Part shown: positions 1 to 64,000 of the stretch, in pieces
How the letters are laid out: each line of letters opens with the position of its first letter
Position numbering within the stretch: position 1 is the first letter of the stretch
From: Micromonospora sp. WMMD1082
Lineage (GTDB): Bacteria > Actinomycetota > Actinomycetes > Mycobacteriales > Micromonosporaceae
Assembly: GCF_029626175.1 (NCBI RefSeq)
Contig: NZ_JARUBM010000002.1
Span: 2,993,001 to 3,057,000 of the forward strand
DNA: 64,000 bases
Direction: 5' to 3'
Made by a program: the position numbers and the translations under genes
The notes under the pieces: model-generated
Told to the model about the DNA's origin: nothing
Database searches by the model: none
Seen by the model: only the letters and a program-made list of their open reading frames with translations

Positions 1-247
1 GCTCCGGTGCCTGCGGGTCACTGCGACGGCTGGCCGTGCCGGACGCGGTGAGGTAGCCGGAGTAGGCCGCCAGCGCCGCCTTCTCCGCCGCCGCCTCGTC
101 GGCGGCCCGCTGGGCGCCGACGGGTCTGCCCCGTTCGGGCGCGGTGGTGGTGGACGCCTCCTGAGCGCCGCCGCAGGCGGTGGTCGTGCCGACGGTGGCC
201 GCCGCGACCAGGCCGGCCGTCCATCGGCTCAGCTGCCGTGCTCGCAC
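1..247 (-). CDS. Putative lipoprotein, N-terminal part (runs off the window)
   Basis: The reading frame begins at a GTG (complement of 245-247) with an AGGAGGG ribosome site six bases upstream (complement of 254-260). The first 82 residues have a basic start (RARQLSR), a hydrophobic stretch (TAGLVAAATVGTTTA) and then a Cys followed by Gly-Gly, which fits a lipobox and export by the Sec/Lsp route. After the Cys comes an Ala/Thr/Glu-rich linker, typical of membrane-tethered actinobacterial lipoproteins. The rest lies outside the window, so the function is unknown. Confidence 0.6.
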   Translation of the reverse strand, partial: MRARQLSRWTAGLVAAATVGTTTACGGAQEASTTTAPERGRPVGAQRAADEAAAEKAALAAYSGYLTASGTASRRSDPQAPE

Positions 248-843
248 CTCGTGCCCTCCTCGGTGCCGACCGGCGACCGCCGTCGCCGGTGTATTCGGGC
301 GTGCGGCGGCGCGACCGGGCGGATTCCGCCGGCCCTGTCCAATACGCAGCCGCATTCACCTATATGGATCTTCTAAAAATGCACTGCCGTGGCTGGCCGT
401 GGGTCTCGGACGTGGGTTGCGTCACATCCAAGGGGCGAGCATAGGCTGACGCCGACCGATGCAACAGAGGCAATTCACGGAAACACTCTGAGTTATGAAT
501 GGTGGTAAAGCCGGATGGTTACCGGAAGGTTGCGAGGGCCGGTCGACGCGGGGTGGGCGCTGGGCGGAGGTGGCGGGTCGCACGGGAAACTTCACCGTCG
601 GTCGGGCAATCGGGTGGGCGGTCGTGATGGGGTAGGAAATGGCAATGGGTCCGATCCGTCCCCTCCGGAACGTGGGAATATCGGCCGTCAATTGCGTTCG
701 GTGGGAATTCCATATGCCCACTCGGTGCATTCGCGCCAAGACCCGACCGGCGGTGCGCGGGCCCGCTCCGGACGTTCGGCCCGCCACCCGAACCGACCGG
801 GCACACTACTCTCCGTGATGGCGCATCGCGCGGAGCGGCCGGC
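248..843. other. Non-coding gap, 596 bp
   Basis: Divergent intergenic region between the lipoprotein and the prepilin peptidase gene. It is locally poorer in G+C (around 360-380 and 440-500) than its surroundings, as expected for promoter DNA. I see no credible gene or RNA. Confidence 0.5.
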
Positions 844-1686
844 GTGAGCCGGGCCGACCCGCCGGGGTGGGTGCGGGACCGGGCCGGGGAGGGCGCTCCG
901 GCGCCAAAGATCGCCCTACCGCCGGGGGCTGTCCCGGCACCGGGGGCCGCTCCGGCGCACTCTCGACCGTGGCCCCGCGTCCTGGCCGTGCTGACGCTCA
1001 CCCCGCTGCTGCGGTACGCCGTCGCCCGGCACGGCGTACCCCCGGGAACCGACCGCCGGACCGGCTGCGACACCTGCGGCGCGCCGATCGGCCCGGCCCA
1101 CCCGTGGCCGGCGCTCGGCCCGACCGCGCGCTGCGGCGGGTGCGGCGCCCGCGTCGGCGCGCCACCGGCCACCGTCGAGCTGGCCGCTGTGGCGGCCGTG
1201 GGCGTGCTGCTGGCCGGACCACCCGCCGTCGAGCTGGGCGCCGCCGCCTGGTGGCTGGCCTTCGCGGTGCCGCTGCTCTTCGTCGACATCGCCGTGCACC
1301 GGCTGCCCGACCGGCTCACCTGGCCGGCGGCGGTCGGCACCTGGCTGCTGCTCGGGGTGGCCGCGCTGACCGGCGCCGGGTCGGCGCCGTGGCTGCGCGC
1401 CATCGCCGCCGGGCTCGGACTGGCCCTCTTCTTCGCCGCCACCACCCTGCTGCTCGGCGCGCGGGGCTTCGGCATCGGCGATGCCAAGCTGGCGTTGAGC
1501 GCCGGCGCGCTGCTGGGCTGGTACGGCTGGAGCGTGCCCGTGCTCGGGTTGCTGCTGGCGTTGACGCTGTCCGGTCTGGTTGCCCTCGGGCTGCTGGTCA
1601 CCCGGCGGGCCGGCTGGTCGACCCACCTGCCGTTCGGCCCGTACCTGGTGCTCGGCACGGTTGCCGCCCTCCTGCTCGTCCGCTGA
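844..1686 (+). CDS. A24-family prepilin peptidase (membrane aspartyl protease)
   Basis: 280 residues. It would cleave, and possibly N-methylate, type IV prepilin-like proteins at the inner face of the membrane. The two catalytic aspartates of the family are visible: Asp148 in FVDIAVHRLPDRLT and Asp213 in FGIGDAKLA, the GxGDxK signature. Two CxxC pairs near residues 77-102 (CDTCG and CGGCG) match the zinc-binding cytoplasmic loop of full-length enzymes. Multiple hydrophobic helices follow. The first about 40 residues are Pro/Ala-rich and unlike the family, so the true start may lie further in. No pilin genes are nearby, so its substrates must be encoded elsewhere (Flp/Tad type pili are common in this group). 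Confidence 0.85.
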   Translation: MSRADPPGWVRDRAGEGAPAPKIALPPGAVPAPGAAPAHSRPWPRVLAVLTLTPLLRYAVARHGVPPGTDRRTGCDTCGAPIGPAHPWPALGPTARCGGCGARVGAPPATVELAAVAAVGVLLAGPPAVELGAAAWWLAFAVPLLFVDIAVHRLPDRLTWPAAVGTWLLLGVAALTGAGSAPWLRAIAAGLGLALFFAATTLLLGARGFGIGDAKLALSAGALLGWYGWSVPVLGLLLALTLSGLVALGLLVTRRAGWSTHLPFGPYLVLGTVAALLLVR

Positions 1687-1780
1687 GCGGAGGGAGGTGC
1701 GGTGCCGCTCCGCCGGGGTGTGCGGGCCGCTGCGGCGGGGAAATCTCGCTGCCGAGGTACCTGATTCCGCTGGAGGCACC

Positions 1781-4195
1781 GTGCACCGCACCCCAGACCG
1801 GCCGTCGCCGCACCCGGCCGAGCGGCACCCGGACGAGCCCGGTCACGACGAGCGTTGGCGGATCCGGCGGACCCGGGACGACCTGGACCGGCTCGGCGAG
1901 ACCGAGTCGGTCTTCGCGTTGAGCAACGGCTGGCTGGGCTGGCGCGGCACCCTCGACGAGGGGGAGCCGATCGACATGCCGGGCAGCTACCTCAACGGGT
2001 TGCACGAACGCCGGGAGCTGACCTATCCCGAGGACGGCTACGCCTTCCCGCAGCTCAGCGACACGGTGATCAGCCCGCCGAACGCCACGCTCGTCCGGCT
2101 CGTGGTCGGCGGTGAGCCGCTGGACCTGCGGACCGGCACGCTGCGCCTGCACGAGCAGGTGCTGGACATGCGGGCCGGGGTGGTCGAACGGCTCACCGAA
2201 TGGATTTCACCGGCCGGGCACGGGGTGCGGGTACGCAGCACCCGGCTGGTGTCGCTGCCCCGCCGCCGGGTGGCCGCCGTCGACTGGACGGTGGAACCCC
2301 TGGACGGCCCGGTCGAGGTGCGGATCCACGCGGACCTGCTGGCCAACGAGCGCGTACCGGAACGCGCCGACGACCCGCGCGCCGCCTCGCTGATCCACGA
2401 GCCGCTGATCGCGGAGCTGCACCGCGTCGACGGCGCCGACGGGGTGCTGGTGCACCGCACCGAGCGCAGCGGGCAGCGGGTCGCCGTCGCCGTCGCGCAC
2501 CGGCCGACGGTTCCGGAGCACTTCGCCGCCGAACAGGACGCCACCTGGGACGTCACCCCGGACCGGATCCGGCTCACCCTCGCCGGGTCGCTGCGGCCGG
2601 GCGAGCGGGTACGGCTCACCAAGTTCGTGGCGTACGAGTGGGCACCCGTCGACGGCCCGTCGCCCGACGCGCTGGCCGGGGAGGTGCTGGCCGAGGTGGA
2701 CGCCGCGCGTACGGAGGGATTCGAGGCCCTGCTCGCCGCGCAGCGTGCCGCCCTCGACGCCGCCTGGCGCACCGCGGACGTGCTGCTCGACGGCGACGAC
2801 GAGTTGCAGCTGGCGATCCGGTTCGCGATGTTCCACCTGATCCAGGCGGGCCGTGCGGACGGCGACCGGGCCATCCCCGCCAAGGGGCTGACCGGCAACG
2901 GTTACGACGGGCACGTGCTCTGGGACACCGAGGAGTACGTGCTGCCGGTGCTGACGTACGTCGCCCCCGAGGTGGCCCGGTCGGCCCTGCGCTGGCGCCA
3001 CGCGCACCTGCCCGAGGCGCTCGCACGCGCGGCGGAGCTGCGGCTGACCGGCGCGACCTTCCCGTGGCGAACCATCGGCGGCCGGGAATGCTCCGGCTAC
3101 TGGCCGGCCGGCACGGCCGCGCTGCACGTCAATGCCGACATCGCCGACGCGGTGCTGCGCTACGTGGGCGCCACCGGCGACGAGGACTTCCTCGCCGGTG
3201 AAGGGCTGGACCTGCTGGTGGCCACCGCCCGGCTCTGGCACGGCTTCGGGCACTTCGCCGACGACGGCGCGTTCCACATCGTCGGCGTCACCGGCCCCGA
3301 CGAGTACGCGGCGCTGGTCGACGACAATCTGTTCACCAACCTGATGGCCCGGCGGAACCTGCGCGGCGCGGCCGACGCCGTCGAGCGGCACCCCGCGGCG
3401 GCCGACCGGCTGGGCGTCGATCCGGTCGAGGCGGCCGGCTGGCGGGCCGCGGCGGCCGCGATGACCGTGCCGTACGACCCGAAGCGCGGGGTGCACCAGC
3501 AGGCAGCCGGCTTCACGGCCCAGCCGGAGTGGGACTTCGCCGGCACCGGCGACGAGGACTACCCGCTGCTGCTGCACTTCCCCTACCTGGAGCTGTACCG
3601 CCACCAGGTGGTCAAGCAGGCCGACCTGGTGCTGGCCATGCTGCGCTGCCCGGGCGAGTTCACCGCCGAGGAGAAGGCGGCCAACTTCGCCTACTACGAG
3701 GCGCGGACCGTCCGCGACTCGTCGCTGTCCGCCGCCCCGCAGGGGGTGCTCGCCGCCGAACTGGGTCACCTCGACCTGGCGTACGACCTGTTTGCCGAGT
3801 CGGTGTTGCAGGATCTCGAGGATCTCGGCGACAAGACCGGCGACGGGTTGCACCTGGCCTCGCTGGGCGGGGCCTGGCTGGCCCTGGCGCAGGGCTTCGG
3901 CGGGCTGCGTGACGACCGTGAACTGCTGTCGTTCGACCCCCGGCTGCCCGGCCGGATCGACCGGCTCGCGTTCAGTGTGCGCTGGCACGGTCACCGACTG
4001 CTGGTCACGCTGACCGCCGACGAGGCCCGCTACGAGCTGCCCGACGCCGGGCCCGGCACCGCCATCGAGCTGTGGCACCACGGCGAGCGGCTCCGGGTGA
4101 CCGCCGGCGAGCCGACAACCCGTCCCATGCCTCGGGTACCCGACCCCGGTCCCGAGCCTCCCTCCCCGCCCGGCCGCCGCCCCGCCCGCCGCTGA
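1781..4195 (+). CDS. Glycoside hydrolase family 65 protein (kojibiose/maltose/trehalose phosphorylase or hydrolase type)
   Basis: 804 residues from a GTG with TGGAGG just upstream; the frame is open further 5' but overlaps the preceding gene. GH65 enzymes phosphorolyse or hydrolyse alpha-linked disaccharides. Visible landmarks are NGWLGWRGTLDE and PGSYLNGLHERRE near the N-terminus (super-sandwich domain), GLTGNGYDGHVLWDTEEYV at the start of the (alpha/alpha)6 barrel, and VTGPDEYAALVDDNLFTN, where Glu508 is the expected general acid. Length and order match full-length GH65 proteins. The beta-phosphoglucomutase gene that often accompanies GH65 is not adjacent. The Pro/Arg-rich last 30 residues look like a tail. 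Exact substrate cannot be told from sequence. Confidence 0.85.
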   Translation: MHRTPDRPSPHPAERHPDEPGHDERWRIRRTRDDLDRLGETESVFALSNGWLGWRGTLDEGEPIDMPGSYLNGLHERRELTYPEDGYAFPQLSDTVISPPNATLVRLVVGGEPLDLRTGTLRLHEQVLDMRAGVVERLTEWISPAGHGVRVRSTRLVSLPRRRVAAVDWTVEPLDGPVEVRIHADLLANERVPERADDPRAASLIHEPLIAELHRVDGADGVLVHRTERSGQRVAVAVAHRPTVPEHFAAEQDATWDVTPDRIRLTLAGSLRPGERVRLTKFVAYEWAPVDGPSPDALAGEVLAEVDAARTEGFEALLAAQRAALDAAWRTADVLLDGDDELQLAIRFAMFHLIQAGRADGDRAIPAKGLTGNGYDGHVLWDTEEYVLPVLTYVAPEVARSALRWRHAHLPEALARAAELRLTGATFPWRTIGGRECSGYWPAGTAALHVNADIADAVLRYVGATGDEDFLAGEGLDLLVATARLWHGFGHFADDGAFHIVGVTGPDEYAALVDDNLFTNLMARRNLRGAADAVERHPAAADRLGVDPVEAAGWRAAAAAMTVPYDPKRGVHQQAAGFTAQPEWDFAGTGDEDYPLLLHFPYLELYRHQVVKQADLVLAMLRCPGEFTAEEKAANFAYYEARTVRDSSLSAAPQGVLAAELGHLDLAYDLFAESVLQDLEDLGDKTGDGLHLASLGGAWLALAQGFGGLRDDRELLSFDPRLPGRIDRLAFSVRWHGHRLLVTLTADEARYELPDAGPGTAIELWHHGERLRVTAGEPTTRPMPRVPDPGPEPPSPPGRRPARR

Positions 4196-4239
4196 GGCCG
4201 TGGTGTGCGGGCCCGGTCAACGGTGTGCGGCGCTAGGGT

Positions 4240-4734
4240 GTGCGGGTGCCTGAGCTGGAACGGCTTGCCGCCGAGCATGCCGACGCCCTGCTCGCGTTCG
4301 AGCGGGAGAACCGCGAATGGTTCGCGCGCTCGGTGCCGGATCGGGGCGACGACTACTTCGCCGAGTTCGCCGCCCGGCACGCCGCGCTCCTCACCGAGCA
4401 GGCCACCGGCCGGTGCCACTTCCACCTCCTGCTCGACGACGGGCAGGTGATCGGCCGGTTCAACCTGGTCGACGTGGCGGCGGGGGAGGCCGAGCTGGGC
4501 TACCGGGTGGCCCGCCGGGCCGCCGGGCGCGGGGTCGCCACCGACGGCGTACGGCGGGTGGCGACCCTCGCCCGCGAGGCGTACGGGCTGCGCCGGCTGA
4601 CCGCCGCGACCACCATGGACAACGCCGCCTCGCTGGCGGTGCTGCGGCGCGTCGGGTTCATCCCGGCCGGCGGGGTGTCACTGGACGGGCGCCCCGGGCT
4701 GCGGCACGTGCTCACCCTGGTCGCCGAGGACTGA
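4240..4734 (+). CDS. GNAT family N-acetyltransferase (RimJ/RimL-like)
   Basis: 164 residues from a GTG. It would transfer an acetyl group from acetyl-CoA to an amine, perhaps a protein N-terminus or small molecule. The family landmarks are GRFNLVDVAAGEAELGYRV (beta4), the acetyl-CoA pyrophosphate loop RRAAGRGVATDGVRRV around residues 90-105, and the C-terminal AATTMDNAASLAVLRRVGF motif of RimJ/RimL-like enzymes. The last 57 bp overlap the 3' end of the convergent zinc-ribbon gene. Confidence 0.85.
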   Translation: MRVPELERLAAEHADALLAFERENREWFARSVPDRGDDYFAEFAARHAALLTEQATGRCHFHLLLDDGQVIGRFNLVDVAAGEAELGYRVARRAAGRGVATDGVRRVATLAREAYGLRRLTAATTMDNAASLAVLRRVGFIPAGGVSLDGRPGLRHVLTLVAED

Positions 4735-5184
4735 CCCGCCGGACATCCGCTGCCGCACGGCGGCCAGCTCCTCGAAGGCGTACGCCCAGTTGTGGCACTT
4801 GAAGCTGCGCAGGCCCTCGATCGGTGAGCGACAGTCGGCGCAGCGCACCCCCGGGATGGCGTCGGGTAGACCGGTGTTGACGTAACGGCGGTCACCGAGG
4901 ATCACCGTGGCGATCATCATCGGGTCGTGCACGCCCTTCAGGGCCGAGGAGACGATGTCGTACCAGGTGATCCGGCGACCGCACTTCGGGCAGTCCGGCT
5001 GGTCACCGCTGACCCAGAGCGGGGCGCCGATGGTGCGCGGTGGCATGTTGAGCAGCTTCTCGATCCGTCGTACATCGGACTCGGGTGTGGTCCAGCGGTG
5101 CCGGCCCGGCAGCGAGGCGGGCGAGTCGTAGACGGCCTGGAACAGGGCGGGGTCGACCTCGACGGTCTCGCGTTGGTTGGTCAT
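4678..5184 (-). CDS. Hypothetical zinc-ribbon protein
   Basis: 168 residues. I chose the ATG at MTNQRETVEVDP, preceded by a GGAGGGA-type site (complement of about 5190-5197); the open frame extends upstream without a better start. Two cysteine pairs, CPKCG near residue 65 and CADC near residue 115, followed by KCHNW, suggest a zinc-binding fold. I do not recognise the family. The 3' end overlaps the convergent acetyltransferase gene by 57 bp, so the C-terminal tail is compositionally constrained and may not matter for function. Confidence 0.65.
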   Translation of the reverse strand: MTNQRETVEVDPALFQAVYDSPASLPGRHRWTTPESDVRRIEKLLNMPPRTIGAPLWVSGDQPDCPKCGRRITWYDIVSSALKGVHDPMMIATVILGDRRYVNTGLPDAIPGVRCADCRSPIEGLRSFKCHNWAYAFEELAAVRQRMSGGSVLGDQGEHVPQPGAPVQ

Positions 5185-5221
5185 CGGCGTCCCTCCCGGA
5201 CTCTCGGCGCCCCCACCGTGG

Positions 5222-5917
5222 TCACCGGCGGGCGGCGGGCACAACCGGATCAACGACAGGGCGGGGCTTCCGGACCCCGAAGATGATCAGGTAGCCGAGA
5301 ATCCAGAACTCGCCCACCGAGGCCGGGACCACCAGCAGGTCGGCGACGATCCCGGCCCCGGGAGCGAGGTACGCGACGAAGGCGCTGAGCACGTAGCCGG
5401 CGCCACCGGCGACGAGGATCCAGCCGAGGGGCCGGGGCAGCCACCCCGACCGGAGCACGCACCAGCCCATCGGTACGAGCCAGAGGCCGAAGAACAGCCC
5501 GCCCACGATCCACAGGTTGCCGCTGACGAGGTAGAGCAGCTGGACGGTGTCGGCGGCACCGCCGAGCGGGCCGGTCGCCACCTCGGTCGCGGTGGCGAGC
5601 AGGGCGGCGCTGCCCAGGATGGCGATGGCGTTGACCATGCCGAAGGCGGCGATGCTGCCGGCGGCGATGGCGTCGACCGTGCGGAACAGGCGGAAGAACC
5701 AGACGGCGGTGAGCGTCTGGGTGAGGACGATGAGCAGTTCCAGGGCGATCCCGACGCGCGCCAGCGACTCGTGGGCGACGAGGTTGCCGAGGGTCGCGCC
5801 GGCGTCGCCGGCCACGAAGAGCTGGGGGCGGACGGTGAGGAATCCCAGTGCCCCGGTGACGGCGAGAGCGAGGTAGAACAGCCCGGTCGTGCGGGCGGTG
5901 CGGGTCAGGGGGTGCAT
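5222..5917 (-). CDS. DUF4386-type integral membrane protein
   Basis: 231 residues from the ATG at MHPLTRTARTTGLFYL. Six to seven hydrophobic segments run through it, beginning with GLFYLALAVTGALGF and ending with ILGYLIIFGVRKP, and the layout matches DUF4386 proteins, whose function is unknown. It is divergent from the TetR-family gene, and the 102 bp between them holds two related operators, so it is probably the target of that repressor. Confidence 0.75.
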   Translation of the reverse strand: MHPLTRTARTTGLFYLALAVTGALGFLTVRPQLFVAGDAGATLGNLVAHESLARVGIALELLIVLTQTLTAVWFFRLFRTVDAIAAGSIAAFGMVNAIAILGSAALLATATEVATGPLGGAADTVQLLYLVSGNLWIVGGLFFGLWLVPMGWCVLRSGWLPRPLGWILVAGGAGYVLSAFVAYLAPGAGIVADLLVVPASVGEFWILGYLIIFGVRKPRPVVDPVVPAARR

Positions 5918-5976
5918 GGCGGCTCCTTCGGTGGGGTCGGCACCGGCGCGCCCCGACGACGGTTCGGGAAAGACGC

Positions 5977-6010
5977 GCCTTACGACGTAAGGCAACCATA
6001 CGATGTAAGG
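5977..6010. promoter_or_regulatory. Tandem palindromic operators for the divergent TetR regulator
   Basis: At 5977-5993 there is a perfect 8-1-8 palindrome, GCCTTACG-A-CGTAAGGC. Eighteen bases downstream (centres 5985 and 6003) lies a second, imperfect copy sharing the core TACGAnGTAAGG. The pair sits between the divergent DUF4386 and TetR genes and ends 9 bp before the TetR start. This is a classic layout for autorepression and control of the neighbour. Confidence 0.7.
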
Positions 6011-6019
6011 TAAAGGAAG

Positions 6020-6724
6020 ATGGGAAGCCGCATGGGAGCGAAGAAGCCTCGGGAGCCGTTGAGTCGTGACCGGGCGCTGACCGCCGCGATCGCGCTGGTG
6101 GACGCGGAGGGGCTGCCGGCGCTGACGATGCGCCGGCTCGCCGCCGGGCTCGGCGTCGAGGCGATGTCGCTCTACCACCACCTGCCCGGCAAGGAGGGCC
6201 TGCTCGACGGCCTCGCCGAAGCCGTCGTCGCCGAGATCGAGGCGGCGGCGGCCGGCCGGGCCGAGGCGAACACGGCCGGCGGAGACTGGCGTACCCGTCT
6301 GCGGCAACGCTTCCTCGCCGCCCGCGCGGTGATGCTGCGCCACCCGTGGGCGCCCGGGCTGCTCAGCTCGCGGCCGAACGTCCCCGCCGGGGTGTACGGC
6401 TACTACGACGGGATCATCGCCACCCTGCTCGACGGCGGATTCTCGTACCGGATCGCGCACCGGGCGCTGCACGCGTTCGGGAGCCTGGCGCTCGGCTTCG
6501 CCCAGGAGGTCTTCCAGCCGGCGGCGGCGGGCGGGGAGACCGACGTCGACGCCGCGGAGGCGGAACTGGCCGCGATGGCGGCGCACCTGCCCCACCTGAC
6601 GGCGATGGTCGCCGCCGAGGTGCACGACGCCGCCGACCCCACGCTCGGCTGGTGCGACAGCCAGACCGAGTTCGAGTTCACCCTCGACCTGCTCTTCGAC
6701 GGCCTCGACCGCGCTCGCGGCTGA
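6020..6724 (+). CDS. TetR/AcrR family transcriptional repressor
   Basis: 234 residues from ATG 6020, behind AAGGAAG; an ATG at 6032 is an alternative. The N-terminal HTH is clear: ALTAAIALVDAEGLPALTMRRLAAGLGVEAMSLYHH, spread over residues about 18-55 with the usual TMRRLAAxLGVxxMSLYxH pattern. The C-terminal ligand domain resembles the TetR_C_1 type. It probably binds the two palindromes just upstream and controls the divergent DUF4386 membrane protein. The inducer is unknown. Confidence 0.85.
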   Translation: MGSRMGAKKPREPLSRDRALTAAIALVDAEGLPALTMRRLAAGLGVEAMSLYHHLPGKEGLLDGLAEAVVAEIEAAAAGRAEANTAGGDWRTRLRQRFLAARAVMLRHPWAPGLLSSRPNVPAGVYGYYDGIIATLLDGGFSYRIAHRALHAFGSLALGFAQEVFQPAAAGGETDVDAAEAELAAMAAHLPHLTAMVAAEVHDAADPTLGWCDSQTEFEFTLDLLFDGLDRARG

Positions 6725-6799
6725 CGGCGGTGTCGCGGTCGAGGCTGGCGGCGGTGTCGCGGTCGGTCCGCTCGGGACGGACGCCGCTAGTGTCGCGTG

Positions 6800-7852
6800 A
6801 TGCGTGACATCGAGAAGGTGGCGGAGACGTTCCGTACGGCGCGTGGGTTCGGCAGCTCTGCGCTGTACAGCCGACTGCTCGCGGTGGTCGCCGAGGACGA
6901 GGCACTGCTCCACCTGGCGGCGCGGACGCGGCACGGCCAGCAGCCGACGTTCGCGCTCTTCGGCGCCGTCCACCACCTGCTGCTAGGCGGCGTGCCCGAC
7001 CCGCTGGCCGCGTACTACCCGTCGGTGGTCGGCGACTCCGCCCGCCCGGTCGACGAGGAGACCGGCCCCGCCTTCGCGCGCTTCTGCGCGGCGTACGCCG
7101 GCCAGATCGCGTCGCTGCTCGGCACGCGCCTCGTGCAGACCAACCACGTGCAGCGCGCCGTGGTGCCACGGCTCGGCCTGGCGCTCCTGCGCCGTACGAC
7201 GCCGGGGCCGGTGTGCGTCGTCGAGGTGGGCTGCAGTGCGGGCCTGAACCTACGCGCCGATCGTTACGCCTTCACCGTCGGCGGCGCGAGCTACGGCGAC
7301 CGCACCTCGCCGGTCCACATCGGGGTCGAGGTGCCGGAGGCCGACCTGCTGCCCGATCTGGATCAGCTACCCGAGATCGCGGACGCGGTCGGCATCGACC
7401 TCGCCCCGCCCGACCTCACCGACGAGGAGGACAGGGCATGGCTGCGCGCCCTCGTGTGGCCGGAGAACCGGCACCAGGCGGCGCAGTTGCGGGCGGCGAT
7501 GGACGTCGTGGCGGCCGACCCGCCGCGGATCCTGGCCGGGAACGCCATCGAGATCGGCCCCGAGGCCGCGGCCACGCTCCCGCCCGGGCTGCCCCGGCTG
7601 GTCGTACACACCGCAACCCGCATCCACGTGCCGGCCGAGGAACGCCCGGCCTTCGACGCCGCGGTGGCCGCCTTCGGCACGGACGGTCCGATGCTGCATC
7701 TGGCGCTCGAGGACGATCAGCGCGTCGCACCCTCCGGACGGCCGGGCTACGGGCTGACCGCGACCGATGCGACCGGACGCCGGACCATCGCCGTCGCCGA
7801 CGGCCACCTGGCCTGGCTGGAACCTCTCCCGGCTATCAACGACCCGCGCTGA
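6800..7852 (+). CDS. DUF2332 domain-containing protein
   Basis: 350 residues; ATG 6800 directly follows a GTG at 6797. The family pattern is present: TFALFGAVHHLLLGG, FCAAYAGQIASLL, and VVEVGCSAGLNLRADRY around residues 140-160, which resembles a methyltransferase SAM-binding glycine motif. DUF2332 has no established activity; the VEVGCSAGLNL segment suggests a SAM-dependent enzyme but this is inference. It stands alone, between TetR and the xylanase gene. Confidence 0.8.
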   Translation: MRDIEKVAETFRTARGFGSSALYSRLLAVVAEDEALLHLAARTRHGQQPTFALFGAVHHLLLGGVPDPLAAYYPSVVGDSARPVDEETGPAFARFCAAYAGQIASLLGTRLVQTNHVQRAVVPRLGLALLRRTTPGPVCVVEVGCSAGLNLRADRYAFTVGGASYGDRTSPVHIGVEVPEADLLPDLDQLPEIADAVGIDLAPPDLTDEEDRAWLRALVWPENRHQAAQLRAAMDVVAADPPRILAGNAIEIGPEAAATLPPGLPRLVVHTATRIHVPAEERPAFDAAVAAFGTDGPMLHLALEDDQRVAPSGRPGYGLTATDATGRRTIAVADGHLAWLEPLPAINDPR

Positions 7853-8000
7853 GGACCAGGAACCGTTCGGTACGAGACCCTCCCTCTCCTCACCCTCCGT
7901 GCGGCCGTATGCACGATCAGTATGTGCTGGGTGACGGGTCGGGCGGGTCGCGCGATCATGGAGGCCGTTGACGGTCAGGGCTCGGCAGAGGAGAGGCGTC

Positions 8001-9233
8001 ATGTCTGACAGCAGCCTGCGGCACCGCAAGGGGAAGATCACGCTCGTCGTCCGGGGGCCCGACCAGCGGGCACTCGCCGACCAGGTCGTGACGGTTGCCC
8101 AGCAGCGGCACGCCTTCGCCTTCGGAAACATCGGCTTCGACTTCGTCGACCTGGTGGGCGGCCCCGCTGCCGAGGGGTCCGTCGACGTCGAGCGCTTCGG
8201 CGGTCTGTGGCTCGACCTCTTCAACACCGCGACCCTGCCGTTCTACTGGGGCAGCTACGAGCCGCAGCGCGGCGCCACCGACGTCGAGCGCCTGACCAGG
8301 ACGGCGCGATGGTTCGCCGACCGTGGCGTCACGGTCAAGGGGCATCCGCTCGTCTGGCACACCGTGCAGCCGTCGTGGCTGCTCGACCTCGACCTCGACG
8401 AGGTCGAACTGCTGCTGCGTGCCCGCATCCGTGACCTCGTCGGCGGGTTCGCCGGCGTCATCGACGTCTGGGACGCGATCAACGAGGCCGTGATCATGCC
8501 CATCTTCGCCAACGGGGACAACGCGATCACCCGGCTCGCCCGCGCCCGGGGCCGCATCCACATGGTGCGGCTGGCGTTCGAGGAGGCCCGCGCGGCCAAC
8601 CCGGCGGCGACCCTGGTGCTCAACGACTTCGACCTCAGCTCGGCGTACGAATGCCTGATCGAGGGTGTGCTCGAAGCCGGCATCCGGATCGACGCGATCG
8701 GGTTGCAGACCCACATGCACCAGGGGTATCGGGGCGAGGAGTACATGCAGGACGTGCTCGACCGGTTCGCCCGCTACGGCCTGCCGCTGCACCTGACCGA
8801 GACCACGCTGGTCTCCGGCCACCTCATGCCACCCGAGATCGAGGATCTCAACGACTACCAGATCCCGGAGTGGCCGACGACCGCCGAGGGCGAGGCCCGG
8901 CAGGCCGACGAGGTGGTACGGCACTACCGGTCCCTGATCGCCCACCCGGCGGTCCAGTCGATCAACTACTGGGGAATCACCGACAACGGCGCATGGCTCG
9001 GCGCCCCCGCCGGCCTGCTCCGCGCCGACGGCAGCCCCAAGCCGTCGTACGACGCGCTCGACGCACTCGTCAACGGCGAGTGGTGGCTGCCACCCACCGC
9101 CATGCGTACCGGCACCGACGGCACCGTCACCGTGGAAGGGTTCCTCGGCGACTACACGCTCTCCGTCGGCGACCGCACGGCGCGGTTCACCATCGACGCC
9201 ACCCCGACGACGGCCACGACAGACCTCGACTGA
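8001..9233 (+). CDS. Glycoside hydrolase family 10 endo-1,4-beta-xylanase-like enzyme
   Basis: 410 residues from ATG 8001, behind GAGGAGAGG; the frame is open 11 codons further upstream without a better start. GH10 enzymes cut beta-1,4-xylan internally. The TIM-barrel landmarks are present: VTVKGHPLVWHTVQPSWL, the acid/base in WDAINEAV (Glu162) and the nucleophile in LHLTETTL (Glu267), then INYWGITDNGAW. There is no signal peptide, so it probably acts inside the cell on imported xylo-oligosaccharides. A short beta-rich tail of about 45 residues (TVTVEGFLGDYTLSVGDR) follows the barrel. Confidence 0.88.
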   Translation: MSDSSLRHRKGKITLVVRGPDQRALADQVVTVAQQRHAFAFGNIGFDFVDLVGGPAAEGSVDVERFGGLWLDLFNTATLPFYWGSYEPQRGATDVERLTRTARWFADRGVTVKGHPLVWHTVQPSWLLDLDLDEVELLLRARIRDLVGGFAGVIDVWDAINEAVIMPIFANGDNAITRLARARGRIHMVRLAFEEARAANPAATLVLNDFDLSSAYECLIEGVLEAGIRIDAIGLQTHMHQGYRGEEYMQDVLDRFARYGLPLHLTETTLVSGHLMPPEIEDLNDYQIPEWPTTAEGEARQADEVVRHYRSLIAHPAVQSINYWGITDNGAWLGAPAGLLRADGSPKPSYDALDALVNGEWWLPPTAMRTGTDGTVTVEGFLGDYTLSVGDRTARFTIDATPTTATTDLD

Positions 9234-9270
9234 CGGTAACGGCGGCTGATGATTCGCCCGCTGCGCTCGC

Positions 9271-12200
9271 TCAGCGGAGTTCGGGCGCTACCACCTCGGC
9301 GCGGGCGAACTCGGCGGCGAACCCGTCGTCACCCAGCGCAGTGCGCACGGCGGCGGTGACCAGTGCCAGCTCGTGCTGCTCGCTCGGTGGCGCCGGCACG
9401 CCCACCGACGCCCGTACGCCATCGGCCGCCCCGAGGGCCCGAGCCGCGTGGCCGTACCGGCCGGCCAGCGCGTACGCAGCCGCCAGTCGCTCCGTGGCCA
9501 GCGCCACCAGCCACCGGTTCCCGCTGGCGCGGGCCGCGGCGAGGCCGTCGTGGCACAGGTGCAGCGCGGCCTCGGCGTGACCGCGCTGGCCCGCGACGGC
9601 GCCGAGTTCGGTCAGGATCACCGCCACCCGGTCGTACGCCCGGCTGCCGCGGTTCCACTCCAGCCAACTGCGCAGATGCTCCTCGGCCCGGTCGAGGTCG
9701 GCCTCCCGGCGGGCGACGCACCCCAGCCCGACCTCGGCAAGCTCCATCGCCACCGTGACGAAGTGGTCGGTGGCCAGCCGCAGCGCCCGGTCGAAGTAGC
9801 CCCTCGCCGAGGCGTCGTCACCGGTCAGCAGCGCGATCCGGCCGAGGCCGGACAGGACAAACGACGCGTCCACCCACAGCCCCATCTCCTCGGCTATGCC
9901 CAGCGCCGTCCGGTGCAGCCGGTCCGCCTGCGCGTAGTCTCCGGTCAGGATGGCCAGATCACCGAGGTTGCTGGCGGCCATCGACTGACCCCACTGGTCC
10001 CCCAACTCGCGGAACCACGCCATGCTCTGCTCGCTGTCCCGCGTGGCCCCCGCGATGTCCTTACGCCGGTGCGCCTGGGAGCCGCGGACGGCCAGCGCCG
10101 CCGCCATCCCCCACCGGTCGCCGAGGGCCCGGAACGCCGACAGCGAGCGCTCGATCAGGTCGGCGCCGGCGGTCTCCGCGCCGGTGCCGACGCTGGTCAG
10201 GCAGTAGCCCAGCGTCCACTCGCTGCGGGCCCGGTCGAGTGGGTCGTCGAGCGCGTCGAGCGCGGAGAGCACCGTGCCGCGCTGGGTTTCCCAGTCGGTC
10301 TGGTCACCCGTTCCGAAGGCGAGCGCGGCGCGCCACACGACCGCCCGGGCGCGGAGGACGGCCGGCGCGGGGCCCGGGACCGCCAGCGCGGCGCCCAGCG
10401 ACCGGTGCAACTCACCGAGCCGGCCGCGCAGGACCCAGTACCAGGTCAGCGCGTTACCCAGCCGTAGCGCCCGGGTCGCGTCCGGTAGCAGCGCCGCGCC
10501 GTCGAGCGCGGCCCGGAGGTTGGCGGTCTCGCCGTCCAGACGGTCCAGCCACTCGCGCTGCTCGGGTCCACGCAGGTGCTGATCGGCGCGCTCGGCCAGC
10601 CCGGTGTAGAAGCGCAGCTGCCGGGCGCGGGTGGCGAGGAGTTCCCCGGCCTCCTGGAGCCGCTCCAGGCAGTACGCCTGGACGGACTCCAGCAGCTTGA
10701 ACCCGCGCTGGCCCCGCGGCCCGTCGACCACCATGACCAGGGAACGGTCCACCAACCGTGCCACCAGTTCGGGAATGTCACCCGGCTCGATGCGGTCATC
10801 CGCGCAGATGGCTTCGATCGCGGCCAGGGTGCTGCTCCCTGCCTGCGCTGCGAGCCGGCGCAGGAGCACGCGCTCGCCGCGCTCCAGCAGCTCCCAGCTC
10901 CAGTCGATCATCGCCCGGAGCGTCTGCTGGCGCGGTGGGGCGTGCCGGCGGCCTGCGGTCAGCAGCCGGAACCGGTCGTCGAGCCGGGCGGCCAGCTCGT
11001 GGACGCCGAGCGCGGGAACCCGGGCGGCGGCGAGCTCCAACCCCAGCGGGATGCCGTCCAGACGCCGGCAGATCGTCGCCACCGCTTCCGCGTTGCCCCG
11101 GTCGAGTGCGAATCCGGGCGCGGCCGCCGCCGCTCGGGCGACGAAGAGCCGCACGGCCGCGTACCGTCCGAGCGTCGCCGGGTCCACCTCCGTCGGGTCG
11201 AGGGGCGCGCCCAACGGCGGCACCGACCACACCACCTCGCCATCGACCCGCAGCGGCTCCTGGCTGGTGGCCAGGATGCGTAACTCGGGTGCGGCGGCCA
11301 GGAGCCGGTCGGCCAGCTCGGCGACCGGCCCGACCACGTGCTCGCAGTTGTCGAGGACGAGCAGCAGCTGCCGGTCGCTTAGCGCACCGACGAGCCGCTC
11401 GCTCGGGCCGGTATGCCCCCGCCCGCTCGGGCCGGTCGATCGGGCATCGTCGCGGATGTCCAGCGCGGTGGTCATCAGCTCGGGCACGCTGGCCTGGCCA
11501 CCGCCGGTCGGCTGGCCGCCCTGGGCCCGCTGGTCGCCCTGTGCCGGCTGGTCGGCGAGGGCCAGCTCCACCAGCCGTACGCCGTCGGCCACGCTCGTGG
11601 CCAGCCGGGCGGCGACCTCCAGCGCCAGGCGGGTCTTCCCGACCCCGCCCGGCCCGGTGAGCGTGACCAGCCGGTTCGCCCGCAGCAGCGCGGCCACCTC
11701 CTCGACCGCCGAGGAGCGACCGACCAGCGCGGTGACCGGCGCGGGCAACGACGTGCCACGCACCGCCGGTGCCGGTGCGGATGCCGGTGCCGGCGCTGGC
11801 TCCAGCGCCGGGTCCTGCCGCAGGATCGCCTGGTGCAGCGCGGCGACCTGCGCGCCGGGATCGATGCCGAGCTCGTCGCGTAACCGTTGCCCCAGGTCGC
11901 GGTAGCTGGCCAGGGCCTCGCTCTGCCGGCCGGTCCGATACAGGGCACGCATGTGCAGCGCCCGCAGCCGCTCCCGCAACGGGTACCGGTCCACCAGGTC
12001 GCTCAGCTCGCCCACCAGCAGGAGGTCTTCACCCAGCTCCAGCCGGACCTCGGCCCGCTCCTCCAGGGCGACCAACCGCTGCTCCGCCAGGCTGATCACC
12101 TGTGACCGGACGAACGTCGCGTCGGCGAAGTCGGCCAGCGCCGACCCTCGCCACAGCGCGAGGGCGTCGGCGAGCAGGCCGGCCCTGGCCCTCGCAGCGC

Positions 12201-12549
12201 CAGTCGCCTGGGCCTCCGCGAGCAGGTCCTGGAACCGGCTGGCGTCGAGTTGTTCGGCGGCTATCTGGAGCACGTACCCCGGCGGCCGGTAGGCCACCAG
12301 CGCCCGCCCGCCGGGCTCGGCCGCCTCCAGCGCGCGCCGCAGCGCGGACACTCTCCCCTGCAGGGCGTTGGCGGGATTGTCCGGCAACCGCTCGCCCCAC
12401 AGATCGTCGATCAGGCGTTCCGCGGGTACCGCCCGGCCGGCGTGGACCAGCAGGTCGGCCAAGAGCGCCCGGGTCTTGAGTTCGGGCACCGTGACCAGGT
12501 CTCCGGCATCGGTCCACACCGCCAGCGGACCGAGGATTCCGAAGCGCAT
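9271..12549 (-). CDS. SARP/AfsR-type transcriptional regulator with NTPase and TPR domains
   Basis: 1092 residues from the ATG at MRFGILGPLAVWTDAG. Domain order: OmpR-like winged helix (1-90), bacterial transcriptional activation domain (about 95-240), Ala/Pro linker, NB-ARC/STAND ATPase with Walker A TGPGGVGKTRLAL (Lys near 305) and Walker B LLLVLDNCEH, an arm region, then TPR-like repeats to the end. Such proteins activate secondary-metabolism or transport genes, with ATP-dependent oligomerisation as the switch. It is divergent from the MFS exporter, and repeats in the gap look like its binding sites. The frame is open upstream of the ATG but overlaps the regulatory repeats. Confidence 0.9.
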   Translation of the reverse strand: MRFGILGPLAVWTDAGDLVTVPELKTRALLADLLVHAGRAVPAERLIDDLWGERLPDNPANALQGRVSALRRALEAAEPGGRALVAYRPPGYVLQIAAEQLDASRFQDLLAEAQATGAARARAGLLADALALWRGSALADFADATFVRSQVISLAEQRLVALEERAEVRLELGEDLLLVGELSDLVDRYPLRERLRALHMRALYRTGRQSEALASYRDLGQRLRDELGIDPGAQVAALHQAILRQDPALEPAPAPASAPAPAVRGTSLPAPVTALVGRSSAVEEVAALLRANRLVTLTGPGGVGKTRLALEVAARLATSVADGVRLVELALADQPAQGDQRAQGGQPTGGGQASVPELMTTALDIRDDARSTGPSGRGHTGPSERLVGALSDRQLLLVLDNCEHVVGPVAELADRLLAAAPELRILATSQEPLRVDGEVVWSVPPLGAPLDPTEVDPATLGRYAAVRLFVARAAAAAPGFALDRGNAEAVATICRRLDGIPLGLELAAARVPALGVHELAARLDDRFRLLTAGRRHAPPRQQTLRAMIDWSWELLERGERVLLRRLAAQAGSSTLAAIEAICADDRIEPGDIPELVARLVDRSLVMVVDGPRGQRGFKLLESVQAYCLERLQEAGELLATRARQLRFYTGLAERADQHLRGPEQREWLDRLDGETANLRAALDGAALLPDATRALRLGNALTWYWVLRGRLGELHRSLGAALAVPGPAPAVLRARAVVWRAALAFGTGDQTDWETQRGTVLSALDALDDPLDRARSEWTLGYCLTSVGTGAETAGADLIERSLSAFRALGDRWGMAAALAVRGSQAHRRKDIAGATRDSEQSMAWFRELGDQWGQSMAASNLGDLAILTGDYAQADRLHRTALGIAEEMGLWVDASFVLSGLGRIALLTGDDASARGYFDRALRLATDHFVTVAMELAEVGLGCVARREADLDRAEEHLRSWLEWNRGSRAYDRVAVILTELGAVAGQRGHAEAALHLCHDGLAAARASGNRWLVALATERLAAAYALAGRYGHAARALGAADGVRASVGVPAPPSEQHELALVTAAVRTALGDDGFAAEFARAEVVAPELR

Positions 12550-12562
12550 GGCTGTCACGCTA

Positions 12563-12633
12563 ACCGAGCCCGGCGGCCGCCAGGACCGAGCCCGGCTGAC
12601 CGCCACGACCGAGCCTGCCGCCAGGACCAACAG
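12563..12633. promoter_or_regulatory. Direct-repeat array, likely SARP binding sites
   Basis: ACCGAGCC occurs at 12563, 12585 and 12608, and a weaker copy (ACCAACAG) at 12626. The longer unit CCGCCASGACCGAGCC is seen at 12577 and 12600. The first two intervals, 22 and 23 bp, are two helical turns, the spacing expected for SARP winged-helix dimers. The array lies 14 bp upstream of the SARP start and about 80 bp upstream of the exporter gene. Confidence 0.6.
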
Positions 12634-12713
12634 CGGACCGGCAGCGACACCACAGTCGTCCCGCAGGACCCCGGACGAGGCTGTCACGAGCTGCCGAGTC
12701 GAAGGAGTCCGAC

Positions 12714-14312
12714 ATGTCGGTGACCAGCCCGCCCACACCTGGCGGCCGTGCCGGGAAGCGGGAATGGCTCGGTCTGGGCGTCCTGTTCCTGCCGGTACTG
12801 CTGTTGGCGCTGGACAACACCGTCCTGTTCCTGGCACTACCGCACCTGAGCGCGGATCTCCTGCCCGACGGGGCAGAGATGTTGTGGATCATGGACATCT
12901 ACGGCTTCATGATGGCCGGATTCCTGATCACCTTCGGTACGCTCGGCGACCGGATCGGCCGCCGCCGGCTGCTCCTCGTCGGGGCGGTCGCCTTCGGCCT
13001 CGCCTCGCTTGCCGCGGCCTACTCCACCAGCGCGACGATGCTCATCGTGACCCGGGCGCTGCTGGGGATCAGCGCCGCCACCCTGATGCCTTCCAGCCTC
13101 GCGCTGCTCAGCGTCATGTTCACCGACCGCAAGCAACGTGCCTTCGCCATCGGCGTCTGGATGGCGGCGTTCTCCGGTGGCGCCATCCTCGGCCCGGTGG
13201 TCGGCGGAGCGCTGCTCGAGTGGTTCTGGTGGGGCTCGGTGTTCCTGCTCGGAGTGCCCGTCATGGTCCTGCTGCTGGCGCTGGGGCCGGTGCTGCTGCC
13301 GGAGTATCGCCACCCGCAGGCCGGGACCGTGGACCTGCGCAGCGTGCTGCTCTCGTTGGCGGCGATCCTGCCGTTCATGTACGGCTTCAAGGAGCTGGCC
13401 AAGGATGGCTTCGCCGCCGTACCGATCCTGTTCGTCATCCTCGGTGTCGGGTTCGGGCTGGTGTTCGTCCGGCGCCAGCTGAGCCTCGCCGACCCGTTGC
13501 TGGACCTGCGGCTGTTCACCAACCGCTCGTTCAGCACCGCGCTGGCGATCGTGCTGATCGGCATGGCGAGCATCGGCGGGGTCTATCTGTTCGTCACCCA
13601 GTACCTGCAACTCGTCGCGGGCCTGTCGCCGCTGCGCGCCGGACTGACCCTCATGCCCGCCGCCCTGATCGAGATGACCGTCTCCGTCCTCATCCCACTG
13701 GTGGCCCGCCGGCTGCCGCCCCCGTATCTGGTGGCGGCCGGGCTGCTCGCCATGGCCGCTGGCCTGCTGGTCCTCACCCAGGTCGACAGCGCACCGGGCC
13801 TCGGGCTGCTGCTCTCCGGCATGGTCGTGGTCTTCCTGGGCACCGCGCCGATGATGGTGCTCACCACCGACATGGTCATCGCCACCGCGCCGCCGGAGAA
13901 GGCCGGCTCGGCGGCAGCCCTGCCCGAGACGAGCGGCGAGTTCGGCATCGCCGTGGGGGTCGCCACCCTGGGTAGCCTCGGGACCGTCGTCTACCGCAAC
14001 CAGGTGTCGGACAGCCTCCCGGCCGAGCTGCCGCCGGCAGCGGCGGAGTCCGCGCGGGACAGCCTCGCCGGTGCGATGTCGGCGGCCGAACAGCTACCCG
14101 GCTCGCTGGGAGCCGACGTGCTCGACACCGCTCGCGCGGCCTTCACCAGCGGATTCAACGTCGCCGCCGGGGTGAGCGCGGTACTGCTGATCATCCTGGC
14201 CGGGCTGACGGTGACGCTGCTGCGCCACGTACGCCCGCTCGGTGAGGCGTCGGCTGGCCACGCCGCCGACCAGCCCGAACCGGCCGCCTACGAGGAGAGG
14301 ACGAAGCGGTGA
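12714..14312 (+). CDS. MFS drug exporter, DHA2 (QacA/EmrB) family
   Basis: 532 residues from ATG 12714 with GAAGGAG upstream. It would export drugs or antibiotics by proton antiport. About 14 hydrophobic segments can be traced. Family motifs are LALDNTVLFLALPHL in the first helix, motif A GTLGDRIGRRRLLL, and GVWMAAFSGGAILGPVVGG (motif C type). The 3' end overlaps the next gene by 4 bp (GTGA), so the two are translated together. The upstream SARP regulator probably controls it. Confidence 0.9.
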   Translation: MSVTSPPTPGGRAGKREWLGLGVLFLPVLLLALDNTVLFLALPHLSADLLPDGAEMLWIMDIYGFMMAGFLITFGTLGDRIGRRRLLLVGAVAFGLASLAAAYSTSATMLIVTRALLGISAATLMPSSLALLSVMFTDRKQRAFAIGVWMAAFSGGAILGPVVGGALLEWFWWGSVFLLGVPVMVLLLALGPVLLPEYRHPQAGTVDLRSVLLSLAAILPFMYGFKELAKDGFAAVPILFVILGVGFGLVFVRRQLSLADPLLDLRLFTNRSFSTALAIVLIGMASIGGVYLFVTQYLQLVAGLSPLRAGLTLMPAALIEMTVSVLIPLVARRLPPPYLVAAGLLAMAAGLLVLTQVDSAPGLGLLLSGMVVVFLGTAPMMVLTTDMVIATAPPEKAGSAAALPETSGEFGIAVGVATLGSLGTVVYRNQVSDSLPAELPPAAAESARDSLAGAMSAAEQLPGSLGADVLDTARAAFTSGFNVAAGVSAVLLIILAGLTVTLLRHVRPLGEASAGHAADQPEPAAYEERTKR

Positions 14313-15154
14313 CGATCCTGGTGACCGGGGCGACCGGACACGTCGGCCGCGAGCTGATCGTCGCGCTGCTGCGCCGGGGCGAGCCGGTACGCGCGTTGAC
14401 CCGCTTCCCGGAGACGGCGCGGCTGCCGGCCGGTGTCGAGGTGGTCGGAGGCGATCTCGCCGACCCGGACGGACTCGGTCCGGCCCTGCGCGGCGTGACC
14501 GCCGTGCACCTGATCACACGCGACTTCATCGAGGACACGTTGGGCGGTGACGACTACCACGGCGGGCAGACCCCGCCAGCGGTGGTCGACCTGATCAGCC
14601 GGGCCGGCGCCCGCCGGGTCACCCTGCTGACCAGCGGCGACCCCGGACCGGTGGAACACGCGGCCGAGCACAGTGACGTCGAGTGGACCCGCCTGCTGCC
14701 CCAGGAGATCATGACGAACGTGCTGGAGTGGGCGGCCGAGTCCATCCGCGCCGACGGGGTGGTCCGAGAGCCCTTCGCCGACCGGCCGAGCGCCGTGCTC
14801 CACGAGGCCGACATCGCCGAGGTCGCCGCGATCGCCCTGGTCGACGGGGGTCACGCCGGCAGGAGCTACACCCTGACCGGACCGGAGGTGCTGTCCCCCC
14901 GCGAGATGATCCGTACGATCGGCGCGACGCTCGACCGGCACATCCCGTTCATCGAGTTGACCGAGGAAGAGGCGCGTCAGCGGTGGCGGGCGTCGGGCTA
15001 CGCCGAGGAACTCATCGACTTCATGGTCGCGTGGTTCACCGATACTCCCGTCGAGGGACGCACGGTGTCGCCGGCCGTGGAAGAGGTGACCGGCCGGCCC
15101 GGGCGCACCTTCGCCCAGTGGGCGGCCGCGCACGCCGCCGCGTTCCGGCCCTGA
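14309..15154 (+). CDS. NmrA-like NAD(P)-binding oxidoreductase
   Basis: 281 residues from a GTG overlapping the exporter stop codon. The N-terminal MTILVTGATGHVGREL is an atypical-SDR/NmrA dinucleotide-binding motif (TGATGxVG), followed by VRALTRFPETA, where the Arg after the second strand suggests NADP(H). The C-terminal half resembles NAD(P)H azoreductase/NmrA proteins. Coupled to the exporter, it may modify or sense the exported compound; that role is inferred. Confidence 0.85.
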   Translation: MTILVTGATGHVGRELIVALLRRGEPVRALTRFPETARLPAGVEVVGGDLADPDGLGPALRGVTAVHLITRDFIEDTLGGDDYHGGQTPPAVVDLISRAGARRVTLLTSGDPGPVEHAAEHSDVEWTRLLPQEIMTNVLEWAAESIRADGVVREPFADRPSAVLHEADIAEVAAIALVDGGHAGRSYTLTGPEVLSPREMIRTIGATLDRHIPFIELTEEEARQRWRASGYAEELIDFMVAWFTDTPVEGRTVSPAVEEVTGRPGRTFAQWAAAHAAAFRP

Positions 15155-15204
15155 GGCGGCCCGCCGGTGCGTCGAGGCGAAGAGTGGGAACCGACAAAGT
15201 ACGG

Positions 15205-15234
15205 TTGCCACGCTGGCGTATTCCGATTCATAAT
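15205..15234 (+). promoter_or_regulatory. Sigma70-like promoter, TTGCCA-18-CATAAT
   Basis: A -35-like TTGCCA at 15205-15210 and a -10-like CATAAT at 15229-15234 are 18 bp apart. The expected start of transcription, about 6 bp after the -10, falls on the ATG at 15240, so the first message base would be the first base of the micro-ORF. Confidence 0.5.
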
Positions 15235-15239
15235 CGTCA

Positions 15240-15362
15240 ATGACAGAGCTGGACGTCGAGGCTGAGGGCGGCCTCAACGTGATCCCGCCCGTGTGTGGCA
15301 GTGAGTTTCGTCCGGGTGTGCTGTATGTGACCTGGCAGGATCAGGCAGCTCCGCCGGAGTAA
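15240..15362 (+). CDS. Possible leaderless micro-ORF, 40 residues
   Basis: ATG 15240 to TAA 15362 encodes MTELDVEAEGGLNVIPPVCG and 20 further residues. It has no ribosome site, but it sits exactly where the promoter at 15205-15234 should start transcription, so it could be translated as a leaderless message. It ends 25 bp before the CBM2 gene and may be a leader peptide for it or an independent small protein. I do not recognise a family. Confidence 0.4.
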   Translation: MTELDVEAEGGLNVIPPVCGSEFRPGVLYVTWQDQAAPPE

Positions 15363-15387
15363 CCCACCGACTCCGCCTGGAGGGATC

Positions 15388-17151
15388 ATGCGCATCAATC
15401 GCTATCGATCGCGGCTGTTATCGGCCGCGGCGGTGACCGTGCTCGCCGTGACCGGGGGTATGGCCGTCTCACTCACCCCCGCACACGCCGCCACCGGTTG
15501 CGGCGTCACCTACTCGGTCGACGCCCAGTGGTCGGGCGGCTTCACCGGAAACGTGACGCTGACCAATCTCGGGGATCCGGTCAGCTCATGGACGCTGACC
15601 TGGACGTTCGCCAGTGGCCAGCAGGTCAGTCAGGCCTGGAACTCGACCGTTTCGCAGAGCGGCAGCCAGGTCACCGCACGCAGCGTCAGCCACAACGGAA
15701 GCCTCGCCACCGGGGCGAGCGCCTCGTTCGGCTTCAACGGGACGTGGAACGGCAGCAACCCGGTGCCGGCCAGCTTCGCCATGAACGGCACGACCTGCAC
15801 GGGCGCGCCGTCGACCGGCAATCCGACCCCGACCCCCACCAATCCGCCGCCCAGCACCCCGCCCCCCACCAATCCGCCGCCCAGCACCCCACCGCCCAGC
15901 AACCCGCCGGGCAACCCGAACTGGGGACAGGGGCTGCCGCCGGCGGGGGCGCAGACCAGCCAGGCGTACGACCGGATCCGCAACGGGACCGACTACACGC
16001 CGCGCAGCGGCGAGTGCTCGACGGACATCCACGCGCGCTACTGGACGTACGGTCCCGACGGGAAGGTCTACCCCACCTGGCACCCGACCCGCGACTCGAG
16101 CGGGTGCAACTTCGGGCACGAGCACGGTGACGACCCGCGACCGTCCGACCTGTTCTCCACCGCCGGGTGGCCGGCCTTCGGCTACACCAGCGAGGTGATG
16201 GCGTCGACGCTCCCCGCGAGCAGTCAGCGGCACGAGGACCACGTCGGGCACAAGGTGCTGACGGTCAACAACGTCAATGTCATCCAGGGTGACAACGGCA
16301 CCAGCTTCTTCCCACCGCAGGGCACCACCATCGCCGTCTGCGACGTGCTACTCAAGTTCCACCAGGGCACCCACTCGAAGGACGCCTTCACCAACAACAT
16401 CCACGAGCTGATCTACAACAGCCGGTGCCAGCAGAGCAACGGCGGGGCGGTCACCGAGGCCAGGTTCAGCCTGATGATTCCGATCGGCCGGGCCGGCGGG
16501 TTCAGTCCCAGCGAATGCCCGGGCTTCGGCGGCCAGTTCATCAACGTCGGGCCCGCGGTGCCGGCGGACTCGCCGTCGGAGAGCCGGTCGCTCGGCCGTC
16601 TGATCACCGAGCCGGGTTGCGTGCAGGCGATCCGGGAGGGCCGTACCCACCGCGATCCGCTCTACCCCAACCCGGTGCCGTTCACGGTGTCCGACATGGA
16701 CGACTTCTGGTTCTCCGACTTCCAGGTCACCGGTTCCGGGCTGAACTTCCGCCTTGCACCGCTGTTCTACGTGGTCAACCCGGCGCGCTACTACGACCCG
16801 GCCAAGCCCGACCGGCTGGGGCGGATCGTGGACCTGTGCTACACGGACCTCGCGGGTGGCGACTACTGTGACCAGGCTCGGCGGGTCACTCAGCAGACCG
16901 GGCAGCAGCTCGCCTGGGACGACTCGCGCTCGCCGTTCAAGGGCACCCTGCGGGAGTTCCGGCCGGGCTTCTTCGTGGTGCAGAACAGCGGCCCGAGCAC
17001 GGTGTACACCGACGCGTACGGCCGCAACGTCTCCAGCACACCGTTCAACGGCTCGATCCAGCAGTACTTCTCGGGCAACTCCGCCACGCAGCTCTTCGTC
17101 CGAGGTGCGACGAGGGACTGGGGCGCCGATCACATCCACGCGCCGAACTGA
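15388..17151 (+). CDS. Secreted protein with family 2 carbohydrate-binding module and uncharacterised C-terminal domain
   Basis: 587 residues from ATG 15388 (CTGGAGGG upstream). A Sec signal peptide ends near PAHAATG (about residue 34). A CBM2 module follows (about 35-135): CGVTYSVDAQWSGGFTGNV, the conserved Trp residues in SSWTLTWTF and FNGTWNGSNPVPASF, and the flanking Cys pair. A Pro/Thr repeat linker (NPPPSTPPPT units, about 138-172) joins it to a Cys-rich domain of about 400 residues with CNFGHEHGDDPR, HEDHVGHKV and FGGQFINVG. The clustered His/Asp suggest metal binding, but I recognise no enzyme family. It probably binds cellulose or chitin outside the cell. Confidence 0.8.
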   Translation: MRINRYRSRLLSAAAVTVLAVTGGMAVSLTPAHAATGCGVTYSVDAQWSGGFTGNVTLTNLGDPVSSWTLTWTFASGQQVSQAWNSTVSQSGSQVTARSVSHNGSLATGASASFGFNGTWNGSNPVPASFAMNGTTCTGAPSTGNPTPTPTNPPPSTPPPTNPPPSTPPPSNPPGNPNWGQGLPPAGAQTSQAYDRIRNGTDYTPRSGECSTDIHARYWTYGPDGKVYPTWHPTRDSSGCNFGHEHGDDPRPSDLFSTAGWPAFGYTSEVMASTLPASSQRHEDHVGHKVLTVNNVNVIQGDNGTSFFPPQGTTIAVCDVLLKFHQGTHSKDAFTNNIHELIYNSRCQQSNGGAVTEARFSLMIPIGRAGGFSPSECPGFGGQFINVGPAVPADSPSESRSLGRLITEPGCVQAIREGRTHRDPLYPNPVPFTVSDMDDFWFSDFQVTGSGLNFRLAPLFYVVNPARYYDPAKPDRLGRIVDLCYTDLAGGDYCDQARRVTQQTGQQLAWDDSRSPFKGTLREFRPGFFVVQNSGPSTVYTDAYGRNVSSTPFNGSIQQYFSGNSATQLFVRGATRDWGADHIHAPN

Positions 17152-17166
17152 GTAACCCCGCTGGTG

Positions 17167-17204
17167 GGAGGGCCTGCGGCGGAGACATCCGCCGTGGGCC
17201 CTCC
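17167..17204. terminator. Strong hairpin, probable terminator of the CBM2 gene
   Basis: GGAGGGCC (17167-17174) pairs with GGCCCTCC (17197-17204), and inside it CGGCGGA pairs with TCCGCCG around a GACA loop. It lies 16 bp after the stop codon, between the converging CBM2 and ilvE genes, and could serve both. Confidence 0.65.
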
Positions 17205-17247
17205 GCCGTGGAGGCGCAGCGCCGGTCGACTGGGCGCCGGCAGGCGG

Positions 17248-18333
17248 TCAGGCGAGGCGGGTCATCCAGCCGTACGGATCGGCGGCCCGACCGTACTGGA
17301 TGTCCATCAGCTGGCGACGCACCCGCATCGCCACCGAGTCGTCGGCGCCGGTCATCGGCGCGGTCACCTCGCCACCCTCCCAGACCAGCCGGCCAACCGG
17401 GGTCACCACGGCGCCGGTGCCGCAGGCGAAGACCTCGGTGATCGCGCCGGTGGCCGCGCCCTCCTGCCACTCCGAGATGGCCACCGGGCGTTCCTCGACC
17501 TCCAGCCCCAGCTCCTTGGCGAGGATGAGGATCGACCCACGGGTGACGCCCTCAAGGATCGTGCCGAGCTCGGGCGTGACGATCCGGCCGTCAGCGGTCA
17601 CGAAGAAGAGATTCATGCCGCCGAGTTCCTCGACGTACCGGCCCTCCGCGGCGTCCAGGAAACAGACCTGCTCGCACTGATGCGCGGCCGCCTCGATCAT
17701 CGGAGCCAGACTGGCGGCGTAGTTGCCGCCGCACTTGGCCTCGCCGGTCCCCCCGCGCGCGGCTCGGGTGTACGTCGAGGAAAGCCAGATCGAGACGGGC
17801 TTGACCCCGCCGGAAAAGTACGCGCCCACCGGGCAGGCGATCACCATGAAGGTGACCTCGTTGGCGGGGCGGACGCCCAGGAACGGCTCGGACGCGAACA
17901 TGAAGGGCCGCAGGTAGAGGCTGTTCTCACCCTCCTGCGGAACCCAGACCTGATCGGCGGCGACGAGCCCTTCGATCGCCGCCATGAAGTCGGGCACCGG
18001 CAGCTCCGGCAATGCCAGCCGCTGCGCCGAGCGGGCGAAGCGCTCGCCATTGGCCGCCGGCCGGAACGACCAGATCGACCCGTCAGCGTGCCGGTACGCC
18101 TTCATCCCCTCGAAGATCTCCTGCGCGTAGTGCAAGACCGCCGCCGCCGGATGCATGGGTATCGGGCCGAACGGGATGATCTCGGAATCCTGCCAGCCGC
18201 CGTCCGGCGTCCACACCGCCCGCGCCATGTGGTCGGTGAAATGCCGGCCGAAGCCGGGGTCGGCCATGATCTCGGCCCGCCGCGTCGGGTTCACCGGGTT
18301 CGGGTTCAACTGCAAGGCAAACCGTAAACTCAT
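17248..18333 (-). CDS. ilvE: Branched-chain amino acid aminotransferase
   Basis: 361 residues. Last step of leucine, isoleucine and valine synthesis: transfer of an amino group from glutamate to branched 2-oxo acids, using PLP. The fold-type IV pattern is complete: LHYAQEIFEGMKAYRHADG, LYLRPFMFASEPFLGV, the PLP lysine in GEAKCGGNYAAS (near residue 200), FLDAAEGRYVEELGGMNLFF and the C-terminal FACGTGAVVTPVG. Length and motifs fit group-2 (actinobacterial) IlvE. It is a single-gene unit facing the CBM2 gene. Confidence 0.95.
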   Translation of the reverse strand: MSLRFALQLNPNPVNPTRRAEIMADPGFGRHFTDHMARAVWTPDGGWQDSEIIPFGPIPMHPAAAVLHYAQEIFEGMKAYRHADGSIWSFRPAANGERFARSAQRLALPELPVPDFMAAIEGLVAADQVWVPQEGENSLYLRPFMFASEPFLGVRPANEVTFMVIACPVGAYFSGGVKPVSIWLSSTYTRAARGGTGEAKCGGNYAASLAPMIEAAAHQCEQVCFLDAAEGRYVEELGGMNLFFVTADGRIVTPELGTILEGVTRGSILILAKELGLEVEERPVAISEWQEGAATGAITEVFACGTGAVVTPVGRLVWEGGEVTAPMTGADDSVAMRVRRQLMDIQYGRAADPYGWMTRLA

Positions 18334-18503
18334 GGCTGTTCCTCAATGCGTCGGGTGGCTCGTGCAGGATACCCGCGCTTCGCCGGTCAGCAGAGCCCGG
18401 CGCGGCTCGTCGTCACGTCGTACCACCTGGTCTTCACAATGGGCGGTGGTCAGGCGGGCGGACCCGGCAGGGCGCCGTTCGGTCTCCGCCAGAGTTCCTC
18501 GTC

Positions 18504-19340
18504 CTACGTCCCGTGCTCGAGGTCCGGGCGGTGCACCTCGCGGCGGTAGCCGCTGAGGGTCAACCCCAGGGCCGCCCGGAACTCGTTGGCCAGGTGGGCA
18601 TGATCGGTGTAGCCGAGCTCTGCGGCGACCTCCGCCAGGCTCCCACTGGGTTCGGCGCGGAGCCGGTCGGCCGCCTCCTGGAGACGGCGCCGTCGGATCA
18701 TCGCCACCGGCGACAACCCGACGTAGCGGCGAGCCAGTCGTTGCAGCGTCCGGACCGACACGTGCAGGTGCCCGGCCACGTCCCCGGCGGTCAACACCGC
18801 CGGGTCGGTGTCGATGATCTCGGCCATGGCGTTGGCCAACAGGGCCTCCGGGGAGGGCGCCGGGACGGTCTCACACAGCAGGTCGGTGAAGGCCTCGACG
18901 GCGTGGCGGTGACGGGCCTGCTGGTTCCCCGGGCCGGTCATCGCCCCGGACACCACAGCGTGCAGGGTCGGCAGCGGCATCGACCGATAGGAGTCGCGCA
19001 GGGCCGTGGGATCGTCGGTGAACGCCGGCACCGCCGCCGGTCGCAGGAGGGCGCCGACCGCCCACCCGGTCCCCGTCAGGTCGCGATGCGAGGCTCGGGT
19101 GGTGGGGCCGGCGAAGCCGACGGCATGCGGCTCGACCACCAGGTTGCAGGCGGGAAAGGAGATCAGATGCTGCCGTGAGGACCGGCCCGGGGCGATCCGC
19201 CATTCCGGGATCCAGAACCAGCGCACCAACGCCGCCACCCGCTCGGGCGCCGCGACCCGATGAAACGTCGGCAGCCGCGCCGGGTACAGGATGCCCCGAG
19301 ATGCCAGGCTCACCGCCCCACGGTACGAGATGTCGCGCAT
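18504..19340 (-). CDS. AraC family transcriptional regulator (DUF6597-type sensor domain)
   Basis: 278 residues from the ATG at MRDISYRGAVSLAS. The N-terminal half (GILYPARLPTFHRVAAP, WFWIPEWRIAPGRSSRQHL) fits the DUF6597 domain of AraC-like regulators. The C-terminal domain has both HTHs: LTAGDVAGHLHVSVRTLQRL and SLAEVAAELGYTDHAHLANE followed by FRAALGLTLSGYRR. It is divergent from a VOC gene starting only 41 bp away, so it probably controls that gene. Confidence 0.88.
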   Translation of the reverse strand: MRDISYRGAVSLASRGILYPARLPTFHRVAAPERVAALVRWFWIPEWRIAPGRSSRQHLISFPACNLVVEPHAVGFAGPTTRASHRDLTGTGWAVGALLRPAAVPAFTDDPTALRDSYRSMPLPTLHAVVSGAMTGPGNQQARHRHAVEAFTDLLCETVPAPSPEALLANAMAEIIDTDPAVLTAGDVAGHLHVSVRTLQRLARRYVGLSPVAMIRRRRLQEAADRLRAEPSGSLAEVAAELGYTDHAHLANEFRAALGLTLSGYRREVHRPDLEHGT

Positions 19341-19381
19341 TTCCAAGCCCGCCCGCGCCCACGTCGGTACGGTCACGTTCC

Positions 19382-19879
19382 ATGACCGAGTCGACCATGG
19401 CCGCCACCGGCGAGCACACCACCAACGGCATTCCGCACGGCACGACCACCCTGACCCCGTTCCTGGCCGTCCCCGACGCGCGAGGCGCGATCGACTTCTA
19501 CCGGGACGTGTTCGGGGCCCGGGTCGTGGACGTGACGGAGATGTCCGGGATCGTCGCGCACGCCGTGCTCGACTTCGGCAACGGGCTGCTGCAACTTGGT
19601 GAGCCGATGCCCGACTACGGCCTCGTCGCCCCGCCCGAGGGAGACAAGGACTGCTACTCCATCGGCCTCTACTGTTCTGACGCCGACGCCCTCGTCGCCC
19701 GCGCCGAGGCGGCCGGTGCCACCATCCGCGAGCCACTCTCCACCTTCGTATCCGGTGACCGCTTCGCCAGCATCCGGGATCCGTTTGGAGTGCGGTGGTC
19801 GATCATGACCCGGGTCGAGGACCTCTCGGAGGAGGAGAGCGCCCGCCGGGTCGCCGAGTGGGCCAAGCAACAGGCCTGA
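19382..19879 (+). CDS. VOC-family (glyoxalase/bleomycin-resistance-like) protein
   Basis: 165 residues from ATG 19382. The frame is open upstream, but that part overlaps the divergent regulator. The betaalphabetabetabeta units begin with TTLTPFLAVPDARGAIDFYR and end with FASIRDPFGVRWSIMTRVED, the usual RDPFGxxW signature of PhnB-like VOC proteins. It probably binds a metal and a small molecule. The tail SEEESARRVAEWAKQQA is typical of the subgroup. Likely regulated by the divergent AraC protein. Confidence 0.85.
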   Translation: MTESTMAATGEHTTNGIPHGTTTLTPFLAVPDARGAIDFYRDVFGARVVDVTEMSGIVAHAVLDFGNGLLQLGEPMPDYGLVAPPEGDKDCYSIGLYCSDADALVARAEAAGATIREPLSTFVSGDRFASIRDPFGVRWSIMTRVEDLSEEESARRVAEWAKQQA

Positions 19880-19892
19880 TTGCGGCGTACGC

Positions 19893-20375
19893 CTACCTGG
19901 AGGTCAGCTGCTGCGCCAGCCGATCCAGGCCGCTCTTGATCAGCTGCGCGTACTCGTCGTCGCCCAGCGCGCCGATCCCCGCCTGCGCACGCTGGAGGCA
20001 GTCGCGGGCCCGGTCGAGATCGCCGAGCTTGCGATAGCACTCACCCAGATTGAGGTGCAGCGACGGATACAGGCCGGCCACCGGCAGCGTCACCCCGGCC
20101 TGCGCTACCCGGGCATCGGTGAGCATGTCGGCCGCGGCCAGCGCCCGCTGATCCCAGACCAGTTCCTCGTGGACGTCGTCCTGCACGTCGGCCATCGCGT
20201 GCGCGAGGACGCACACGTGCAGAGGATCGCCGCGCTCCCCGCCGATCTCATCCCAGATCTGCGCGAAGAGGTCCCGAGCAGCCTCCCGCTGGCCCTGATG
20301 ATGATGCAGCTGCACCCCTTGGTTGATGTGGGCGAGCGTTGCATGGTGATCATCTGCTACTCCCGCACGACTCAC
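19893..20375 (-). CDS. Hypothetical TPR-like protein
   Basis: 160 residues from a GTG with GGAGGT eight bases upstream, which decides this start over longer options. The sequence is all alpha-helical with tandem helix pairs (HINQGVQLHHHQGQREAARD, LHLNLGECYRKLGDLDRARD, the latter a good TPR unit). TPR proteins mediate protein contacts. The stop lies 13 bp from the stop of the convergent VOC gene. Confidence 0.7.
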   Translation of the reverse strand: MSRAGVADDHHATLAHINQGVQLHHHQGQREAARDLFAQIWDEIGGERGDPLHVCVLAHAMADVQDDVHEELVWDQRALAAADMLTDARVAQAGVTLPVAGLYPSLHLNLGECYRKLGDLDRARDCLQRAQAGIGALGDDEYAQLIKSGLDRLAQQLTSR

Positions 20376-20394
20376 CCACAACGACCTCCGGATC

Positions 20395-20721
20395 CTACTT
20401 CTCCCGCCCACCCCCACCACCCCACCCGGACCCCACCCCGTTGATCATGGAGTTAGCGGGGACTTCGATCTCCAGAACACCCGCCAACTTCATGATCGAC
20501 GGCGATGAAGATGGAGAGGTGGAGGGGCAAGGAGCCGACGTTGCTGTCGCTGGGAGATTGCGGCAGATCCGAACACGAGTGCGCACCACGCACCTGTTCG
20601 CACTGCCGCGATCATTGATGCGATTGCCGCCTCCCCTCATGATTATGATCAAGGGAACCACTGCTCCGACGGCGGAGAAGAATTCACTCGCGGTCTGAAA
20701 CACGACTGTCCACTGGTGCAT
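20395..20721 (-). CDS. Doubtful small membrane protein
   Basis: 108 residues from the ATG at MHQWTVVFQTASEFF, with AGGGGG upstream. It has one hydrophobic stretch (FFSAVGAVVPLIIIM). The second half runs through the palindrome at 20441-20499 and ends in a Gly-rich run, which argues against coding. The gene, if real, may be shorter or decayed. Confidence 0.25.
   Translation of the reverse strand: MHQWTVVFQTASEFFSAVGAVVPLIIIMRGGGNRINDRGSANRCVVRTRVRICRNLPATATSAPCPSTSPSSSPSIMKLAGVLEIEVPANSMINGVGSGWGGGGGREK
20441..20499. repeat. Long intergenic inverted repeat
   Basis: TTGATCATGGAGTTAGCGGG (20441-20460) and the reverse complement of 20480-20499 match at 17 of 20 positions, separated by 19 bases. 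It lies between the TPR-like gene and the four-gene ATPase/nuclease operon. From memory, similar GATCATG-AGTT-GCGGG palindromes are dispersed in Micromonosporaceae genomes; the RNA could act as a bidirectional terminator. Confidence 0.6.
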
Positions 20722-20921
20722 GACGACCCCCTGCTGGTAAGTGGCCGCCCGACCCCGGCTGACCGAAACCAGGTTGAGCTGGGCGGATGCTTTTGGTCGA
20801 GAGCTCCGGAGGAGGCCGGAGAAAATGGGAATGCTCCGGAGGCCTGAAGCCGGCGGTATGGCGCTGGCCGAAGACGATTCGTACCCTGTTCCGGGACGTC
20901 CGGGGTCGATGGTGGGAGGGG

Positions 20922-23102
20922 TTGATAGCGCTGGCCACCACCCCCCTCCTCGATCTTTCGACCGCTCGTAACTGGCGCGATCTCGCCATGTGCCTGTCAC
21001 TGCTGAAGACAAGATCCGGTTTGTCCTATGCGGACCTCGAACGCCGGACGCGCACCGCTGGTCGTGACGGCAACCGGGAGCTGAAGCGCAGCACGATGAG
21101 CGATCTGCTACAGGGCAAGCGAGCCATGCCCCGTCCGATCGTGGAGAGCTTCGTCGGCGCCATGGACCTGCCGGAGACCGATCGTGCGCAGGTGTTGGCC
21201 ACCTGGGAACGGATCGCCGCGCACGCCGACCGGGGTCCCGGCGTCCCTCGCTTCACGGACGTGTCCCCGCGCGAACTCGGCATACACGCCGCGATCCGGG
21301 CACCGGACACGGTCGATGAGCTGCCGCTGTACGTCGGCCGGTACTTCGATCGCGACCTCTCGACTCTCATCCGCCGGGGAGCCGAGTGGGGCTGCTTCGT
21401 CCTGCTGGTGGGTGGCTCGTCGACCGGCAAGACCCGGTCGCTGTACGAGGCCGTCAACGGCACGGTGCCAGACTGGTCGGTGGCCCAGCCGGCGACCACC
21501 CAGGAGATCCTGCAACTGCTGCACGAGCCGGCCGAGCGGACCGTGGTGTGGCTGGACGAGTTGCACCGTTTCCTCAGCTCCACACCACCGCTGACCAGAG
21601 CCGCCGTGAGCTCACTCAAGAACGCCCGCATGATCGTGGTCGGCACGCTCTGGTCCGAGGAGTACACCGCTCGCAAGGAGTTGCGACCCGTCGGGCTGCC
21701 CGATCGGCATGCCGACGACCGCACCCTGCTCGAACTCGCCGAGGTGATCAGTGTCGAGTCGACGCTGCGCGACCACGAGCGCCGGACGGCGGAGCGGGTC
21801 GCTCAGACGGACGCCCGCATCCGCATCGCTCTGGGTAGCAGGGACGCCGGACTGACCCAGGTGCTGGCCGCCGGTCCGGATCTGCTCCACCGGTGGGAAC
21901 AGGCCCCGCCGTACGCGAGAGCGGCCATCACGGCCGCGGCCGATGCGCGCCGGCTCGGCGTCCACACGCCCCTCGCACCGGAACTCCTGGTCGACGCCAT
22001 GGCGGGCTACCTGCTTCCGTCCGAGCGCGTGACCGATACCGCACGGTGGCTGGACGACGCCCTCGCGTACGCCATCACACCCGTGCACGGCGCGGTCGCG
22101 GCGCTGTCTCCCCGGCCGGGTCGCCGCCCCGGCACGCTCGCCGGATACGTCGCGGCCGACTACCTTGTCCAGCGTCTGCGGCAGGCCCGTACGCAGTGCC
22201 CTCCGGAGAGCCTGTGGGAGGCATTGATCGACCGGCTGGAGGACACCGACGACGTCCGCCGGGTCCGGGAGGCGGCCGCCGCGCGCATGCGACACCCACT
22301 TCAGGAGCGCGCGCTGCGCCGGCTCTGCGCACTGGGCGACGACTCGGCCCACGTCCAACTGGCCCATCTGCTCGTCCGGCAGGATCGCCTCGCCGAGGCC
22401 GTCTCCGTCCTGCTGCACCAGGCACAGGAGAGGCCGGACGACGACACCGTCACCGACGCGCTCCGCGACGTGCTCGCGCTCCGGGACCGTACGGCGGGCC
22501 TGCGGACCTCCGAACCGCAGGATCAGGTTCGACTGGCGGAGCTCCTCGACGACGGTGGCGAAACCGCGGACCTTCGGGTACGCGCCGCCGACGGTGACCT
22601 CGTCGCCGTGGACGATCTCACGTACCTGCTCGCCGACCGAGGCTTCCTGCCCGACCTGGAGGACCTCGCGGACGCCGGGCATCGCCTCGCGGCGGATCTC
22701 CTTGCCGAGTTGCTCGCCACGCAGGGCCGCCTCGGGGAACTGGCGGTGCGGGCGGACGCCGGCGACGAGTCGGCGGCGAACCGGCTGAGCAAACTGCAGG
22801 CGGGTGAGCCGGACCCGACCACCAGCGGCGCGGAGGCGCAGATCGATGCACTCCGGAGCGCGGTGGTCGAGGGCCGCCCGCATGGCGCCGAGCAGCTCAC
22901 CACGCTGCTGTTCGAGCTTCGGGACGAGGAGGGGCTGCGGGCCGAGGTGAACGCGGGCACCCAGTTCGCCGACGAACGGCTGGTCGCGCTGAAGATGGTG
23001 AACTGCGGCAGGGACATGGGAGCCGCCGCAGCTGTCCTGAAGCTGCGCTCGTGCGGGCTGCACGCCGACGGCACACCGGCCGATCCGGGCGCGGCGTCGT
23101 GA
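20922..23102 (+). CDS. HTH-P-loop NTPase with helical repeats, first gene of a four-gene system
   Basis: 726 residues from TTG 20922. The start is uncertain: the frame is open from ATG 20787, and ATG 20990 would shorten it; none has an ideal ribosome site. An XRE-like HTH comes first (LSLLKTRSGLSYADLERRT, then STMSDLLQGKRAMP). Next is a P-loop ATPase: Walker A LLVGGSSTGKTRSLYEAV (Lys170) and Walker B TVVWLDELHRF. The C-terminal 350 residues are helix-pair repeats (LAELLATQGRLGELAVRADAGDE type). The layout resembles STAND-type sensors. It overlaps the nuclease gene by 4 bp (GTGA). Confidence 0.75.
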   Translation: MIALATTPLLDLSTARNWRDLAMCLSLLKTRSGLSYADLERRTRTAGRDGNRELKRSTMSDLLQGKRAMPRPIVESFVGAMDLPETDRAQVLATWERIAAHADRGPGVPRFTDVSPRELGIHAAIRAPDTVDELPLYVGRYFDRDLSTLIRRGAEWGCFVLLVGGSSTGKTRSLYEAVNGTVPDWSVAQPATTQEILQLLHEPAERTVVWLDELHRFLSSTPPLTRAAVSSLKNARMIVVGTLWSEEYTARKELRPVGLPDRHADDRTLLELAEVISVESTLRDHERRTAERVAQTDARIRIALGSRDAGLTQVLAAGPDLLHRWEQAPPYARAAITAAADARRLGVHTPLAPELLVDAMAGYLLPSERVTDTARWLDDALAYAITPVHGAVAALSPRPGRRPGTLAGYVAADYLVQRLRQARTQCPPESLWEALIDRLEDTDDVRRVREAAAARMRHPLQERALRRLCALGDDSAHVQLAHLLVRQDRLAEAVSVLLHQAQERPDDDTVTDALRDVLALRDRTAGLRTSEPQDQVRLAELLDDGGETADLRVRAADGDLVAVDDLTYLLADRGFLPDLEDLADAGHRLAADLLAELLATQGRLGELAVRADAGDESAANRLSKLQAGEPDPTTSGAEAQIDALRSAVVEGRPHGAEQLTTLLFELRDEEGLRAEVNAGTQFADERLVALKMVNCGRDMGAAAAVLKLRSCGLHADGTPADPGAAS

Positions 23103-24103
23103 ACCGGGGCCTCGCCGACGTCCCGTCGGACCGCGTCATCGCCCTGCCCGGTGCCGAGATCGACGCGCTGGCCATGCTGATCGTCCGGAACCATGCGGAG
23201 CTGGCCGCCGTCGTGTACCGCTCGGCCGTGAGGCACGCGATGCCGGCGGACTTCGTGCACGCCGCGGTGGACCGACTCGAACAGGTCGCCGTCGAGCTGT
23301 TGCCGGCGTGGCTCCCAGACGTGGACGGGGGAGTCCGTCCCGACACCGCCGGGCTCGCAGCGGTCCGGGCGGCTGCCGCCGCACGGGCACGCCGCGACCG
23401 CTACCCCGGCTCCTTCCTGCCGGACCTGGCCACCTTCGCGCTGACCGCACGGCGAGCCGCCACCACGTGCCTCCCGTTGCGTACCCGGGCGGCCGCGCTG
23501 GCTCGCCTCGTCGCCGACGCGTTCGGCCGGCGGAAGGTCGTGTTGCTCGTCGAACCGGCCGACGCCGACGGTGCCGTCGTCGCGGCGGGGGCCGCGTGGC
23601 TCGTCTACCACGGCGGCCCGGTCGTCTGGCTGATCGGAGCCGGCGCGGCCGAGTTGGACGGACTCCCGAAGTGCTGGTTGGCGCCGCCGGTCACCTCGTC
23701 CGACCTGGCCGACGAGGGCCGGACGGTCGTCGGAAAGCCACACCCGGCGAGCCATGTCGAGCAGACATTGGAGGCGGCGCTTGCCGCCGAGAGCTGGTCG
23801 GCCGGGCGGATGTGGAACCAGAGCTACCAGTCCCATCGCCTCGCCGCGCCGGTACGGCTCGACCTGGTGTGGCCCGACGAACGTTGCGTGGTGGAGATCG
23901 ACGGACCGGAGCACTGCCGCCCGGTTCGCTTCGAGGCCGACCGGCAGCGCGACGTCCAGCTGCAACTGGACGGGTACGCCGTCCTGCGCTTCACCAACGC
24001 CCGAGTAACCCACGATGTCGGCGCCGTGGTCCAGCAGATCGGTACCTATCTGCGGGCGCGTCGCCGGGACATAGCGGAAGGACGGCATCATGGCCGCCGA
24101 TGA
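23099..24103 (+). CDS. Protein with C-terminal DUF559/Vsr-like PD-(D/E)xK nuclease domain
   Basis: 334 residues from a GTG overlapping the upstream stop. The first 240 residues are helical and unrecognised. The C-terminal 90 residues read like a very-short-patch-repair/DUF559 nuclease: VRLDLVWPDERCVVEIDGPE, with Asp255, Glu266 and Asp268, then RQRDVQLQLDGYAVLRFTNARV, the usual arginine and RF strand. I predict a Mg-dependent DNA endonuclease. The 3' end overlaps the next gene by 14 bp, so the products are probably made in fixed ratio and work together. Confidence 0.75.
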   Translation: MNRGLADVPSDRVIALPGAEIDALAMLIVRNHAELAAVVYRSAVRHAMPADFVHAAVDRLEQVAVELLPAWLPDVDGGVRPDTAGLAAVRAAAAARARRDRYPGSFLPDLATFALTARRAATTCLPLRTRAAALARLVADAFGRRKVVLLVEPADADGAVVAAGAAWLVYHGGPVVWLIGAGAAELDGLPKCWLAPPVTSSDLADEGRTVVGKPHPASHVEQTLEAALAAESWSAGRMWNQSYQSHRLAAPVRLDLVWPDERCVVEIDGPEHCRPVRFEADRQRDVQLQLDGYAVLRFTNARVTHDVGAVVQQIGTYLRARRRDIAEGRHHGRR

Positions 24104-24743
24104 CCTGACTGCATCCGAGAGCGCGATCCTCGTCGTACTCATGGCCGAGGCGCGGGAGGTGCTGAACACCGAACTCCGCGAGCGGTACGGCCTGGACGTC
24201 CGCAAGCCGCAGCGGGACAAGCTCACCCGCCTGCACTACGTGGCCAGCCGGAAGAGCGGACCGACCTACGCCCTTCAGCTCGACGACAAGGGCTGGGTAC
24301 GGGTGCAGAACGACCTCGACTTCACGCTCCGTGGCGCCTCGGCGCTCGGCGCCGCGTTGACCGCCCTGCAGGCCAGCCTGCGTGATCGTGTCCTGGCGCG
24401 CAGCGGTTGTGCCACGCTGACCGAGCTCTTCGCGCTGAGCGACGTACGCGCGCCGGCCTCCCCGCCGGCCCCGGAGCCGTCCGGGCCGCTGAAGGCGCGC
24501 ATCGTCAGCGCGTACCAGGCCCTCGCCGCCGAGCCCGGGGCGTGGGTGAGCCTGCGCCGGCTCCGCCCGTTCTTCGCCGACGTGCCACGGGACGACCTGG
24601 ACGATTCGCTGCGTCGGCTCAGCCGCGAGGTCGGCGTGAACCTTGTTCCGGAGTCGAATCAGAAGACGCTCAGCGAGGCGGACATCAAGGCAGCGCTCCG
24701 CCTCGGTGGCCAGGAGAACCACCTGCTCGCGATCGGCGTGTGA
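24090..24743 (+). CDS. Small helical, probably winged-helix protein of the ATPase-nuclease system
   Basis: 217 residues from ATG 24090, with GGAAGGA upstream. The N-terminal 75 residues (SESAILVVLMAEAREVLNTE, LRERYGLDVRKPQRDKLTRL, KSGPTYALQLDDKGW) look like a winged helix. The second half (AWVSLRRLRPFFADVPRDDL, LDDSLRRLSREVGVNL) suggests another helical module. I know no named family. It overlaps both neighbours (14 bp upstream; TGATG downstream), so it is very likely a subunit or adaptor linking nuclease and ATPase. Confidence 0.7.
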   Translation: MAADDLTASESAILVVLMAEAREVLNTELRERYGLDVRKPQRDKLTRLHYVASRKSGPTYALQLDDKGWVRVQNDLDFTLRGASALGAALTALQASLRDRVLARSGCATLTELFALSDVRAPASPPAPEPSGPLKARIVSAYQALAAEPGAWVSLRRLRPFFADVPRDDLDDSLRRLSREVGVNLVPESNQKTLSEADIKAALRLGGQENHLLAIGV

Positions 24744-27700
24744 TGAACGAGGCCGAACGCACCGCCCTGGCGGCACTGCGGTTCAACTGGGCGCCGGTCC
24801 CCGACGACGTGTGGCGGCCACTGCCCTTCCACGTCGACGGCCTGCACGTCCCGGTCGTCCGGGATGTGCTCGCCGGAGTGGACGAGGCCCGGTCGAGCAC
24901 GGCCGGCAGCCCGCTCGGCCTGGTTGTCCAGGGCCAGCGCGGGTCCGGCAAGACCCACCTGCTCGGCTGGATCCGCCAGCAGGTGCAGGAAAAGGGCGGC
25001 TACTTCTTCCTGGTCAGTCTGCTCGACGCCGGGAGCTTCTGGGACAACGTGCTGGCCGCGATGCTGGACGGCCTGTCCCGGCCGGTGCCCGGTAGTCGGC
25101 AGACTCAGCTCAAACTGTTGCTGCGGCGCCTGTCGGCGATGGTGGGCGCGCCCCGGACGGCACGCCGGGCCGTCATGGGCGACACCGAACTCACCCGGGC
25201 TGCGCTCGACGCCTTCCTGGAAGGGCTCGGTGGCTTCGATCGCCACGCGGCCCGGACCTGCCAGGAAACCGCTCGGGCACTCGCTCTGAGCGCCTCCGAG
25301 GACATCTCCCATCGCGACCTCGCGGAGAACTACTTCCTCTCCGGAGTCGAAGTAACTCCCGGCGAGCGCGCGGTGTGGGGCATGCGCCGCGCCCCTCGTC
25401 CGGCTCAGCAGATCGTGCAGGACCTGTCCTGGCTGCTGGCCCTCACCGGTCCGTCGGTCGTGGCGATCGACCAGATCGACACGCTGATCGCCCAGCTGGC
25501 GATCCAGGGCGATCCCTCTCTGGTGGGCGCCGCCGCGATGAGCCCCGAACAGGCGCTGATGCTGGCCCGGATGGCGGACGGCCTCATGTCGCTGCGACAG
25601 ACGACGCGACGGACCCTGACCGTCCTCGCCTGCATCCCGAACTCGTGGACCATCATCAAGTCCACCGCCGCCGACACGGTGGCCGACCGGTTCCGGGAGA
25701 CACCGACGCTGCGCCGGATCGACGACGCCGACCTCGCCCGGGCGATCATCGAGAAGCGGTTCGCCCTCCGCTACCACGAGGTCGGGTTCGCACCGCCGTA
25801 CCCCTCGTGGCCGGTGTCCCCGCACGCCTTCGGCGAGGCACGGGCGTTCACCCCACGTCAGCTGCTCATCGAGATCGACCGGCATGTCCGCGCCTGCATC
25901 GCCGCCGACGAGGTCCAGGAGCTGGACAGCCTCGGCGAGCCGCCCACCGCGGAGCCGCGTGCGCCCCGGCCCGCCCCGGTCACCACCACGAGTGCGGAGA
26001 TGGACCGCTACGACACCCGCTTCGCCGAGCTGAGGGCCGTCGCCGACATCACCGCGCCGCTCCAGCGGGCATCGGAGGACGAGGTGATGCCACCACTGCT
26101 CGCCGCCGGGCTCACCGCCTGGATCCTGGAACGGGGCGACGCCGGGGAGGCGTTCAGCGTCGACCCGCCGCCGAGCACCGATCCGCCGCTGCACGCCCGG
26201 CTACGCCTGACGCTCGACGAACGCACCGAGGATCAGGTGCACTGGTGTTTCCGGGCGATCAGCGACGACCATCACGGCAACGCGGCGCTGGCCCGTCTCC
26301 GGAAGGCCTGCGTAGCGTCCGCCCTCGATACCGGCCTGGCCAAACGCAAGCTGTTCCTGCTCCGGAAGGGCAGATGGTCGACCAGCGCGGGCACCCAGAA
26401 GGCCATCGGTGCGTTCACCGAAGCCGGCGGGCAGACGATCCGCGTGGACGACGAGGACCTACGCATCCTCTCGGCACTCCAGGTCATGCTCGCCGAGGCC
26501 ACGATGGACCTGCAGGGATGGCTGGCCGAACGCCGCCCGACCCGGGACCTCAAGTTCCTCCAGCACGCTCTGGCGGACGTCGACGGCTGGACGGCGGGCG
26601 GCGGATCCGATCCGGCACCCGTGGAGATCGCACAGCCGGTCGAGCCGGCTCCACCGACGACGACCGCGACGGCGGCCGAGCCGTCGTTCGTCGTCGGGTA
26701 CGGGTACGACGACGAGATGCCCGTCCCGCTGGCTCTCGAGGCACTCCGGAAGCACACCACGATCTTCGCCGGCTCGGGCTCGGGCAAGACCGTACTCATC
26801 CGCCGCATCGTCGAGGAGTGCGCCCGCGAGGGTGTGTCGGCCATCGTGCTTGATCCCAACAACGACCTCGCCCGCCTCGGCGAGGGATGGCCCGAGCCAC
26901 CCGCCCAGTGGCGACCGGGCGATGCGGCCAAAGCACAGGACTATCTGGCGCACACCGATGTCGTCGTCTGGACACCGCGGCGCACGTCGGGCCGCCCGCT
27001 GAGCTTCCAGCCACTGCCCGACTTCGTCAGTGTGCGCGACGATCCGGACGAGTTCGGCGAGGCCGTCGAGGCGGCCGTCGCGTCCCTCGCACCACGTGCC
27101 ATGGTCACCGGCCGGGCCAGCAAGGCGCACCTGGGGCTGGCGGTGCTACGCAAGGCCGTCGAGCACTACGGCCGGCGCGGGGGCACCCGGTTGAAGGGTC
27201 TCATCGACACGCTGGCCGATCTTCCGGACGGCATCATCGATCTCGACGATGCCGACAAGATCGGTCTCAGCCTGGCGCAGACCCTGACCGCTGCCATGGT
27301 GAACGACCCGCTCTTCGGTGGCGAGGGCACGCCGATGGATCCCGGTGTCCTGCTCACACCCGAGCACGGTAAGCGGGCCCGGGTGTCGGTCGTCAGCCTC
27401 GTCGGCCTGCCCTCCGACGACGTCCGCCAGAGCTTCGTCAACCAGCTCCAGATGGCGCTCTTCGCCTGGATCAAGAAGAACCCGGCAGGCGATCGGCCGC
27501 TGCTGGGGTTGCTCATCCTGGACGAGGCGCAGACGTTCGCCCCCTCGGGGGCGATGACGGCCTGCACCCAGAGCACTCTGGTGCTGGCCGCCCAGGCACG
27601 AAAGTACGGACTGGGGTTGATCTTCGCTACCCAGGCGCCGAAGGGGCTGCACAATCGCATCCCGGGCAATGCGGCAACGCAGCTGTACGGCCTGATGAAC

Positions 27701-27913
27701 AGCCCGATCCAGATCGAGGCGGCACGCGAGATGGCCAGGGCCAAGGGCGGGGACGTACCGGACATCTCCCGGCTGACTGTCGGCGAGTTCTATCTCGCCG
27801 CCGAGGGCACCGCGCCGCGGAAGATCAGGACGCCGCTCTCGCTGAGCCACCACCCGCGCAGCCCGCTGAGCGTCGAGGAGGTGCTGGACCGGGCTCGCGG
27901 TACGGCTCGCTAG
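24743..27913 (+). CDS. Dual P-loop ATPase: N-terminal AAA/ORC-like domain plus C-terminal HerA/FtsK-like translocase
   Basis: 1056 residues from ATG 24743 (TGATG overlap). The N-terminal ATPase has Walker A VVQGQRGSGKTHLL (Lys70) and Walker B VVAIDQIDTL (Asp243). A middle region (about 410-620) resembles no family I know. The C-terminal ATPase is HerA/DUF87-like: HTTIFAGSGSGKTVLIRRIV (Lys682), IVLDPNNDLARLG, Walker B LLILDEAQTFAP (Asp927, Glu928), and LVLAAQARKYGLGLIFATQ. HerA-type motors form hexamers that pump DNA and often pair with a nuclease in repair or anti-phage systems. Two ATPases in one chain is unusual. Confidence 0.85.
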   Translation: MNEAERTALAALRFNWAPVPDDVWRPLPFHVDGLHVPVVRDVLAGVDEARSSTAGSPLGLVVQGQRGSGKTHLLGWIRQQVQEKGGYFFLVSLLDAGSFWDNVLAAMLDGLSRPVPGSRQTQLKLLLRRLSAMVGAPRTARRAVMGDTELTRAALDAFLEGLGGFDRHAARTCQETARALALSASEDISHRDLAENYFLSGVEVTPGERAVWGMRRAPRPAQQIVQDLSWLLALTGPSVVAIDQIDTLIAQLAIQGDPSLVGAAAMSPEQALMLARMADGLMSLRQTTRRTLTVLACIPNSWTIIKSTAADTVADRFRETPTLRRIDDADLARAIIEKRFALRYHEVGFAPPYPSWPVSPHAFGEARAFTPRQLLIEIDRHVRACIAADEVQELDSLGEPPTAEPRAPRPAPVTTTSAEMDRYDTRFAELRAVADITAPLQRASEDEVMPPLLAAGLTAWILERGDAGEAFSVDPPPSTDPPLHARLRLTLDERTEDQVHWCFRAISDDHHGNAALARLRKACVASALDTGLAKRKLFLLRKGRWSTSAGTQKAIGAFTEAGGQTIRVDDEDLRILSALQVMLAEATMDLQGWLAERRPTRDLKFLQHALADVDGWTAGGGSDPAPVEIAQPVEPAPPTTTATAAEPSFVVGYGYDDEMPVPLALEALRKHTTIFAGSGSGKTVLIRRIVEECAREGVSAIVLDPNNDLARLGEGWPEPPAQWRPGDAAKAQDYLAHTDVVVWTPRRTSGRPLSFQPLPDFVSVRDDPDEFGEAVEAAVASLAPRAMVTGRASKAHLGLAVLRKAVEHYGRRGGTRLKGLIDTLADLPDGIIDLDDADKIGLSLAQTLTAAMVNDPLFGGEGTPMDPGVLLTPEHGKRARVSVVSLVGLPSDDVRQSFVNQLQMALFAWIKKNPAGDRPLLGLLILDEAQTFAPSGAMTACTQSTLVLAAQARKYGLGLIFATQAPKGLHNRIPGNAATQLYGLMNSPIQIEAAREMARAKGGDVPDISRLTVGEFYLAAEGTAPRKIRTPLSLSHHPRSPLSVEEVLDRARGTAR

Positions 27914-27957
27914 TCAGGCGGCGCGCCCGTGGCGACGACCGCGACTATGGTGAACCG

Positions 27958-28392
27958 ATGGCGTCGGTCAAGCAGTTCCAGGTCACCTTCGACTGTGCAG
28001 AACCTGAGCGGGTCGCTCGGTTCTGGTGCGAGGTGTTGGGGTACGTCGTGCCGCCGCCACCGGAGGGGTTCGCCAGTTGGGAGGACTTCGATCGCGCGTT
28101 GCCGCCTGAGCGGCAGGGCTCGGCGTTCGCCTGCGTCGATCCCTCAGGCGTGGGCCCGCGACTGTTCTTCCAGCGCGTTCCCGAGGGCAAGGTCGTCAAG
28201 AATCGGCTGCACCTTGACGTGCGGGTCGGCACCGGGCTGGTGGGTGAGGAGCGCGTGGCCGCGCTCGAGGCCGAGTGCGCACGACTGGTCGCCCTCGGCG
28301 CGGTACGCGTGCGACTACTGGCCGCCGACGGCATCGACGAGTCGTGCCTCGTGATGCAGGACATCGAGGGCAACGAGTTCTGCCTCGACTGA
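27958..28392 (+). CDS. VOC-family protein (glyoxalase-like)
   Basis: 144 residues from ATG 27958. It begins VKQFQVTFDCAEPERVARFW and ends CLVMQDIEGNEFCLD, the start and end signature of glyoxalase_6-like VOC proteins. Lone gene 45 bp after the ATPase operon in the same direction; a functional link is not implied by family. Confidence 0.82.
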   Translation: MASVKQFQVTFDCAEPERVARFWCEVLGYVVPPPPEGFASWEDFDRALPPERQGSAFACVDPSGVGPRLFFQRVPEGKVVKNRLHLDVRVGTGLVGEERVAALEAECARLVALGAVRVRLLAADGIDESCLVMQDIEGNEFCLD

Positions 28393-28510
28393 GTGGCGAG
28401 GTCGGTCGGCACCGACGTCACGTGCTGTAAAGCTTCGGTGATCCTCGATTTCCACCTACGGCAACCGCCGGTCGGATCGACGGCAATCTCCGTACCGCAG
28501 GGTCGCTGCC

Positions 28511-29845
28511 GTGACGTACACATGGAAGGCCGTGACGACGGTGGGCGCCGTCGTCGCCGCGCTGCTCGCCCCACCGCAGGCAAACGCCGTCGCAACCCGG
28601 CCCGCGGTCGTGACCACCGACAACGAAACCCCGGTCCTGTATGACGATGAGGCTGGCGGGAACGCCTCCGGTGACGACCCGGCAATCTGGGTCCACCCGG
28701 CGGACTCCCGTAAGTCGATCGTGATCGTGACCGCCAAGGAGGGCGGTCTCCGCGTCTACGACATGCGCTCGCACGAACTCCAGTCGCTGCCCGCCACCGA
28801 GGCACCGCGGGTCGACACCGTGGCGGGCCGCTACAACAACGTCGACATCGCGTACGGTCTCCGCCTGGCGGGCCGCCGGGTCGATGTCGCCGTCGTCTCG
28901 GACCGTTACAACGACCAGCTCCGGTTCTTCGCCGTCGACCCGGCCGGCGCGGCGGCGCGTACCCCACTGACCGAGGTCACCGCAGCCGACCAGAGCTTCC
29001 TGTTCAACCCCGACCGTCAGGCCGTCGACGAGGAACACACGGCCTACGGCCTGGCCGTCTGGCAGCCGCGGCCCGGCGAGACGTACGGCGTCGTCACCCA
29101 GGAGGGCACGACGACGATCGCCACCGTCCGCATCGTGGAGATCGGCGGCAAGCTCGGCTACACGGACATCCGGCGCCTCGCCATGCCGAGCAGCTTCCGG
29201 TTGCCCGACGGGACGACCTGGGTACCCTGCGAGGAGCCGGGCGTGCTGCCGCAGCTCGAGGGTGTCGCGGTGGACCAGGCGTCGGGCGTGCTCTACGCCG
29301 CGCAGGAGGACGTCGGCCTGTGGCGGCTGCAGCTACCGCTCGGGCCGCGCAGCCAGCCGAGGCTCATCGACCGGGTCAGGGACTTCGGCGTCCACGATGT
29401 CTACGACAGCGAGACCGAGGAGTGCCAGCCGGTCGACCCGAATGCCAGGGGCTACGGCGGGAAGCTGCTCACGGCCGATGTCGAAGGGGTCGACATCTAC
29501 TACGGGCGCGGCTCGACCGGGTATGTGCTCGTGTCGAGCCAGGGCGACGACAGGTTCGCGGTCTACCAGCGCCAGGGCGCGAACCAGGCGCTGGGGAGCT
29601 TCCGGGTCAAGGGCGTCGGCGGCGCCGACGACATCAACGGCTCCGACGGGCTCGCCGTCACGAACCGTCCCGTCGGCGCCTACCGGCAGGGCCTGCTCGT
29701 CACGCACGACGAGCCCGAGACCGGGCCCGACGTGGACGACGAGCGCGACGCCACGAACTTCTCCTACGTCTCCTGGGGCGACATCGCCCGTGCGATGTCC
29801 CTGACCGTGGACACCCGTGCCGGAAACGACCCACGTTTCCGCTGA
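28511..29845 (+). CDS. Secreted beta-propeller phytase
   Basis: 444 residues from a GTG. A signal peptide (VTTVGAVVAALLAPPQANA) is cut near residue 27. The mature part shows the beta-propeller phytase pattern: ASGDDPAIWVHPADSRKSIV, TAKEGGLRVYDM, RYNNVDIAYGLRLAGRRVDV, GVLPQLEGVAVDQASGVLYA, QEDVGLW, VEGVDIYYG and GSDGLAVTN, with the acidic residues that bind Ca2+. It would release phosphate from phytate outside the cell. A Pho-box type control is plausible but I did not identify one. Confidence 0.9.
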   Translation: MTYTWKAVTTVGAVVAALLAPPQANAVATRPAVVTTDNETPVLYDDEAGGNASGDDPAIWVHPADSRKSIVIVTAKEGGLRVYDMRSHELQSLPATEAPRVDTVAGRYNNVDIAYGLRLAGRRVDVAVVSDRYNDQLRFFAVDPAGAAARTPLTEVTAADQSFLFNPDRQAVDEEHTAYGLAVWQPRPGETYGVVTQEGTTTIATVRIVEIGGKLGYTDIRRLAMPSSFRLPDGTTWVPCEEPGVLPQLEGVAVDQASGVLYAAQEDVGLWRLQLPLGPRSQPRLIDRVRDFGVHDVYDSETEECQPVDPNARGYGGKLLTADVEGVDIYYGRGSTGYVLVSSQGDDRFAVYQRQGANQALGSFRVKGVGGADDINGSDGLAVTNRPVGAYRQGLLVTHDEPETGPDVDDERDATNFSYVSWGDIARAMSLTVDTRAGNDPRFR

Positions 29846-30042
29846 CCCACCCGACTATCCGTCTACCACCGCGAGCAGTTGCTGTAGTGCTGCCCGAGAG
29901 AGGGGTCGGCTGAGTAGGTCGATGGTCTCGCGCTCGGCGAATGCGGCGTGGTCGCTATCGGTGGGGTCCGAACGAGGCGAACGCGACGCCGCACCACAGC
30001 AGTAGGAAGGCGGGTTTCTCTCGATCAGACGTCGTGGGGATG

Positions 30043-30411
30043 TCACCGGTCAGCCTGGCGGAGAATCGCCTCGGTTTCGGGGTCGGGCATGATCTCACGG
30101 ACCTCTTGCGCACAGCGGCAAGCGACGGCGATCTTGGCAGCCCACGCCAGCGCCTCCTCGCGCGAGGCCACGTCGACGACCGAGAACCCGCCAATGACCT
30201 CCTTGGTCTCCGGGTAGGGGCCGTCGGTGACCGTCCCGTCCGTGGCCACGACGCTCGCCCTCTGGCGTTCCAGGCCGGTGCCGTACACCCACACGCCGGC
30301 GTTCACGGCCTCCCGGACCACCGCGTGCGCGGCCTTGCCCACGTCGGGCATCTCCTCGCGGGGGATGTGGTCCATCGCGCCGTCATTGAACGAGATCAAG
30401 TACCGCGTCAT
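30043..30411 (-). CDS. YciI/DGPF-family protein
   Basis: 122 residues from the ATG at MTRYLISFNDGAMDHIP. The family signature VTDGPYPETKEVIGGFSVVD is complete, and the ferredoxin-like fold length fits. In actinobacteria these genes usually sit beside an ECF sigma factor gene; here the expected place downstream (29846-30042) holds only a short broken frame, so the partner appears lost or distant. Function unknown. Confidence 0.88.
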   Translation of the reverse strand: MTRYLISFNDGAMDHIPREEMPDVGKAAHAVVREAVNAGVWVYGTGLERQRASVVATDGTVTDGPYPETKEVIGGFSVVDVASREEALAWAAKIAVACRCAQEVREIMPDPETEAILRQADR

Positions 30412-30580
30412 CCGTTGACTCCCTTGTCCCGGCGACCTCTCTCCGGTCGCCTCTTACCTGTCCTACGAACGACTCGCTCCGGATCCGACGCTATGCCAGA
30501 GAAATTTCTCACGGTGCCCCCACCGCTCGGCCCCCTGCGGGCAGTCATCTCCGACACCAGATCAAGGAGTAGCGCGCCAG

Positions 30581-30808
30581 TCACCCAGGTTGTCGCTCAC
30601 GCTGGCGGCTCCGACGCTCGATCAGCCAGAGCGCCAGACCCGGTGGAACCGTGAACGTCGCCAGCAGCAGGACGCCTGCCGCCAGGCCGTCGTGCCACAA
30701 CAGGTCAGCAAAGAACAGAATCAGACTCGTCGGTATCGCCAGCGTGATGACGGCCAGAAGTTCCACGACCTGCTCCCAACGCTTGCGATCGCGGCGGCTG
30801 CGCCTCAA
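30581..30808 (-). CDS. Small two-helix membrane protein
   Basis: 75 residues starting MRRSRRDRKRWEQVVELLAV. Two hydrophobic helices (LLAVITLAIPTSLILFFADL and GVLLLATFTVPPGLALWLI) are flanked by strongly basic ends (RRSRRDRKR, RRSRQRERQ), so both ends probably face the cytoplasm. No family recognised. Confidence 0.6.
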   Translation of the reverse strand: MRRSRRDRKRWEQVVELLAVITLAIPTSLILFFADLLWHDGLAAGVLLLATFTVPPGLALWLIERRSRQRERQPG

Positions 30809-31179
30809 TCCTCCTCCTTCCGGCCGTCACCCGAGCTGGTCAGCCTAGTGACTGGGCCGCCGGAGACACCGACCTGTTGGCGCGGCGGCCTCGGGCAAGA
30901 CAGCGGCTGCTACCGCAGTGATCTTTTCGTCAGCTGAAAATTTGCTGAAGATCGCTTTGCGTGAGGGTGTCGGCGAGGTGGCGTCGGCGGGGTGGGCTTG
31001 TTGTGTGCTTTGTGGCGGTAGCGGGCGGTGGTTGTTCTGGGCTTGAGCACCCGGATGCGTACGGAGGGTGATCGTCCCTGATGGGTGGTGCGCCTCTGGG
31101 TGCCGATCTTGCTCTTGTGTCAGCGATCCCGGGTGTCTAGCGTGTCGATCACTTTTCTTGATCGACGGGGAGTGTTGTG
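30809..31179. other. Gap before the Rhs gene
   Basis: No gene seen. From about 30950 the DNA becomes strikingly G/T-rich on this strand, the same skew as the first part of the Rhs gene, so the imported segment may begin upstream of the coding start. Confidence 0.45.
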
Positions 31180-34100
31180 ATGCTTGCTGGCCGCCGTGGG
31201 GGCACTGCGTTCGACCGTTTTGGTGCGCGGGGGCGGGTCAGGGCTGGGGCGCTGGCGGTGGCGGTGTTGCTGGGGTTGTTGCCGGTGGTGCAGCTGCAGG
31301 CTCCGGTGGCTGCGGCGGGGCCGGTGTTGGAGCCGGGTGAGTCCCGGTCGGTGGCGAGTGTTGCGGTGCGGCAGCAGGCGCAGGATGCGGATCCGGATGA
31401 CGAGGTGACGGTGACGGAGCCGCTTCCCGCGGGGACGTTTCCCGAGGGTGGTGAGGCGGTCCTCGATCTTCAGGGTGATGCTGGGGATCGGGAGGCGTTC
31501 GGGCTGACGGTCGAATCCGCCGGGGAGGGTGTGGCGGGGCGTGGTGTGGGGGCTGCCGGGGTCGGGTCGGTGCGGGTGCGGTCGTTTGACCGGGCGGTGT
31601 CGGTGGCGTTGGGTAACGCGGGTCCGTTGTATTCCCTGGCACGCGCGGATGGTTCGGCGGGTGCGGGTGAGGTGCAGATCGTCGTCGACTATGCGGGCTT
31701 CGCGCAGGCGTATGGGGGTTCGTTCGCTGACCGGTTGACGTTGGTGCGGTTGCCGGGGTGCGCGGCGACGACGCCGGAGGTGCCGGAGTGTTCGGCGGAT
31801 CCGGTGTGGGTGTCGGCGGTCAATGATCCGCATGCGCAGACGTTGACGGCGGTGGTGGAGGTCGGCGGCGACGCCACCGCGGCTGGGAGCCGGACGGGTG
31901 CGTTCGAGGGCTTCGCGTCGGCGTCGTCGGTGGAGTCGGTGGGGGTGTATGCGCTGGCGTCGTCGGCGTCGGGCGGGTCGACGGGTTCCTACACGGCGAC
32001 GGATCTGAAGCCGTCGGGATCGTGGCAGGTGGGGGAGAGCGCGGGGTCGTTCTCCTACTCGTATCCGTTGCCGGAGCCGCCGTTGCCGTATGGGCAGACG
32101 TTGGGGCTGCAGTTGTCGTACAGCTCGTCTGCGGTGGATGGGATGACGCACGGTACGAACAATCAGTCGGGTCCGGTGGGGTTGGGTTGGTCGTACTCGC
32201 CGGGCTACGTGGAGCGGATGTACAAGCCGTGCCGGACGTATCCGACGGAGATGTGTTGGGAGTCCCCGGACGGTGAGGACGGGGAGTCGGCCACCAACGA
32301 TGTGGCGGCGTCGCATATCACGATCTCGCTGCAGGGGCAGTCGACGCAGATTGTGAAGACCACGGCGGGGGTGTGGAAGCCGGTCGACGATCTCGGGTGG
32401 CGGGTGGAGTTCCTGTCGGGTGGGGCCGAGGACGACGGTTACTGGAAGGTGTGGACGCAGGACGGTACGGAGTACCGGTTCGGGTATGTGCGGGACTCGG
32501 TGTGGAAGATGTCGTTCCTCGGCGACGAGGCGGGGGAGCCGTGCCACAACGTGTATCCGGCGTCGTGTCGGGATCCGTGGCGGTGGAACCTGGACCGGGT
32601 TCGTGACGCCAACGAGAACGAAACGTATCTGCACTGGACGCGGGAGACAAACCACTACAAGCGCGCCTCGGGTGGGTCGATCCTGGAGTACGACCGGGGC
32701 GGGTACCTGTCGGAGATCGAGTACGCGAAGAACGTGACGGAGGCGGGTGCGGTTCCGGTCGGCCGGACGGTGTTCGGGTGGGCGCACCGGTGTGTGGAGC
32801 GCACCGCCGAGGATGATCCGTTCAACAACGAGCCGGCCGATTGTCCGTCGTTGTCGTCGAACCCGAACTCCTACCCGGACGTGCCCGGTGACCTGGTCTG
32901 TGGGTCGTCGTCGTGTGGGAATTACACCCAGTCGTTTTTCACCGCCAGGATCCTGGACCGGGTCACGTCGTACCAGTGGAACGCCGGCACCGGGGCGTGG
33001 AACAACATCGGTCGGGTGCAGTTGCGGTACAAGGTGTCGAACCCGACCGGTCTGACCGAGCGGGTGTTCGTCCTGGACTACATACGGCCGAGCGGCCTGA
33101 TCGGCGCGGACGCGAACAAGATTGACATGCCGCCGGTGGACTTCGACTACGTCGACGGTGTGCAGCCGAACTTCCGTGACGGCCGCGTCGACTACGACGA
33201 AGCCGGGTTGGGTGTGTCCGCGATGCGGATGCCGCGGCTGCTGGTGGTCCGCAACGGCTTCGGTGGTCGCACGGAGGTCACCTACGGCACGCAGAAGCCG
33301 TGCCCGCAGGGCGGGTCGAACCAGTCCGGGTTCAACAGCTGGCACAACGGCAAGCAGGGCAACTGGGACGTCAACACCGAGGACTGCTACCCGATCTTCC
33401 ACACCCCGCCCGGCGCCGACCCCGGCTTCGGCATCTTCCACAAGTACCTGGTCAAGAAGATCGTGGAGAAGGACCAGGTGGGCGGTTCACCGGACCAGGT
33501 GACCCAGTACGACTACACGGTCGGGAACCCGGCGTGGAAGAACCCCAACAACCCCCTAGTCCCGGACGCCAACGAGACGTGGAGCATCTTCGCCGGCTAC
33601 AACCGCGTCCGCGTGCTGCAAGGCTCCGGTACGGACCCCAGCAAGTACACGGTGTGGATGTCGAACTTCTTCCGCGGCATGTACCACGACATCTACGACC
33701 CCGGCAGCGGCGGCGGCATCAAAGAAACCACCATCACCGACTACGACGGCAACACCTACGACGACCACTACGCCCGCGCCGGCATGGTCCTGCAAACCCG
33801 GCACTACCGGATGACCACCTACAACGCCAACCCCGCCAACGCCGCCTACACCGAAGTCGAAAGCACCCGCTACGACCACGTCATCCAAGGCAGCTTCAAC
33901 GGCCCCGGCTACGCCAACCCCCGCCAAACTCGCCTCGGCCTGGAAAACCACCGCGTCAAACTCGACGACGGCAGCTGGCGGCACAGCGAAGAAAAGACCA
34001 TCTACGAGCCCACGTACGGGCTGCCCATCCGGTTCCACCAGTACCACCAGGTCGGAGTCGCGGACAACACCTGCACCTCTTACACCTACGCCCAGCAGGA

Positions 34101-37100
34101 CGCCCCGAACTCTTTCTACATGATCAGCTTCCCGGAGCGGGTGGAGACCTGGACCGGCGACACCTGCGGCTCAGGCACACTGCTCTCGCGTGCGGTGACC
34201 TTCTACGACACGTACACCGTTGAAGGCTCCCAGGCACCGTTCGACGGCAACGTCGCTGAGGTGCGCACGTACACCAACCCGACCAGCTACGTCTCCAGCG
34301 GCCGGAGAACCTACGACAACATGGGTCGGCTCCACACTGCGACCGACCCTGCCGGGCTGACAACGACGATCGGTTACAGCCCGGTGGTGAACTGGCCGGA
34401 CAACGGAATCACCAGCACCGTCGGTGGCGGCTTCAACCACACCACCACGACGGTGATCGACCGGCACACCGGCCAACCGTCGAGGATCACTGACCCGAAC
34501 GGCAAGATCACCGACCTTGTCTACGACCCGCTCGGGCGCATGGCAGAGGTGTACCTGCCGGGCCAGGCCAAGTCCTCCGGGGTGCCGTCGCTGCGGTTTG
34601 GCTACCAGGTCACTTCCAGTGGCATCGGACAGCCGACTGCCCCGGCGCGCACCAGAACCGACTCGCTGCAGTCGGACAGCGGTAGCCCGGTCTACCTGAC
34701 CTCGTACCAGTACGTGGATGGTCTTGGTCGGATCAGGGAAGCCCAGCAACCCGGCCCCAATGGAGGACGGATCGTCACCGCCGCCACCTACGACGCCCGC
34801 GGCAACACCGCCGCCACCACGAGCCCATTTCACAACGCCTCGGCGGCCGGTGCTGGACTGGTCAACCCCAACCTCGCCACCGTCCCGGCCATCCACGAAA
34901 CCACCTACGACCACCTGAACCGTCCGACGAGCCAGGTGGACAAGAAACTCGGCACAGCGTGGCGGCAGACGGCTACCACCTACCACGGCGACCGCGTCAC
35001 GATTGTGCCGCCGGCCGGGGGCACCAAGACCGTCAGCCACGTCGACGTGCGTGGCAACACGACGCGCCTAGACCAATACACCTCGACCACCAACCCGAAC
35101 ACCTACCAGAGCACTACCTACACCTACGACCTGCTCGACCAACTCACCGCTCTTCTCGACCCGGCCGGCAACACCTGGACCAACGCCTACGACCTCGCTG
35201 GCCGCCTCACCCAGAAGACCGACCCCGACTCCGGTACCACCGTTACCCACTACGACACCGCCGGCAGGGTCGCCCACACCCTCGACAGCCGCGGGATCAA
35301 GATCTCTGTCGAATACGACAACATGTCCCGCGCGATCGGCCGCTGGTCCGGCGATGTCGGCACCGGCACCCGCCTGGCCAGCTCCCTGTACGACACCATC
35401 GCCAAGGGACAGCTAACCTCCTCCACCCGCCATGATGTCGGCGGCAACTACACCACTACCGTCACCGGCTACACCGACAACTACCAGCCCAGCGGCACCG
35501 CCATCACCATCCCGGCAGCCGAAGGCGCCCTCGCCGGCACGTATACCACCACATTCACGTACAACAAGGCGGGACAAGTCACCTCCAGCAGCCAGCCGGC
35601 CGCCGGAGGTCTACCCGCCGAAACCCTGACTTTCGGCTACGACAACAACGGCTACCCCACCACCATGACCGGCGTCGACACCTACGTCGCCGCCACCAGC
35701 TACTACGCATACGGACCCATCCACCAACTCCTGCTCGGCGTCGCTGGTAAGCGGGTACGACTGACCAACACCGTCGACCAGCAGACCGGCCGACTCGACG
35801 CCACCAGCATCGACCTCGAAAACACGCCGGGCGCCTTCACCGCCAAGTACGGCACCGGCTACCGCTACGACGCCATCGGCAACGTCACCTCCATCCTCGG
35901 CAGCACCGACGGCACCGCCGACCAGGTCGAATGCTTCCGCTACGACCCCCTACGGCAGCTCACCACCGCCTGGACGGGCAGCACCCCGACGGCAACCGCC
36001 TGCGACCAAGCGCCACAACGAGGCGGCAGCGTCGACCCCTACTGGCGATCCTGGGAATTCGACACCGTCGGAAACCGCACCAAGCAGACCGACCACAACT
36101 CCGCCGGTAACACCGAATGGACTTACACCCACCCGGCAGCCGGTGCCAGCAGACCTCATACCCCCACCGCTGTAACCGCCACCGGGCCGCTTGCCGCCAC
36201 CCCAGCCCGCTCGTTCACCTACGACTCCGCCGGCAACACCCTCACCCGGCACACGGAGACCGGAGCCCTGCAACACCTGGAATGGGACGCCGAGGGCCGT
36301 CTCGACACGCTCACCGAAGGCACCGACGAAACCACATACATCTACGACACCGCAGGCAACCGGCTGATCAGCCGAGCCCCCGACAAAACCACCCTCTACC
36401 TTGGAACCACCGAACTCACCCTCAACGCCGGCGCCACCCAAACCGACGGCACCCGCTACTACACCGCCGCAGGCCGCACCATCGCCGTCCGCGCCCACAC
36501 TGGCCTCGTGTGGAGCGGCGGAGACCGCCACGGCACCGAGCAAGTCCAGATCAACGCCGACAACCTCAGCACGAGCCGCAAGCGGCTCCTGCCCTACGGC
36601 GAAGACCGCACCACCCCGCCTTCCATCTTCCTCGGCACCCGCGGCTTCGTCGGCGGCACCCAAGACAACACCGGCCTCACCCACCTCGGCGCCCGCGAGT
36701 ACGACCCCACCCTCGCACGATTCATCAGCCTCGACCCCGTCCAGGACCTAGCCAATCCGCAACAGTGGAACGGCTACAGCTACGCCAACAACAACCCCAC
36801 CACCTTCAGCGACCCCTCCGGCCTTTACCCTCTAGGCGACGGTAGCGGACACGTTCGGGCCTACCAGACCTCAAAGAGCAAATACAAGATCGTCGACTAC
36901 ACCCCCAAATACACCAGCGAGGTCAAGAAGCAGCCAACGACGTCGACCGGAGGCTCGAAAAAGAGCAGCGGCGGCGGTGCCCCCAAGATCGGAGACGCCA
37001 CGCTCGGTGTAGAACCAGGCGTCAAAGAAGTATGGACACTGGACCACATCGCCCAGACGGCATACGGAAAGAACTTCGACCAAATCGGAGACTCATGGGA

Positions 37101-38064
37101 CCAGAGGCGCGTTGTCGCCGAGGTGTGGTGTCATAACAACCCGGTCCGCTGCGAAGAATCCGACCCCGGCGGACGCAGAGCATCTGGCGAACTCTTCGCG
37201 GAGCTCAGCGGATACGCCGACGCCAAGGACTGTGCGACGCAGGGAAGCTTCTCGGCCTGCGCCTGGACCGCCCTCGCCGTAATCCCCGTCGCTGGCAAGG
37301 TCGGTGGCGTCCTCGGAAAACGCTTCTACCGATGGGCTGCCGAATTTTTCCGAAAGGCCTGCAGCTTCAGCGATGACACCCAGGTCCTCATGGCCGACGG
37401 CAGCACCAAACCAATCAGAGAACTACGCGTCGGCGACGAAGTCCTCGCCACCAACCCGGAAACAGGCGAAAGTGGCAAACGTAAAGTAACCCACGTATGG
37501 GTCCACGAAGACGACCTCCACACCCTCGCCATCGAGGACAGCAACCTCAGCACCACCGAAGACCACCCCTTCTGGAACGAAACACACCGTGAATGGCAAC
37601 CCGCCAACGCCCTCCACCGCGGAGATCAGCTAGCCAGCCCGTCCGGCACCGCACTAGTCACTGCGGAAGTATCGCCTTCCCCCTGGCGCGCCCTCGCCTA
37701 CAACCTCACCGTCGACGACATCCACACGTACTATGTGCTCGCCGGCAAAACGCCGGTCCTGGTGCACAACACGAGTGGTTGCGACGTTCCACTCGGTCCT
37801 CATCGTCCTGCTGGAGTCGGCGATGACTGGACGGCGAGAACGGCTGATAATGGGAAGGGTAGTGTGTGGCAGGCTCCTGGATCAACGGGGAACGCGGACA
37901 TGGTTCGCACTATGAACCCGACGACCACGTATCCGAATGGGTATGTACGCTTTTATAACAGGCATGGTCAGCCGATCGGACTCAATGGAAAGCCGGGCTC
38001 GAAGGCCGAAACGCACATTCCAATGAACCCGGATGGAACATATCCGCTGCCGAATGGATGGTAG
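31180..38064 (+). CDS. Rhs/YD-repeat polymorphic toxin with pre-toxin HINT domain
   Basis: 2294 residues from ATG 31180, with GGGGAG seven bases upstream. A signal peptide (LAVAVLLGLLPVVQLQAPVAAA) leads to a TcdB/SpvB-like region (about 280-900), then many YD repeats, such as TTTYTYDLLDQLTALLDPAGN and YDTAGNRLISRAPDKT, and the Rhs core end LGAREYDPTLARFISLDP. Next is a pre-toxin HINT autoprotease: CSFSDDTQVLMADG (Cys about 2062), TEDHPFW and TPVLVHNTSG (Asn about 2198). The last 97 residues are the toxin tip (PNGYVRFYNRHGQPIGLNG). The shell would hold the tip until release into a rival. Immunity is encoded next door. Confidence 0.9.
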   Translation: MLAGRRGGTAFDRFGARGRVRAGALAVAVLLGLLPVVQLQAPVAAAGPVLEPGESRSVASVAVRQQAQDADPDDEVTVTEPLPAGTFPEGGEAVLDLQGDAGDREAFGLTVESAGEGVAGRGVGAAGVGSVRVRSFDRAVSVALGNAGPLYSLARADGSAGAGEVQIVVDYAGFAQAYGGSFADRLTLVRLPGCAATTPEVPECSADPVWVSAVNDPHAQTLTAVVEVGGDATAAGSRTGAFEGFASASSVESVGVYALASSASGGSTGSYTATDLKPSGSWQVGESAGSFSYSYPLPEPPLPYGQTLGLQLSYSSSAVDGMTHGTNNQSGPVGLGWSYSPGYVERMYKPCRTYPTEMCWESPDGEDGESATNDVAASHITISLQGQSTQIVKTTAGVWKPVDDLGWRVEFLSGGAEDDGYWKVWTQDGTEYRFGYVRDSVWKMSFLGDEAGEPCHNVYPASCRDPWRWNLDRVRDANENETYLHWTRETNHYKRASGGSILEYDRGGYLSEIEYAKNVTEAGAVPVGRTVFGWAHRCVERTAEDDPFNNEPADCPSLSSNPNSYPDVPGDLVCGSSSCGNYTQSFFTARILDRVTSYQWNAGTGAWNNIGRVQLRYKVSNPTGLTERVFVLDYIRPSGLIGADANKIDMPPVDFDYVDGVQPNFRDGRVDYDEAGLGVSAMRMPRLLVVRNGFGGRTEVTYGTQKPCPQGGSNQSGFNSWHNGKQGNWDVNTEDCYPIFHTPPGADPGFGIFHKYLVKKIVEKDQVGGSPDQVTQYDYTVGNPAWKNPNNPLVPDANETWSIFAGYNRVRVLQGSGTDPSKYTVWMSNFFRGMYHDIYDPGSGGGIKETTITDYDGNTYDDHYARAGMVLQTRHYRMTTYNANPANAAYTEVESTRYDHVIQGSFNGPGYANPRQTRLGLENHRVKLDDGSWRHSEEKTIYEPTYGLPIRFHQYHQVGVADNTCTSYTYAQQDAPNSFYMISFPERVETWTGDTCGSGTLLSRAVTFYDTYTVEGSQAPFDGNVAEVRTYTNPTSYVSSGRRTYDNMGRLHTATDPAGLTTTIGYSPVVNWPDNGITSTVGGGFNHTTTTVIDRHTGQPSRITDPNGKITDLVYDPLGRMAEVYLPGQAKSSGVPSLRFGYQVTSSGIGQPTAPARTRTDSLQSDSGSPVYLTSYQYVDGLGRIREAQQPGPNGGRIVTAATYDARGNTAATTSPFHNASAAGAGLVNPNLATVPAIHETTYDHLNRPTSQVDKKLGTAWRQTATTYHGDRVTIVPPAGGTKTVSHVDVRGNTTRLDQYTSTTNPNTYQSTTYTYDLLDQLTALLDPAGNTWTNAYDLAGRLTQKTDPDSGTTVTHYDTAGRVAHTLDSRGIKISVEYDNMSRAIGRWSGDVGTGTRLASSLYDTIAKGQLTSSTRHDVGGNYTTTVTGYTDNYQPSGTAITIPAAEGALAGTYTTTFTYNKAGQVTSSSQPAAGGLPAETLTFGYDNNGYPTTMTGVDTYVAATSYYAYGPIHQLLLGVAGKRVRLTNTVDQQTGRLDATSIDLENTPGAFTAKYGTGYRYDAIGNVTSILGSTDGTADQVECFRYDPLRQLTTAWTGSTPTATACDQAPQRGGSVDPYWRSWEFDTVGNRTKQTDHNSAGNTEWTYTHPAAGASRPHTPTAVTATGPLAATPARSFTYDSAGNTLTRHTETGALQHLEWDAEGRLDTLTEGTDETTYIYDTAGNRLISRAPDKTTLYLGTTELTLNAGATQTDGTRYYTAAGRTIAVRAHTGLVWSGGDRHGTEQVQINADNLSTSRKRLLPYGEDRTTPPSIFLGTRGFVGGTQDNTGLTHLGAREYDPTLARFISLDPVQDLANPQQWNGYSYANNNPTTFSDPSGLYPLGDGSGHVRAYQTSKSKYKIVDYTPKYTSEVKKQPTTSTGGSKKSSGGGAPKIGDATLGVEPGVKEVWTLDHIAQTAYGKNFDQIGDSWDQRRVVAEVWCHNNPVRCEESDPGGRRASGELFAELSGYADAKDCATQGSFSACAWTALAVIPVAGKVGGVLGKRFYRWAAEFFRKACSFSDDTQVLMADGSTKPIRELRVGDEVLATNPETGESGKRKVTHVWVHEDDLHTLAIEDSNLSTTEDHPFWNETHREWQPANALHRGDQLASPSGTALVTAEVSPSPWRALAYNLTVDDIHTYYVLAGKTPVLVHNTSGCDVPLGPHRPAGVGDDWTARTADNGKGSVWQAPGSTGNADMVRTMNPTTTYPNGYVRFYNRHGQPIGLNGKPGSKAETHIPMNPDGTYPLPNGW

Positions 38065-38447
38065 AAGTGGATCTCAACTTGGGAGGCCAGTCGGTAACCC
38101 GGGTCTGCTTCGATGCCAGTTTCACGATCCTTACCAGTGGGGACTGCGAACTGCGCATCGAGACAGAGTCGATCATCAAAACGCCTGCTGGCGACATGGT
38201 GACGTTCGACCCAGAATCTCCAGGGAATGCCGCCATCTACCTGACGCAATTAGTGCGTGAAAGCGTTACTTCCGCTGAAGTGGGGAGCGTAGGAAATCTA
38301 CGAGTTGCATTTGGGAGCGGTGCGGAACTGGCTGTTGCTCCGCATATCGAGTACGAGGCCTGGGGCCTTGTGGGGCCGAAGGAAAGGCGAGTGACGTGCA
38401 TGCCTGGGGGTGAGGTTGCGCTGTGGAGCGAACGGAATTCGTCGTAG
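38058..38447 (+). CDS. DUF6188-family immunity protein
   Basis: 129 residues; ATG 38058 overlaps the Rhs stop by 7 bp (ATGGTAG), so it is translated with the toxin. The fold pattern is DUF6188-like: LNLGGQSVTRVCFDASFTIL, RIETESIIKTPAG, LVRESVTSAEVGSVGNLRV and HIEYEAWGLVGPKERRVTCM then PGGEVALW. DUF6188 proteins are common as immunity genes beside Rhs toxins. It should bind and neutralise the tip encoded just upstream. G+C is lower than in the Rhs core, as for the toxin tip. Confidence 0.8.
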   Translation: MVEVDLNLGGQSVTRVCFDASFTILTSGDCELRIETESIIKTPAGDMVTFDPESPGNAAIYLTQLVRESVTSAEVGSVGNLRVAFGSGAELAVAPHIEYEAWGLVGPKERRVTCMPGGEVALWSERNSS

Positions 38448-38921
38448 ACGGCTCTCCGAGGCGCTTCCCATTGCGCATTTGCCGACCTCGACGAAAGGCC
38501 CCGGCCTAACGGAAGCTGTTTGCGGAAGATTGAGCGATGGTTTGGCCGCCGCCCCTTGGCCCCCTCGGGCACCGTCAGGGGCGGTTACGCTCCGTGATGG
38601 GAGAGTGCTGATGGTTGCCCCGGTCCGCCCGGGTTGCCGTCACGGTTGCCGTCGGCCAATCAGTGCCATCGTTGGTAATCGATGTAGTCGAAAGCTGGGC
38701 GATGCACTGTGGCGCGCCGCATAGCGGTGCGGCGTCGATTCCCGGAACCACTCGCTCAGGGTGGTCGGTGAAGGGATCGTCACGGCCTCGGCCGGTGAAT
38801 TGTCCGGGCACAGGATGGGCGGCCTGATGCGTGGGCGCGTGCGCGCGGGCCGGAACGGCTGTAGCTGACATCCGACCAGCGGCGCCCCGATCAGAGCCGG
38901 ATCACTGGCTGGGGCGCTTTG
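38448..38921. other. Gap downstream of the toxin-immunity pair
   Basis: No convincing gene. Around 38633-38660 there is GGTTGCCGTCAC-GGTTGCCGTC, and a similar piece occurs at 42114-42140 before the orphan toxin cassette; these may be remains of exchanged DNA. Confidence 0.4.
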
Positions 38922-39266
38922 CTACTCGCTGCGCAGTGCCGCCGAACGTGGCCAGGCGAGGAACCGCGCGTGCAGCGCCCCCGACGGGGTGTGCGGCAGG
39001 TCCTCACACGCCTGCACCAGGTACGCCGACAGGTGCAGCATCAGCGACACCCGTGCGCCGGTGAACTCCGCCACGAGCTGCCGCTTACGAGTCCGACACG
39101 GCCACGCCGCCCCACACCCCGCACAGATCCACTGCGGCCGTACCGGCTGATGCGCCGACAACAACCCCACCACCCTCCCGGTCCGTTGGAAGGGGGAAGG
39201 GGCCACCGCCGACACCCGACCCGACCACATCCGGGCCGGCGGCAACTCCTTCCCCCTGGCACCCAC
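38922..39266 (-). CDS. Hypothetical actinobacterial protein with CAGC motif
   Basis: 114 residues from a GTG. ARMWSGRVSAVAPSPFQRTG is followed by a zinc-ribbon-like WICAGCGAAWPCRTRKRQLV and a helical end (LMLHLSAYLVQACEDL, HARFLAWPRSAALR). I have seen this pattern in actinobacterial hypothetical proteins but know no function. It is divergent from the XRE-DUF5919 gene. Confidence 0.6.
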   Translation of the reverse strand: MGARGKELPPARMWSGRVSAVAPSPFQRTGRVVGLLSAHQPVRPQWICAGCGAAWPCRTRKRQLVAEFTGARVSLMLHLSAYLVQACEDLPHTPSGALHARFLAWPRSAALRSE

Positions 39267-39416
39267 CAGCTCGGCGAATCTGCCGCGAGCGAACCGGCGA
39301 GGCCCTGCCGCTGAACCTACGAACCAGCCCCGGGCACCCCAACGTCCCGACGGACACCAGCCCGGACACTTCCACGACCCTGGCGCGTCCCGTCGTGTCC
39401 ACTACCGTGGGACGGT

Positions 39417-40166
39417 ATGAGTCACCGCCTCCGCGCGGCCATGCTCCGCGCCCACCTCGACCCGGCCGCCCTCGCCACAGCCGTCGGTGTCGACGTCAAG
39501 ACCGTCACCCGGTGGCTCGCCGGTCGCGTCCCGCACCAACGCACCCGCCTCGCCGTCGCCGACGCCCTCGGCGAAACCGAAGCCGACCTGTGGCCCCAGA
39601 CCCGCCCCGACCAGGCTCCGGGTGCGGAAGCCACCGCTGAGGTTGTCGCCGCCTACGCCCACCGCGCCGACATCCCCCACCACGTCTGGGCGGCCCTGCT
39701 CACCGGCGCCACCAGCCGGATCGACTTGCTCGGCTACGCCTACCCGTTCCTCCTGGAGTTGCTGCCCAACACCATGCAGCTCATCACCGACAAAGCCGCC
39801 AACGGCGCCCGGGTCCGTCTCGCGTTCGCCGACCCCGACTGCCCGCACGTCGCTGAACGCGACGCCCTGGAACAGATCGGCGGCGCCCTACCCGGCCGGA
39901 TCCGTAACGCCCTCAACTTCTGCGAACCCCTCCACAGTGTGCCCGGGGTGGAGATCGGGCTGCACACCGTGCACCTGTACAACTCGGTGTTCCGGTTCGA
40001 CCACCAGATGATCGTCACCCCACACCTCTACCGCGCCCGCGGCTACCAACACTCCGCCCTGCACCTACGCGAACTCTCACCGCACGGCATCTTCGCCGCC
40101 CACGCCGACCAGTTCGAACAGATCTGGCAAACCACCACCGCCTACCCGAAGGAGACCTCCCAATGA
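39417..40166 (+). CDS. XRE-family HTH plus DUF5919 protein, C-terminus supplied by IS110
   Basis: 249 residues from ATG 39417. The N-terminal HTH (LATAVGVDVKTVTRWLAGR, residues about 20-40) is followed by LLTGATSRIDLLGYAYPFLL and VFRFDHQMIVTPHLYRARG, typical of DUF5919. The last codons (ETSQ-stop) appear to lie inside the IS110 element: the inferred element border is at 40153-40154. Without the element the frame would run straight into the NUDIX gene at 41593, giving one protein of about 405 residues. So the gene may be the 5' half of a split fusion. Confidence 0.8.
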   Translation: MSHRLRAAMLRAHLDPAALATAVGVDVKTVTRWLAGRVPHQRTRLAVADALGETEADLWPQTRPDQAPGAEATAEVVAAYAHRADIPHHVWAALLTGATSRIDLLGYAYPFLLELLPNTMQLITDKAANGARVRLAFADPDCPHVAERDALEQIGGALPGRIRNALNFCEPLHSVPGVEIGLHTVHLYNSVFRFDHQMIVTPHLYRARGYQHSALHLRELSPHGIFAAHADQFEQIWQTTTAYPKETSQ

Positions 40167-40171
40167 CGTTG

Positions 40172-41374
40172 TCAAGCCGCGGTAGCGGCAGGCGGTACGG
40201 GTTGGTAGCACCGTCTGTCACGCAGGAGTGCCCACAGGACGTTGATTCGGCGGCGGGCGAGTGCGAGTACGGCCTGGGTGTGCCGTTTGCCCTCGCCGCG
40301 TTTGCGGTCGTAGAAGCGCCGCGACTCGGTGCATCGTTGGATGCTGATCAGCGCGGAGGTGTAGAAGACGCGCTGGAGGCCCCGGTGGTAGCGGCGTGGG
40401 CGGTGCAGGTTGCCGCTGACGCGTCCGGAATCGCGGGGCGAGGGAGCCAGGCCGGCGAAGCCGGCCAGCCGGTCCGGGGTGCCGAAGGCGTCGAGGTCGC
40501 CGCCGGTGGCGGCCAGGAACTCAGCGCCGAGCAGCGCGCCGATGCCGGGCATGCTGGAGATCACTTCGGCGAGTTCGTGCTCATGAAACCGGCCCTCGAT
40601 GAGCTTGTCGATCTCGCTGACCTTCTCGTTGAGGGCGATCACCTCCTTGGCGAGGGTGTGAACCATCTGGGCGGTGAGCTTCTCGCCGGGCAGCGTGGTG
40701 CGTTGCCGGTCGGCGGCCTCGACAGCGGCGGCGGCGATGGTGCCGGCCGAGCGGACTTTGCGGTTACGCAGCCAGGTCTGCAACCGCGCGACGCCGACAC
40801 GGCGAAGAGCTGCGGGGGTCTGATAGCCGGTCAGCAGCACCAGCGGGCCGTGGTTGGTCAGGTCGAGGGCACGTTCCAGCGCGGGGAAGATGTTCAGCAA
40901 CTGCTCGCGCAGTCGGTTGATGGTGCGGGTCCGGTCGGCGACCAGGTCGCTGCGGCGGGCGGTGAGGATCTTCAACTCGACGGCCGCCTCGTCTCCCGGG
41001 CGCACCGGGTTGAGGTCACGGCGCATACGTGCCTGGTCGGCGATCACTGCGGCGTCGCGGGCATCGGTCTTGCCGGTTCCGCGGTAACCGGCGGCGGCCC
41101 GGTTCACCGCGAGACCAGAGATATAGACCAGCCGCTGCTCATGGTTGATCAGCAAGGCGATCAGCAGAGCCGCGCCGCCGTCGGCCACGTCGACCGCCCA
41201 CGTGACCTCGTCGCTCAGTGCCAGCACATCGGCCAGCAGCGTCAGCAACTCCGCTTCCTCGTTGGCCACTCGCCGCGACAGCAGCCGGTCGCCGTTCTGG
41301 TCGACCACCACACAGTGGTGATGCGCCTTGCCGATATCTACGCCGGCCCACACCTTGGGCACGGTCACCTCCAC
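40172..41374 (-). CDS. IS110-family transposase (DEDD RuvC-like/Tnp)
   Basis: 400 residues from a GTG (complement of 41372-41374); an open frame upstream would eat into the non-coding RNA region. The N-terminal DEDD domain begins VWAGVDIGKAHHHCVVVDQN (first Asp at 13) and includes GTGKTDARDAAVIAD. The C-terminal Tnp domain shows SMPGIGALLGAEFLAATGG, FGTPDRLAGFAGLAPSPRDS and RRYHRGLQRVFYTSALI. The recombinase works with a bridge RNA that pairs with target and donor. No frameshift or stop is seen, so it may be active. Confidence 0.9.
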   Translation of the reverse strand: MEVTVPKVWAGVDIGKAHHHCVVVDQNGDRLLSRRVANEEAELLTLLADVLALSDEVTWAVDVADGGAALLIALLINHEQRLVYISGLAVNRAAAGYRGTGKTDARDAAVIADQARMRRDLNPVRPGDEAAVELKILTARRSDLVADRTRTINRLREQLLNIFPALERALDLTNHGPLVLLTGYQTPAALRRVGVARLQTWLRNRKVRSAGTIAAAAVEAADRQRTTLPGEKLTAQMVHTLAKEVIALNEKVSEIDKLIEGRFHEHELAEVISSMPGIGALLGAEFLAATGGDLDAFGTPDRLAGFAGLAPSPRDSGRVSGNLHRPRRYHRGLQRVFYTSALISIQRCTESRRFYDRKRGEGKRHTQAVLALARRRINVLWALLRDRRCYQPVPPAATAA

Positions 41375-41399
41375 AAGTTCGTTGGTGAGTCGGTCCGCA

Positions 41400-41536
41400 G
41401 ACGACCTCGCCGGCATGGTCCTACACAGCGATCTACTCGCAACTCCCAATCGGCGGCCGAGTCGTCGCGGGGTGCTGGGCGGCCAGGTCTCCTGAGCCAT
41501 CAACGGCAACCCGATGAAAGCCACACCCAGCACCCC
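41400..41536 (-). ncRNA. Putative IS110 bridge RNA with target- and donor-binding loops
   Basis: Read on the minus strand, the first stem-loop has a perfect 11-bp stem (41526-41536 with 41469-41479). Its loop holds a left target guide at 41508-41517, matching the flank at 41587-41596 at 8 of 10 positions with both differences G-U compatible, and a right target guide at 41489-41493 complementary to core plus flank (40150-40154). The second stem-loop (41458-41466 with 41400-41409) holds a left donor guide at 41443-41450, identical to 40157-40164, and a short right donor guide at 41421-41424. Order and position fit IS621-type bridge RNAs. Confidence 0.7.
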
Positions 41537-41592
41537 CGGATGAGCCAACCCTACGAACTGGGCGGTCATCACGATCAAGAAGGTAGGACCCG

Positions 41593-42066
41593 GTGACCGG
41601 CCGGCGCGACTACTACCACGACCCGCACGCCCCCACCGTGAACAGCCTCGTCCCCGGCGCCGCCGCCGTCGTCACCGACGAGCATGGACGCGTACTGCTG
41701 CAACGCCGCACCGACTCCGGCAACTGGGCCCTACCGGGCGGCGCCATGGACATCGGCGAAACCCTTCAACAGTGCGCCATCCGCGAGGTCAAAGAGGAGG
41801 CCGGACTCGACATCGAGATCACCGGCCTGCTCGGCATCTACACCGACCCCGCGCACGTCATCGCGTACGCCGACGGTGAGGTCCGGCAGGAGTTCACCGT
41901 CACCTACCTCGCCCGAGTCACCGGCGGCACGCTGACCATCAGCGACGAATCCACCGAGGTCCGCTTCATCCACCCCACCGAGTTCGACCAAATCCCCATC
42001 CACGACACCGTCCGACTCCGCCTCCACCACCACGCCGAGCACCGCGACACCCCCTACCTCGGATAG
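41593..42066 (+). CDS. NUDIX hydrolase
   Basis: 157 residues from GTG 41593. The Nudix box GGAMDIGETLQQCAIREVKE plus EAGLDIEI is complete with REVKEEAG. The type RRDYYHDPHAPTVNSLVPGA at the start is common in actinobacterial ADP-ribose/NDP-sugar-type Nudix proteins. The ribosome site (AAGAAGGTAGGA) comes partly from the end of the IS110 element. The frame is continuous with the XRE-DUF5919 gene once the element is removed, so it may originally have been the C-terminal domain of that protein. Confidence 0.88.
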   Translation: MTGRRDYYHDPHAPTVNSLVPGAAAVVTDEHGRVLLQRRTDSGNWALPGGAMDIGETLQQCAIREVKEEAGLDIEITGLLGIYTDPAHVIAYADGEVRQEFTVTYLARVTGGTLTISDESTEVRFIHPTEFDQIPIHDTVRLRLHHHAEHRDTPYLG

Positions 42067-42231
42067 CGCCGCCCGTCGGTGCATCGGCCGCCGGCGAGCG
42101 CGGACGTCTCTCCAGGTTGCCGTCACCGTCACCGTCAACACCGATAGAAATCGATGCGGCAGGTTGGTGCCACACGCGAAAGGCCAGGTGAAACGCCATG
42201 AAAACGTAAGTCACACTGCGTGACGGGCTGA

Positions 42232-42570
42232 AAATCCCACACGTGCTATGTCCTTGCCGGCACCACGCCTGTCCTGGTTCACAATACAAACCCGGGCTGC
42301 GATGTACCATTGCCAACGCAGAAGGTTGGCCCCACGCAAAGGCTTACCAATGCGCAGGCGGCAGATTTGGCGGCGTATAATGGGTATCGACCGACAAATC
42401 AAATGCTCAGAGGTGAGAAGATCTTTACGAATGGTAAGCAATACATCGTGCAAGACACTACGTCGCACATCGGCGGCACTTGGAAGATTGCGAGGTCGCC
42501 GGGCGCGTTGAATAGCAAGTCCTCACGAACTGCGACCACTGATGCACTGCTGACTCCCATTGGGGGTTGA
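42232..42570 (+). pseudogene. Orphan Rhs toxin tip (HINT end plus toxin domain), no start codon
   Basis: An open frame begins right after a stop at 42229 and reads SHTCYVLAGTTPVLVHNTNP, then GCDVPL. This repeats the HINT end of the large Rhs gene (HTYYVLAGKTPVLVHNTSGCDVPL). A different toxin follows: LTNAQAADLAAYNGYRPTNQ, FTNGKQYIVQDTTSHIGG, WKIARSPGALNSKSSR, which resembles the Ntox21-like toxin C-terminal domain (moderate confidence). There is no ATG/GTG with a ribosome site, so it is probably silent until recombined onto the Rhs core. Its immunity gene follows at once. Confidence 0.75.
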
Positions 42571-42573
42571 TCA

Positions 42574-42867
42574 ATGACGGACGGTAGCACCGGTTGTGAC
42601 CAGGGGCTTTACCGGAAGTACTACTGGAGCGTCGACATTCCTGGACTTAGCGAAGAACGGGCTGAATCGCTTGTGGCTTACTGTCCCGAGTTGCCTGGGA
42701 CCGTGGTCGATCCGAGGCAATGGTTCACCGTCCATATGGATCGGGATACAGCAAAGGTGCTGAGGAACGCTCTACTTAGTCTAGGGCCAGATAGTATCGG
42801 TGTTGGTTTGAGGGAAAGCGTAGATGACTGGCTTGACTCGATAGGCCCCGAGGTGCATGACGAATGA
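42574..42867 (+). CDS. Probable immunity protein for the orphan toxin tip
   Basis: 97 residues from ATG 42574, three bases after the toxin-tip stop. It is acidic, as immunity proteins often are, with YWSVDIPGLSEERAESLVAY and VDPRQWFTVHMDRDTAKVLR, then GVGLRESVDDWLDSIGPEVH. No family recognised; the role rests on position. Base composition is lower in G+C than the chromosome around it. Confidence 0.65.
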   Translation: MTDGSTGCDQGLYRKYYWSVDIPGLSEERAESLVAYCPELPGTVVDPRQWFTVHMDRDTAKVLRNALLSLGPDSIGVGLRESVDDWLDSIGPEVHDE

Positions 42868-42880
42868 CTTTCGTGACTGA

Positions 42881-43015
42881 TCAGGTGGTGGCTACGGCGG
42901 TGGGTAGCCAGGGACGGCCGGCGGCGAGTTCGGTGAGGGCTTCATGATGTTGCGGCCGTGTGCGGTGGCGGTGGCGAGGTAGGAGCGGATCAACGCGAAT
43001 TGCTGGGCTCCGTGA
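42881..43015 (-). pseudogene. Remnant of an IS66-like transposase C-terminus
   Basis: In one minus-strand frame AQQFALIRSYLATATAHG is seen, continuing after a frameshift as HEALTELAAGRPWLPTAV. Together they resemble the IS66 transposase end (RSYxSTAxKHGxxxxDALTxL). Only this fragment remains. Confidence 0.5.
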
Positions 43016-43259
43016 CCCGGCGGCTGCCGGTGTTCGCCAAGCAGGCGTGGCGGCAGCGGTTGGCGGCGGTGTGCGCCGTACACGCCCGGCTGGGGCCGGC
43101 GTCACTGGTGCTCTACGACGTCTCCACTCTCTACTTCGAGACCGACACCGGTGACGGGTTCCGCGAACCCGGGTTCTCCAAGGAACGTCGTCTGGAGCCG
43201 CAGATCACCATCGGGCTGCTCACCGATGCCACGGGCTTTCCACTGATGGTCGAGGGGGG
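42998..43259 (+). pseudogene. Remnant of an IS1634-like transposase
   Basis: LVLYDVSTLYFETDTGDGFR, EPGFSKERRLEPQITIGLLT and DATGFPLMVE match the catalytic core region of IS1634-type DDE transposases. The frame loses its similarity at a run of seven G (about 43254), and both ends of the gene are missing. A short fragment SSAATRAALKRLGSVLGR (to about 43318) may belong to a further broken gene. Confidence 0.65.
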
Positions 43260-43351
43260 GTGTCGTCGGCGGCCACCCGCGCCGCCCTCAAGCGGCTCGG
43301 CAGCGTACTGGGCCGGTGACCGCCGCGCGCTGCTGGTGCCACACGGGTCCG

Positions 43352-43609
43352 CTACCGGTCGGCGTAGTGGTAGCGGCAGGCGATGATCTGGACGTCGTCC
43401 TTGGTGATCCGGTACACCAGCCGGTGTTCGCGGTCGATCCGGCGGGACCAGAAGTCGGACAGTTCTCCCCGCAGGGGTTCCGGCTTGCCGATGCCCTCGT
43501 AGCCGTTGCGTATCACGTCCGCGATGAGGTCGTTGATGCGCTTGACCAGTTTGCGGTCGGTGTGGCTGACGTACTGGCTCCAGGCTGTCGCGGTGAAGAC
43601 CAGCCTCAC
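43352..43609 (-). CDS. yoeB: YoeB/Txe-family toxin (ribosome-dependent mRNA endonuclease)
   Basis: 85 residues. The family pattern is complete: MRLVFTATAWSQYVSHTDRK, LIADVIRNGYEGIGKPEPLR, GELSDFWSRRIDREHRLVY and the C-terminal CRYHYADR, where the His/Tyr are catalytic. It cuts mRNA in the ribosomal A site when freed from YefM. It overlaps the antitoxin gene by 4 bp. Confidence 0.93.
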   Translation of the reverse strand: MRLVFTATAWSQYVSHTDRKLVKRINDLIADVIRNGYEGIGKPEPLRGELSDFWSRRIDREHRLVYRITKDDVQIIACRYHYADR

Positions 43610-43881
43610 GCGACGTCCCGCCGGGCATCCGGGTCCGTCAGCTCCCGCTCGGCCGTGTCGCCCTGCTCAAGCTCGGCGATCGACCGGCGCAGCGCTGCGG
43701 CGTTGCTGGGGCTGCGCAGGAGGTACTCGGTTTCCTTCATCGACTCGTACTCGGCGAGCGACACGATCACCACCGGCTCGTGGCCAGAACGGGTCACGAC
43801 GACTTCCTCGGCGTCGTTGATGACGCTGTCGAGTTCGGCGGCCAGGTTCTGGCGTAGCTGGGTGAAGTTCACGGTCCGCAT
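43606..43881 (-). CDS. yefM: YefM/Phd-family antitoxin
   Basis: 91 residues from the ATG at MRTVNFTQLRQNLA, with GGAGG five bases upstream. The N-terminal Phd/YefM DNA-binding fold (LRQNLAAELDSVINDAEEVV, VTRSGHEPVVIVSLAEYESM) and the toxin-binding tail (TEYLLRSPSNAAALRRSIAE) are complete. It neutralises YoeB and represses its own operon. Confidence 0.93.
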   Translation of the reverse strand: MRTVNFTQLRQNLAAELDSVINDAEEVVVTRSGHEPVVIVSLAEYESMKETEYLLRSPSNAAALRRSIAELEQGDTAERELTDPDARRDVA

Positions 43882-43985
43882 GACCACCTCCAGGGCAGGT
43901 ACAGAAAACTGTACCTCAGGCGGATCTGCCTCACTCCTGGTCGATGCTGTACTTCGCTGCTGTACGAGCCGTGCTGACGAAGCAA

Positions 43986-44007
43986 GCGACCCCGCGAAGG
44001 GTCGCTG
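43986..44007. terminator. Perfect 8-bp hairpin
   Basis: AGCGACCC (43986-43993) pairs exactly with GGGTCGCT (44000-44007) around CGCGAA. It lies upstream of yefM and next to the tRNA-like remnant; no U-run follows. It may end transcription through the tRNA remnant. Confidence 0.4.
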
Positions 44008-44021
44008 ACCTGCGGGAAAGT

Positions 44022-44083
44022 GGGCCGCCAGGGACTCGAACCCTGAACCTATGGATTAAAAGACCGAATCCCCGGCGGCCCAC
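44022..44083 (-). tRNA. Degenerate tRNA-Lys-like sequence (D arm missing); possible attachment-site remnant
   Basis: On the minus strand the 3' part looks like a tRNA: CTTTTAA anticodon loop (TTT, Lys), T arm CAGGG-TTCGAGT-CCCTG and acceptor GCGGCCC-A pairing with GGGCCGC. But only about 12 nt lie between the acceptor and the anticodon loop, so the D arm is deleted, and the anticodon stem pairs poorly. It is not a working tRNA. Such 3' tRNA pieces are left where integrative elements insert. Confidence 0.5.
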
Positions 44084-44095
44084 TCCCACATACAT

Positions 44096-44734
44096 CACAG
44101 TATCAAAGTCGAGTCGATCTGTCCAGGGGGCAGCCCGTCAGTCCAGCCGTGTTTGCGCTGGTCCAGCTGATGCTCACCGAGGGCGACGCGCCGCGTGGTG
44201 GCAGACCTTGGCCCAAATCCAGCATTCCTGTGGTGCATCCGTCCACCGTCGGGCACGTCCGAGCACCCACGGAGCGCCCACGGTCGGTCGTCGCATCACT
44301 GTGATAGCTGGCGAGATGATCAACGACAGCGAGGTCTTTGCACAGAGATTCAAGTAGGCGCACATCCATCTCCGCCGCACATCGTGACGCGTGGGAGTCA
44401 GCGTCGTAGGGGGCCAGCCTGGGAAAGGGTTCCGCACGGCGATCTGCTCGTCTGCCCTCGTCTGTAGCGCATTGCGTTCCGTGACATGGAGTTGGTCTCG
44501 TAGGCCTGAGCCCGCGGAGACGGCACCCGGCTCGGATTACTCACCCCGCTGGCGCGGCGCGACAGCGGGGCCCCGCTCTCGGCCCGCCGGGCCGGGTCCA
44601 CGCGTCCGGCATACTGGACGGTGTCCGTCGGCCTGCCGGGGCACCCGGCGAAACTCGCCCAAGATTTATTGTCGTTCGGTCGTGATCTGGGGCTCAAGGA
44701 GTAAGACCCAGTCCACGAGCGCCAAGGAGCACCG
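44096..44734. other. Non-coding gap, about 640 bp
   Basis: I see no credible gene on either strand; the short open frames lack ribosome sites and protein-like content. An AAGGAG ribosome site for the next gene is at 44724-44729. Confidence 0.45.
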
Positions 44735-45880
44735 ATGCGAACCGACAACACCTTCCCCGGCTCCGACGACGACATGCCGTTCGACGACACACTCGCCGAC
44801 GAGGCTGTGGACGCTGCCGACGACCCGTGTCCCCGCGCCGACGGCGACGGCACCGATCCGTTCTCCGCGCTGCCGTATCCGCAACGCGAGCCCCGGCTCG
44901 CGGCCGACGGGGGAGACTTCGCCCTGACGCTTGGCGACGACTATGCCGCGAAGTTCGCCGCGGCGGCGGCATCCCGCTTCATGACCGAGAACGGTGCGGC
45001 CGCGCAGGCGACGCGGGGCAGCTTTCGGCGCTCGACGGCCATCACCTCCAACAAGCCCTTCGACGTCGACGTCATCTATGTGCTTACGCCGCCCGCCACG
45101 GACCACGAGGACCACACGAGCCGCCTGATCCAACTGCTCAAGCACTGGAGGCACGCGGCAGACGGACGGTCGAAGACCACCACGCGCATCGAGCTGAAGG
45201 TCTCGATGCCGCGGGTCAGCAACCGCAGCTGGTGGGATGACGCGTCGACCAGCGTGGCCGGCTGGATCGCATCCCGGGCCGTTCATGCAGCTCTGCATGC
45301 TCGCGAGGCGGTCGTCCAGGAAGACCAGGAAAGCGGCAGGGCCGTCGTGTCCAGCTACGTGTCGCAGTGGCTAGGACTCAAGCCCACCGTGGCGATGGTC
45401 GAAGCCGCCGGTAACGCGTTGCTGCAGGCGCCGCTGGATCCGTACGACCCCAGCCCTGACAGCGCGATCGTCAAGCGGCTGCGCAGCGCCACCCTTCTGC
45501 AGCGCCGCGCCTGGCGCCCGATCGGCGAGACGTGGCTACGCGGCCGCCGCGTGGACTCCCTCGATCGTCCCCTGCGCCGTTGTGCCGACGACCAGGTGCT
45601 CACCGTCGCCGATACCGTGAGGGTCGACGACCGGCACGATGTCGACCTGAACGGCGGGCAGGACCAGCGCATCCCCCGTGTGCTGACCCAGCTGCGCGAC
45701 GACGAACGCGACGTGGCGATGGCCTATGCGCACGATGAGACCGCCACCTGGGCCGCCGCAGCCCGCGCCTGCGGCCGTCCCGAGGCATTCGGCGAGCGGG
45801 TCCGCCGCAAGCTGCTGCGGCTCGGCAAGAACCTCACCGTCCGGCTCACGCAGCAGCACGCCGTTCCGCGTGCGGCGTGA
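44735..45880 (+). CDS. Hypothetical protein with sigma-region-4-like C-terminus
   Basis: 381 residues from ATG 44735 with AAGGAG six bases upstream. The first 60 residues are acidic and probably disordered. The middle has strand/helix pattern PFDVDVIYVLTPPATDHEDH and TTTRIELKVSMPRVSNRSWW. The last 70 residues (IPRVLTQLRDDERDVAMAYA, TWAAAARACGRPEAFGERVR, RKLLRLG) read like a sigma-factor region-4/LuxR-type HTH, where DExxV and RVRRKLxRL are the usual marks. I do not recognise the full protein. Confidence 0.65.
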   Translation: MRTDNTFPGSDDDMPFDDTLADEAVDAADDPCPRADGDGTDPFSALPYPQREPRLAADGGDFALTLGDDYAAKFAAAAASRFMTENGAAAQATRGSFRRSTAITSNKPFDVDVIYVLTPPATDHEDHTSRLIQLLKHWRHAADGRSKTTTRIELKVSMPRVSNRSWWDDASTSVAGWIASRAVHAALHAREAVVQEDQESGRAVVSSYVSQWLGLKPTVAMVEAAGNALLQAPLDPYDPSPDSAIVKRLRSATLLQRRAWRPIGETWLRGRRVDSLDRPLRRCADDQVLTVADTVRVDDRHDVDLNGGQDQRIPRVLTQLRDDERDVAMAYAHDETATWAAAARACGRPEAFGERVRRKLLRLGKNLTVRLTQQHAVPRAA

Positions 45881-46007
45881 CTTCCGGTCGAGCCCGGACG
45901 GGCGCACCGGAAGGTTGATACTGACCAAGGTTTGTGCCTGTACGGCCGGATCCGGCGCTGAGAGGTAGATGTACTCGCCGCCGCGCCCGATGAGGAGTGC
46001 CACCGTC

Positions 46008-46313
46008 ATGACCGCCTCGCACCACGACGACACGCCCTGCCTTAAGACGACGGGGCAGGCGTGGGTGCCGGACCTCGGCCCCGTACCACCGCGCAGTGAC
46101 CAACACACCGCGGCCCGGCCCGCGGACCACGACCCCGGGGCACTGCTGAGCATGCGCGCCACGATGGTGCTGCTGCTGGCCGCCTTCACCGGGATCATCG
46201 CCGGCGTACTCGCAATTCTGGCCGGCCATTCGCTCCCCGCTGCCACACTCGTCGGCGGGACAGCGGCCGGCGGTGCGCTCGCGTTGTTCCACTCCCTAAT
46301 CGAGCGGCCATAG
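46008..46313 (+). CDS. Small membrane protein, hypothetical
   Basis: 101 residues from ATG 46008 (GAGGAG upstream); the frame extends 13 codons further. A polar N-terminal half leads to two hydrophobic helices (TMVLLLAAFTGIIAGVLAIL and PAATLVGGTAAGGALALF). No family recognised. Confidence 0.6.
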   Translation: MTASHHDDTPCLKTTGQAWVPDLGPVPPRSDQHTAARPADHDPGALLSMRATMVLLLAAFTGIIAGVLAILAGHSLPAATLVGGTAAGGALALFHSLIERP

Positions 46314-46736
46314 CCGAAGCCTGCGGCATGGCCTCCAGCATCCCCGGTCATTCGGGGTTCGGTGCTACAAGTTGGGAGGTCCATCGAACGATTTCTGCCA
46401 GGCTGCCACCGGCGTCACTTACCGTTGCCGCGCAACCCTGAGCGGCGGCGATTGTTGTGTCGGTGTCACTCCCGGAAACGGCATTGTGTGCTGCCCCGAC
46501 CTGCGCGGGTGGTGGTGACCCGGAGTGCGGCGTACAGCTCCGAGTGCAGAGATAGGTACGGCTGCAAGTACACACCGGCACCGAGTTCGGTCTACGTCCG
46601 GCGACCCGCCGCCTAGTCTGGCGGCGATCGAGTCGGTGACGTTGGGTGATGCTGTTGCCGAGCCCAGCCGACACCTCAGCGTGCGGATGTGGCCGAGATG
46701 AGTGCGCGTCCCTAAGATTCACCACAAGGGGGAACG
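46314..46736. other. Non-coding gap, about 420 bp
   Basis: Nothing supportable was seen; it contains Cys-codon-rich short frames without ribosome sites. The start may include the 3' end of the frameshifted gene that follows (to 46712). Confidence 0.4.
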
Positions 46737-47261
46737 TTAATTAGAGAATCTCGCGTCACGGTCACGGTCAAGGTGTGAAGCACTTTCACCGGAAGTTGAT
46801 TGGCAAACCAATAGCCTTCGCTTCCATCCGTTGCCAAGACCTCGGACTCCGCCCAGAAAGTCACTGTCCTCCTTCGTGAGGTAGAAGATTCTGACAATAT
46901 AACCCGCCCCGGCGTCGTCCTTGCCGCCGACCGTTGATTCTCGCGTCCACACACCGTCTGGTCGGTGATCAGCCTTCGCGAAAGCGAAGTTCTTGTATGG
47001 CGACTCGTAAGATAGCCATAAATCATAACCGTCCAGGACGGGAGCGGAGCCGACGAACCTCGCGCATCTCGCAACCATTCCGTCGTTTGGCGAGGTTACG
47101 ATGATCGCAGGTTGACCCGAACCCGCCGTCGAAGGCTTCTTGATTTCGGTGACAACCATCATGACTGTTGCCGTGATCGTAGCAAGACCAACCAGAGCGC
47201 CTCCGATGGCCCTCGCGTGGCTACGCATCCAGGATGCAGTCGCTGATACCTCAGCCATCAA
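46737..47261 (-). CDS. Hypothetical single-pass membrane protein, probable frameshift near its end
   Basis: 174 residues. A cytoplasmic N-terminus is followed by one helix (AIGGALVGLATITATVMMVV) and an extracellular domain (ARCARFVGSAPVLDGYDLWL, AGAGYIVRIFYLTKEDSDFL). After about residue 130 the reading looks wrong (CQSTSGESASHLDRDRDA), while another frame gives WFANQLPVKVLHTLTVTVTR and runs to 46712, which is much more protein-like. So one base is probably lost or gained between 46815 and 46860. Confidence 0.55.
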   Translation of the reverse strand: MMAEVSATASWMRSHARAIGGALVGLATITATVMMVVTEIKKPSTAGSGQPAIIVTSPNDGMVARCARFVGSAPVLDGYDLWLSYESPYKNFAFAKADHRPDGVWTRESTVGGKDDAGAGYIVRIFYLTKEDSDFLGGVRGLGNGWKRRLLVCQSTSGESASHLDRDRDARFSN

Positions 47262-47736
47262 TCCAACCTACTCAAAATCGGAAATGTTAAAGTTGTGCGC
47301 GTTGACTACAAATCCGCGAAAAGGTCTGGCATCCGCTCAGCTGGGAAGCCCTAATCCACCCGCTCGGCAAAGCTTGTACAGGCGCTCACGTGAACCAATT
47401 TGATGGACCTAGATGATACGTCGCTGGCGCCGACGCCATCGACCTACGGCGAGGAAGCGTAGCGGGATCCTCCGACATACCTGGTTCCTCGAGAAGTGGT
47501 GATACCACTGCGAGACGCCAGCTACGTGCCCGGGCCAGCTGCGTGGTCGTGGCCAATGAGCCTTAGTCGGACGCGAGTGGCCGTCAAGCTCCGGCGCGCC
47601 GCTCTCCACATTGTTCGGTGCAGTCGCGTAGGGTGATGGATCGCGCCACTGCAATGGAACACCTTCTCGCCGGCATAGCTCTCCTCTCGACCCAGCTCCG
47701 GATATCCGTCCGGGGCCGGCTACGGAAGGAGTTTCG
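47262..47736. other. Non-coding gap, 475 bp
   Basis: Lower in G+C than average up to about 47420. I see no gene. The end (47722-47731) carries the GGAAGGAG ribosome site of the next small gene. Confidence 0.4.
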
Positions 47737-47934
47737 GTGAGGAAGCAGAACGACGACCCGGCAGTGCCGGATCGAGACCTGCTTCGGCCTTGGCTTGTAC
47801 TGAGGTTGGTGTTGGATCTGGCCGCTCTCGGGGCGGATGTCCAGCACCACCAAGACCTCGCCTACATCTTCAAGGCCTCGGTGGTGCTCGGACAGACAGC
47901 GGCGGACTGGGTGGCGAACCGTACCCGTCGCTGA
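47737..47934 (+). CDS. Small hypothetical protein
   Basis: 65 residues from GTG 47737 with GGAAGGAG nine bases upstream. The sequence is helical: LLRPWLVLRLVLDLAALGAD, QHHQDLAYIFKASVVLGQTA. It is bounded by a good ribosome site and a strong terminator, which support a real short transcription unit. No function recognised. Confidence 0.55.
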   Translation: MRKQNDDPAVPDRDLLRPWLVLRLVLDLAALGADVQHHQDLAYIFKASVVLGQTAADWVANRTRR

Positions 47935-47945
47935 TCTGACGGGGT

Positions 47946-47979
47946 CCGGGGGTGGAAGGCTGTTGCTTTCCGCCCCCGG
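47946..47979 (+). terminator. Strong GC hairpin after the small gene
   Basis: CCGGGGGTGGAAGG (47946-47959) pairs with CTTTCCGCCCCCGG (47966-47979) over 14 positions with two wobble pairs and a 6-base loop. It lies 11 bp after the stop codon. Confidence 0.7.
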
Positions 47980-48638
47980 CTCCAACCGTGCAGTGCAGCC
48001 GACGTTACCACCGATACCTAAAATACTGACACACTGTGTGGCCTCATATTCTTGCGTCGCGTAGTGCGACCTCGAGATGCCGGCTGGGCTCGTAGGCGGC
48101 CATCATGGGCGTCACGCCGTCAAAGACCGCGGCGCACTGCCGGCGGGACTCCGTAGACGCGTGAAATCTGCCGGAGGTGTGCCCGGCTCCCGGACAGCCG
48201 CTGCGGTACTCGCTGCGGTGGGCTACCAGCCCGACCGCCGACGACGCAAGCGATGGCTCGGTCGAGCGTCAGTCAGCCTTCATGGGGCCTTCGCCTTGGT
48301 GAGGTCCTGGGCACGCCCGCTAGCGGAACGGGCGGTACGCGGTTGCGTCGCCGGATAGGAACATGCCCCGCAATCAGCGCCCGGTGGCTGCGCTGTCGCC
48401 GCATATGTTGTCGCAGCATTCGATGTGCTCGCGTACCGACGGCCGGCGGCGGCATCGCCGTGTGTCGACATCGACGATGGTGGTGACAGTACGGTGACCT
48501 TATGTCGTTGGGGCAGTCGATCCGTACGCTGAGAGCCTATGGGTATCGCCTCGGTGGTCCGCAGGGCTGGCACCGGTATCGGTTCGGCGCTGGTAACGAG
48601 TTGTTGAACAGCGTGGGGATCCCGGCTACATGTCGTGT
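47980..48638. other. Non-coding gap, about 660 bp
   Basis: Open frames exist (for example 48077-48358, Arg/Gly-rich) but none has both a ribosome site and protein-like content. It may hold decayed genes. Confidence 0.4.
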
Positions 48639-49247
48639 TTACTTCTGCCGCAGAATCTTCAGGTCGGCGTTCATGCGGGTGGCGACGTCGGCGTCGAGTT
48701 GCGGGCCGTGGGCGAAGGTCCAGCCGCCTTCGCGGAGGTTGTTGATCGTCTGTTTGAGAGCGCGTCGTGCGTACACGACGCTTTCGTCGCTCCAGAGCAC
48801 GGCGGTGCCGTGTGCTGTGGTGTGGCTGTTGCTCACGGCTTCGCCGAGAAGCGTAAGGCAGTTGCTGGCGTCGTCGAGGACACCGACCGCCTCCCACTTG
48901 TCGCGGTGTCCATGCGTAAGTCGGTCGTGATTGAGGCTGACGCATCGCACTGCCTGGGCGAGCGACGCGATGAGCCGGCCGGTGTTCTCCACGCTGACCA
49001 CCGCGGGGGATGCGTCGGCGACCTCGCGCTTCTGCGCGTCGTCCGCCTGCTTGAGGTGGGCTACGAGGTCGGCGAGGTCGACGTTCAGGAGATGGGACCG
49101 AACAAAGGTCTCTTTGCGGATACCGAGCACGGTGGCGTTGTTGGTGACGAGGTCGGCGAGGATGTCTTCGGCGGTGGCCGCCGAGATGTCGAGGCCGTGA
49201 CGGTGTCCTTCCTCGCGTAGCCGCGCGACCGTCTGCTGGAAATTCAT
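48639..49247 (-). CDS. Hypothetical helical protein
   Basis: 202 residues from the ATG at MNFQQTVARLREEGHRHG; an ATG one codon upstream and longer starts are possible. It is largely alpha-helical (ATAEDILADLVTNNATVLGI, LADLVAHLKQADDAQKREVA, ALKQTINNLREGGWTF), with no signal peptide or membrane segment. Family not recognised. Confidence 0.55.
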   Translation of the reverse strand: MNFQQTVARLREEGHRHGLDISAATAEDILADLVTNNATVLGIRKETFVRSHLLNVDLADLVAHLKQADDAQKREVADASPAVVSVENTGRLIASLAQAVRCVSLNHDRLTHGHRDKWEAVGVLDDASNCLTLLGEAVSNSHTTAHGTAVLWSDESVVYARRALKQTINNLREGGWTFAHGPQLDADVATRMNADLKILRQK

Positions 49248-49250
49248 CAT

Positions 49251-49696
49251 CCGACGCACGGGCCCTCCTGCGGTGGCGATCCATCCGCACAATAGCCGGT
49301 CGGAGCGCGGCAGACACAAAGTCGTCCACGGGCGGGACCTGGTCATCGAGCCAAGGACTGACGCAGCCGACAGAGACTGGGCCGCTGAGCCGGGGCTGGG
49401 GCCGCCGCAGAGGTTGATGTCCGCCCTACCACCAACGGGATGGCGGGTCTACGGGGTTGAAGCGATGAAGCGATCGCCTCGTCAGCTCAGCCGGGATCTG
49501 ACCACCCATCTGCGCCACGCTTCAAGCCGCGGCGGGCTCGGAGCGTGTCGAGCGCGACGTTGGTGGGCGTGTAGCGGCGCAGGTAGCAGCGAGTGCGTAC
49601 GTTGACGGCCCAGAGCAGTCGCAGTTTGGCACTCTCCTCTCATCGCACGGATCTTGAGCGAGACAGTGCGTCAGAGAGCGGCCGAACGGGTTGCCG
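49251..49696. other. Non-coding gap, about 445 bp
   Basis: No credible gene seen; probably the promoter region of the 48639-49247 gene plus the 3' end of the 49697-50623 unit. Confidence 0.4.
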
Positions 49697-50623
49697 CTAA
49701 AGCGCCATCGTGGAGGAGGAAGCCGCGTAGGGACGATCGGGCATGTTGTCGAATCGCTCAAACATGCTGACGACTGTCTTGGCAGCGGGTTTGCCTCTGT
49801 GGGCCAGCAGGGCAGCATAGTCGTTGTCCTGGAAGAGGTCGTCCAGGATGCCTTCCCAGTCGTAGTCGGCGGTCGACTCGGGCAGCCGTTCTAGGTCGTC
49901 GTCGAAGACTTCGAGTTCGAGTAGGACGTTGGCGCGGTCGGTCATGAGGTGGAGTGCGACCTCCTCGGCGTTCGTGCGGGGGTGGGGCTCCGCACCGTGG
50001 GCGAGGTCGGCGGCCAGGTTGAGGAACGCCATCCGGAACTGGTCCATCGCCTCGGGAGGCAGGCGTCGGACGAAGGGCGGAAACTCCTCCCAGCCGATCG
50101 GGTCCTTAACGGCCATGCGGATCTCGTCGCTGAGGATCACTGCTGCGGCGTGGAGCAGCCGAGCGGTTCGCGGCGTGATCACGGGGGGCACGCAGTCGTA
50201 GCACTCGGCGCTGTCGCAGGCAGGGCATTCGAGACATCCCTCGCCGCATCTCGTGCAGGTGCCGCATCCGTCGGCGGGGCACCCGTTGGTCGAGAAGCTG
50301 GCGATCCCGGCAGCCGTCCGGCGCCGCAGGTGCCCTGCCAGGGCGTGGCGGTTGCTGCCGAGGGCGTCGAGAATCGAGGTGACCGAGGTGCGGACCGGGC
50401 CCGGCTCGGCGTCGAGTGCGGCGAGCAGCCGGTCGCGGGTCTGCGCCGGCGGATGCCCGGCGGTCAGCAGATTCAACAGGTCCGCGATGGTGTCCGCCCG
50501 TTCGGCAGTCGGGAAGGTGGCCAAGGCCTCCACCGTTTCCCCACCGCCGTGGTCGACGACGGTGAACACCCGATGGGTGCTGGCGGTGTGCTGCGGCAGG
50601 AAGCCGTGATAGATCGTCTTCAT
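49697..50623 (-). CDS. Hypothetical protein with Cys-rich zinc-binding segment
   Basis: 308 residues from the ATG at MKTIYHGFLPQHTASTHRVF, with AGAAGGACC upstream. Near residues 112-145 a dense cysteine cluster (GCPADGCGTCTRCGEGCLEC, then PACDSAECYDC) should bind two or more zinc ions. The C-terminal half is helical and acidic (VLLELEVFDDDLERLPESTA, DYDWEGILDDLFQDNDYAAL). Family and role are unknown. Confidence 0.65.
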   Translation of the reverse strand: MKTIYHGFLPQHTASTHRVFTVVDHGGGETVEALATFPTAERADTIADLLNLLTAGHPPAQTRDRLLAALDAEPGPVRTSVTSILDALGSNRHALAGHLRRRTAAGIASFSTNGCPADGCGTCTRCGEGCLECPACDSAECYDCVPPVITPRTARLLHAAAVILSDEIRMAVKDPIGWEEFPPFVRRLPPEAMDQFRMAFLNLAADLAHGAEPHPRTNAEEVALHLMTDRANVLLELEVFDDDLERLPESTADYDWEGILDDLFQDNDYAALLAHRGKPAAKTVVSMFERFDNMPDRPYAASSSTMAL

Positions 50624-51099
50624 CCAGAGGTCCTTCTAAAGACAGTGACGCCCATGTCGGAGGGCCCGCGAGAAGTGCATGGCGGGCTGCACCTCGCGGT
50701 ACGTCCGCGACGCCGTTGCCCAAGAGGATTCGAGGCTGCCTGCCAGGGTCCGACCCTGGCTGCGTAACCGGCTCATGGATACCAGCTTTCATCCTCCTGG
50801 GCAACCCCAAACTCTGCCGGCTACTAGGCGGGCGACAGGTATCCGGGTGACAGCAAGGAATACAGTCGCGTTCTTCTCGCCTGGCGGCGAGCCCGTGTGC
50901 CGTTGTGGCCGCGCGTCCGCCACCACCGATGCGATGCGTGACGTCGATGCCCGGGGCGGGGCCGGCTGATGTGTGTCCGGTCGTCGGTCCAGGTCATGCT
51001 TGGACCGACGACAGCCCTCATCTACCCCGTCCGCGCTGCGAGGCGTCGGGACCGGCCGGAATGCCGGTGTGGGGTGGCGCTGGCGGGTAGCCTCCCTTG
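50624..51099. other. Non-coding gap, 476 bp
   Basis: Divergent upstream region of the Cys-rich gene and the NUDIX gene. I see no credible gene or RNA. Confidence 0.4.
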
Positions 51100-51582
51100 G
51101 TGACTTCATCGTCTGTGGACTACACCGCGACGTTGCCGCGCAAGCGGATGGGCTCTGGCGTGCTGTTCCGTGACGGCGACGGCCGGGTTCTGCTGGTGGA
51201 GCCGGTGTACAAGGACTACTGGGAGTTGCCTGGTGGCGCGGTGGACGCGGACGAGTCGCCGTACGACGCCGCGGTACGCGAGTTGAAGGAGGAACTCGGC
51301 CTGTCGGTGGCGCCTGGGCGACTGCTGGTGGTGGACTGGGTGCCGCCGCGTACCGGCCGCACGGAGGGGGTCATGTTCGTCTATGACGGCGGGATCCTGG
51401 ACTCGACGCGCACCGCCGAGATCGACCTGCCCGCCGACGAACTGCGCGGTTGGGCGTGGTCGACGCCGGCCGAGGCGCAGCAGCGGCTTTCGCCGCTGCT
51501 GGCTCGGCGGGCCGCCGCCGCGATGGAGGCAGTGACTGATGGCATTACCGCCTACCTGGAGAACGGAACCCGCGTCGTCTGA
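51100..51582 (+). CDS. NUDIX hydrolase
   Basis: 160 residues from GTG 51100 (a TTG precedes it). The Nudix box GGAVDADESPYDAAVRELKE plus ELGL is complete. KRMGSGVLFRDGDGRVLLVE at the start and the C-terminal LRGWAWSTPAEAQQRLSPLL are usual for actinobacterial enzymes of this type. It would hydrolyse a nucleoside diphosphate linked to some moiety. It converges with the acyl-CoA-dehydrogenase-like gene. Confidence 0.88.
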   Translation: MTSSSVDYTATLPRKRMGSGVLFRDGDGRVLLVEPVYKDYWELPGGAVDADESPYDAAVRELKEELGLSVAPGRLLVVDWVPPRTGRTEGVMFVYDGGILDSTRTAEIDLPADELRGWAWSTPAEAQQRLSPLLARRAAAAMEAVTDGITAYLENGTRVV

Positions 51583-51618
51583 CCTTTGGGTGGCCGCCGG
51601 TTGCCTGTCGGCTCGGAC

Positions 51619-52827
51619 TCAGGCCGCTGTGGCGGACACCGCAGCGAGGTGGCCAGTCGATGGTGGCGTTGAAGCGGCCATCGACGCGTCCAGAAGGCTG
51701 AGGCCGCCGGAGCGGTAGAGGCTGTCGTGCACGCCGTCGGCGTAGAGCAGGCCGGTAATGTCCGCGCGAGCCTTCGCGATCGGGCTGGCCTGCTGGAATC
51801 CCCAGGCCCCCAGCAGCGGGGCGAGGTCGGTGATCGCCCGGTGAGCAGTGTCGATGCCGGCGGCCTTACCGACTCGGGCTGCCAGGTCCGCGTGCGGGTG
51901 TCCGGCCATGGCGAGCCGGCTGGTGGTGATCGTGGCGAGCAGCGCGGCGGTGATCTCGGCGTGGGTACGCCCAAGGGTGATCAGGGCGTTGTCACGCACC
52001 CGGGGCAGCACTCCGGCCTTGTGCCGGGCGGCGAGCGCGTCGGCGACGAGGGTGTGCATGCCGGCGGCGGTGCCCAGGGCGGTGGCGGTGACCAGGGGCC
52101 GGAACCGGGCGAAGTGGCGACGGAACACCGCGAGTCCGTCGCCTGCCCGGCCGAGTAGATCGGTGGCCGGGTCGACGGGCACATCGTGCAGCCGCAGTAC
52201 ACCCCAGGACCAACCACCCAGCCCGAACGGCGCGATCGGTTCCCGCTCCAGCCCCTCGTTGGCAGCGTCGATGACCACTGCGGTGATCCGGCTGTCCGGG
52301 TCGCGGAAGAACACCACGAACCCGGCCGACTCGACCAGCCGGGAGACCCAGCACTTCTCCCCGTTGACGCGCCAGCGGCCGTCGCGGTGCAACCTGGCCC
52401 GGGTGGTGATCTCCTGGAGGCGGGAGCCGCCGTGCCGCTCGGTCGCGGCGATACCCACCAGCTCGCCCCGGTCTAGCCGGGCGCGCCAGGTCTCGGCGGT
52501 GACCTCGGCGGCGTCGGTGAGGATCATCGCCCCGTGGCCGGTCCCGGTCGCGTCCCGCAGGTCCAGGTCGTGCACGCCCGCGCAGAACTGAGCGAGCGTC
52601 TGCCACACGGGCCCGGACGGGCCGGCCGGCGCGTGGTGGCCGTAGTCGGCCAGGTGCCGGCGCAGGTCCAGCAGCCACCGGGAGCGGCCCGGGCCGTCGA
52701 GGGGCGGGGCGGCGGCAACCCGCCGTGCCAGCTCGCGTGACAGCCCGCACAGGTCGCTCCACGTGTCCGCATCCAGTTCGGGCACGCTGGAGCGCAGCGG
52801 CTCCAGCCAGGCAAGCGCCGGGGTCAT
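51619..52827 (-). CDS. Acyl-CoA dehydrogenase family flavoprotein
   Basis: 402 residues. Middle-domain signatures are visible: LVGIAATERHGGSRLQEITT, GRWRVNGEKCWVSRLVESAG, and the C-terminal flavin-domain helices (FRRHFARFRPLVTATALGTA, RDNALITLGRTHAEITAALL, PLLGAWGFQQASPIAKARAD). The usual catalytic Glu position is not obvious. ACAD-like enzymes in small clusters often act on carrier-bound or modified substrates. It overlaps the LbH acyltransferase gene upstream by 4 bp, so the pair is one operon. Confidence 0.82.
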   Translation of the reverse strand: MTPALAWLEPLRSSVPELDADTWSDLCGLSRELARRVAAAPPLDGPGRSRWLLDLRRHLADYGHHAPAGPSGPVWQTLAQFCAGVHDLDLRDATGTGHGAMILTDAAEVTAETWRARLDRGELVGIAATERHGGSRLQEITTRARLHRDGRWRVNGEKCWVSRLVESAGFVVFFRDPDSRITAVVIDAANEGLEREPIAPFGLGGWSWGVLRLHDVPVDPATDLLGRAGDGLAVFRRHFARFRPLVTATALGTAAGMHTLVADALAARHKAGVLPRVRDNALITLGRTHAEITAALLATITTSRLAMAGHPHADLAARVGKAAGIDTAHRAITDLAPLLGAWGFQQASPIAKARADITGLLYADGVHDSLYRSGGLSLLDASMAASTPPSTGHLAAVSATAA

Positions 52828-53612
52828 GGAGTCACCTGCTCGTGTGCGCGGGCGGGGACGCCGTAGACGATCGTGTTGGCGGGCACGTCCCGGGTGACCA
52901 CCGCGCCGGCCCCGACCAGCGCCTGGGCGCCCACGGTGATGCCGGCGAGAAGGACCGCGCCGGAGCCGATCTTGCAGGCGTACTCGAACACCGGCGGGTG
53001 CAGCGGCTGCTCGTTGTCGGGGTCGCGCCAGATCAACTGCTTGTCGTTGACGGTGCGGATCCCCGCGCCAAGGAACACCCGGTCGCCGACCACGGTGTCC
53101 GCGGTCAGGTGTGATCCCGGGGAGCAGCGCACCCCCTGACCGATGCGGGTACCGCGCTCCACGGTCAGGTTGGCCGCCAGCTGGCTGCCCGATCCGACAA
53201 CCACGTTGGTACGCAGCAGGGTGTTGTGGCCGATCGTGGTGTCGTCTCCGACGTGGGCGCCGGCGTAGATGGTCGCCCCGGCCCGCATGACCACGCCGGA
53301 GCCAATCGTGGTGGTGCTACCGACGCCCTGGTAAACCTGCCGCATCGCGTACCCGTACTCGGGCTCCCCGAGGATCACCCGATGGCCCAGGTGGGTGTCG
53401 TCGCCGACGCGGCAACCGCCGTGGACCACGGCGAACGCGCCGATGCTGACCCGTGCGCCCAAGATGATGGGCCGCAGCGTGCCGAGCATATCGGCCGGCA
53501 CGAAAACGGCGCTCGGATGAAGGCGACAACCGTCGCCGATCTCCAGCAGCCCTGCTCGGCGCAGGTCCGTCGCGGTGACCGGACCGTCGACGGTGGTAGT
53601 TGGGTGCATCAT
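52824..53612 (-). CDS. Left-handed beta-helix (hexapeptide repeat) acyltransferase
   Basis: 262 residues from the double ATG at MMHPTTTVDGPVTATD. Hexapeptide repeats run through nearly the whole chain: RVSIGAFAVVHGGCRVGDDT, IGSGVVMRAGATIYAGAHVG, IGHNTLLRTNVVVGSGSQLA, CKIGSGAVLLAGITVGAQAL and VGAGAVVTRDVPANTIVYGV. The ending VPANTIVYGVPAR is the signature of serine-acetyltransferase-like trimers that bind acetyl- or acyl-CoA. It is divergent from the XRE-TPR gene and co-translated with the ACAD gene. Confidence 0.88.
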   Translation of the reverse strand: MMHPTTTVDGPVTATDLRRAGLLEIGDGCRLHPSAVFVPADMLGTLRPIILGARVSIGAFAVVHGGCRVGDDTHLGHRVILGEPEYGYAMRQVYQGVGSTTTIGSGVVMRAGATIYAGAHVGDDTTIGHNTLLRTNVVVGSGSQLAANLTVERGTRIGQGVRCSPGSHLTADTVVGDRVFLGAGIRTVNDKQLIWRDPDNEQPLHPPVFEYACKIGSGAVLLAGITVGAQALVGAGAVVTRDVPANTIVYGVPARAHEQVTP

Positions 53613-53787
53613 CGCAGCTCCCTCATGTCGCTGGCTCAGCCCAGCCCGACGAGTGGGGTGGACTGGTTTCAGTGCACCTGCGATGAGAAGCAGGTCCACA
53701 GACGTGGACGCATCCGTTGCAAGCGGTTTGCACAACCCGTAATCCATCGGTCACCCTCAAAGAACCCGACGTCGTGAGGAGGTGGGC

Positions 53788-55125
53788 ATGCCGACCGAAC
53801 CGACCTGGACAGAAATGCCCGCCGTCGCCGCTGCCGCCGCAGCCGGCGACATCGGGACGCTGCTCCGCGTCGCCCGGACCACATCCGGGCTGACTCTTGA
53901 GGAGGCTGGCCAGCGCACCGGCTACTCCGCCGCGACCATGTCCCGGTGGGAGAACGGCCGGCGGCGGGACTGGACCGTTACCGAGCTGCGTCGGCTGGCG
54001 CAGGTGTACGGGATCCCGCCGCGTCTGTTCGGGCTGGCCTCGTCATCCCCACCCGCGCAGACCAGTGCGGCTAGGGTGATCGAAGGCCCCAACAATGGTG
54101 GTGGTGATTGGATGCGTCGACGCGACCTTATTGCCGGCACTCTTGGCCTGACCACCGGTGCCGCCCTGCTGCCCGCAGACGCCGCCGGGGGCATGGCCGC
54201 CACGGTGGAAGATGTGATCTTCGGCCGGGTCGCCGCTGTTCCGTTACCCGACCACCAGCTCGGCGCGCAGTTGGCCGCCGCCAAGGCCGACTTTCGGGCC
54301 TGCCGCTACAGCCAGCTCGCCCGCCGACTGCCCCGCCTGCTCGCCCAGGCCACCGCCGGACGAGACGAGGCCCCCGCTGACCAGGTGGAACAGGCATCAG
54401 CTCGGCTGTCCCAGGCGTACGGTGTCGCGACCCAGCTGCTGATCAAGCTGCACGACGACGGCATGGCCTGGTCCACGTCCGACCGCGCCATTCAAGCAGC
54501 GCGGGCATCCGGCGACCCGCTGGTCATCGCCGAAGCAACCCGACTCGCCGCGACCGTTCTGCGCCGCACCCGCCACCGCGACGGCGCCCAGCGCCTCGTG
54601 CTGCACGCCGCGCGGCAACTCGACGCCGACACCGGCCTGACCGACCTACCGCAGACCGCGATGTACGGGCAACTACTGGCGGTCGCCGCCTACACCGCCG
54701 CGATACGCGACGACCGCGACACCGCCTGGACCCTGCTCGGCGAAGCCGAAGACGCCGCCCGCCGCGTCGGCCGCGACACCAACCGGTTCAACCCGCTCGA
54801 CCTCGCCGTCTACAAGATCAGCGTCGCGCGGGTGCTCGGCGACTACGGCACCGCCGTGAACTACGCCCGGCAGGTCGACCCGACGCACATCACCGCGCCC
54901 GAGCGCCGCGCCCGCTACTGGGAAGACACCGCCCTGGCCCTGCACGGCCGGGGATACTCGACCGGCGCCTTCCAAGCCCTGCTCGCCGCCGAGCGCGACA
55001 CCCCGCAGGAAGTCCGCTACCGACCGTGGGCACAGAACCTGACCCGCGAACTCATATCCACCGACACTCGCGGCGCCCTGACGGGGGTTCGTGAACTCGC
55101 AGCCCGGATCGGCGTCGATGCGTAG
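53788..55125 (+). CDS. XRE-family regulator with TPR-like C-terminal domain
   Basis: 445 residues from ATG 53788 with GAGGAGG upstream; a GTG at 53782 is inside the ribosome site. The HTH is LTLEEAGQRTGYSAATMSRW near residues 35-60. The rest is helical repeats typical of actinobacterial XRE-TPR sensors (SDRAIQAARASGDPLVIAEA, GQLLAVAAYTAAIRDDRDTA). It likely controls the divergent acyltransferase-ACAD operon. Confidence 0.82.
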   Translation: MPTEPTWTEMPAVAAAAAAGDIGTLLRVARTTSGLTLEEAGQRTGYSAATMSRWENGRRRDWTVTELRRLAQVYGIPPRLFGLASSSPPAQTSAARVIEGPNNGGGDWMRRRDLIAGTLGLTTGAALLPADAAGGMAATVEDVIFGRVAAVPLPDHQLGAQLAAAKADFRACRYSQLARRLPRLLAQATAGRDEAPADQVEQASARLSQAYGVATQLLIKLHDDGMAWSTSDRAIQAARASGDPLVIAEATRLAATVLRRTRHRDGAQRLVLHAARQLDADTGLTDLPQTAMYGQLLAVAAYTAAIRDDRDTAWTLLGEAEDAARRVGRDTNRFNPLDLAVYKISVARVLGDYGTAVNYARQVDPTHITAPERRARYWEDTALALHGRGYSTGAFQALLAAERDTPQEVRYRPWAQNLTRELISTDTRGALTGVRELAARIGVDA

Positions 55126-55140
55126 CACGCCGGCGGCGCC

Positions 55141-55566
55141 GTGACCACCGCACCGGGTGATAGCGAGCCGACAGGCTGGCGGCTCGCGCGAGAGCTCGCC
55201 CTGGCTTTCGTGCGTGAGATGCGCGCGGGTCCGCAACCGCTACCAGTGCTCTACATCGACTGCGACGGATGTGGCCAGATCACCCCACACAACCGGGTAC
55301 AGAAGATCATGAGCATCCGCGAAGGGGTGTTCACCGGTTCACCGCCGGAGACGGTGTGCGAGGGGTGCGGCCACGCCCAACCCCGGGTCGTTGACGACGA
55401 GGTACCCGCCGACGCCACAATCGTCTGCACCGGCCGCCGGCATCGACGCTTCGGCTACAAACGCCGGCGCAAGCCATGCGGCGAGTCGTTGACCGTCCCG
55501 GCCGCTGCGGCCCTGGTCATCTGCCCGTGGTGCCTAACAGCCCAGACCGGACCGGGCCGCCGCTGA
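55141..55566 (+). CDS. Hypothetical zinc-ribbon protein
   Basis: 141 residues from GTG 55141, 15 bp after the XRE-TPR gene. Cysteine pairs occur in YIDCDGCGQITPHN, VCEGCGHAQP, the KPCGES segment and VICPWCLTAQ, so it should bind two zincs. The family is not recognised. It may be co-transcribed with the regulator and stands next to the DNA-processing operon. Confidence 0.65.
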   Translation: MTTAPGDSEPTGWRLARELALAFVREMRAGPQPLPVLYIDCDGCGQITPHNRVQKIMSIREGVFTGSPPETVCEGCGHAQPRVVDDEVPADATIVCTGRRHRRFGYKRRRKPCGESLTVPAAAALVICPWCLTAQTGPGRR

Positions 55567-55760
55567 CCCCGCCCGGGCAGCTCCGCGTGGCGCCTGCCGA
55601 AACCGCCCGCCAGCCGGCCCTCAGCCTGAGTGACGGGCCTCCAGGGGCGGCATCTCAGTATCCTCGTGCTTCGACGCTGTCTGGGCTCGCACCCGAGCCT
55701 ACGGAAACTTGGAAACCTTTGGAACTTGCTGGAACTCCTGGGGACGGCTAAGTTCTCCTC

Positions 55761-56558
55761 GTGGCCGACTCGATGGAAGCTCTCGAGCAGCGGATCGATG
55801 ATCTCCGGGCGGAGGTACGGCGATCCGTGGTGGCGGGCGACCGCGCCGGGGCCAATCGGCTCCGCGCCGAACTGCGCAAAGTGGAAGCGGAGTGGGACAC
55901 AGCCCTGGCCGCCCTTGCCGGGCCCGAACCGCTTGAGGATGCGGGGATGGTGCCGACCGCACCGCTGCTGCCTGTCCGGGAGCAGGTGCACCAGGCGCTG
56001 ACATTCCTCACGGTGCCGGCGGCGCCGAAGTTGATCGTCGCTCTCCACAACGCGCTCTTCGGCGGGACGCTTGCCAGCGGGCAGTTGACCAGCCTTCGGC
56101 GGGATGAAGAACGTTCGTTCAAGACAAACCGGCACGGCCGGCCGTACTACGTCTGTGCGGCGTTGACCGCCGATCGGTTGTCGCCAGCGCGCGGGCTGTT
56201 GGCGGTATCGACGTGGCCGATGGAGGCGCGTGTCGTCGGACCGCTGAGCCCCCGAGTGCACTTTCTCAAGGCAGCCATCCGGGTAGCTGAACACCTTCGG
56301 CGACCGGAGTGGGCGACGCTACCCTCGCGTCGACTGTTGTGGGAGTTCGCCGCCAACATCCCTGGCGGAGCGCGGACGTTCGAGTCCATGACGCCGGACG
56401 GCGTCCAGCACGCAGCACGCACAGAACTTGAACTTCATGAGGACGTCGACCGCTCGCACCGCGAAGCGGCAGCTCGGCGGGCCCTCAAGCTCGACGATCT
56501 ACAGCAGATGTTCGGCACCACACTCAGACTCGCCCCGGTAACCATGGGCGAGCGGTAG
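55761..56558 (+). CDS. Hypothetical coiled-coil protein, first gene of the SbcCD-helicase operon
   Basis: 265 residues from GTG 55761 (ATG 55770 is an alternative). The N-terminal 50 residues form a coiled coil (MEALEQRIDDLRAEVRRSVV, AGANRLRAELRKVEAEWDTA). The rest is mixed alpha/beta with TSLRRDEERSFKTNRHGRPY and LLAVSTWPMEARVVGPLSPR. No family recognised. It is 50 bp upstream of the nuclease gene in the same direction. Confidence 0.65.
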   Translation: MADSMEALEQRIDDLRAEVRRSVVAGDRAGANRLRAELRKVEAEWDTALAALAGPEPLEDAGMVPTAPLLPVREQVHQALTFLTVPAAPKLIVALHNALFGGTLASGQLTSLRRDEERSFKTNRHGRPYYVCAALTADRLSPARGLLAVSTWPMEARVVGPLSPRVHFLKAAIRVAEHLRRPEWATLPSRRLLWEFAANIPGGARTFESMTPDGVQHAARTELELHEDVDRSHREAAARRALKLDDLQQMFGTTLRLAPVTMGER

Positions 56559-56608
56559 GCGCCACCGCTCCGCTGTTCGATCGCACTTCCCACGCGAAGG
56601 AAGGGCAC

Positions 56609-57736
56609 GTGAACGGTCTCAAAGCGCGTCTCGACGCGCTGCGGGGGTCAGAAGAACGCCGCAAGCTCAACGCCCGCGGACTCGCCGCACTCACCGCCAA
56701 CCCCGGCTGCCAGCGCAGGAGCGTTCTGGACGCCGCAGGCATCGACAAGCAGATGCTCGGCTCGGCGCTCGGCTTCGCGATGTCGACGGACCAGTCCCAG
56801 TTCGCCCTCACGCGTGGCACCACGTTCGAGGCGCAGGTCAAAGCCAACGGGTGCGCGCAGCTGCTCACGCTCCTGCGCGAGGTGCTCGGCCTGCCGCTGA
56901 CCGAGGTCTCCTACGACGATCTGGAGACCGTCGGCGGCAACGCGAGCCCTGCGGCGCGGCACCGCCACACCGCCCGGCTGCTGACCCAGGCCGGCGCGCT
57001 GGCCGAGGACGCTGGCACCCTGTTCGACCACCCGCTGCTGGAACTGGTGGTCGCGGGCTATCCGGTCTATCTGGAGCCGGACCTGATCGCGTTCCGGTTC
57101 GAAGGCCAGTTCTACATCGTGGAGATCAAGTCGTTCGCGGTCGTCGACGGGCAGGCGCCGGCCGCCTCGGTGGCGTCAGCCGAGCTGCAGGCTGCCGTCT
57201 ACGTGCACGCCATGCGCGAACTGCTGCGCGCCCACGGCCTGGATGAGCAGCTCGTCGCGCCAGAGGTCGTGCTGGTCTGCCCGAAGGACTTCAGCAACCG
57301 ACCGACCGCCGTGAAGGTCAACATCACCAACCATCTGAACGCGGTTCGGCGGCAGCTGTCACGGATGCAGGGCCTGGACGCGATCGTCGCCATGATGCCC
57401 GCCGGCGCGACCCTTGACCGGTGGCGCGACCCGGATCGGCTCGATCCGCGACCGGCACAGGAGCTCAAGCGCACGCTGCGCACCGTCGAGGCGCGTTACG
57501 TCCCACAGTGCCTGAGCACCTGCGAGATGGCGAAGTTCTGCCGCAGCGAGGAGCGTGGGTCGACCGCGGCGCTCGGGCGGCAGGTACGCGAGGAACTGGG
57601 CGGGCTGGAGTCGGTGAGCGAGGTGATCGGGCTGGCCACCGGAGCACGGATTCCGGCGGGCGACCAGGCCGAGCAGGCGCGGCTACTGCGACTCGCGCAC
57701 AGCTACCGCACCGCGTTCCTCGGTGGTGCTGCATGA
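56609..57736 (+). CDS. Cas4/AddB-like PD-(D/E)xK nuclease with four-cysteine Fe-S staple
   Basis: 375 residues from GTG 56609 with GAAGGAAGGG upstream. The RecB-nuclease core has Asp158 (YLEPDLIAFRFEGQFYIVEI), Glu172 and Lys174 (VEIKSF), then a helix with QxxxY-like AELQAAVYVHAMREL. Cys34 near the start and Cys301, Cys305, Cys311 (CLSTCEMAKFC) match the 1+3 Fe-S pattern of Cas4 and AddB nucleases. It should be a DNA exonuclease or endonuclease working with the helicase two genes on. It overlaps the next gene by 4 bp (ATGA). Confidence 0.8.
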   Translation: MNGLKARLDALRGSEERRKLNARGLAALTANPGCQRRSVLDAAGIDKQMLGSALGFAMSTDQSQFALTRGTTFEAQVKANGCAQLLTLLREVLGLPLTEVSYDDLETVGGNASPAARHRHTARLLTQAGALAEDAGTLFDHPLLELVVAGYPVYLEPDLIAFRFEGQFYIVEIKSFAVVDGQAPAASVASAELQAAVYVHAMRELLRAHGLDEQLVAPEVVLVCPKDFSNRPTAVKVNITNHLNAVRRQLSRMQGLDAIVAMMPAGATLDRWRDPDRLDPRPAQELKRTLRTVEARYVPQCLSTCEMAKFCRSEERGSTAALGRQVREELGGLESVSEVIGLATGARIPAGDQAEQARLLRLAHSYRTAFLGGAA

Positions 57737-59220
57737 CGCTACTGACCTCCCTCGGGCGGGCGCTTGCCGTGGACCGTGGCCAGGCGCAACGGATCACCAC
57801 GGTCCGGCACCTGCATGTCAGTTCGACGCCGCTGGTGTTCGTGCCGTTGAAGATGGCCGGTGAGGCCAGCGCACCCATGGCCGCCATGATCGGAATGGAC
57901 CGGGAGAACCCTCGGCTGCTCGTCGTGGCCCAGCCGCGCAACCGCGAGCAACGGTTCGCCTTCGCCCACGATCTGGCCCGGCTGCTGTTCGCGGAACTTC
58001 TCCCGATGACCTTGCGCCGGCCTCCCGTGCCCGGACAGCCGGCGGACGGCCCGCGTCGCTGCGCAGACGCGCCGCAGATCTGGGTGCCCAACCGCGCGGG
58101 GGTGGAGTTCGTGCGCATGCTCGGCCGGTCCACCCGTTTCCGTAGGACCACGGGCCCGTGGGCGGTCCCGGCGAACGTCCCACGGATGGGTAAGTGGCTC
58201 ACGTTCTACGCCGATCGGGTGCAGTACCCGGGCTCGAGCCTGCTCGTGCCGGCCACGGCGGCACTGTCAGCGCACTGGGCCACGGGGCAGAGCAGTGAGG
58301 AGGACGAGCATCTCGGCACGGTCCTGGCATGGCTGGACCCCGGCGGACACCTGACCGGCGCCGAGGCCGCCCAGATCGCCGAGGACCCGGTGGACAACCC
58401 TCCGGCCGGGCTGGCGACGGATCCCACCTTCGACAACACGGTGCTGGCACCGCTGATCCGGCGCTACCACGACAACGCCGACAACAGGGTGGAACGCGCC
58501 CGCGTGGAGTCCCGCATCGAGTCCGCGCTGCGGGATCAACTGATCCGGACGTGGCACCGGATGTGGCAGGCGATCGACCTACTCGTCGCGCTGGAGCCCG
58601 GCCGCCACGTCGCCGAGCGGTGGGACCACGACCTGGACGCGTTCACCCGAACCGCAGACTGGATCGAGACCAGCCCGGCCGCGCAACCGAAGCGCGACTC
58701 GGCGGTCACCGCCGCGATGAGCCTGTACGAGCTGGAACGCGCACAGGCGCGGTACGAGGCCCAGCGGGCCTTCGACGACCCCCTCGTCATGGCGGAGGCG
58801 CGGATGGCGGGCGAGGCCTTCGTCGGCACCGTCACGGCCGCCGAACCTTACCGCCGCATTGGGCGGCGCAACCTACCGCTGATCACCGTCGAGACGACCG
58901 ACCCCGTACGCCTGCCCAGAGGCGAGAACCGCCTCCGCAGCCCCGCTCGCCTCGGACAGAAGGCGGAACTGGTGACGATCACCGAGGTGGGTGACCGGGT
59001 GCAGGTGGTGCTGGAGCTGTCCGAGGGCATGGGCAACGGGCGCGAACCGAAGCCGGGCAGTGTCCCCGAGCTGCACGAGGAGGTGTGCTACAGCCTGCGC
59101 ACCACCAAGGTGCGGCGGATGCCAGCGTTCCCGCGACGAGAGGGGACGCCGTGGACGCACGGTGGGCCCCCGGCGGAGTACATCCCCACGGACGAGGACG
59201 CCCAGGAGGAATGGCAGTGA
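57733..59220 (+). CDS. Uncharacterised protein between nuclease and helicase
   Basis: 495 residues from ATG 57733 (ATGA overlap). I recognise no domain. It has an N-terminal alpha/beta part (VRHLHVSSTPLVFVPLKMAG, LLVVAQPRNREQRFAFAHDL), a long helical middle (IESALRDQLIRTWHRMWQAI), and a beta-rich end (QKAELVTITEVGDRVQVVLE, EEVCYSLRTTKVRRMP). The end overlaps the helicase start by 4 bp (GTGA), so it is probably a fixed subunit of the same machine. Confidence 0.7.
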   Translation: MTLLTSLGRALAVDRGQAQRITTVRHLHVSSTPLVFVPLKMAGEASAPMAAMIGMDRENPRLLVVAQPRNREQRFAFAHDLARLLFAELLPMTLRRPPVPGQPADGPRRCADAPQIWVPNRAGVEFVRMLGRSTRFRRTTGPWAVPANVPRMGKWLTFYADRVQYPGSSLLVPATAALSAHWATGQSSEEDEHLGTVLAWLDPGGHLTGAEAAQIAEDPVDNPPAGLATDPTFDNTVLAPLIRRYHDNADNRVERARVESRIESALRDQLIRTWHRMWQAIDLLVALEPGRHVAERWDHDLDAFTRTADWIETSPAAQPKRDSAVTAAMSLYELERAQARYEAQRAFDDPLVMAEARMAGEAFVGTVTAAEPYRRIGRRNLPLITVETTDPVRLPRGENRLRSPARLGQKAELVTITEVGDRVQVVLELSEGMGNGREPKPGSVPELHEEVCYSLRTTKVRRMPAFPRREGTPWTHGGPPAEYIPTDEDAQEEWQ

Positions 59221-60527
59221 CCACGCCGACCGTCTCCGACGTCGTCGATGACGCGATCGACCGACTGCTGAACGGACCGCACCGTGGCGTCGTGCTCGAC
59301 TCGCCTCCCGGGGCCGGCAAGTCCCGGGCGGTCGTGCGCACCGCCGTGCATCTGGCCACCGCAGGGGAACCCGTGCGGGTCGTCGCGCAGACCAACTCCC
59401 AGGTCGACGACCTCGTCCACCGCATCGCCGAGACCGCGCCCAGCCTCTCGGTGGGCCGATACGCCGCGAAGGATTACGTGCCGCCGGACTGGCTACACCG
59501 ACCGGGCGTCGCCATTCGCCAACGGCTGCGTGACCTGGCCGATGTGCCGATCGTGGTCGCCACGGCCGCGAAGTGGCTGGATCCGGTCGTCGAACAGCGG
59601 CGCCCGTGGGCGATAGTCGACGAGGCATACCAGATGCGCTCGGACACCCTGCTCCGCCTCGCGTTCATCTTCGAGCGTGCCCTGTTCGTCGGCGATCCCG
59701 GCCAGCTGGACCCGTTCTCCGTCGTCAACGTCGAGCGGTGGACCGGCCTGCCGTGGAATCCGATGCAGAGCGCCGTCGCGGCCATGATTGCCAACAACCC
59801 CGAGATCAAGCCGCTGCAGCTACCGTACTCCTGGCGGCTGCCTCCGTCGGCGTCGGCGCCGGTGTCGGCGGCGTTCTACCCGCACGTGCCGTTCCAGTCG
59901 GCGCCCGAGCAGGGGCGGCGGCGGATGTGGCTGCCCACGAACGGGCTCGGCGGCATTCACGACCATGCCGTCGAGCGGGCCGCCGAATCCGGTTGGGCCT
60001 ATGTCGAGCTGCCTGCCCAGCACACGCTGCGTACGGACGCCGAGGCCGTCGAGCACGTCGTCGCCGTCGCCGTACGCACCTTGCAACGCGGCGCCATGGT
60101 CGAGTCGCGGAACGAGCCCGATGGCGCGCCCGTGCGGTCGGACCGGATCGCCATCGGCGCGGTACACCGTGATCAGGTCGCCGCTATCAAGGACGAACTG
60201 ACCCGCGTCGGCCACCGGGCCATCCGCGTCGACACCGCCAACCGGCTGCAGGGCGCCGAGTTCGACGTCGTGGTGGTGCTGCACCCACTGTCCGGGCGCC
60301 GCGACGCCACCGCGTTCCACCTGGAATCCGGACGGCTGTGCGTGCTGACCTCCCGACACCGCCACGCCTGCATCGTGGTCGGACGGGCCGGCATCGCCGA
60401 GCTTCTCGACGCGCACCCGTCGGTCGACCCGGTCCCGCTCAACACGAGGCCGAAGTTCCCCGACGGCTGGGAAGCCCACCACTGCATGCTCGAACACCTC
60501 AAGCGGCACCGCATCCGAGCCGCCTAG
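59217..60527 (+). CDS. Superfamily 1 DNA/RNA helicase, UPF1/Dna2-like
   Basis: 436 residues from GTG 59217 with AGGAGG seven bases upstream. Helicase motifs in order: I VLDSPPGAGKSRAVVRTAV (Lys35), Ia VRVVAQTNSQVDDLVHRIAE, II WAIVDEAYQM (Asp135, Glu136), III ALFVGDPGQLDPF, IV-like LQLPYSWRLP, V VDTANRLQGAEFDVVVVLHP and VI LCVLTSRHRHACIVVG. The motif-II AY after DE and motif V match UPF1/Dna2-type rather than UvrD-type. It lacks large accessory domains. It should unwind nucleic acid for the Cas4-like nuclease. Confidence 0.87.
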   Translation: MTTPTVSDVVDDAIDRLLNGPHRGVVLDSPPGAGKSRAVVRTAVHLATAGEPVRVVAQTNSQVDDLVHRIAETAPSLSVGRYAAKDYVPPDWLHRPGVAIRQRLRDLADVPIVVATAAKWLDPVVEQRRPWAIVDEAYQMRSDTLLRLAFIFERALFVGDPGQLDPFSVVNVERWTGLPWNPMQSAVAAMIANNPEIKPLQLPYSWRLPPSASAPVSAAFYPHVPFQSAPEQGRRRMWLPTNGLGGIHDHAVERAAESGWAYVELPAQHTLRTDAEAVEHVVAVAVRTLQRGAMVESRNEPDGAPVRSDRIAIGAVHRDQVAAIKDELTRVGHRAIRVDTANRLQGAEFDVVVVLHPLSGRRDATAFHLESGRLCVLTSRHRHACIVVGRAGIAELLDAHPSVDPVPLNTRPKFPDGWEAHHCMLEHLKRHRIRAA

Positions 60528-60646
60528 ACCAGCACCAACCTCCGCGCACGCGATCAGCACCCGGAAACTGGCCGATCGCGCGGTACCCCCTTGCCCAACA
60601 CACCGGCGGCGCCGAGCCACCGCCACCAACCGCGAAAGAGGCTCCG

Positions 60647-61903
60647 ATGAAAGTTCTGCACACCTCCGACTGGCACCTGGGAAAAGCCACCTGGGGCCAC
60701 AGTCGCAACCACGATCACGAGGTGGCCCTTGGCGAGATCACCGCCATCGCGGCCGCCGTGCAGCCCGACCTCATCCTCAACACCGGCGACCTCTTCGACC
60801 AGCAGCGGCCGCCGGTGCAGGCGATGAAGCTCGCCACCGACGTCCTTCGCGCCCTGTCGGCGATCGCCCCCGTCGTCGTCATCTCCGGCAACCACGACTC
60901 CGCCCCGCTGCTGCACTGGCTCCACGGGCTGCTGCGTCACGGCGAGCGCGTCCACATCGTCGCCGACCCTGACGCCGTGCGTGTGGGCACCGTGCTCCGG
61001 CTCCCGGTCGGCGACGGCCGGTTGCACCTCGCTGCCCTGCCGTTCATCACCGCGAACCGCATCGTCACCGTCCTCGACGATCCCAGCGCCCGGCGCAAGG
61101 CCTACGCCGCGCACATCGCTACCGTGCAGCGCGAGCTGCTGCACCGCCTGCACGAGGACTTCGACCCGGCCCGCGACGTCAGTGTGTTTGCCGCGCACCA
61201 GTACCTCGCCGGCAGCGTTCCGTCGCGCACGGAGAACCCGAACCACACCTGCGACTTCTACGCCACGGACCCGGAGCAGATTCCGCCGGTGGACTACGCC
61301 GCCTTCGGCCACATCCACAAGCCCCAGGACCTGCCGGGCCGCGTCATCGGCGCCTACGCCGGCTCGCCGATCCAACTCGACTTCGGCGAAGTCGGGGAGG
61401 CCAAGAGCGTCGTCCTCGCCCACCTGCATCCCGGCAACCCGGCCCGCATCGAACGCCTCCCGCTACACGCCGGGCGGCGCCTCGACGTCGTCACCGGCAC
61501 GCTCGACGAACTCCGGGCACACGCCGACTCGATCACTACCGAGATCTGCCGCATCGTGGTCCACACTCCGACCCACGAGCCGGACCTGTCGCGGCAGATC
61601 CGGGCGCTCTTCCCAGACGCCACGATCGTGCAGATCGATGAGAACGCGGCGGACCGCAAGCTCGACCTCATCACCCCAGACACCCCCGCCGGGGGCGAAC
61701 CGGACAACGTCGCCATGTTCAGCGCCTACCTCGCCGAGCAGGGCACCCGTACGGCGAGCGCCGATCACGTGCGCGAGCTGTTCGGCACCCTGCTGCACCA
61801 TTCGGGCGACGAACACCCACCGGCCCTCCCCGCTGAGGAGCTTCTCGCCGAGGACCTCAGCGCCTTCACCGTGCCCGCCGAGGAAGCCGAGGCTGCCGCA
61901 TGA
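60647..61903 (+). CDS. sbcD: SbcD/Mre11-like exonuclease subunit
   Basis: 418 residues from ATG 60647 with GAAAGAGG upstream. Phosphodiesterase motifs: VLHTSDWHLGKATWGHSRNH, LILNTGDLFDQQRPPV, VVVISGNHDSAPLLHWL, VFAAHQYLAG, AAFGHIHKPQDL and AYAGSPIQLDFGEVG. These residues bind two Mn ions. With SbcC it would trim blocked or hairpin DNA ends. A 4-bp overlap (ATGA) couples it to the next gene. Confidence 0.93.
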   Translation: MKVLHTSDWHLGKATWGHSRNHDHEVALGEITAIAAAVQPDLILNTGDLFDQQRPPVQAMKLATDVLRALSAIAPVVVISGNHDSAPLLHWLHGLLRHGERVHIVADPDAVRVGTVLRLPVGDGRLHLAALPFITANRIVTVLDDPSARRKAYAAHIATVQRELLHRLHEDFDPARDVSVFAAHQYLAGSVPSRTENPNHTCDFYATDPEQIPPVDYAAFGHIHKPQDLPGRVIGAYAGSPIQLDFGEVGEAKSVVLAHLHPGNPARIERLPLHAGRRLDVVTGTLDELRAHADSITTEICRIVVHTPTHEPDLSRQIRALFPDATIVQIDENAADRKLDLITPDTPAGGEPDNVAMFSAYLAEQGTRTASADHVRELFGTLLHHSGDEHPPALPAEELLAEDLSAFTVPAEEAEAAA

Positions 61904-64000
61904 AGCCCCTGGAACTGACCTTCACCGGCCTGCGCTCCTACGTGGAGCCCCAGACAATCGACTTCACCGGTAAGACCTTCATCGCGATCCTCGGCGACAC
62001 CGGGTCCGGCAAGTCCACCCTCCTCGATGCCATGTGCTACGGCCTGTACAACCGGTGCAGCTGGCACGGCGGCAGCGTCTCTGATCTCATCGCCCACAGC
62101 GGCGACGGCACCCTCAGCGTGGCCTTCACATTCCAGGCCGGCACCACGGTGTGGCGGGTGGAACGCTCCACCAGCGCCCGCGGCGGCCCGCTGCACAGGC
62201 TGACCGACGTCGACGCCGGCACCGTCGTGGCCACCGGAGCGAGCGCCGTCACCACTCAGGTGCGGCGCATCATCGGCCTGGACTACGACACGTTCCTACG
62301 GTCGGTCATCCTGCCGCAGGGCCGCTTTCAGGAACTGCTGCGCATGCGCGACCGGAACCGGTCGACGATCCTGAAGTCGCTGCTCGGACTGGACCAGCTC
62401 AGCGCGGTCCGCGAACACGCCCTCACCTTGCATACCCGCCTTGCGAAGCGCCTAGGCGAGTACCGCGAACGACGCGCCGAATTCCTGCGCGACCCCACGG
62501 CGACGATCCGGGAGGCCACCGAGCGTCAGCGCGCCGCCCAGGAGCGCCTCGACCTCCTTCAGGCTGCCCAACACGCCGTAGCGAAGGCGGCGGAAGCCGC
62601 GTCCGCGGCCCGCGCCCGCCACAGCGCCCTCGACAAGGCCCAGGCCCGACTTGTCGACGCGACGCCCGCCGACGTGACAGCCAAGTACCAGGCACTCCTG
62701 GCCGCTGCTGCCGGCATCGCCAGCCGACGCGAACAGGTCGACCGGGAGCGGCACTCACTCGACCGGGAGACGCAGCGGCTCCAAGCCGAGCTCGACCAGG
62801 CTGATGCCGAAGGCACCGGCGTGGAAAAGACCGCCTCAGCCGTCAGCACGCTCATCCACCTCGCCGAACAGGTACCCCAGCTCGACACTGCGGCCGAGCG
62901 GCTGGAGAAGGAGGAGCGCGAGGTCCGCATCGGCAAGACCGCGCTGGACAACCGCAGGCAGGACGTCGCCAACCGCAAGGAGAAGGTCTTCCTTGCCGAG
63001 CGCGCCGCCGACGAAGCGACCGAACGCGTCACCCTCGCCGAGGCAGCACACCGGGCCGCGGCGGGCGCGCTCGCCGCCGTCCGACAGGCCACCGACGCCG
63101 CCCAGCACGCGCAGGAGCAGCTCACCGCCTGCCGAGACGAGGTTGCCAAGCTCAAGGCGGACGCGGCGGACGCGTCTGCGGCGGCCCGCGAGGCCGAGCG
63201 AGCGGTAGAAGCGGCCGAGGCCGAGGAAGCCCGCGCGCGCCGGTTGCACGCGACCGCGACCGCCGCGGACGGATGCGGACCCGGGGACGCCTGTCCGGTG
63301 TGCCAGCGGGAACTGCCGGAGAGCTTCATCGCACCCAGCGACGACGCGGCCAAGGCGGGCGCGACCGCACTGAAGGCCGCGCAGCAGGCCGCGAGGCGCG
63401 CGGCCACCGAGGAGGCCGCCGCAATCGAACGAGCCACAATCGCCGCGGACAAGACGCTGGCGGACGCGATCAACGGGGTGACGGCCGCCGCCACCAACCT
63501 CGACCAGGTCACCGCCGACGTCCGCGCCGTGCTCGGCGACGTCGATCTAGACGCACCGGACGCACAACTCCTGCACCACCGTGCCGCGTCTGTCCAGAGC
63601 GCTGCGGCCGACCGGGAAGTGGCCGAGGCCATTCACGGCGAGGCGCACGACGCCTACATCCGCGCCGACTCTCAGGTGCCCGTGCTGGAAGAGGAGCAGA
63701 CACGGCGGCAAGCCGCCTACGAGGAGGCGCGCGCCGAGCATGAGGCCACGCTCGTGCGGCTCAACCGTGCGGCACGCGGCGTACCGCGCGCCTTCCGCCC
63801 GGCCCAGGGACTCCTGCTCGCGGACATCACCCATCAGCGTGACCGCGCCCAGCAGCGGCAGAACGAACTCAAGCAGCTCTGCGACCGGCTGAACAACGTG
63901 CGAGGCCGCGTGGCTGAGTTGCGCACCGCGTCGGTCCTGCTCGACACCGAGGTCAACACCCACGTCACCCGTCCCGCCGCTGACTTGCGCCGCCAGCTCG
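61900..64000 (+). CDS. sbcC: SbcC/Rad50-like ATPase, truncated by the window end
   Basis: At least 700 residues from ATG 61900. Walker A FIAILGDTGSGKSTLLDAM (Lys38) and the Q-loop ILPQGRFQELL are clear, followed by long coiled coil and a Rad50 zinc hook CPVC (residues 465-468, GDACPVCQRELPES). The second coil arm begins, but the signature motif and Walker B lie outside the window. It forms the ATP-driven clamp of the SbcCD nuclease. Its placement behind a Cas4-like nuclease and SF1 helicase is atypical for housekeeping sbcDC. Confidence 0.92.
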   Translation, partial: MKPLELTFTGLRSYVEPQTIDFTGKTFIAILGDTGSGKSTLLDAMCYGLYNRCSWHGGSVSDLIAHSGDGTLSVAFTFQAGTTVWRVERSTSARGGPLHRLTDVDAGTVVATGASAVTTQVRRIIGLDYDTFLRSVILPQGRFQELLRMRDRNRSTILKSLLGLDQLSAVREHALTLHTRLAKRLGEYRERRAEFLRDPTATIREATERQRAAQERLDLLQAAQHAVAKAAEAASAARARHSALDKAQARLVDATPADVTAKYQALLAAAAGIASRREQVDRERHSLDRETQRLQAELDQADAEGTGVEKTASAVSTLIHLAEQVPQLDTAAERLEKEEREVRIGKTALDNRRQDVANRKEKVFLAERAADEATERVTLAEAAHRAAAGALAAVRQATDAAQHAQEQLTACRDEVAKLKADAADASAAAREAERAVEAAEAEEARARRLHATATAADGCGPGDACPVCQRELPESFIAPSDDAAKAGATALKAAQQAARRAATEEAAAIERATIAADKTLADAINGVTAAATNLDQVTADVRAVLGDVDLDAPDAQLLHHRAASVQSAAADREVAEAIHGEAHDAYIRADSQVPVLEEEQTRRQAAYEEARAEHEATLVRLNRAARGVPRAFRPAQGLLLADITHQRDRAQQRQNELKQLCDRLNNVRGRVAELRTASVLLDTEVNTHVTRPAADLRRQL

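Follow-up and report, generated by a model that had tools for sequence, protein, structure and literature searches.

A Micromonospora operon with an ORC/TnsC-like AAA+–HerA/FtsK motor and exchangeable partners: a candidate counter-invader system of the HerA/FtsK-capture type

The window, i.e., the whole 64,000-nucleotide stretch of Micromonospora sp. WMMD1082 DNA analysed here, contains on its plus strand (20922–27913) four ORFs that overlap successively by GTGA, by 14 bases and by TGATG. They encode an HTH-NTPase-repeat protein (gene 1), a nuclease (gene 2), a small putative adaptor (gene 3) and a motor with two ATPase halves (gene 4), and this operon is probably a mobile counter-invader system (anti-phage or anti-plasmid) of the HerA/FtsK-capture type, built on a two-gene core to which different partners are attached in different genomes. 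What is presented below as observed comprises the linkage of the genes, their domain content and fold matches, the invariant residues, the swapping of partners and the occurrence of relatives in Alphaproteobacteria; the defence role, and with it every biochemical step of the proposed working, is what we infer.

Domain content of the four proteins

The features of the operon, with the evidence on which each is named, are the following.

20922..23102, plus strand: gene 1, HTH–NTPase (probably STAND-type)–TPR-like repeat protein of 726 aa, from homologue domains
20979..21207, plus strand: XRE-type HTH of gene 1, about residues 20–95, from HTH_31 in P0188 and P0219 and the alignment
21411..21434, plus strand: Walker A of gene 1 (GGSSTGKT, residues 164–171), in 20 of 20 aligned rows
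23099..24103, plus strand: gene 2, Vsr/DUF559 nuclease fused behind a degenerate STAND/ORC-like domain, from profile and fold matches
23099..23689, plus strand: P-loop-type fold of gene 2 without Walker A, presumably an inactive STAND
23744..24067, plus strand: Vsr/DUF559 PD-(D/E)XK nuclease domain of gene 2; D271, E282, D284
24090..24743, plus strand: gene 3, candidate winged-helix-type adaptor of 217 aa, from weak profile matches
24743..27913, plus strand: gene 4, ORC/TnsC-like AAA+–middle domain–HerA/FtsK motor of 1056 aa
24755..25960, plus strand: ORC/TnsC-like AAA+ of gene 4; Walker A 24932–24955, Walker B (D-Q) 25469–25474
25970..26542, plus strand: middle domain of gene 4, possibly an inactive nuclease, from model secondary structure only
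26675..27877, plus strand: HerA/FtsK motor of gene 4; Walker A 26768–26791, Walker B (DE) 27521–27526

Gene 4 joins an ORC/TnsC-like AAA+ to a HerA/FtsK motor in a single chain, in agreement with the dual P-loop motor with a HerA half described in the initial annotation. Its fold matches are ORC2 and TnsC, together with HerA and the C-terminal domain of DndH. The Walker B of the AAA+ half is D-Q, invariant in 58 of 58 rows, which suggests that this half binds ATP, hydrolyses it slowly and acts as a clamp or switch more than as an engine. The middle part, which was barely covered by the fold search, found no counterpart among PDB profiles and nothing convincing in Pfam; its model secondary structure follows a restriction-endonuclease-like order of helices and strands with no ExK in the expected strand, and it is thus possibly an inactive nuclease.

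The nuclease proposed in the initial annotation is supported by profile search: the fold matches of gene 2 are Vsr and a degenerate STAND/ORC, and the key residues of the nuclease domain are invariant in 27 of 27 rows, so that it looks active. Vsr and TnsA have a common nuclease fold, and TnsC ranks among the top fold matches of the N-terminal half of gene 4. These likenesses would suit a domesticated or active transposition module composed of a TnsC-like ATPase and a TnsA-like nuclease; however, no transposase or recombinase is present among the ten neighbouring genes scanned, and such a module is very improbable.

Gene 3 looks like a winged-helix adaptor, and its description as a small probable adaptor was retained, with winged-helix matches that are weak. 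The protein has no convincing family match of its own; its profile matches hsRosR (6qfd) with an E-value of 0.0025 over residues 4–80, ranked below calmodulin matches that were taken as spurious although they score better, and a Methylobacterium homologue matches the DUF6293_C winged helix with an E-value of 0.0011, below the cut-off.

Gene 1 is a putative STAND-type NTPase with C-terminal repeats. The Pfam scan of the window's own protein gave no match of note and its profile gave none against solved structures; among its homologues, TPR matches occur, nSTAND3/AAA_16 matches lie below the cut-off, and HTH_31 is above it in two of the seven scanned. The Walker A is present in all 20 aligned rows, and the earlier reading of gene 1 as an HTH-NTPase-repeat protein was retained. 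The HTH is absent in 10 of the 20 aligned family members, in which the tblastn match starts at residue 97–110, and in P0163, a homologue with 49% identity over 98% of gene 1, an N-terminal nucleoside phosphorylase stands in its place. Profile comparison of gene 1 with gene 2, gene 3 with gene 4 and gene 2 with gene 4 found no relation.

A constant core and its partners

Scanning the collection with gene 4 gave 496 relatives; partner counts were made on the best 80 and so describe close relatives only. The partner state of each locus was assigned by tblastn and an own gene-calling script, for which reason short genes may be missed, and loci L081–L112, whose flanks are short, were left out. In all 80 loci gene 4 is immediately preceded by a gene 3 match (seen by tblastn and not by the gene caller in L066 and L069, and partial in L072, where the contig ends). 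Besides this pair, 50 loci carry the nuclease only (in four of them, L034, L042, L059 and L060, the upstream DNA is too short for gene 1 to be ruled out), 18 carry gene 1 only, two (L016 and L047) carry both and nine carry a trypsin-NACHT-WD40 protein; the cut-off contig L072 is unclassified. Across these loci the core, made of genes 3 and 4, stays constant and the partners swap. The genes are linked and not found singly, and the four-gene order is kept in 10 loci of the same family besides the window, L016 and L047 being two of these again. The four-part make-up of the initial annotation is real as a linked order of genes; at least four assemblies are built on the two-gene core, and this is one of them.

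In a 92-row tree of gene 4 (a quick tree without a mixture model, in which rows L115 and L116 have frameshifts and odd composition), the four partner states need 7 changes, against a shuffled mean of 37.3, and the state with both partners needs 3, counts that cannot tell gain from loss. The window's gene 4 belongs to a group of 7 rows with strong support, the other 6 of which are nuclease-only. In the four-gene loci L115 and L116, gene 4 itself looks frameshifted, its translated span being interrupted by 17 and 8 stops.

The place of gene 1 in the system can be judged from its own distribution. Strong matches (E < 1e-200) number 29 in 250 family genomes, and 28 of them, those checked for linkage (G184 was left out), immediately precede either gene 3 or genes 2-3. 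Gene 2 is found between gene 1 and gene 3 in 11 of these 28 loci, the window included, and no gene 2 lies between them in the other 17. Weaker relatives are common (97 of the 250 genomes at E 1e-20), and the only one of these checked, the next-ranked G017, is not beside gene 3. Gene 1 is missing from most nuclease-bearing loci. It could be merely a local transcription regulator outside the machine, as the XRE-type HTH of its homologues would suggest, and also that it was not found next to the window's closest relatives in the gene 4 tree; this is unlikely, since the half of the aligned members that have no HTH are still core-linked and gene 1 so often adjoins the core with no gene 2 between. 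In the gene-1-only loci L021, L022, L024, L027, L031 and L039, the next gene called downstream is on the opposite strand and belongs to one family (F12).

The third partner is a divergent protein of 1258–1358 aa with the Walker A motif GSPGxGKS in all nine loci. Of four N-terminal pieces scanned with Pfam, all have AAA_16/AAA_22/NACHT-type NTPase matches and three a trypsin-like peptidase above the cut-off, the piece from L073 having no trypsin domain; the C-terminal half is WD40 (L062). A Trypco1-type gene is called beside this protein in six of the nine loci, and was Pfam-checked in three. STAND proteins often cause cell suicide, and the replacement of the nuclease by such a protein in nine of the 80 loci, like the phosphorylase of P0163, would be consistent with abortive infection, in which the core senses invasion and the partner harms the host, the nuclease acting on all DNA and the trypsin on proteins of the host, and invader DNA would not be cut selectively. 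Peptidases are described in PMC7159879 as effectors of NTP-dependent conflict systems. A HerA pump with a nuclease is nevertheless better suited to processive DNA capture, and the same half of the gene 1 members carry no added N-terminal domain of any kind, so that abortive infection is the less plausible account, at about the same low level of confidence as a purely regulatory gene 1.

Relation to known systems and proposed working

The initial annotation knew of no described system with this four-part make-up, a view that had to be changed. The HerA/FtsK capture systems with Orc/CDC6 AAA+, predicted from sequence by Rakesh, Aravind and Krishnan (2024; PMC10853773), already combine an Orc/CDC6 AAA+, HerA, a nuclease and winged helices (section 22 of that paper), and the make-up of the operon is therefore not without precedent. 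The features that PMC10853773 gives for the class include an inactive restriction-endonuclease domain after the AAA+ core, a restriction-type nuclease that is active and comes from either of two named families, and a winged-helix domain or a DndG-like multi-winged-helix protein. The operon has a HerA/FtsK-clade ATPase close to the DndH C-domain, a coupled Orc/CDC6-family AAA+ and mobile, patchy neighbourhoods. Its nuclease looks active and may belong to one of the two families, gene 3 is a candidate winged-helix protein with weak profile matches, and the inactive nuclease domain is here only suspected. Compared with the main text of PMC10853773, it differs in the fusion of AAA+ and HerA in one protein, in a Vsr/DUF559 nuclease that sits behind a Walker-less STAND-like fold, and in the swapping with HTH-NTPase-TPR and trypsin-NACHT-WD40 proteins. 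That main text contains none of the terms "DUF559", "Vsr", "trypsin" or "actinobacter", and fused or Vsr members may be in its supplement; the Vsr nuclease, the partner swapping and the protease version are absent from the open-licence literature searched. The operon thus fits a variant of HerA/FtsK capture, a still predicted kind of system.

Other HerA-bearing systems resemble it less. PADLOC recognises no complete system in the four proteins; the models matched by gene 4 are mad8, several HerA and, weakly, Avs2, and gene 2 weakly matches DpdF. The mad8 match lies in the HerA half (E 8.3e-23), but MADS, which we take to comprise a methyltransferase, a kinase and further mad genes beside mad8, was rejected because none of these is present in the operon or its ten scanned neighbours. 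BREX-related capture (BRC) shares with the operon, according to PMC12839542, HerA, an ORC/Cdc6 ATPase and a nuclease, the nuclease being Vsr-like here, and it has a STAND-type protein and a multi-winged-helix protein, of which the operon has putative counterparts; BREX and BRC were rejected for lack of a PglZ, DUF4007, GNAT or TGT match in the operon or the same neighbours. The HerA-SIR2 and HerA-DUF4297 anti-phage complexes also combine a HerA ring with an effector partner, whereas the motor chain of the operon includes an additional ORC-like ATPase, its effectors differ and it has an adaptor gene. DndFGH (DndF, DndG and the multidomain DndH) was dismissed because no Dnd model is among the matches listed for the four proteins, and HerA-NurA because the partner nuclease is Vsr/DUF559 and no NurA is among the matches listed.

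In the proposed working, DNA would be bound by gene 3 together with the ORC/TnsC-like AAA+ half of the motor protein, whose HerA half would form a ring and pump double-stranded DNA. Once invading DNA is recognised, the core would hand over to a partner with a STAND/ORC-type fold, which in the window would be gene 2, its Walker-less STAND-like domain docking or sensing and its Vsr-type nuclease cutting the pumped DNA. Gene 1 may be a second switch, whose repeats sense a phage product and/or whose HTH controls the operon. Because other loci use gene 1 alone or the trypsin-NACHT-WD40 protein, the core can be regarded as detector and loader and the partner as output; most likely, the core finds DNA and loads on it and the partner executes. 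Given this swapping, the versions may not all work in the same way.

A broader reading, which is conceivable and which we put forward tentatively, is that of a general-purpose immune platform in two phyla. A D-Q ORC-like clamp fused to a HerA pump, together with a single winged-helix adaptor, would detect invading DNA and plug into exchangeable outputs of STAND type, active or dead, i.e., a nuclease, an HTH/TPR or phosphorylase protein, or a trypsin-like protease, so that one trigger would lead to DNA cutting in some bacteria and to protein-cutting suicide in others. Because the partners swap in nature, it can be cleanly tested whether a HerA machine serves as effector or as trigger, and the naturally occurring D-Q Walker B provides an ORC-like clamp that may remain loaded. 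Moreover, the HerA/FtsK capture prediction becomes directly testable with these genes, since the set is compact (a three-gene form lacks gene 1), occurs widely within one actinobacterial family and has cultured, named hosts (Micromonospora, Actinoplanes, Nonomuraea and Methylobacterium).

Distribution and genomic surroundings

Within the genus, 19 of 37 genomes have a gene 4 match at E < 1e-100 and 18 have no such match, which agrees with the expectation that the system is patchy and not fixed in the core chromosome. The profile of gene 3 has matches at E 1e-6 in 157 of 250 family genomes and at E 1e-8 in six of 396 genomes of a phylum sample, the own genome included, with a gene 4 homologue following in all six. 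Beyond the phylum, gene 4 homologues occur in Methylobacterium, Methylorubrum, Lichenibacterium and Rhodopseudomonas, with many Methylobacterium species among them (best 120 of 275). The gene 2-3-4 order is found on the mobilizable 1.57 Mb plasmid pMaq22A_1p of Methylobacterium aquaticum, whose gene 4 has 37.9% identity over 94% of the window's, and in a Tsukamurella record (L136) the cassette adjoins VapBC between rpsQ and rplN; the plasmid-borne three-gene order and this record both count for horizontal spread. Some genomes carry two distant copies (e.g., L006/L018 and L010/L044). No gene 4 was found in phage records or in viral contigs, and no clean empty insertion site is among the matches listed in 80 other genus genomes.

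The frequency of the core in one family and in many Methylobacterium species would also suit a maintenance function. The main non-defence alternative is accordingly a housekeeping role in DNA repair or segregation, similar to end resection by HerA-NurA, whose HerA is among the best fold matches of gene 4. This role is improbable, since close to half of the genus genomes have no strong gene 4 match, partners are swappable, distant second copies and plasmid carriage occur, and the nuclease is Vsr-like and not NurA. A counter-invader role is preferred.

Two of the records deserve a remark on their labels. In the one labelled Tsukamurella plasmid 22 (L136, 1–19183), the cassette shares the interval between rpsQ and rplN with VapBC, a DEAD helicase and small genes; the record is probably a piece of chromosome because ribosomal protein operons are present. 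An 11.85 Mb Nonomuraea record (L137) is filed as a plasmid, while its size suggests a chromosome.

In the window, the ten neighbours scanned are an MFS transporter, an NmrA-like, a cellulose-binding, an aminotransferase, an AraC regulator, a TPR, a glyoxalase, a phytase, a YCII and an RHS/pretoxin-HINT protein; none is a defence gene, the last being the closest to conflict. Upstream of the operon, at 20440–20500, lies an imperfect palindrome, already noted to be of dispersed type. Its half-sites occur 71 times in the own genome (36 forward and 35 reverse, with up to 2 mismatches) and a reversed control pattern 0 times, so that it is a dispersed repeat, and a link with the operon was rejected on this ground. 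The RHS/pretoxin-HINT protein, of 1937 aa with RHS repeats and a pretoxin-HINT domain, is encoded at 32251–38064, and a strong base skew is seen just upstream of its gene, at 31000–31999.
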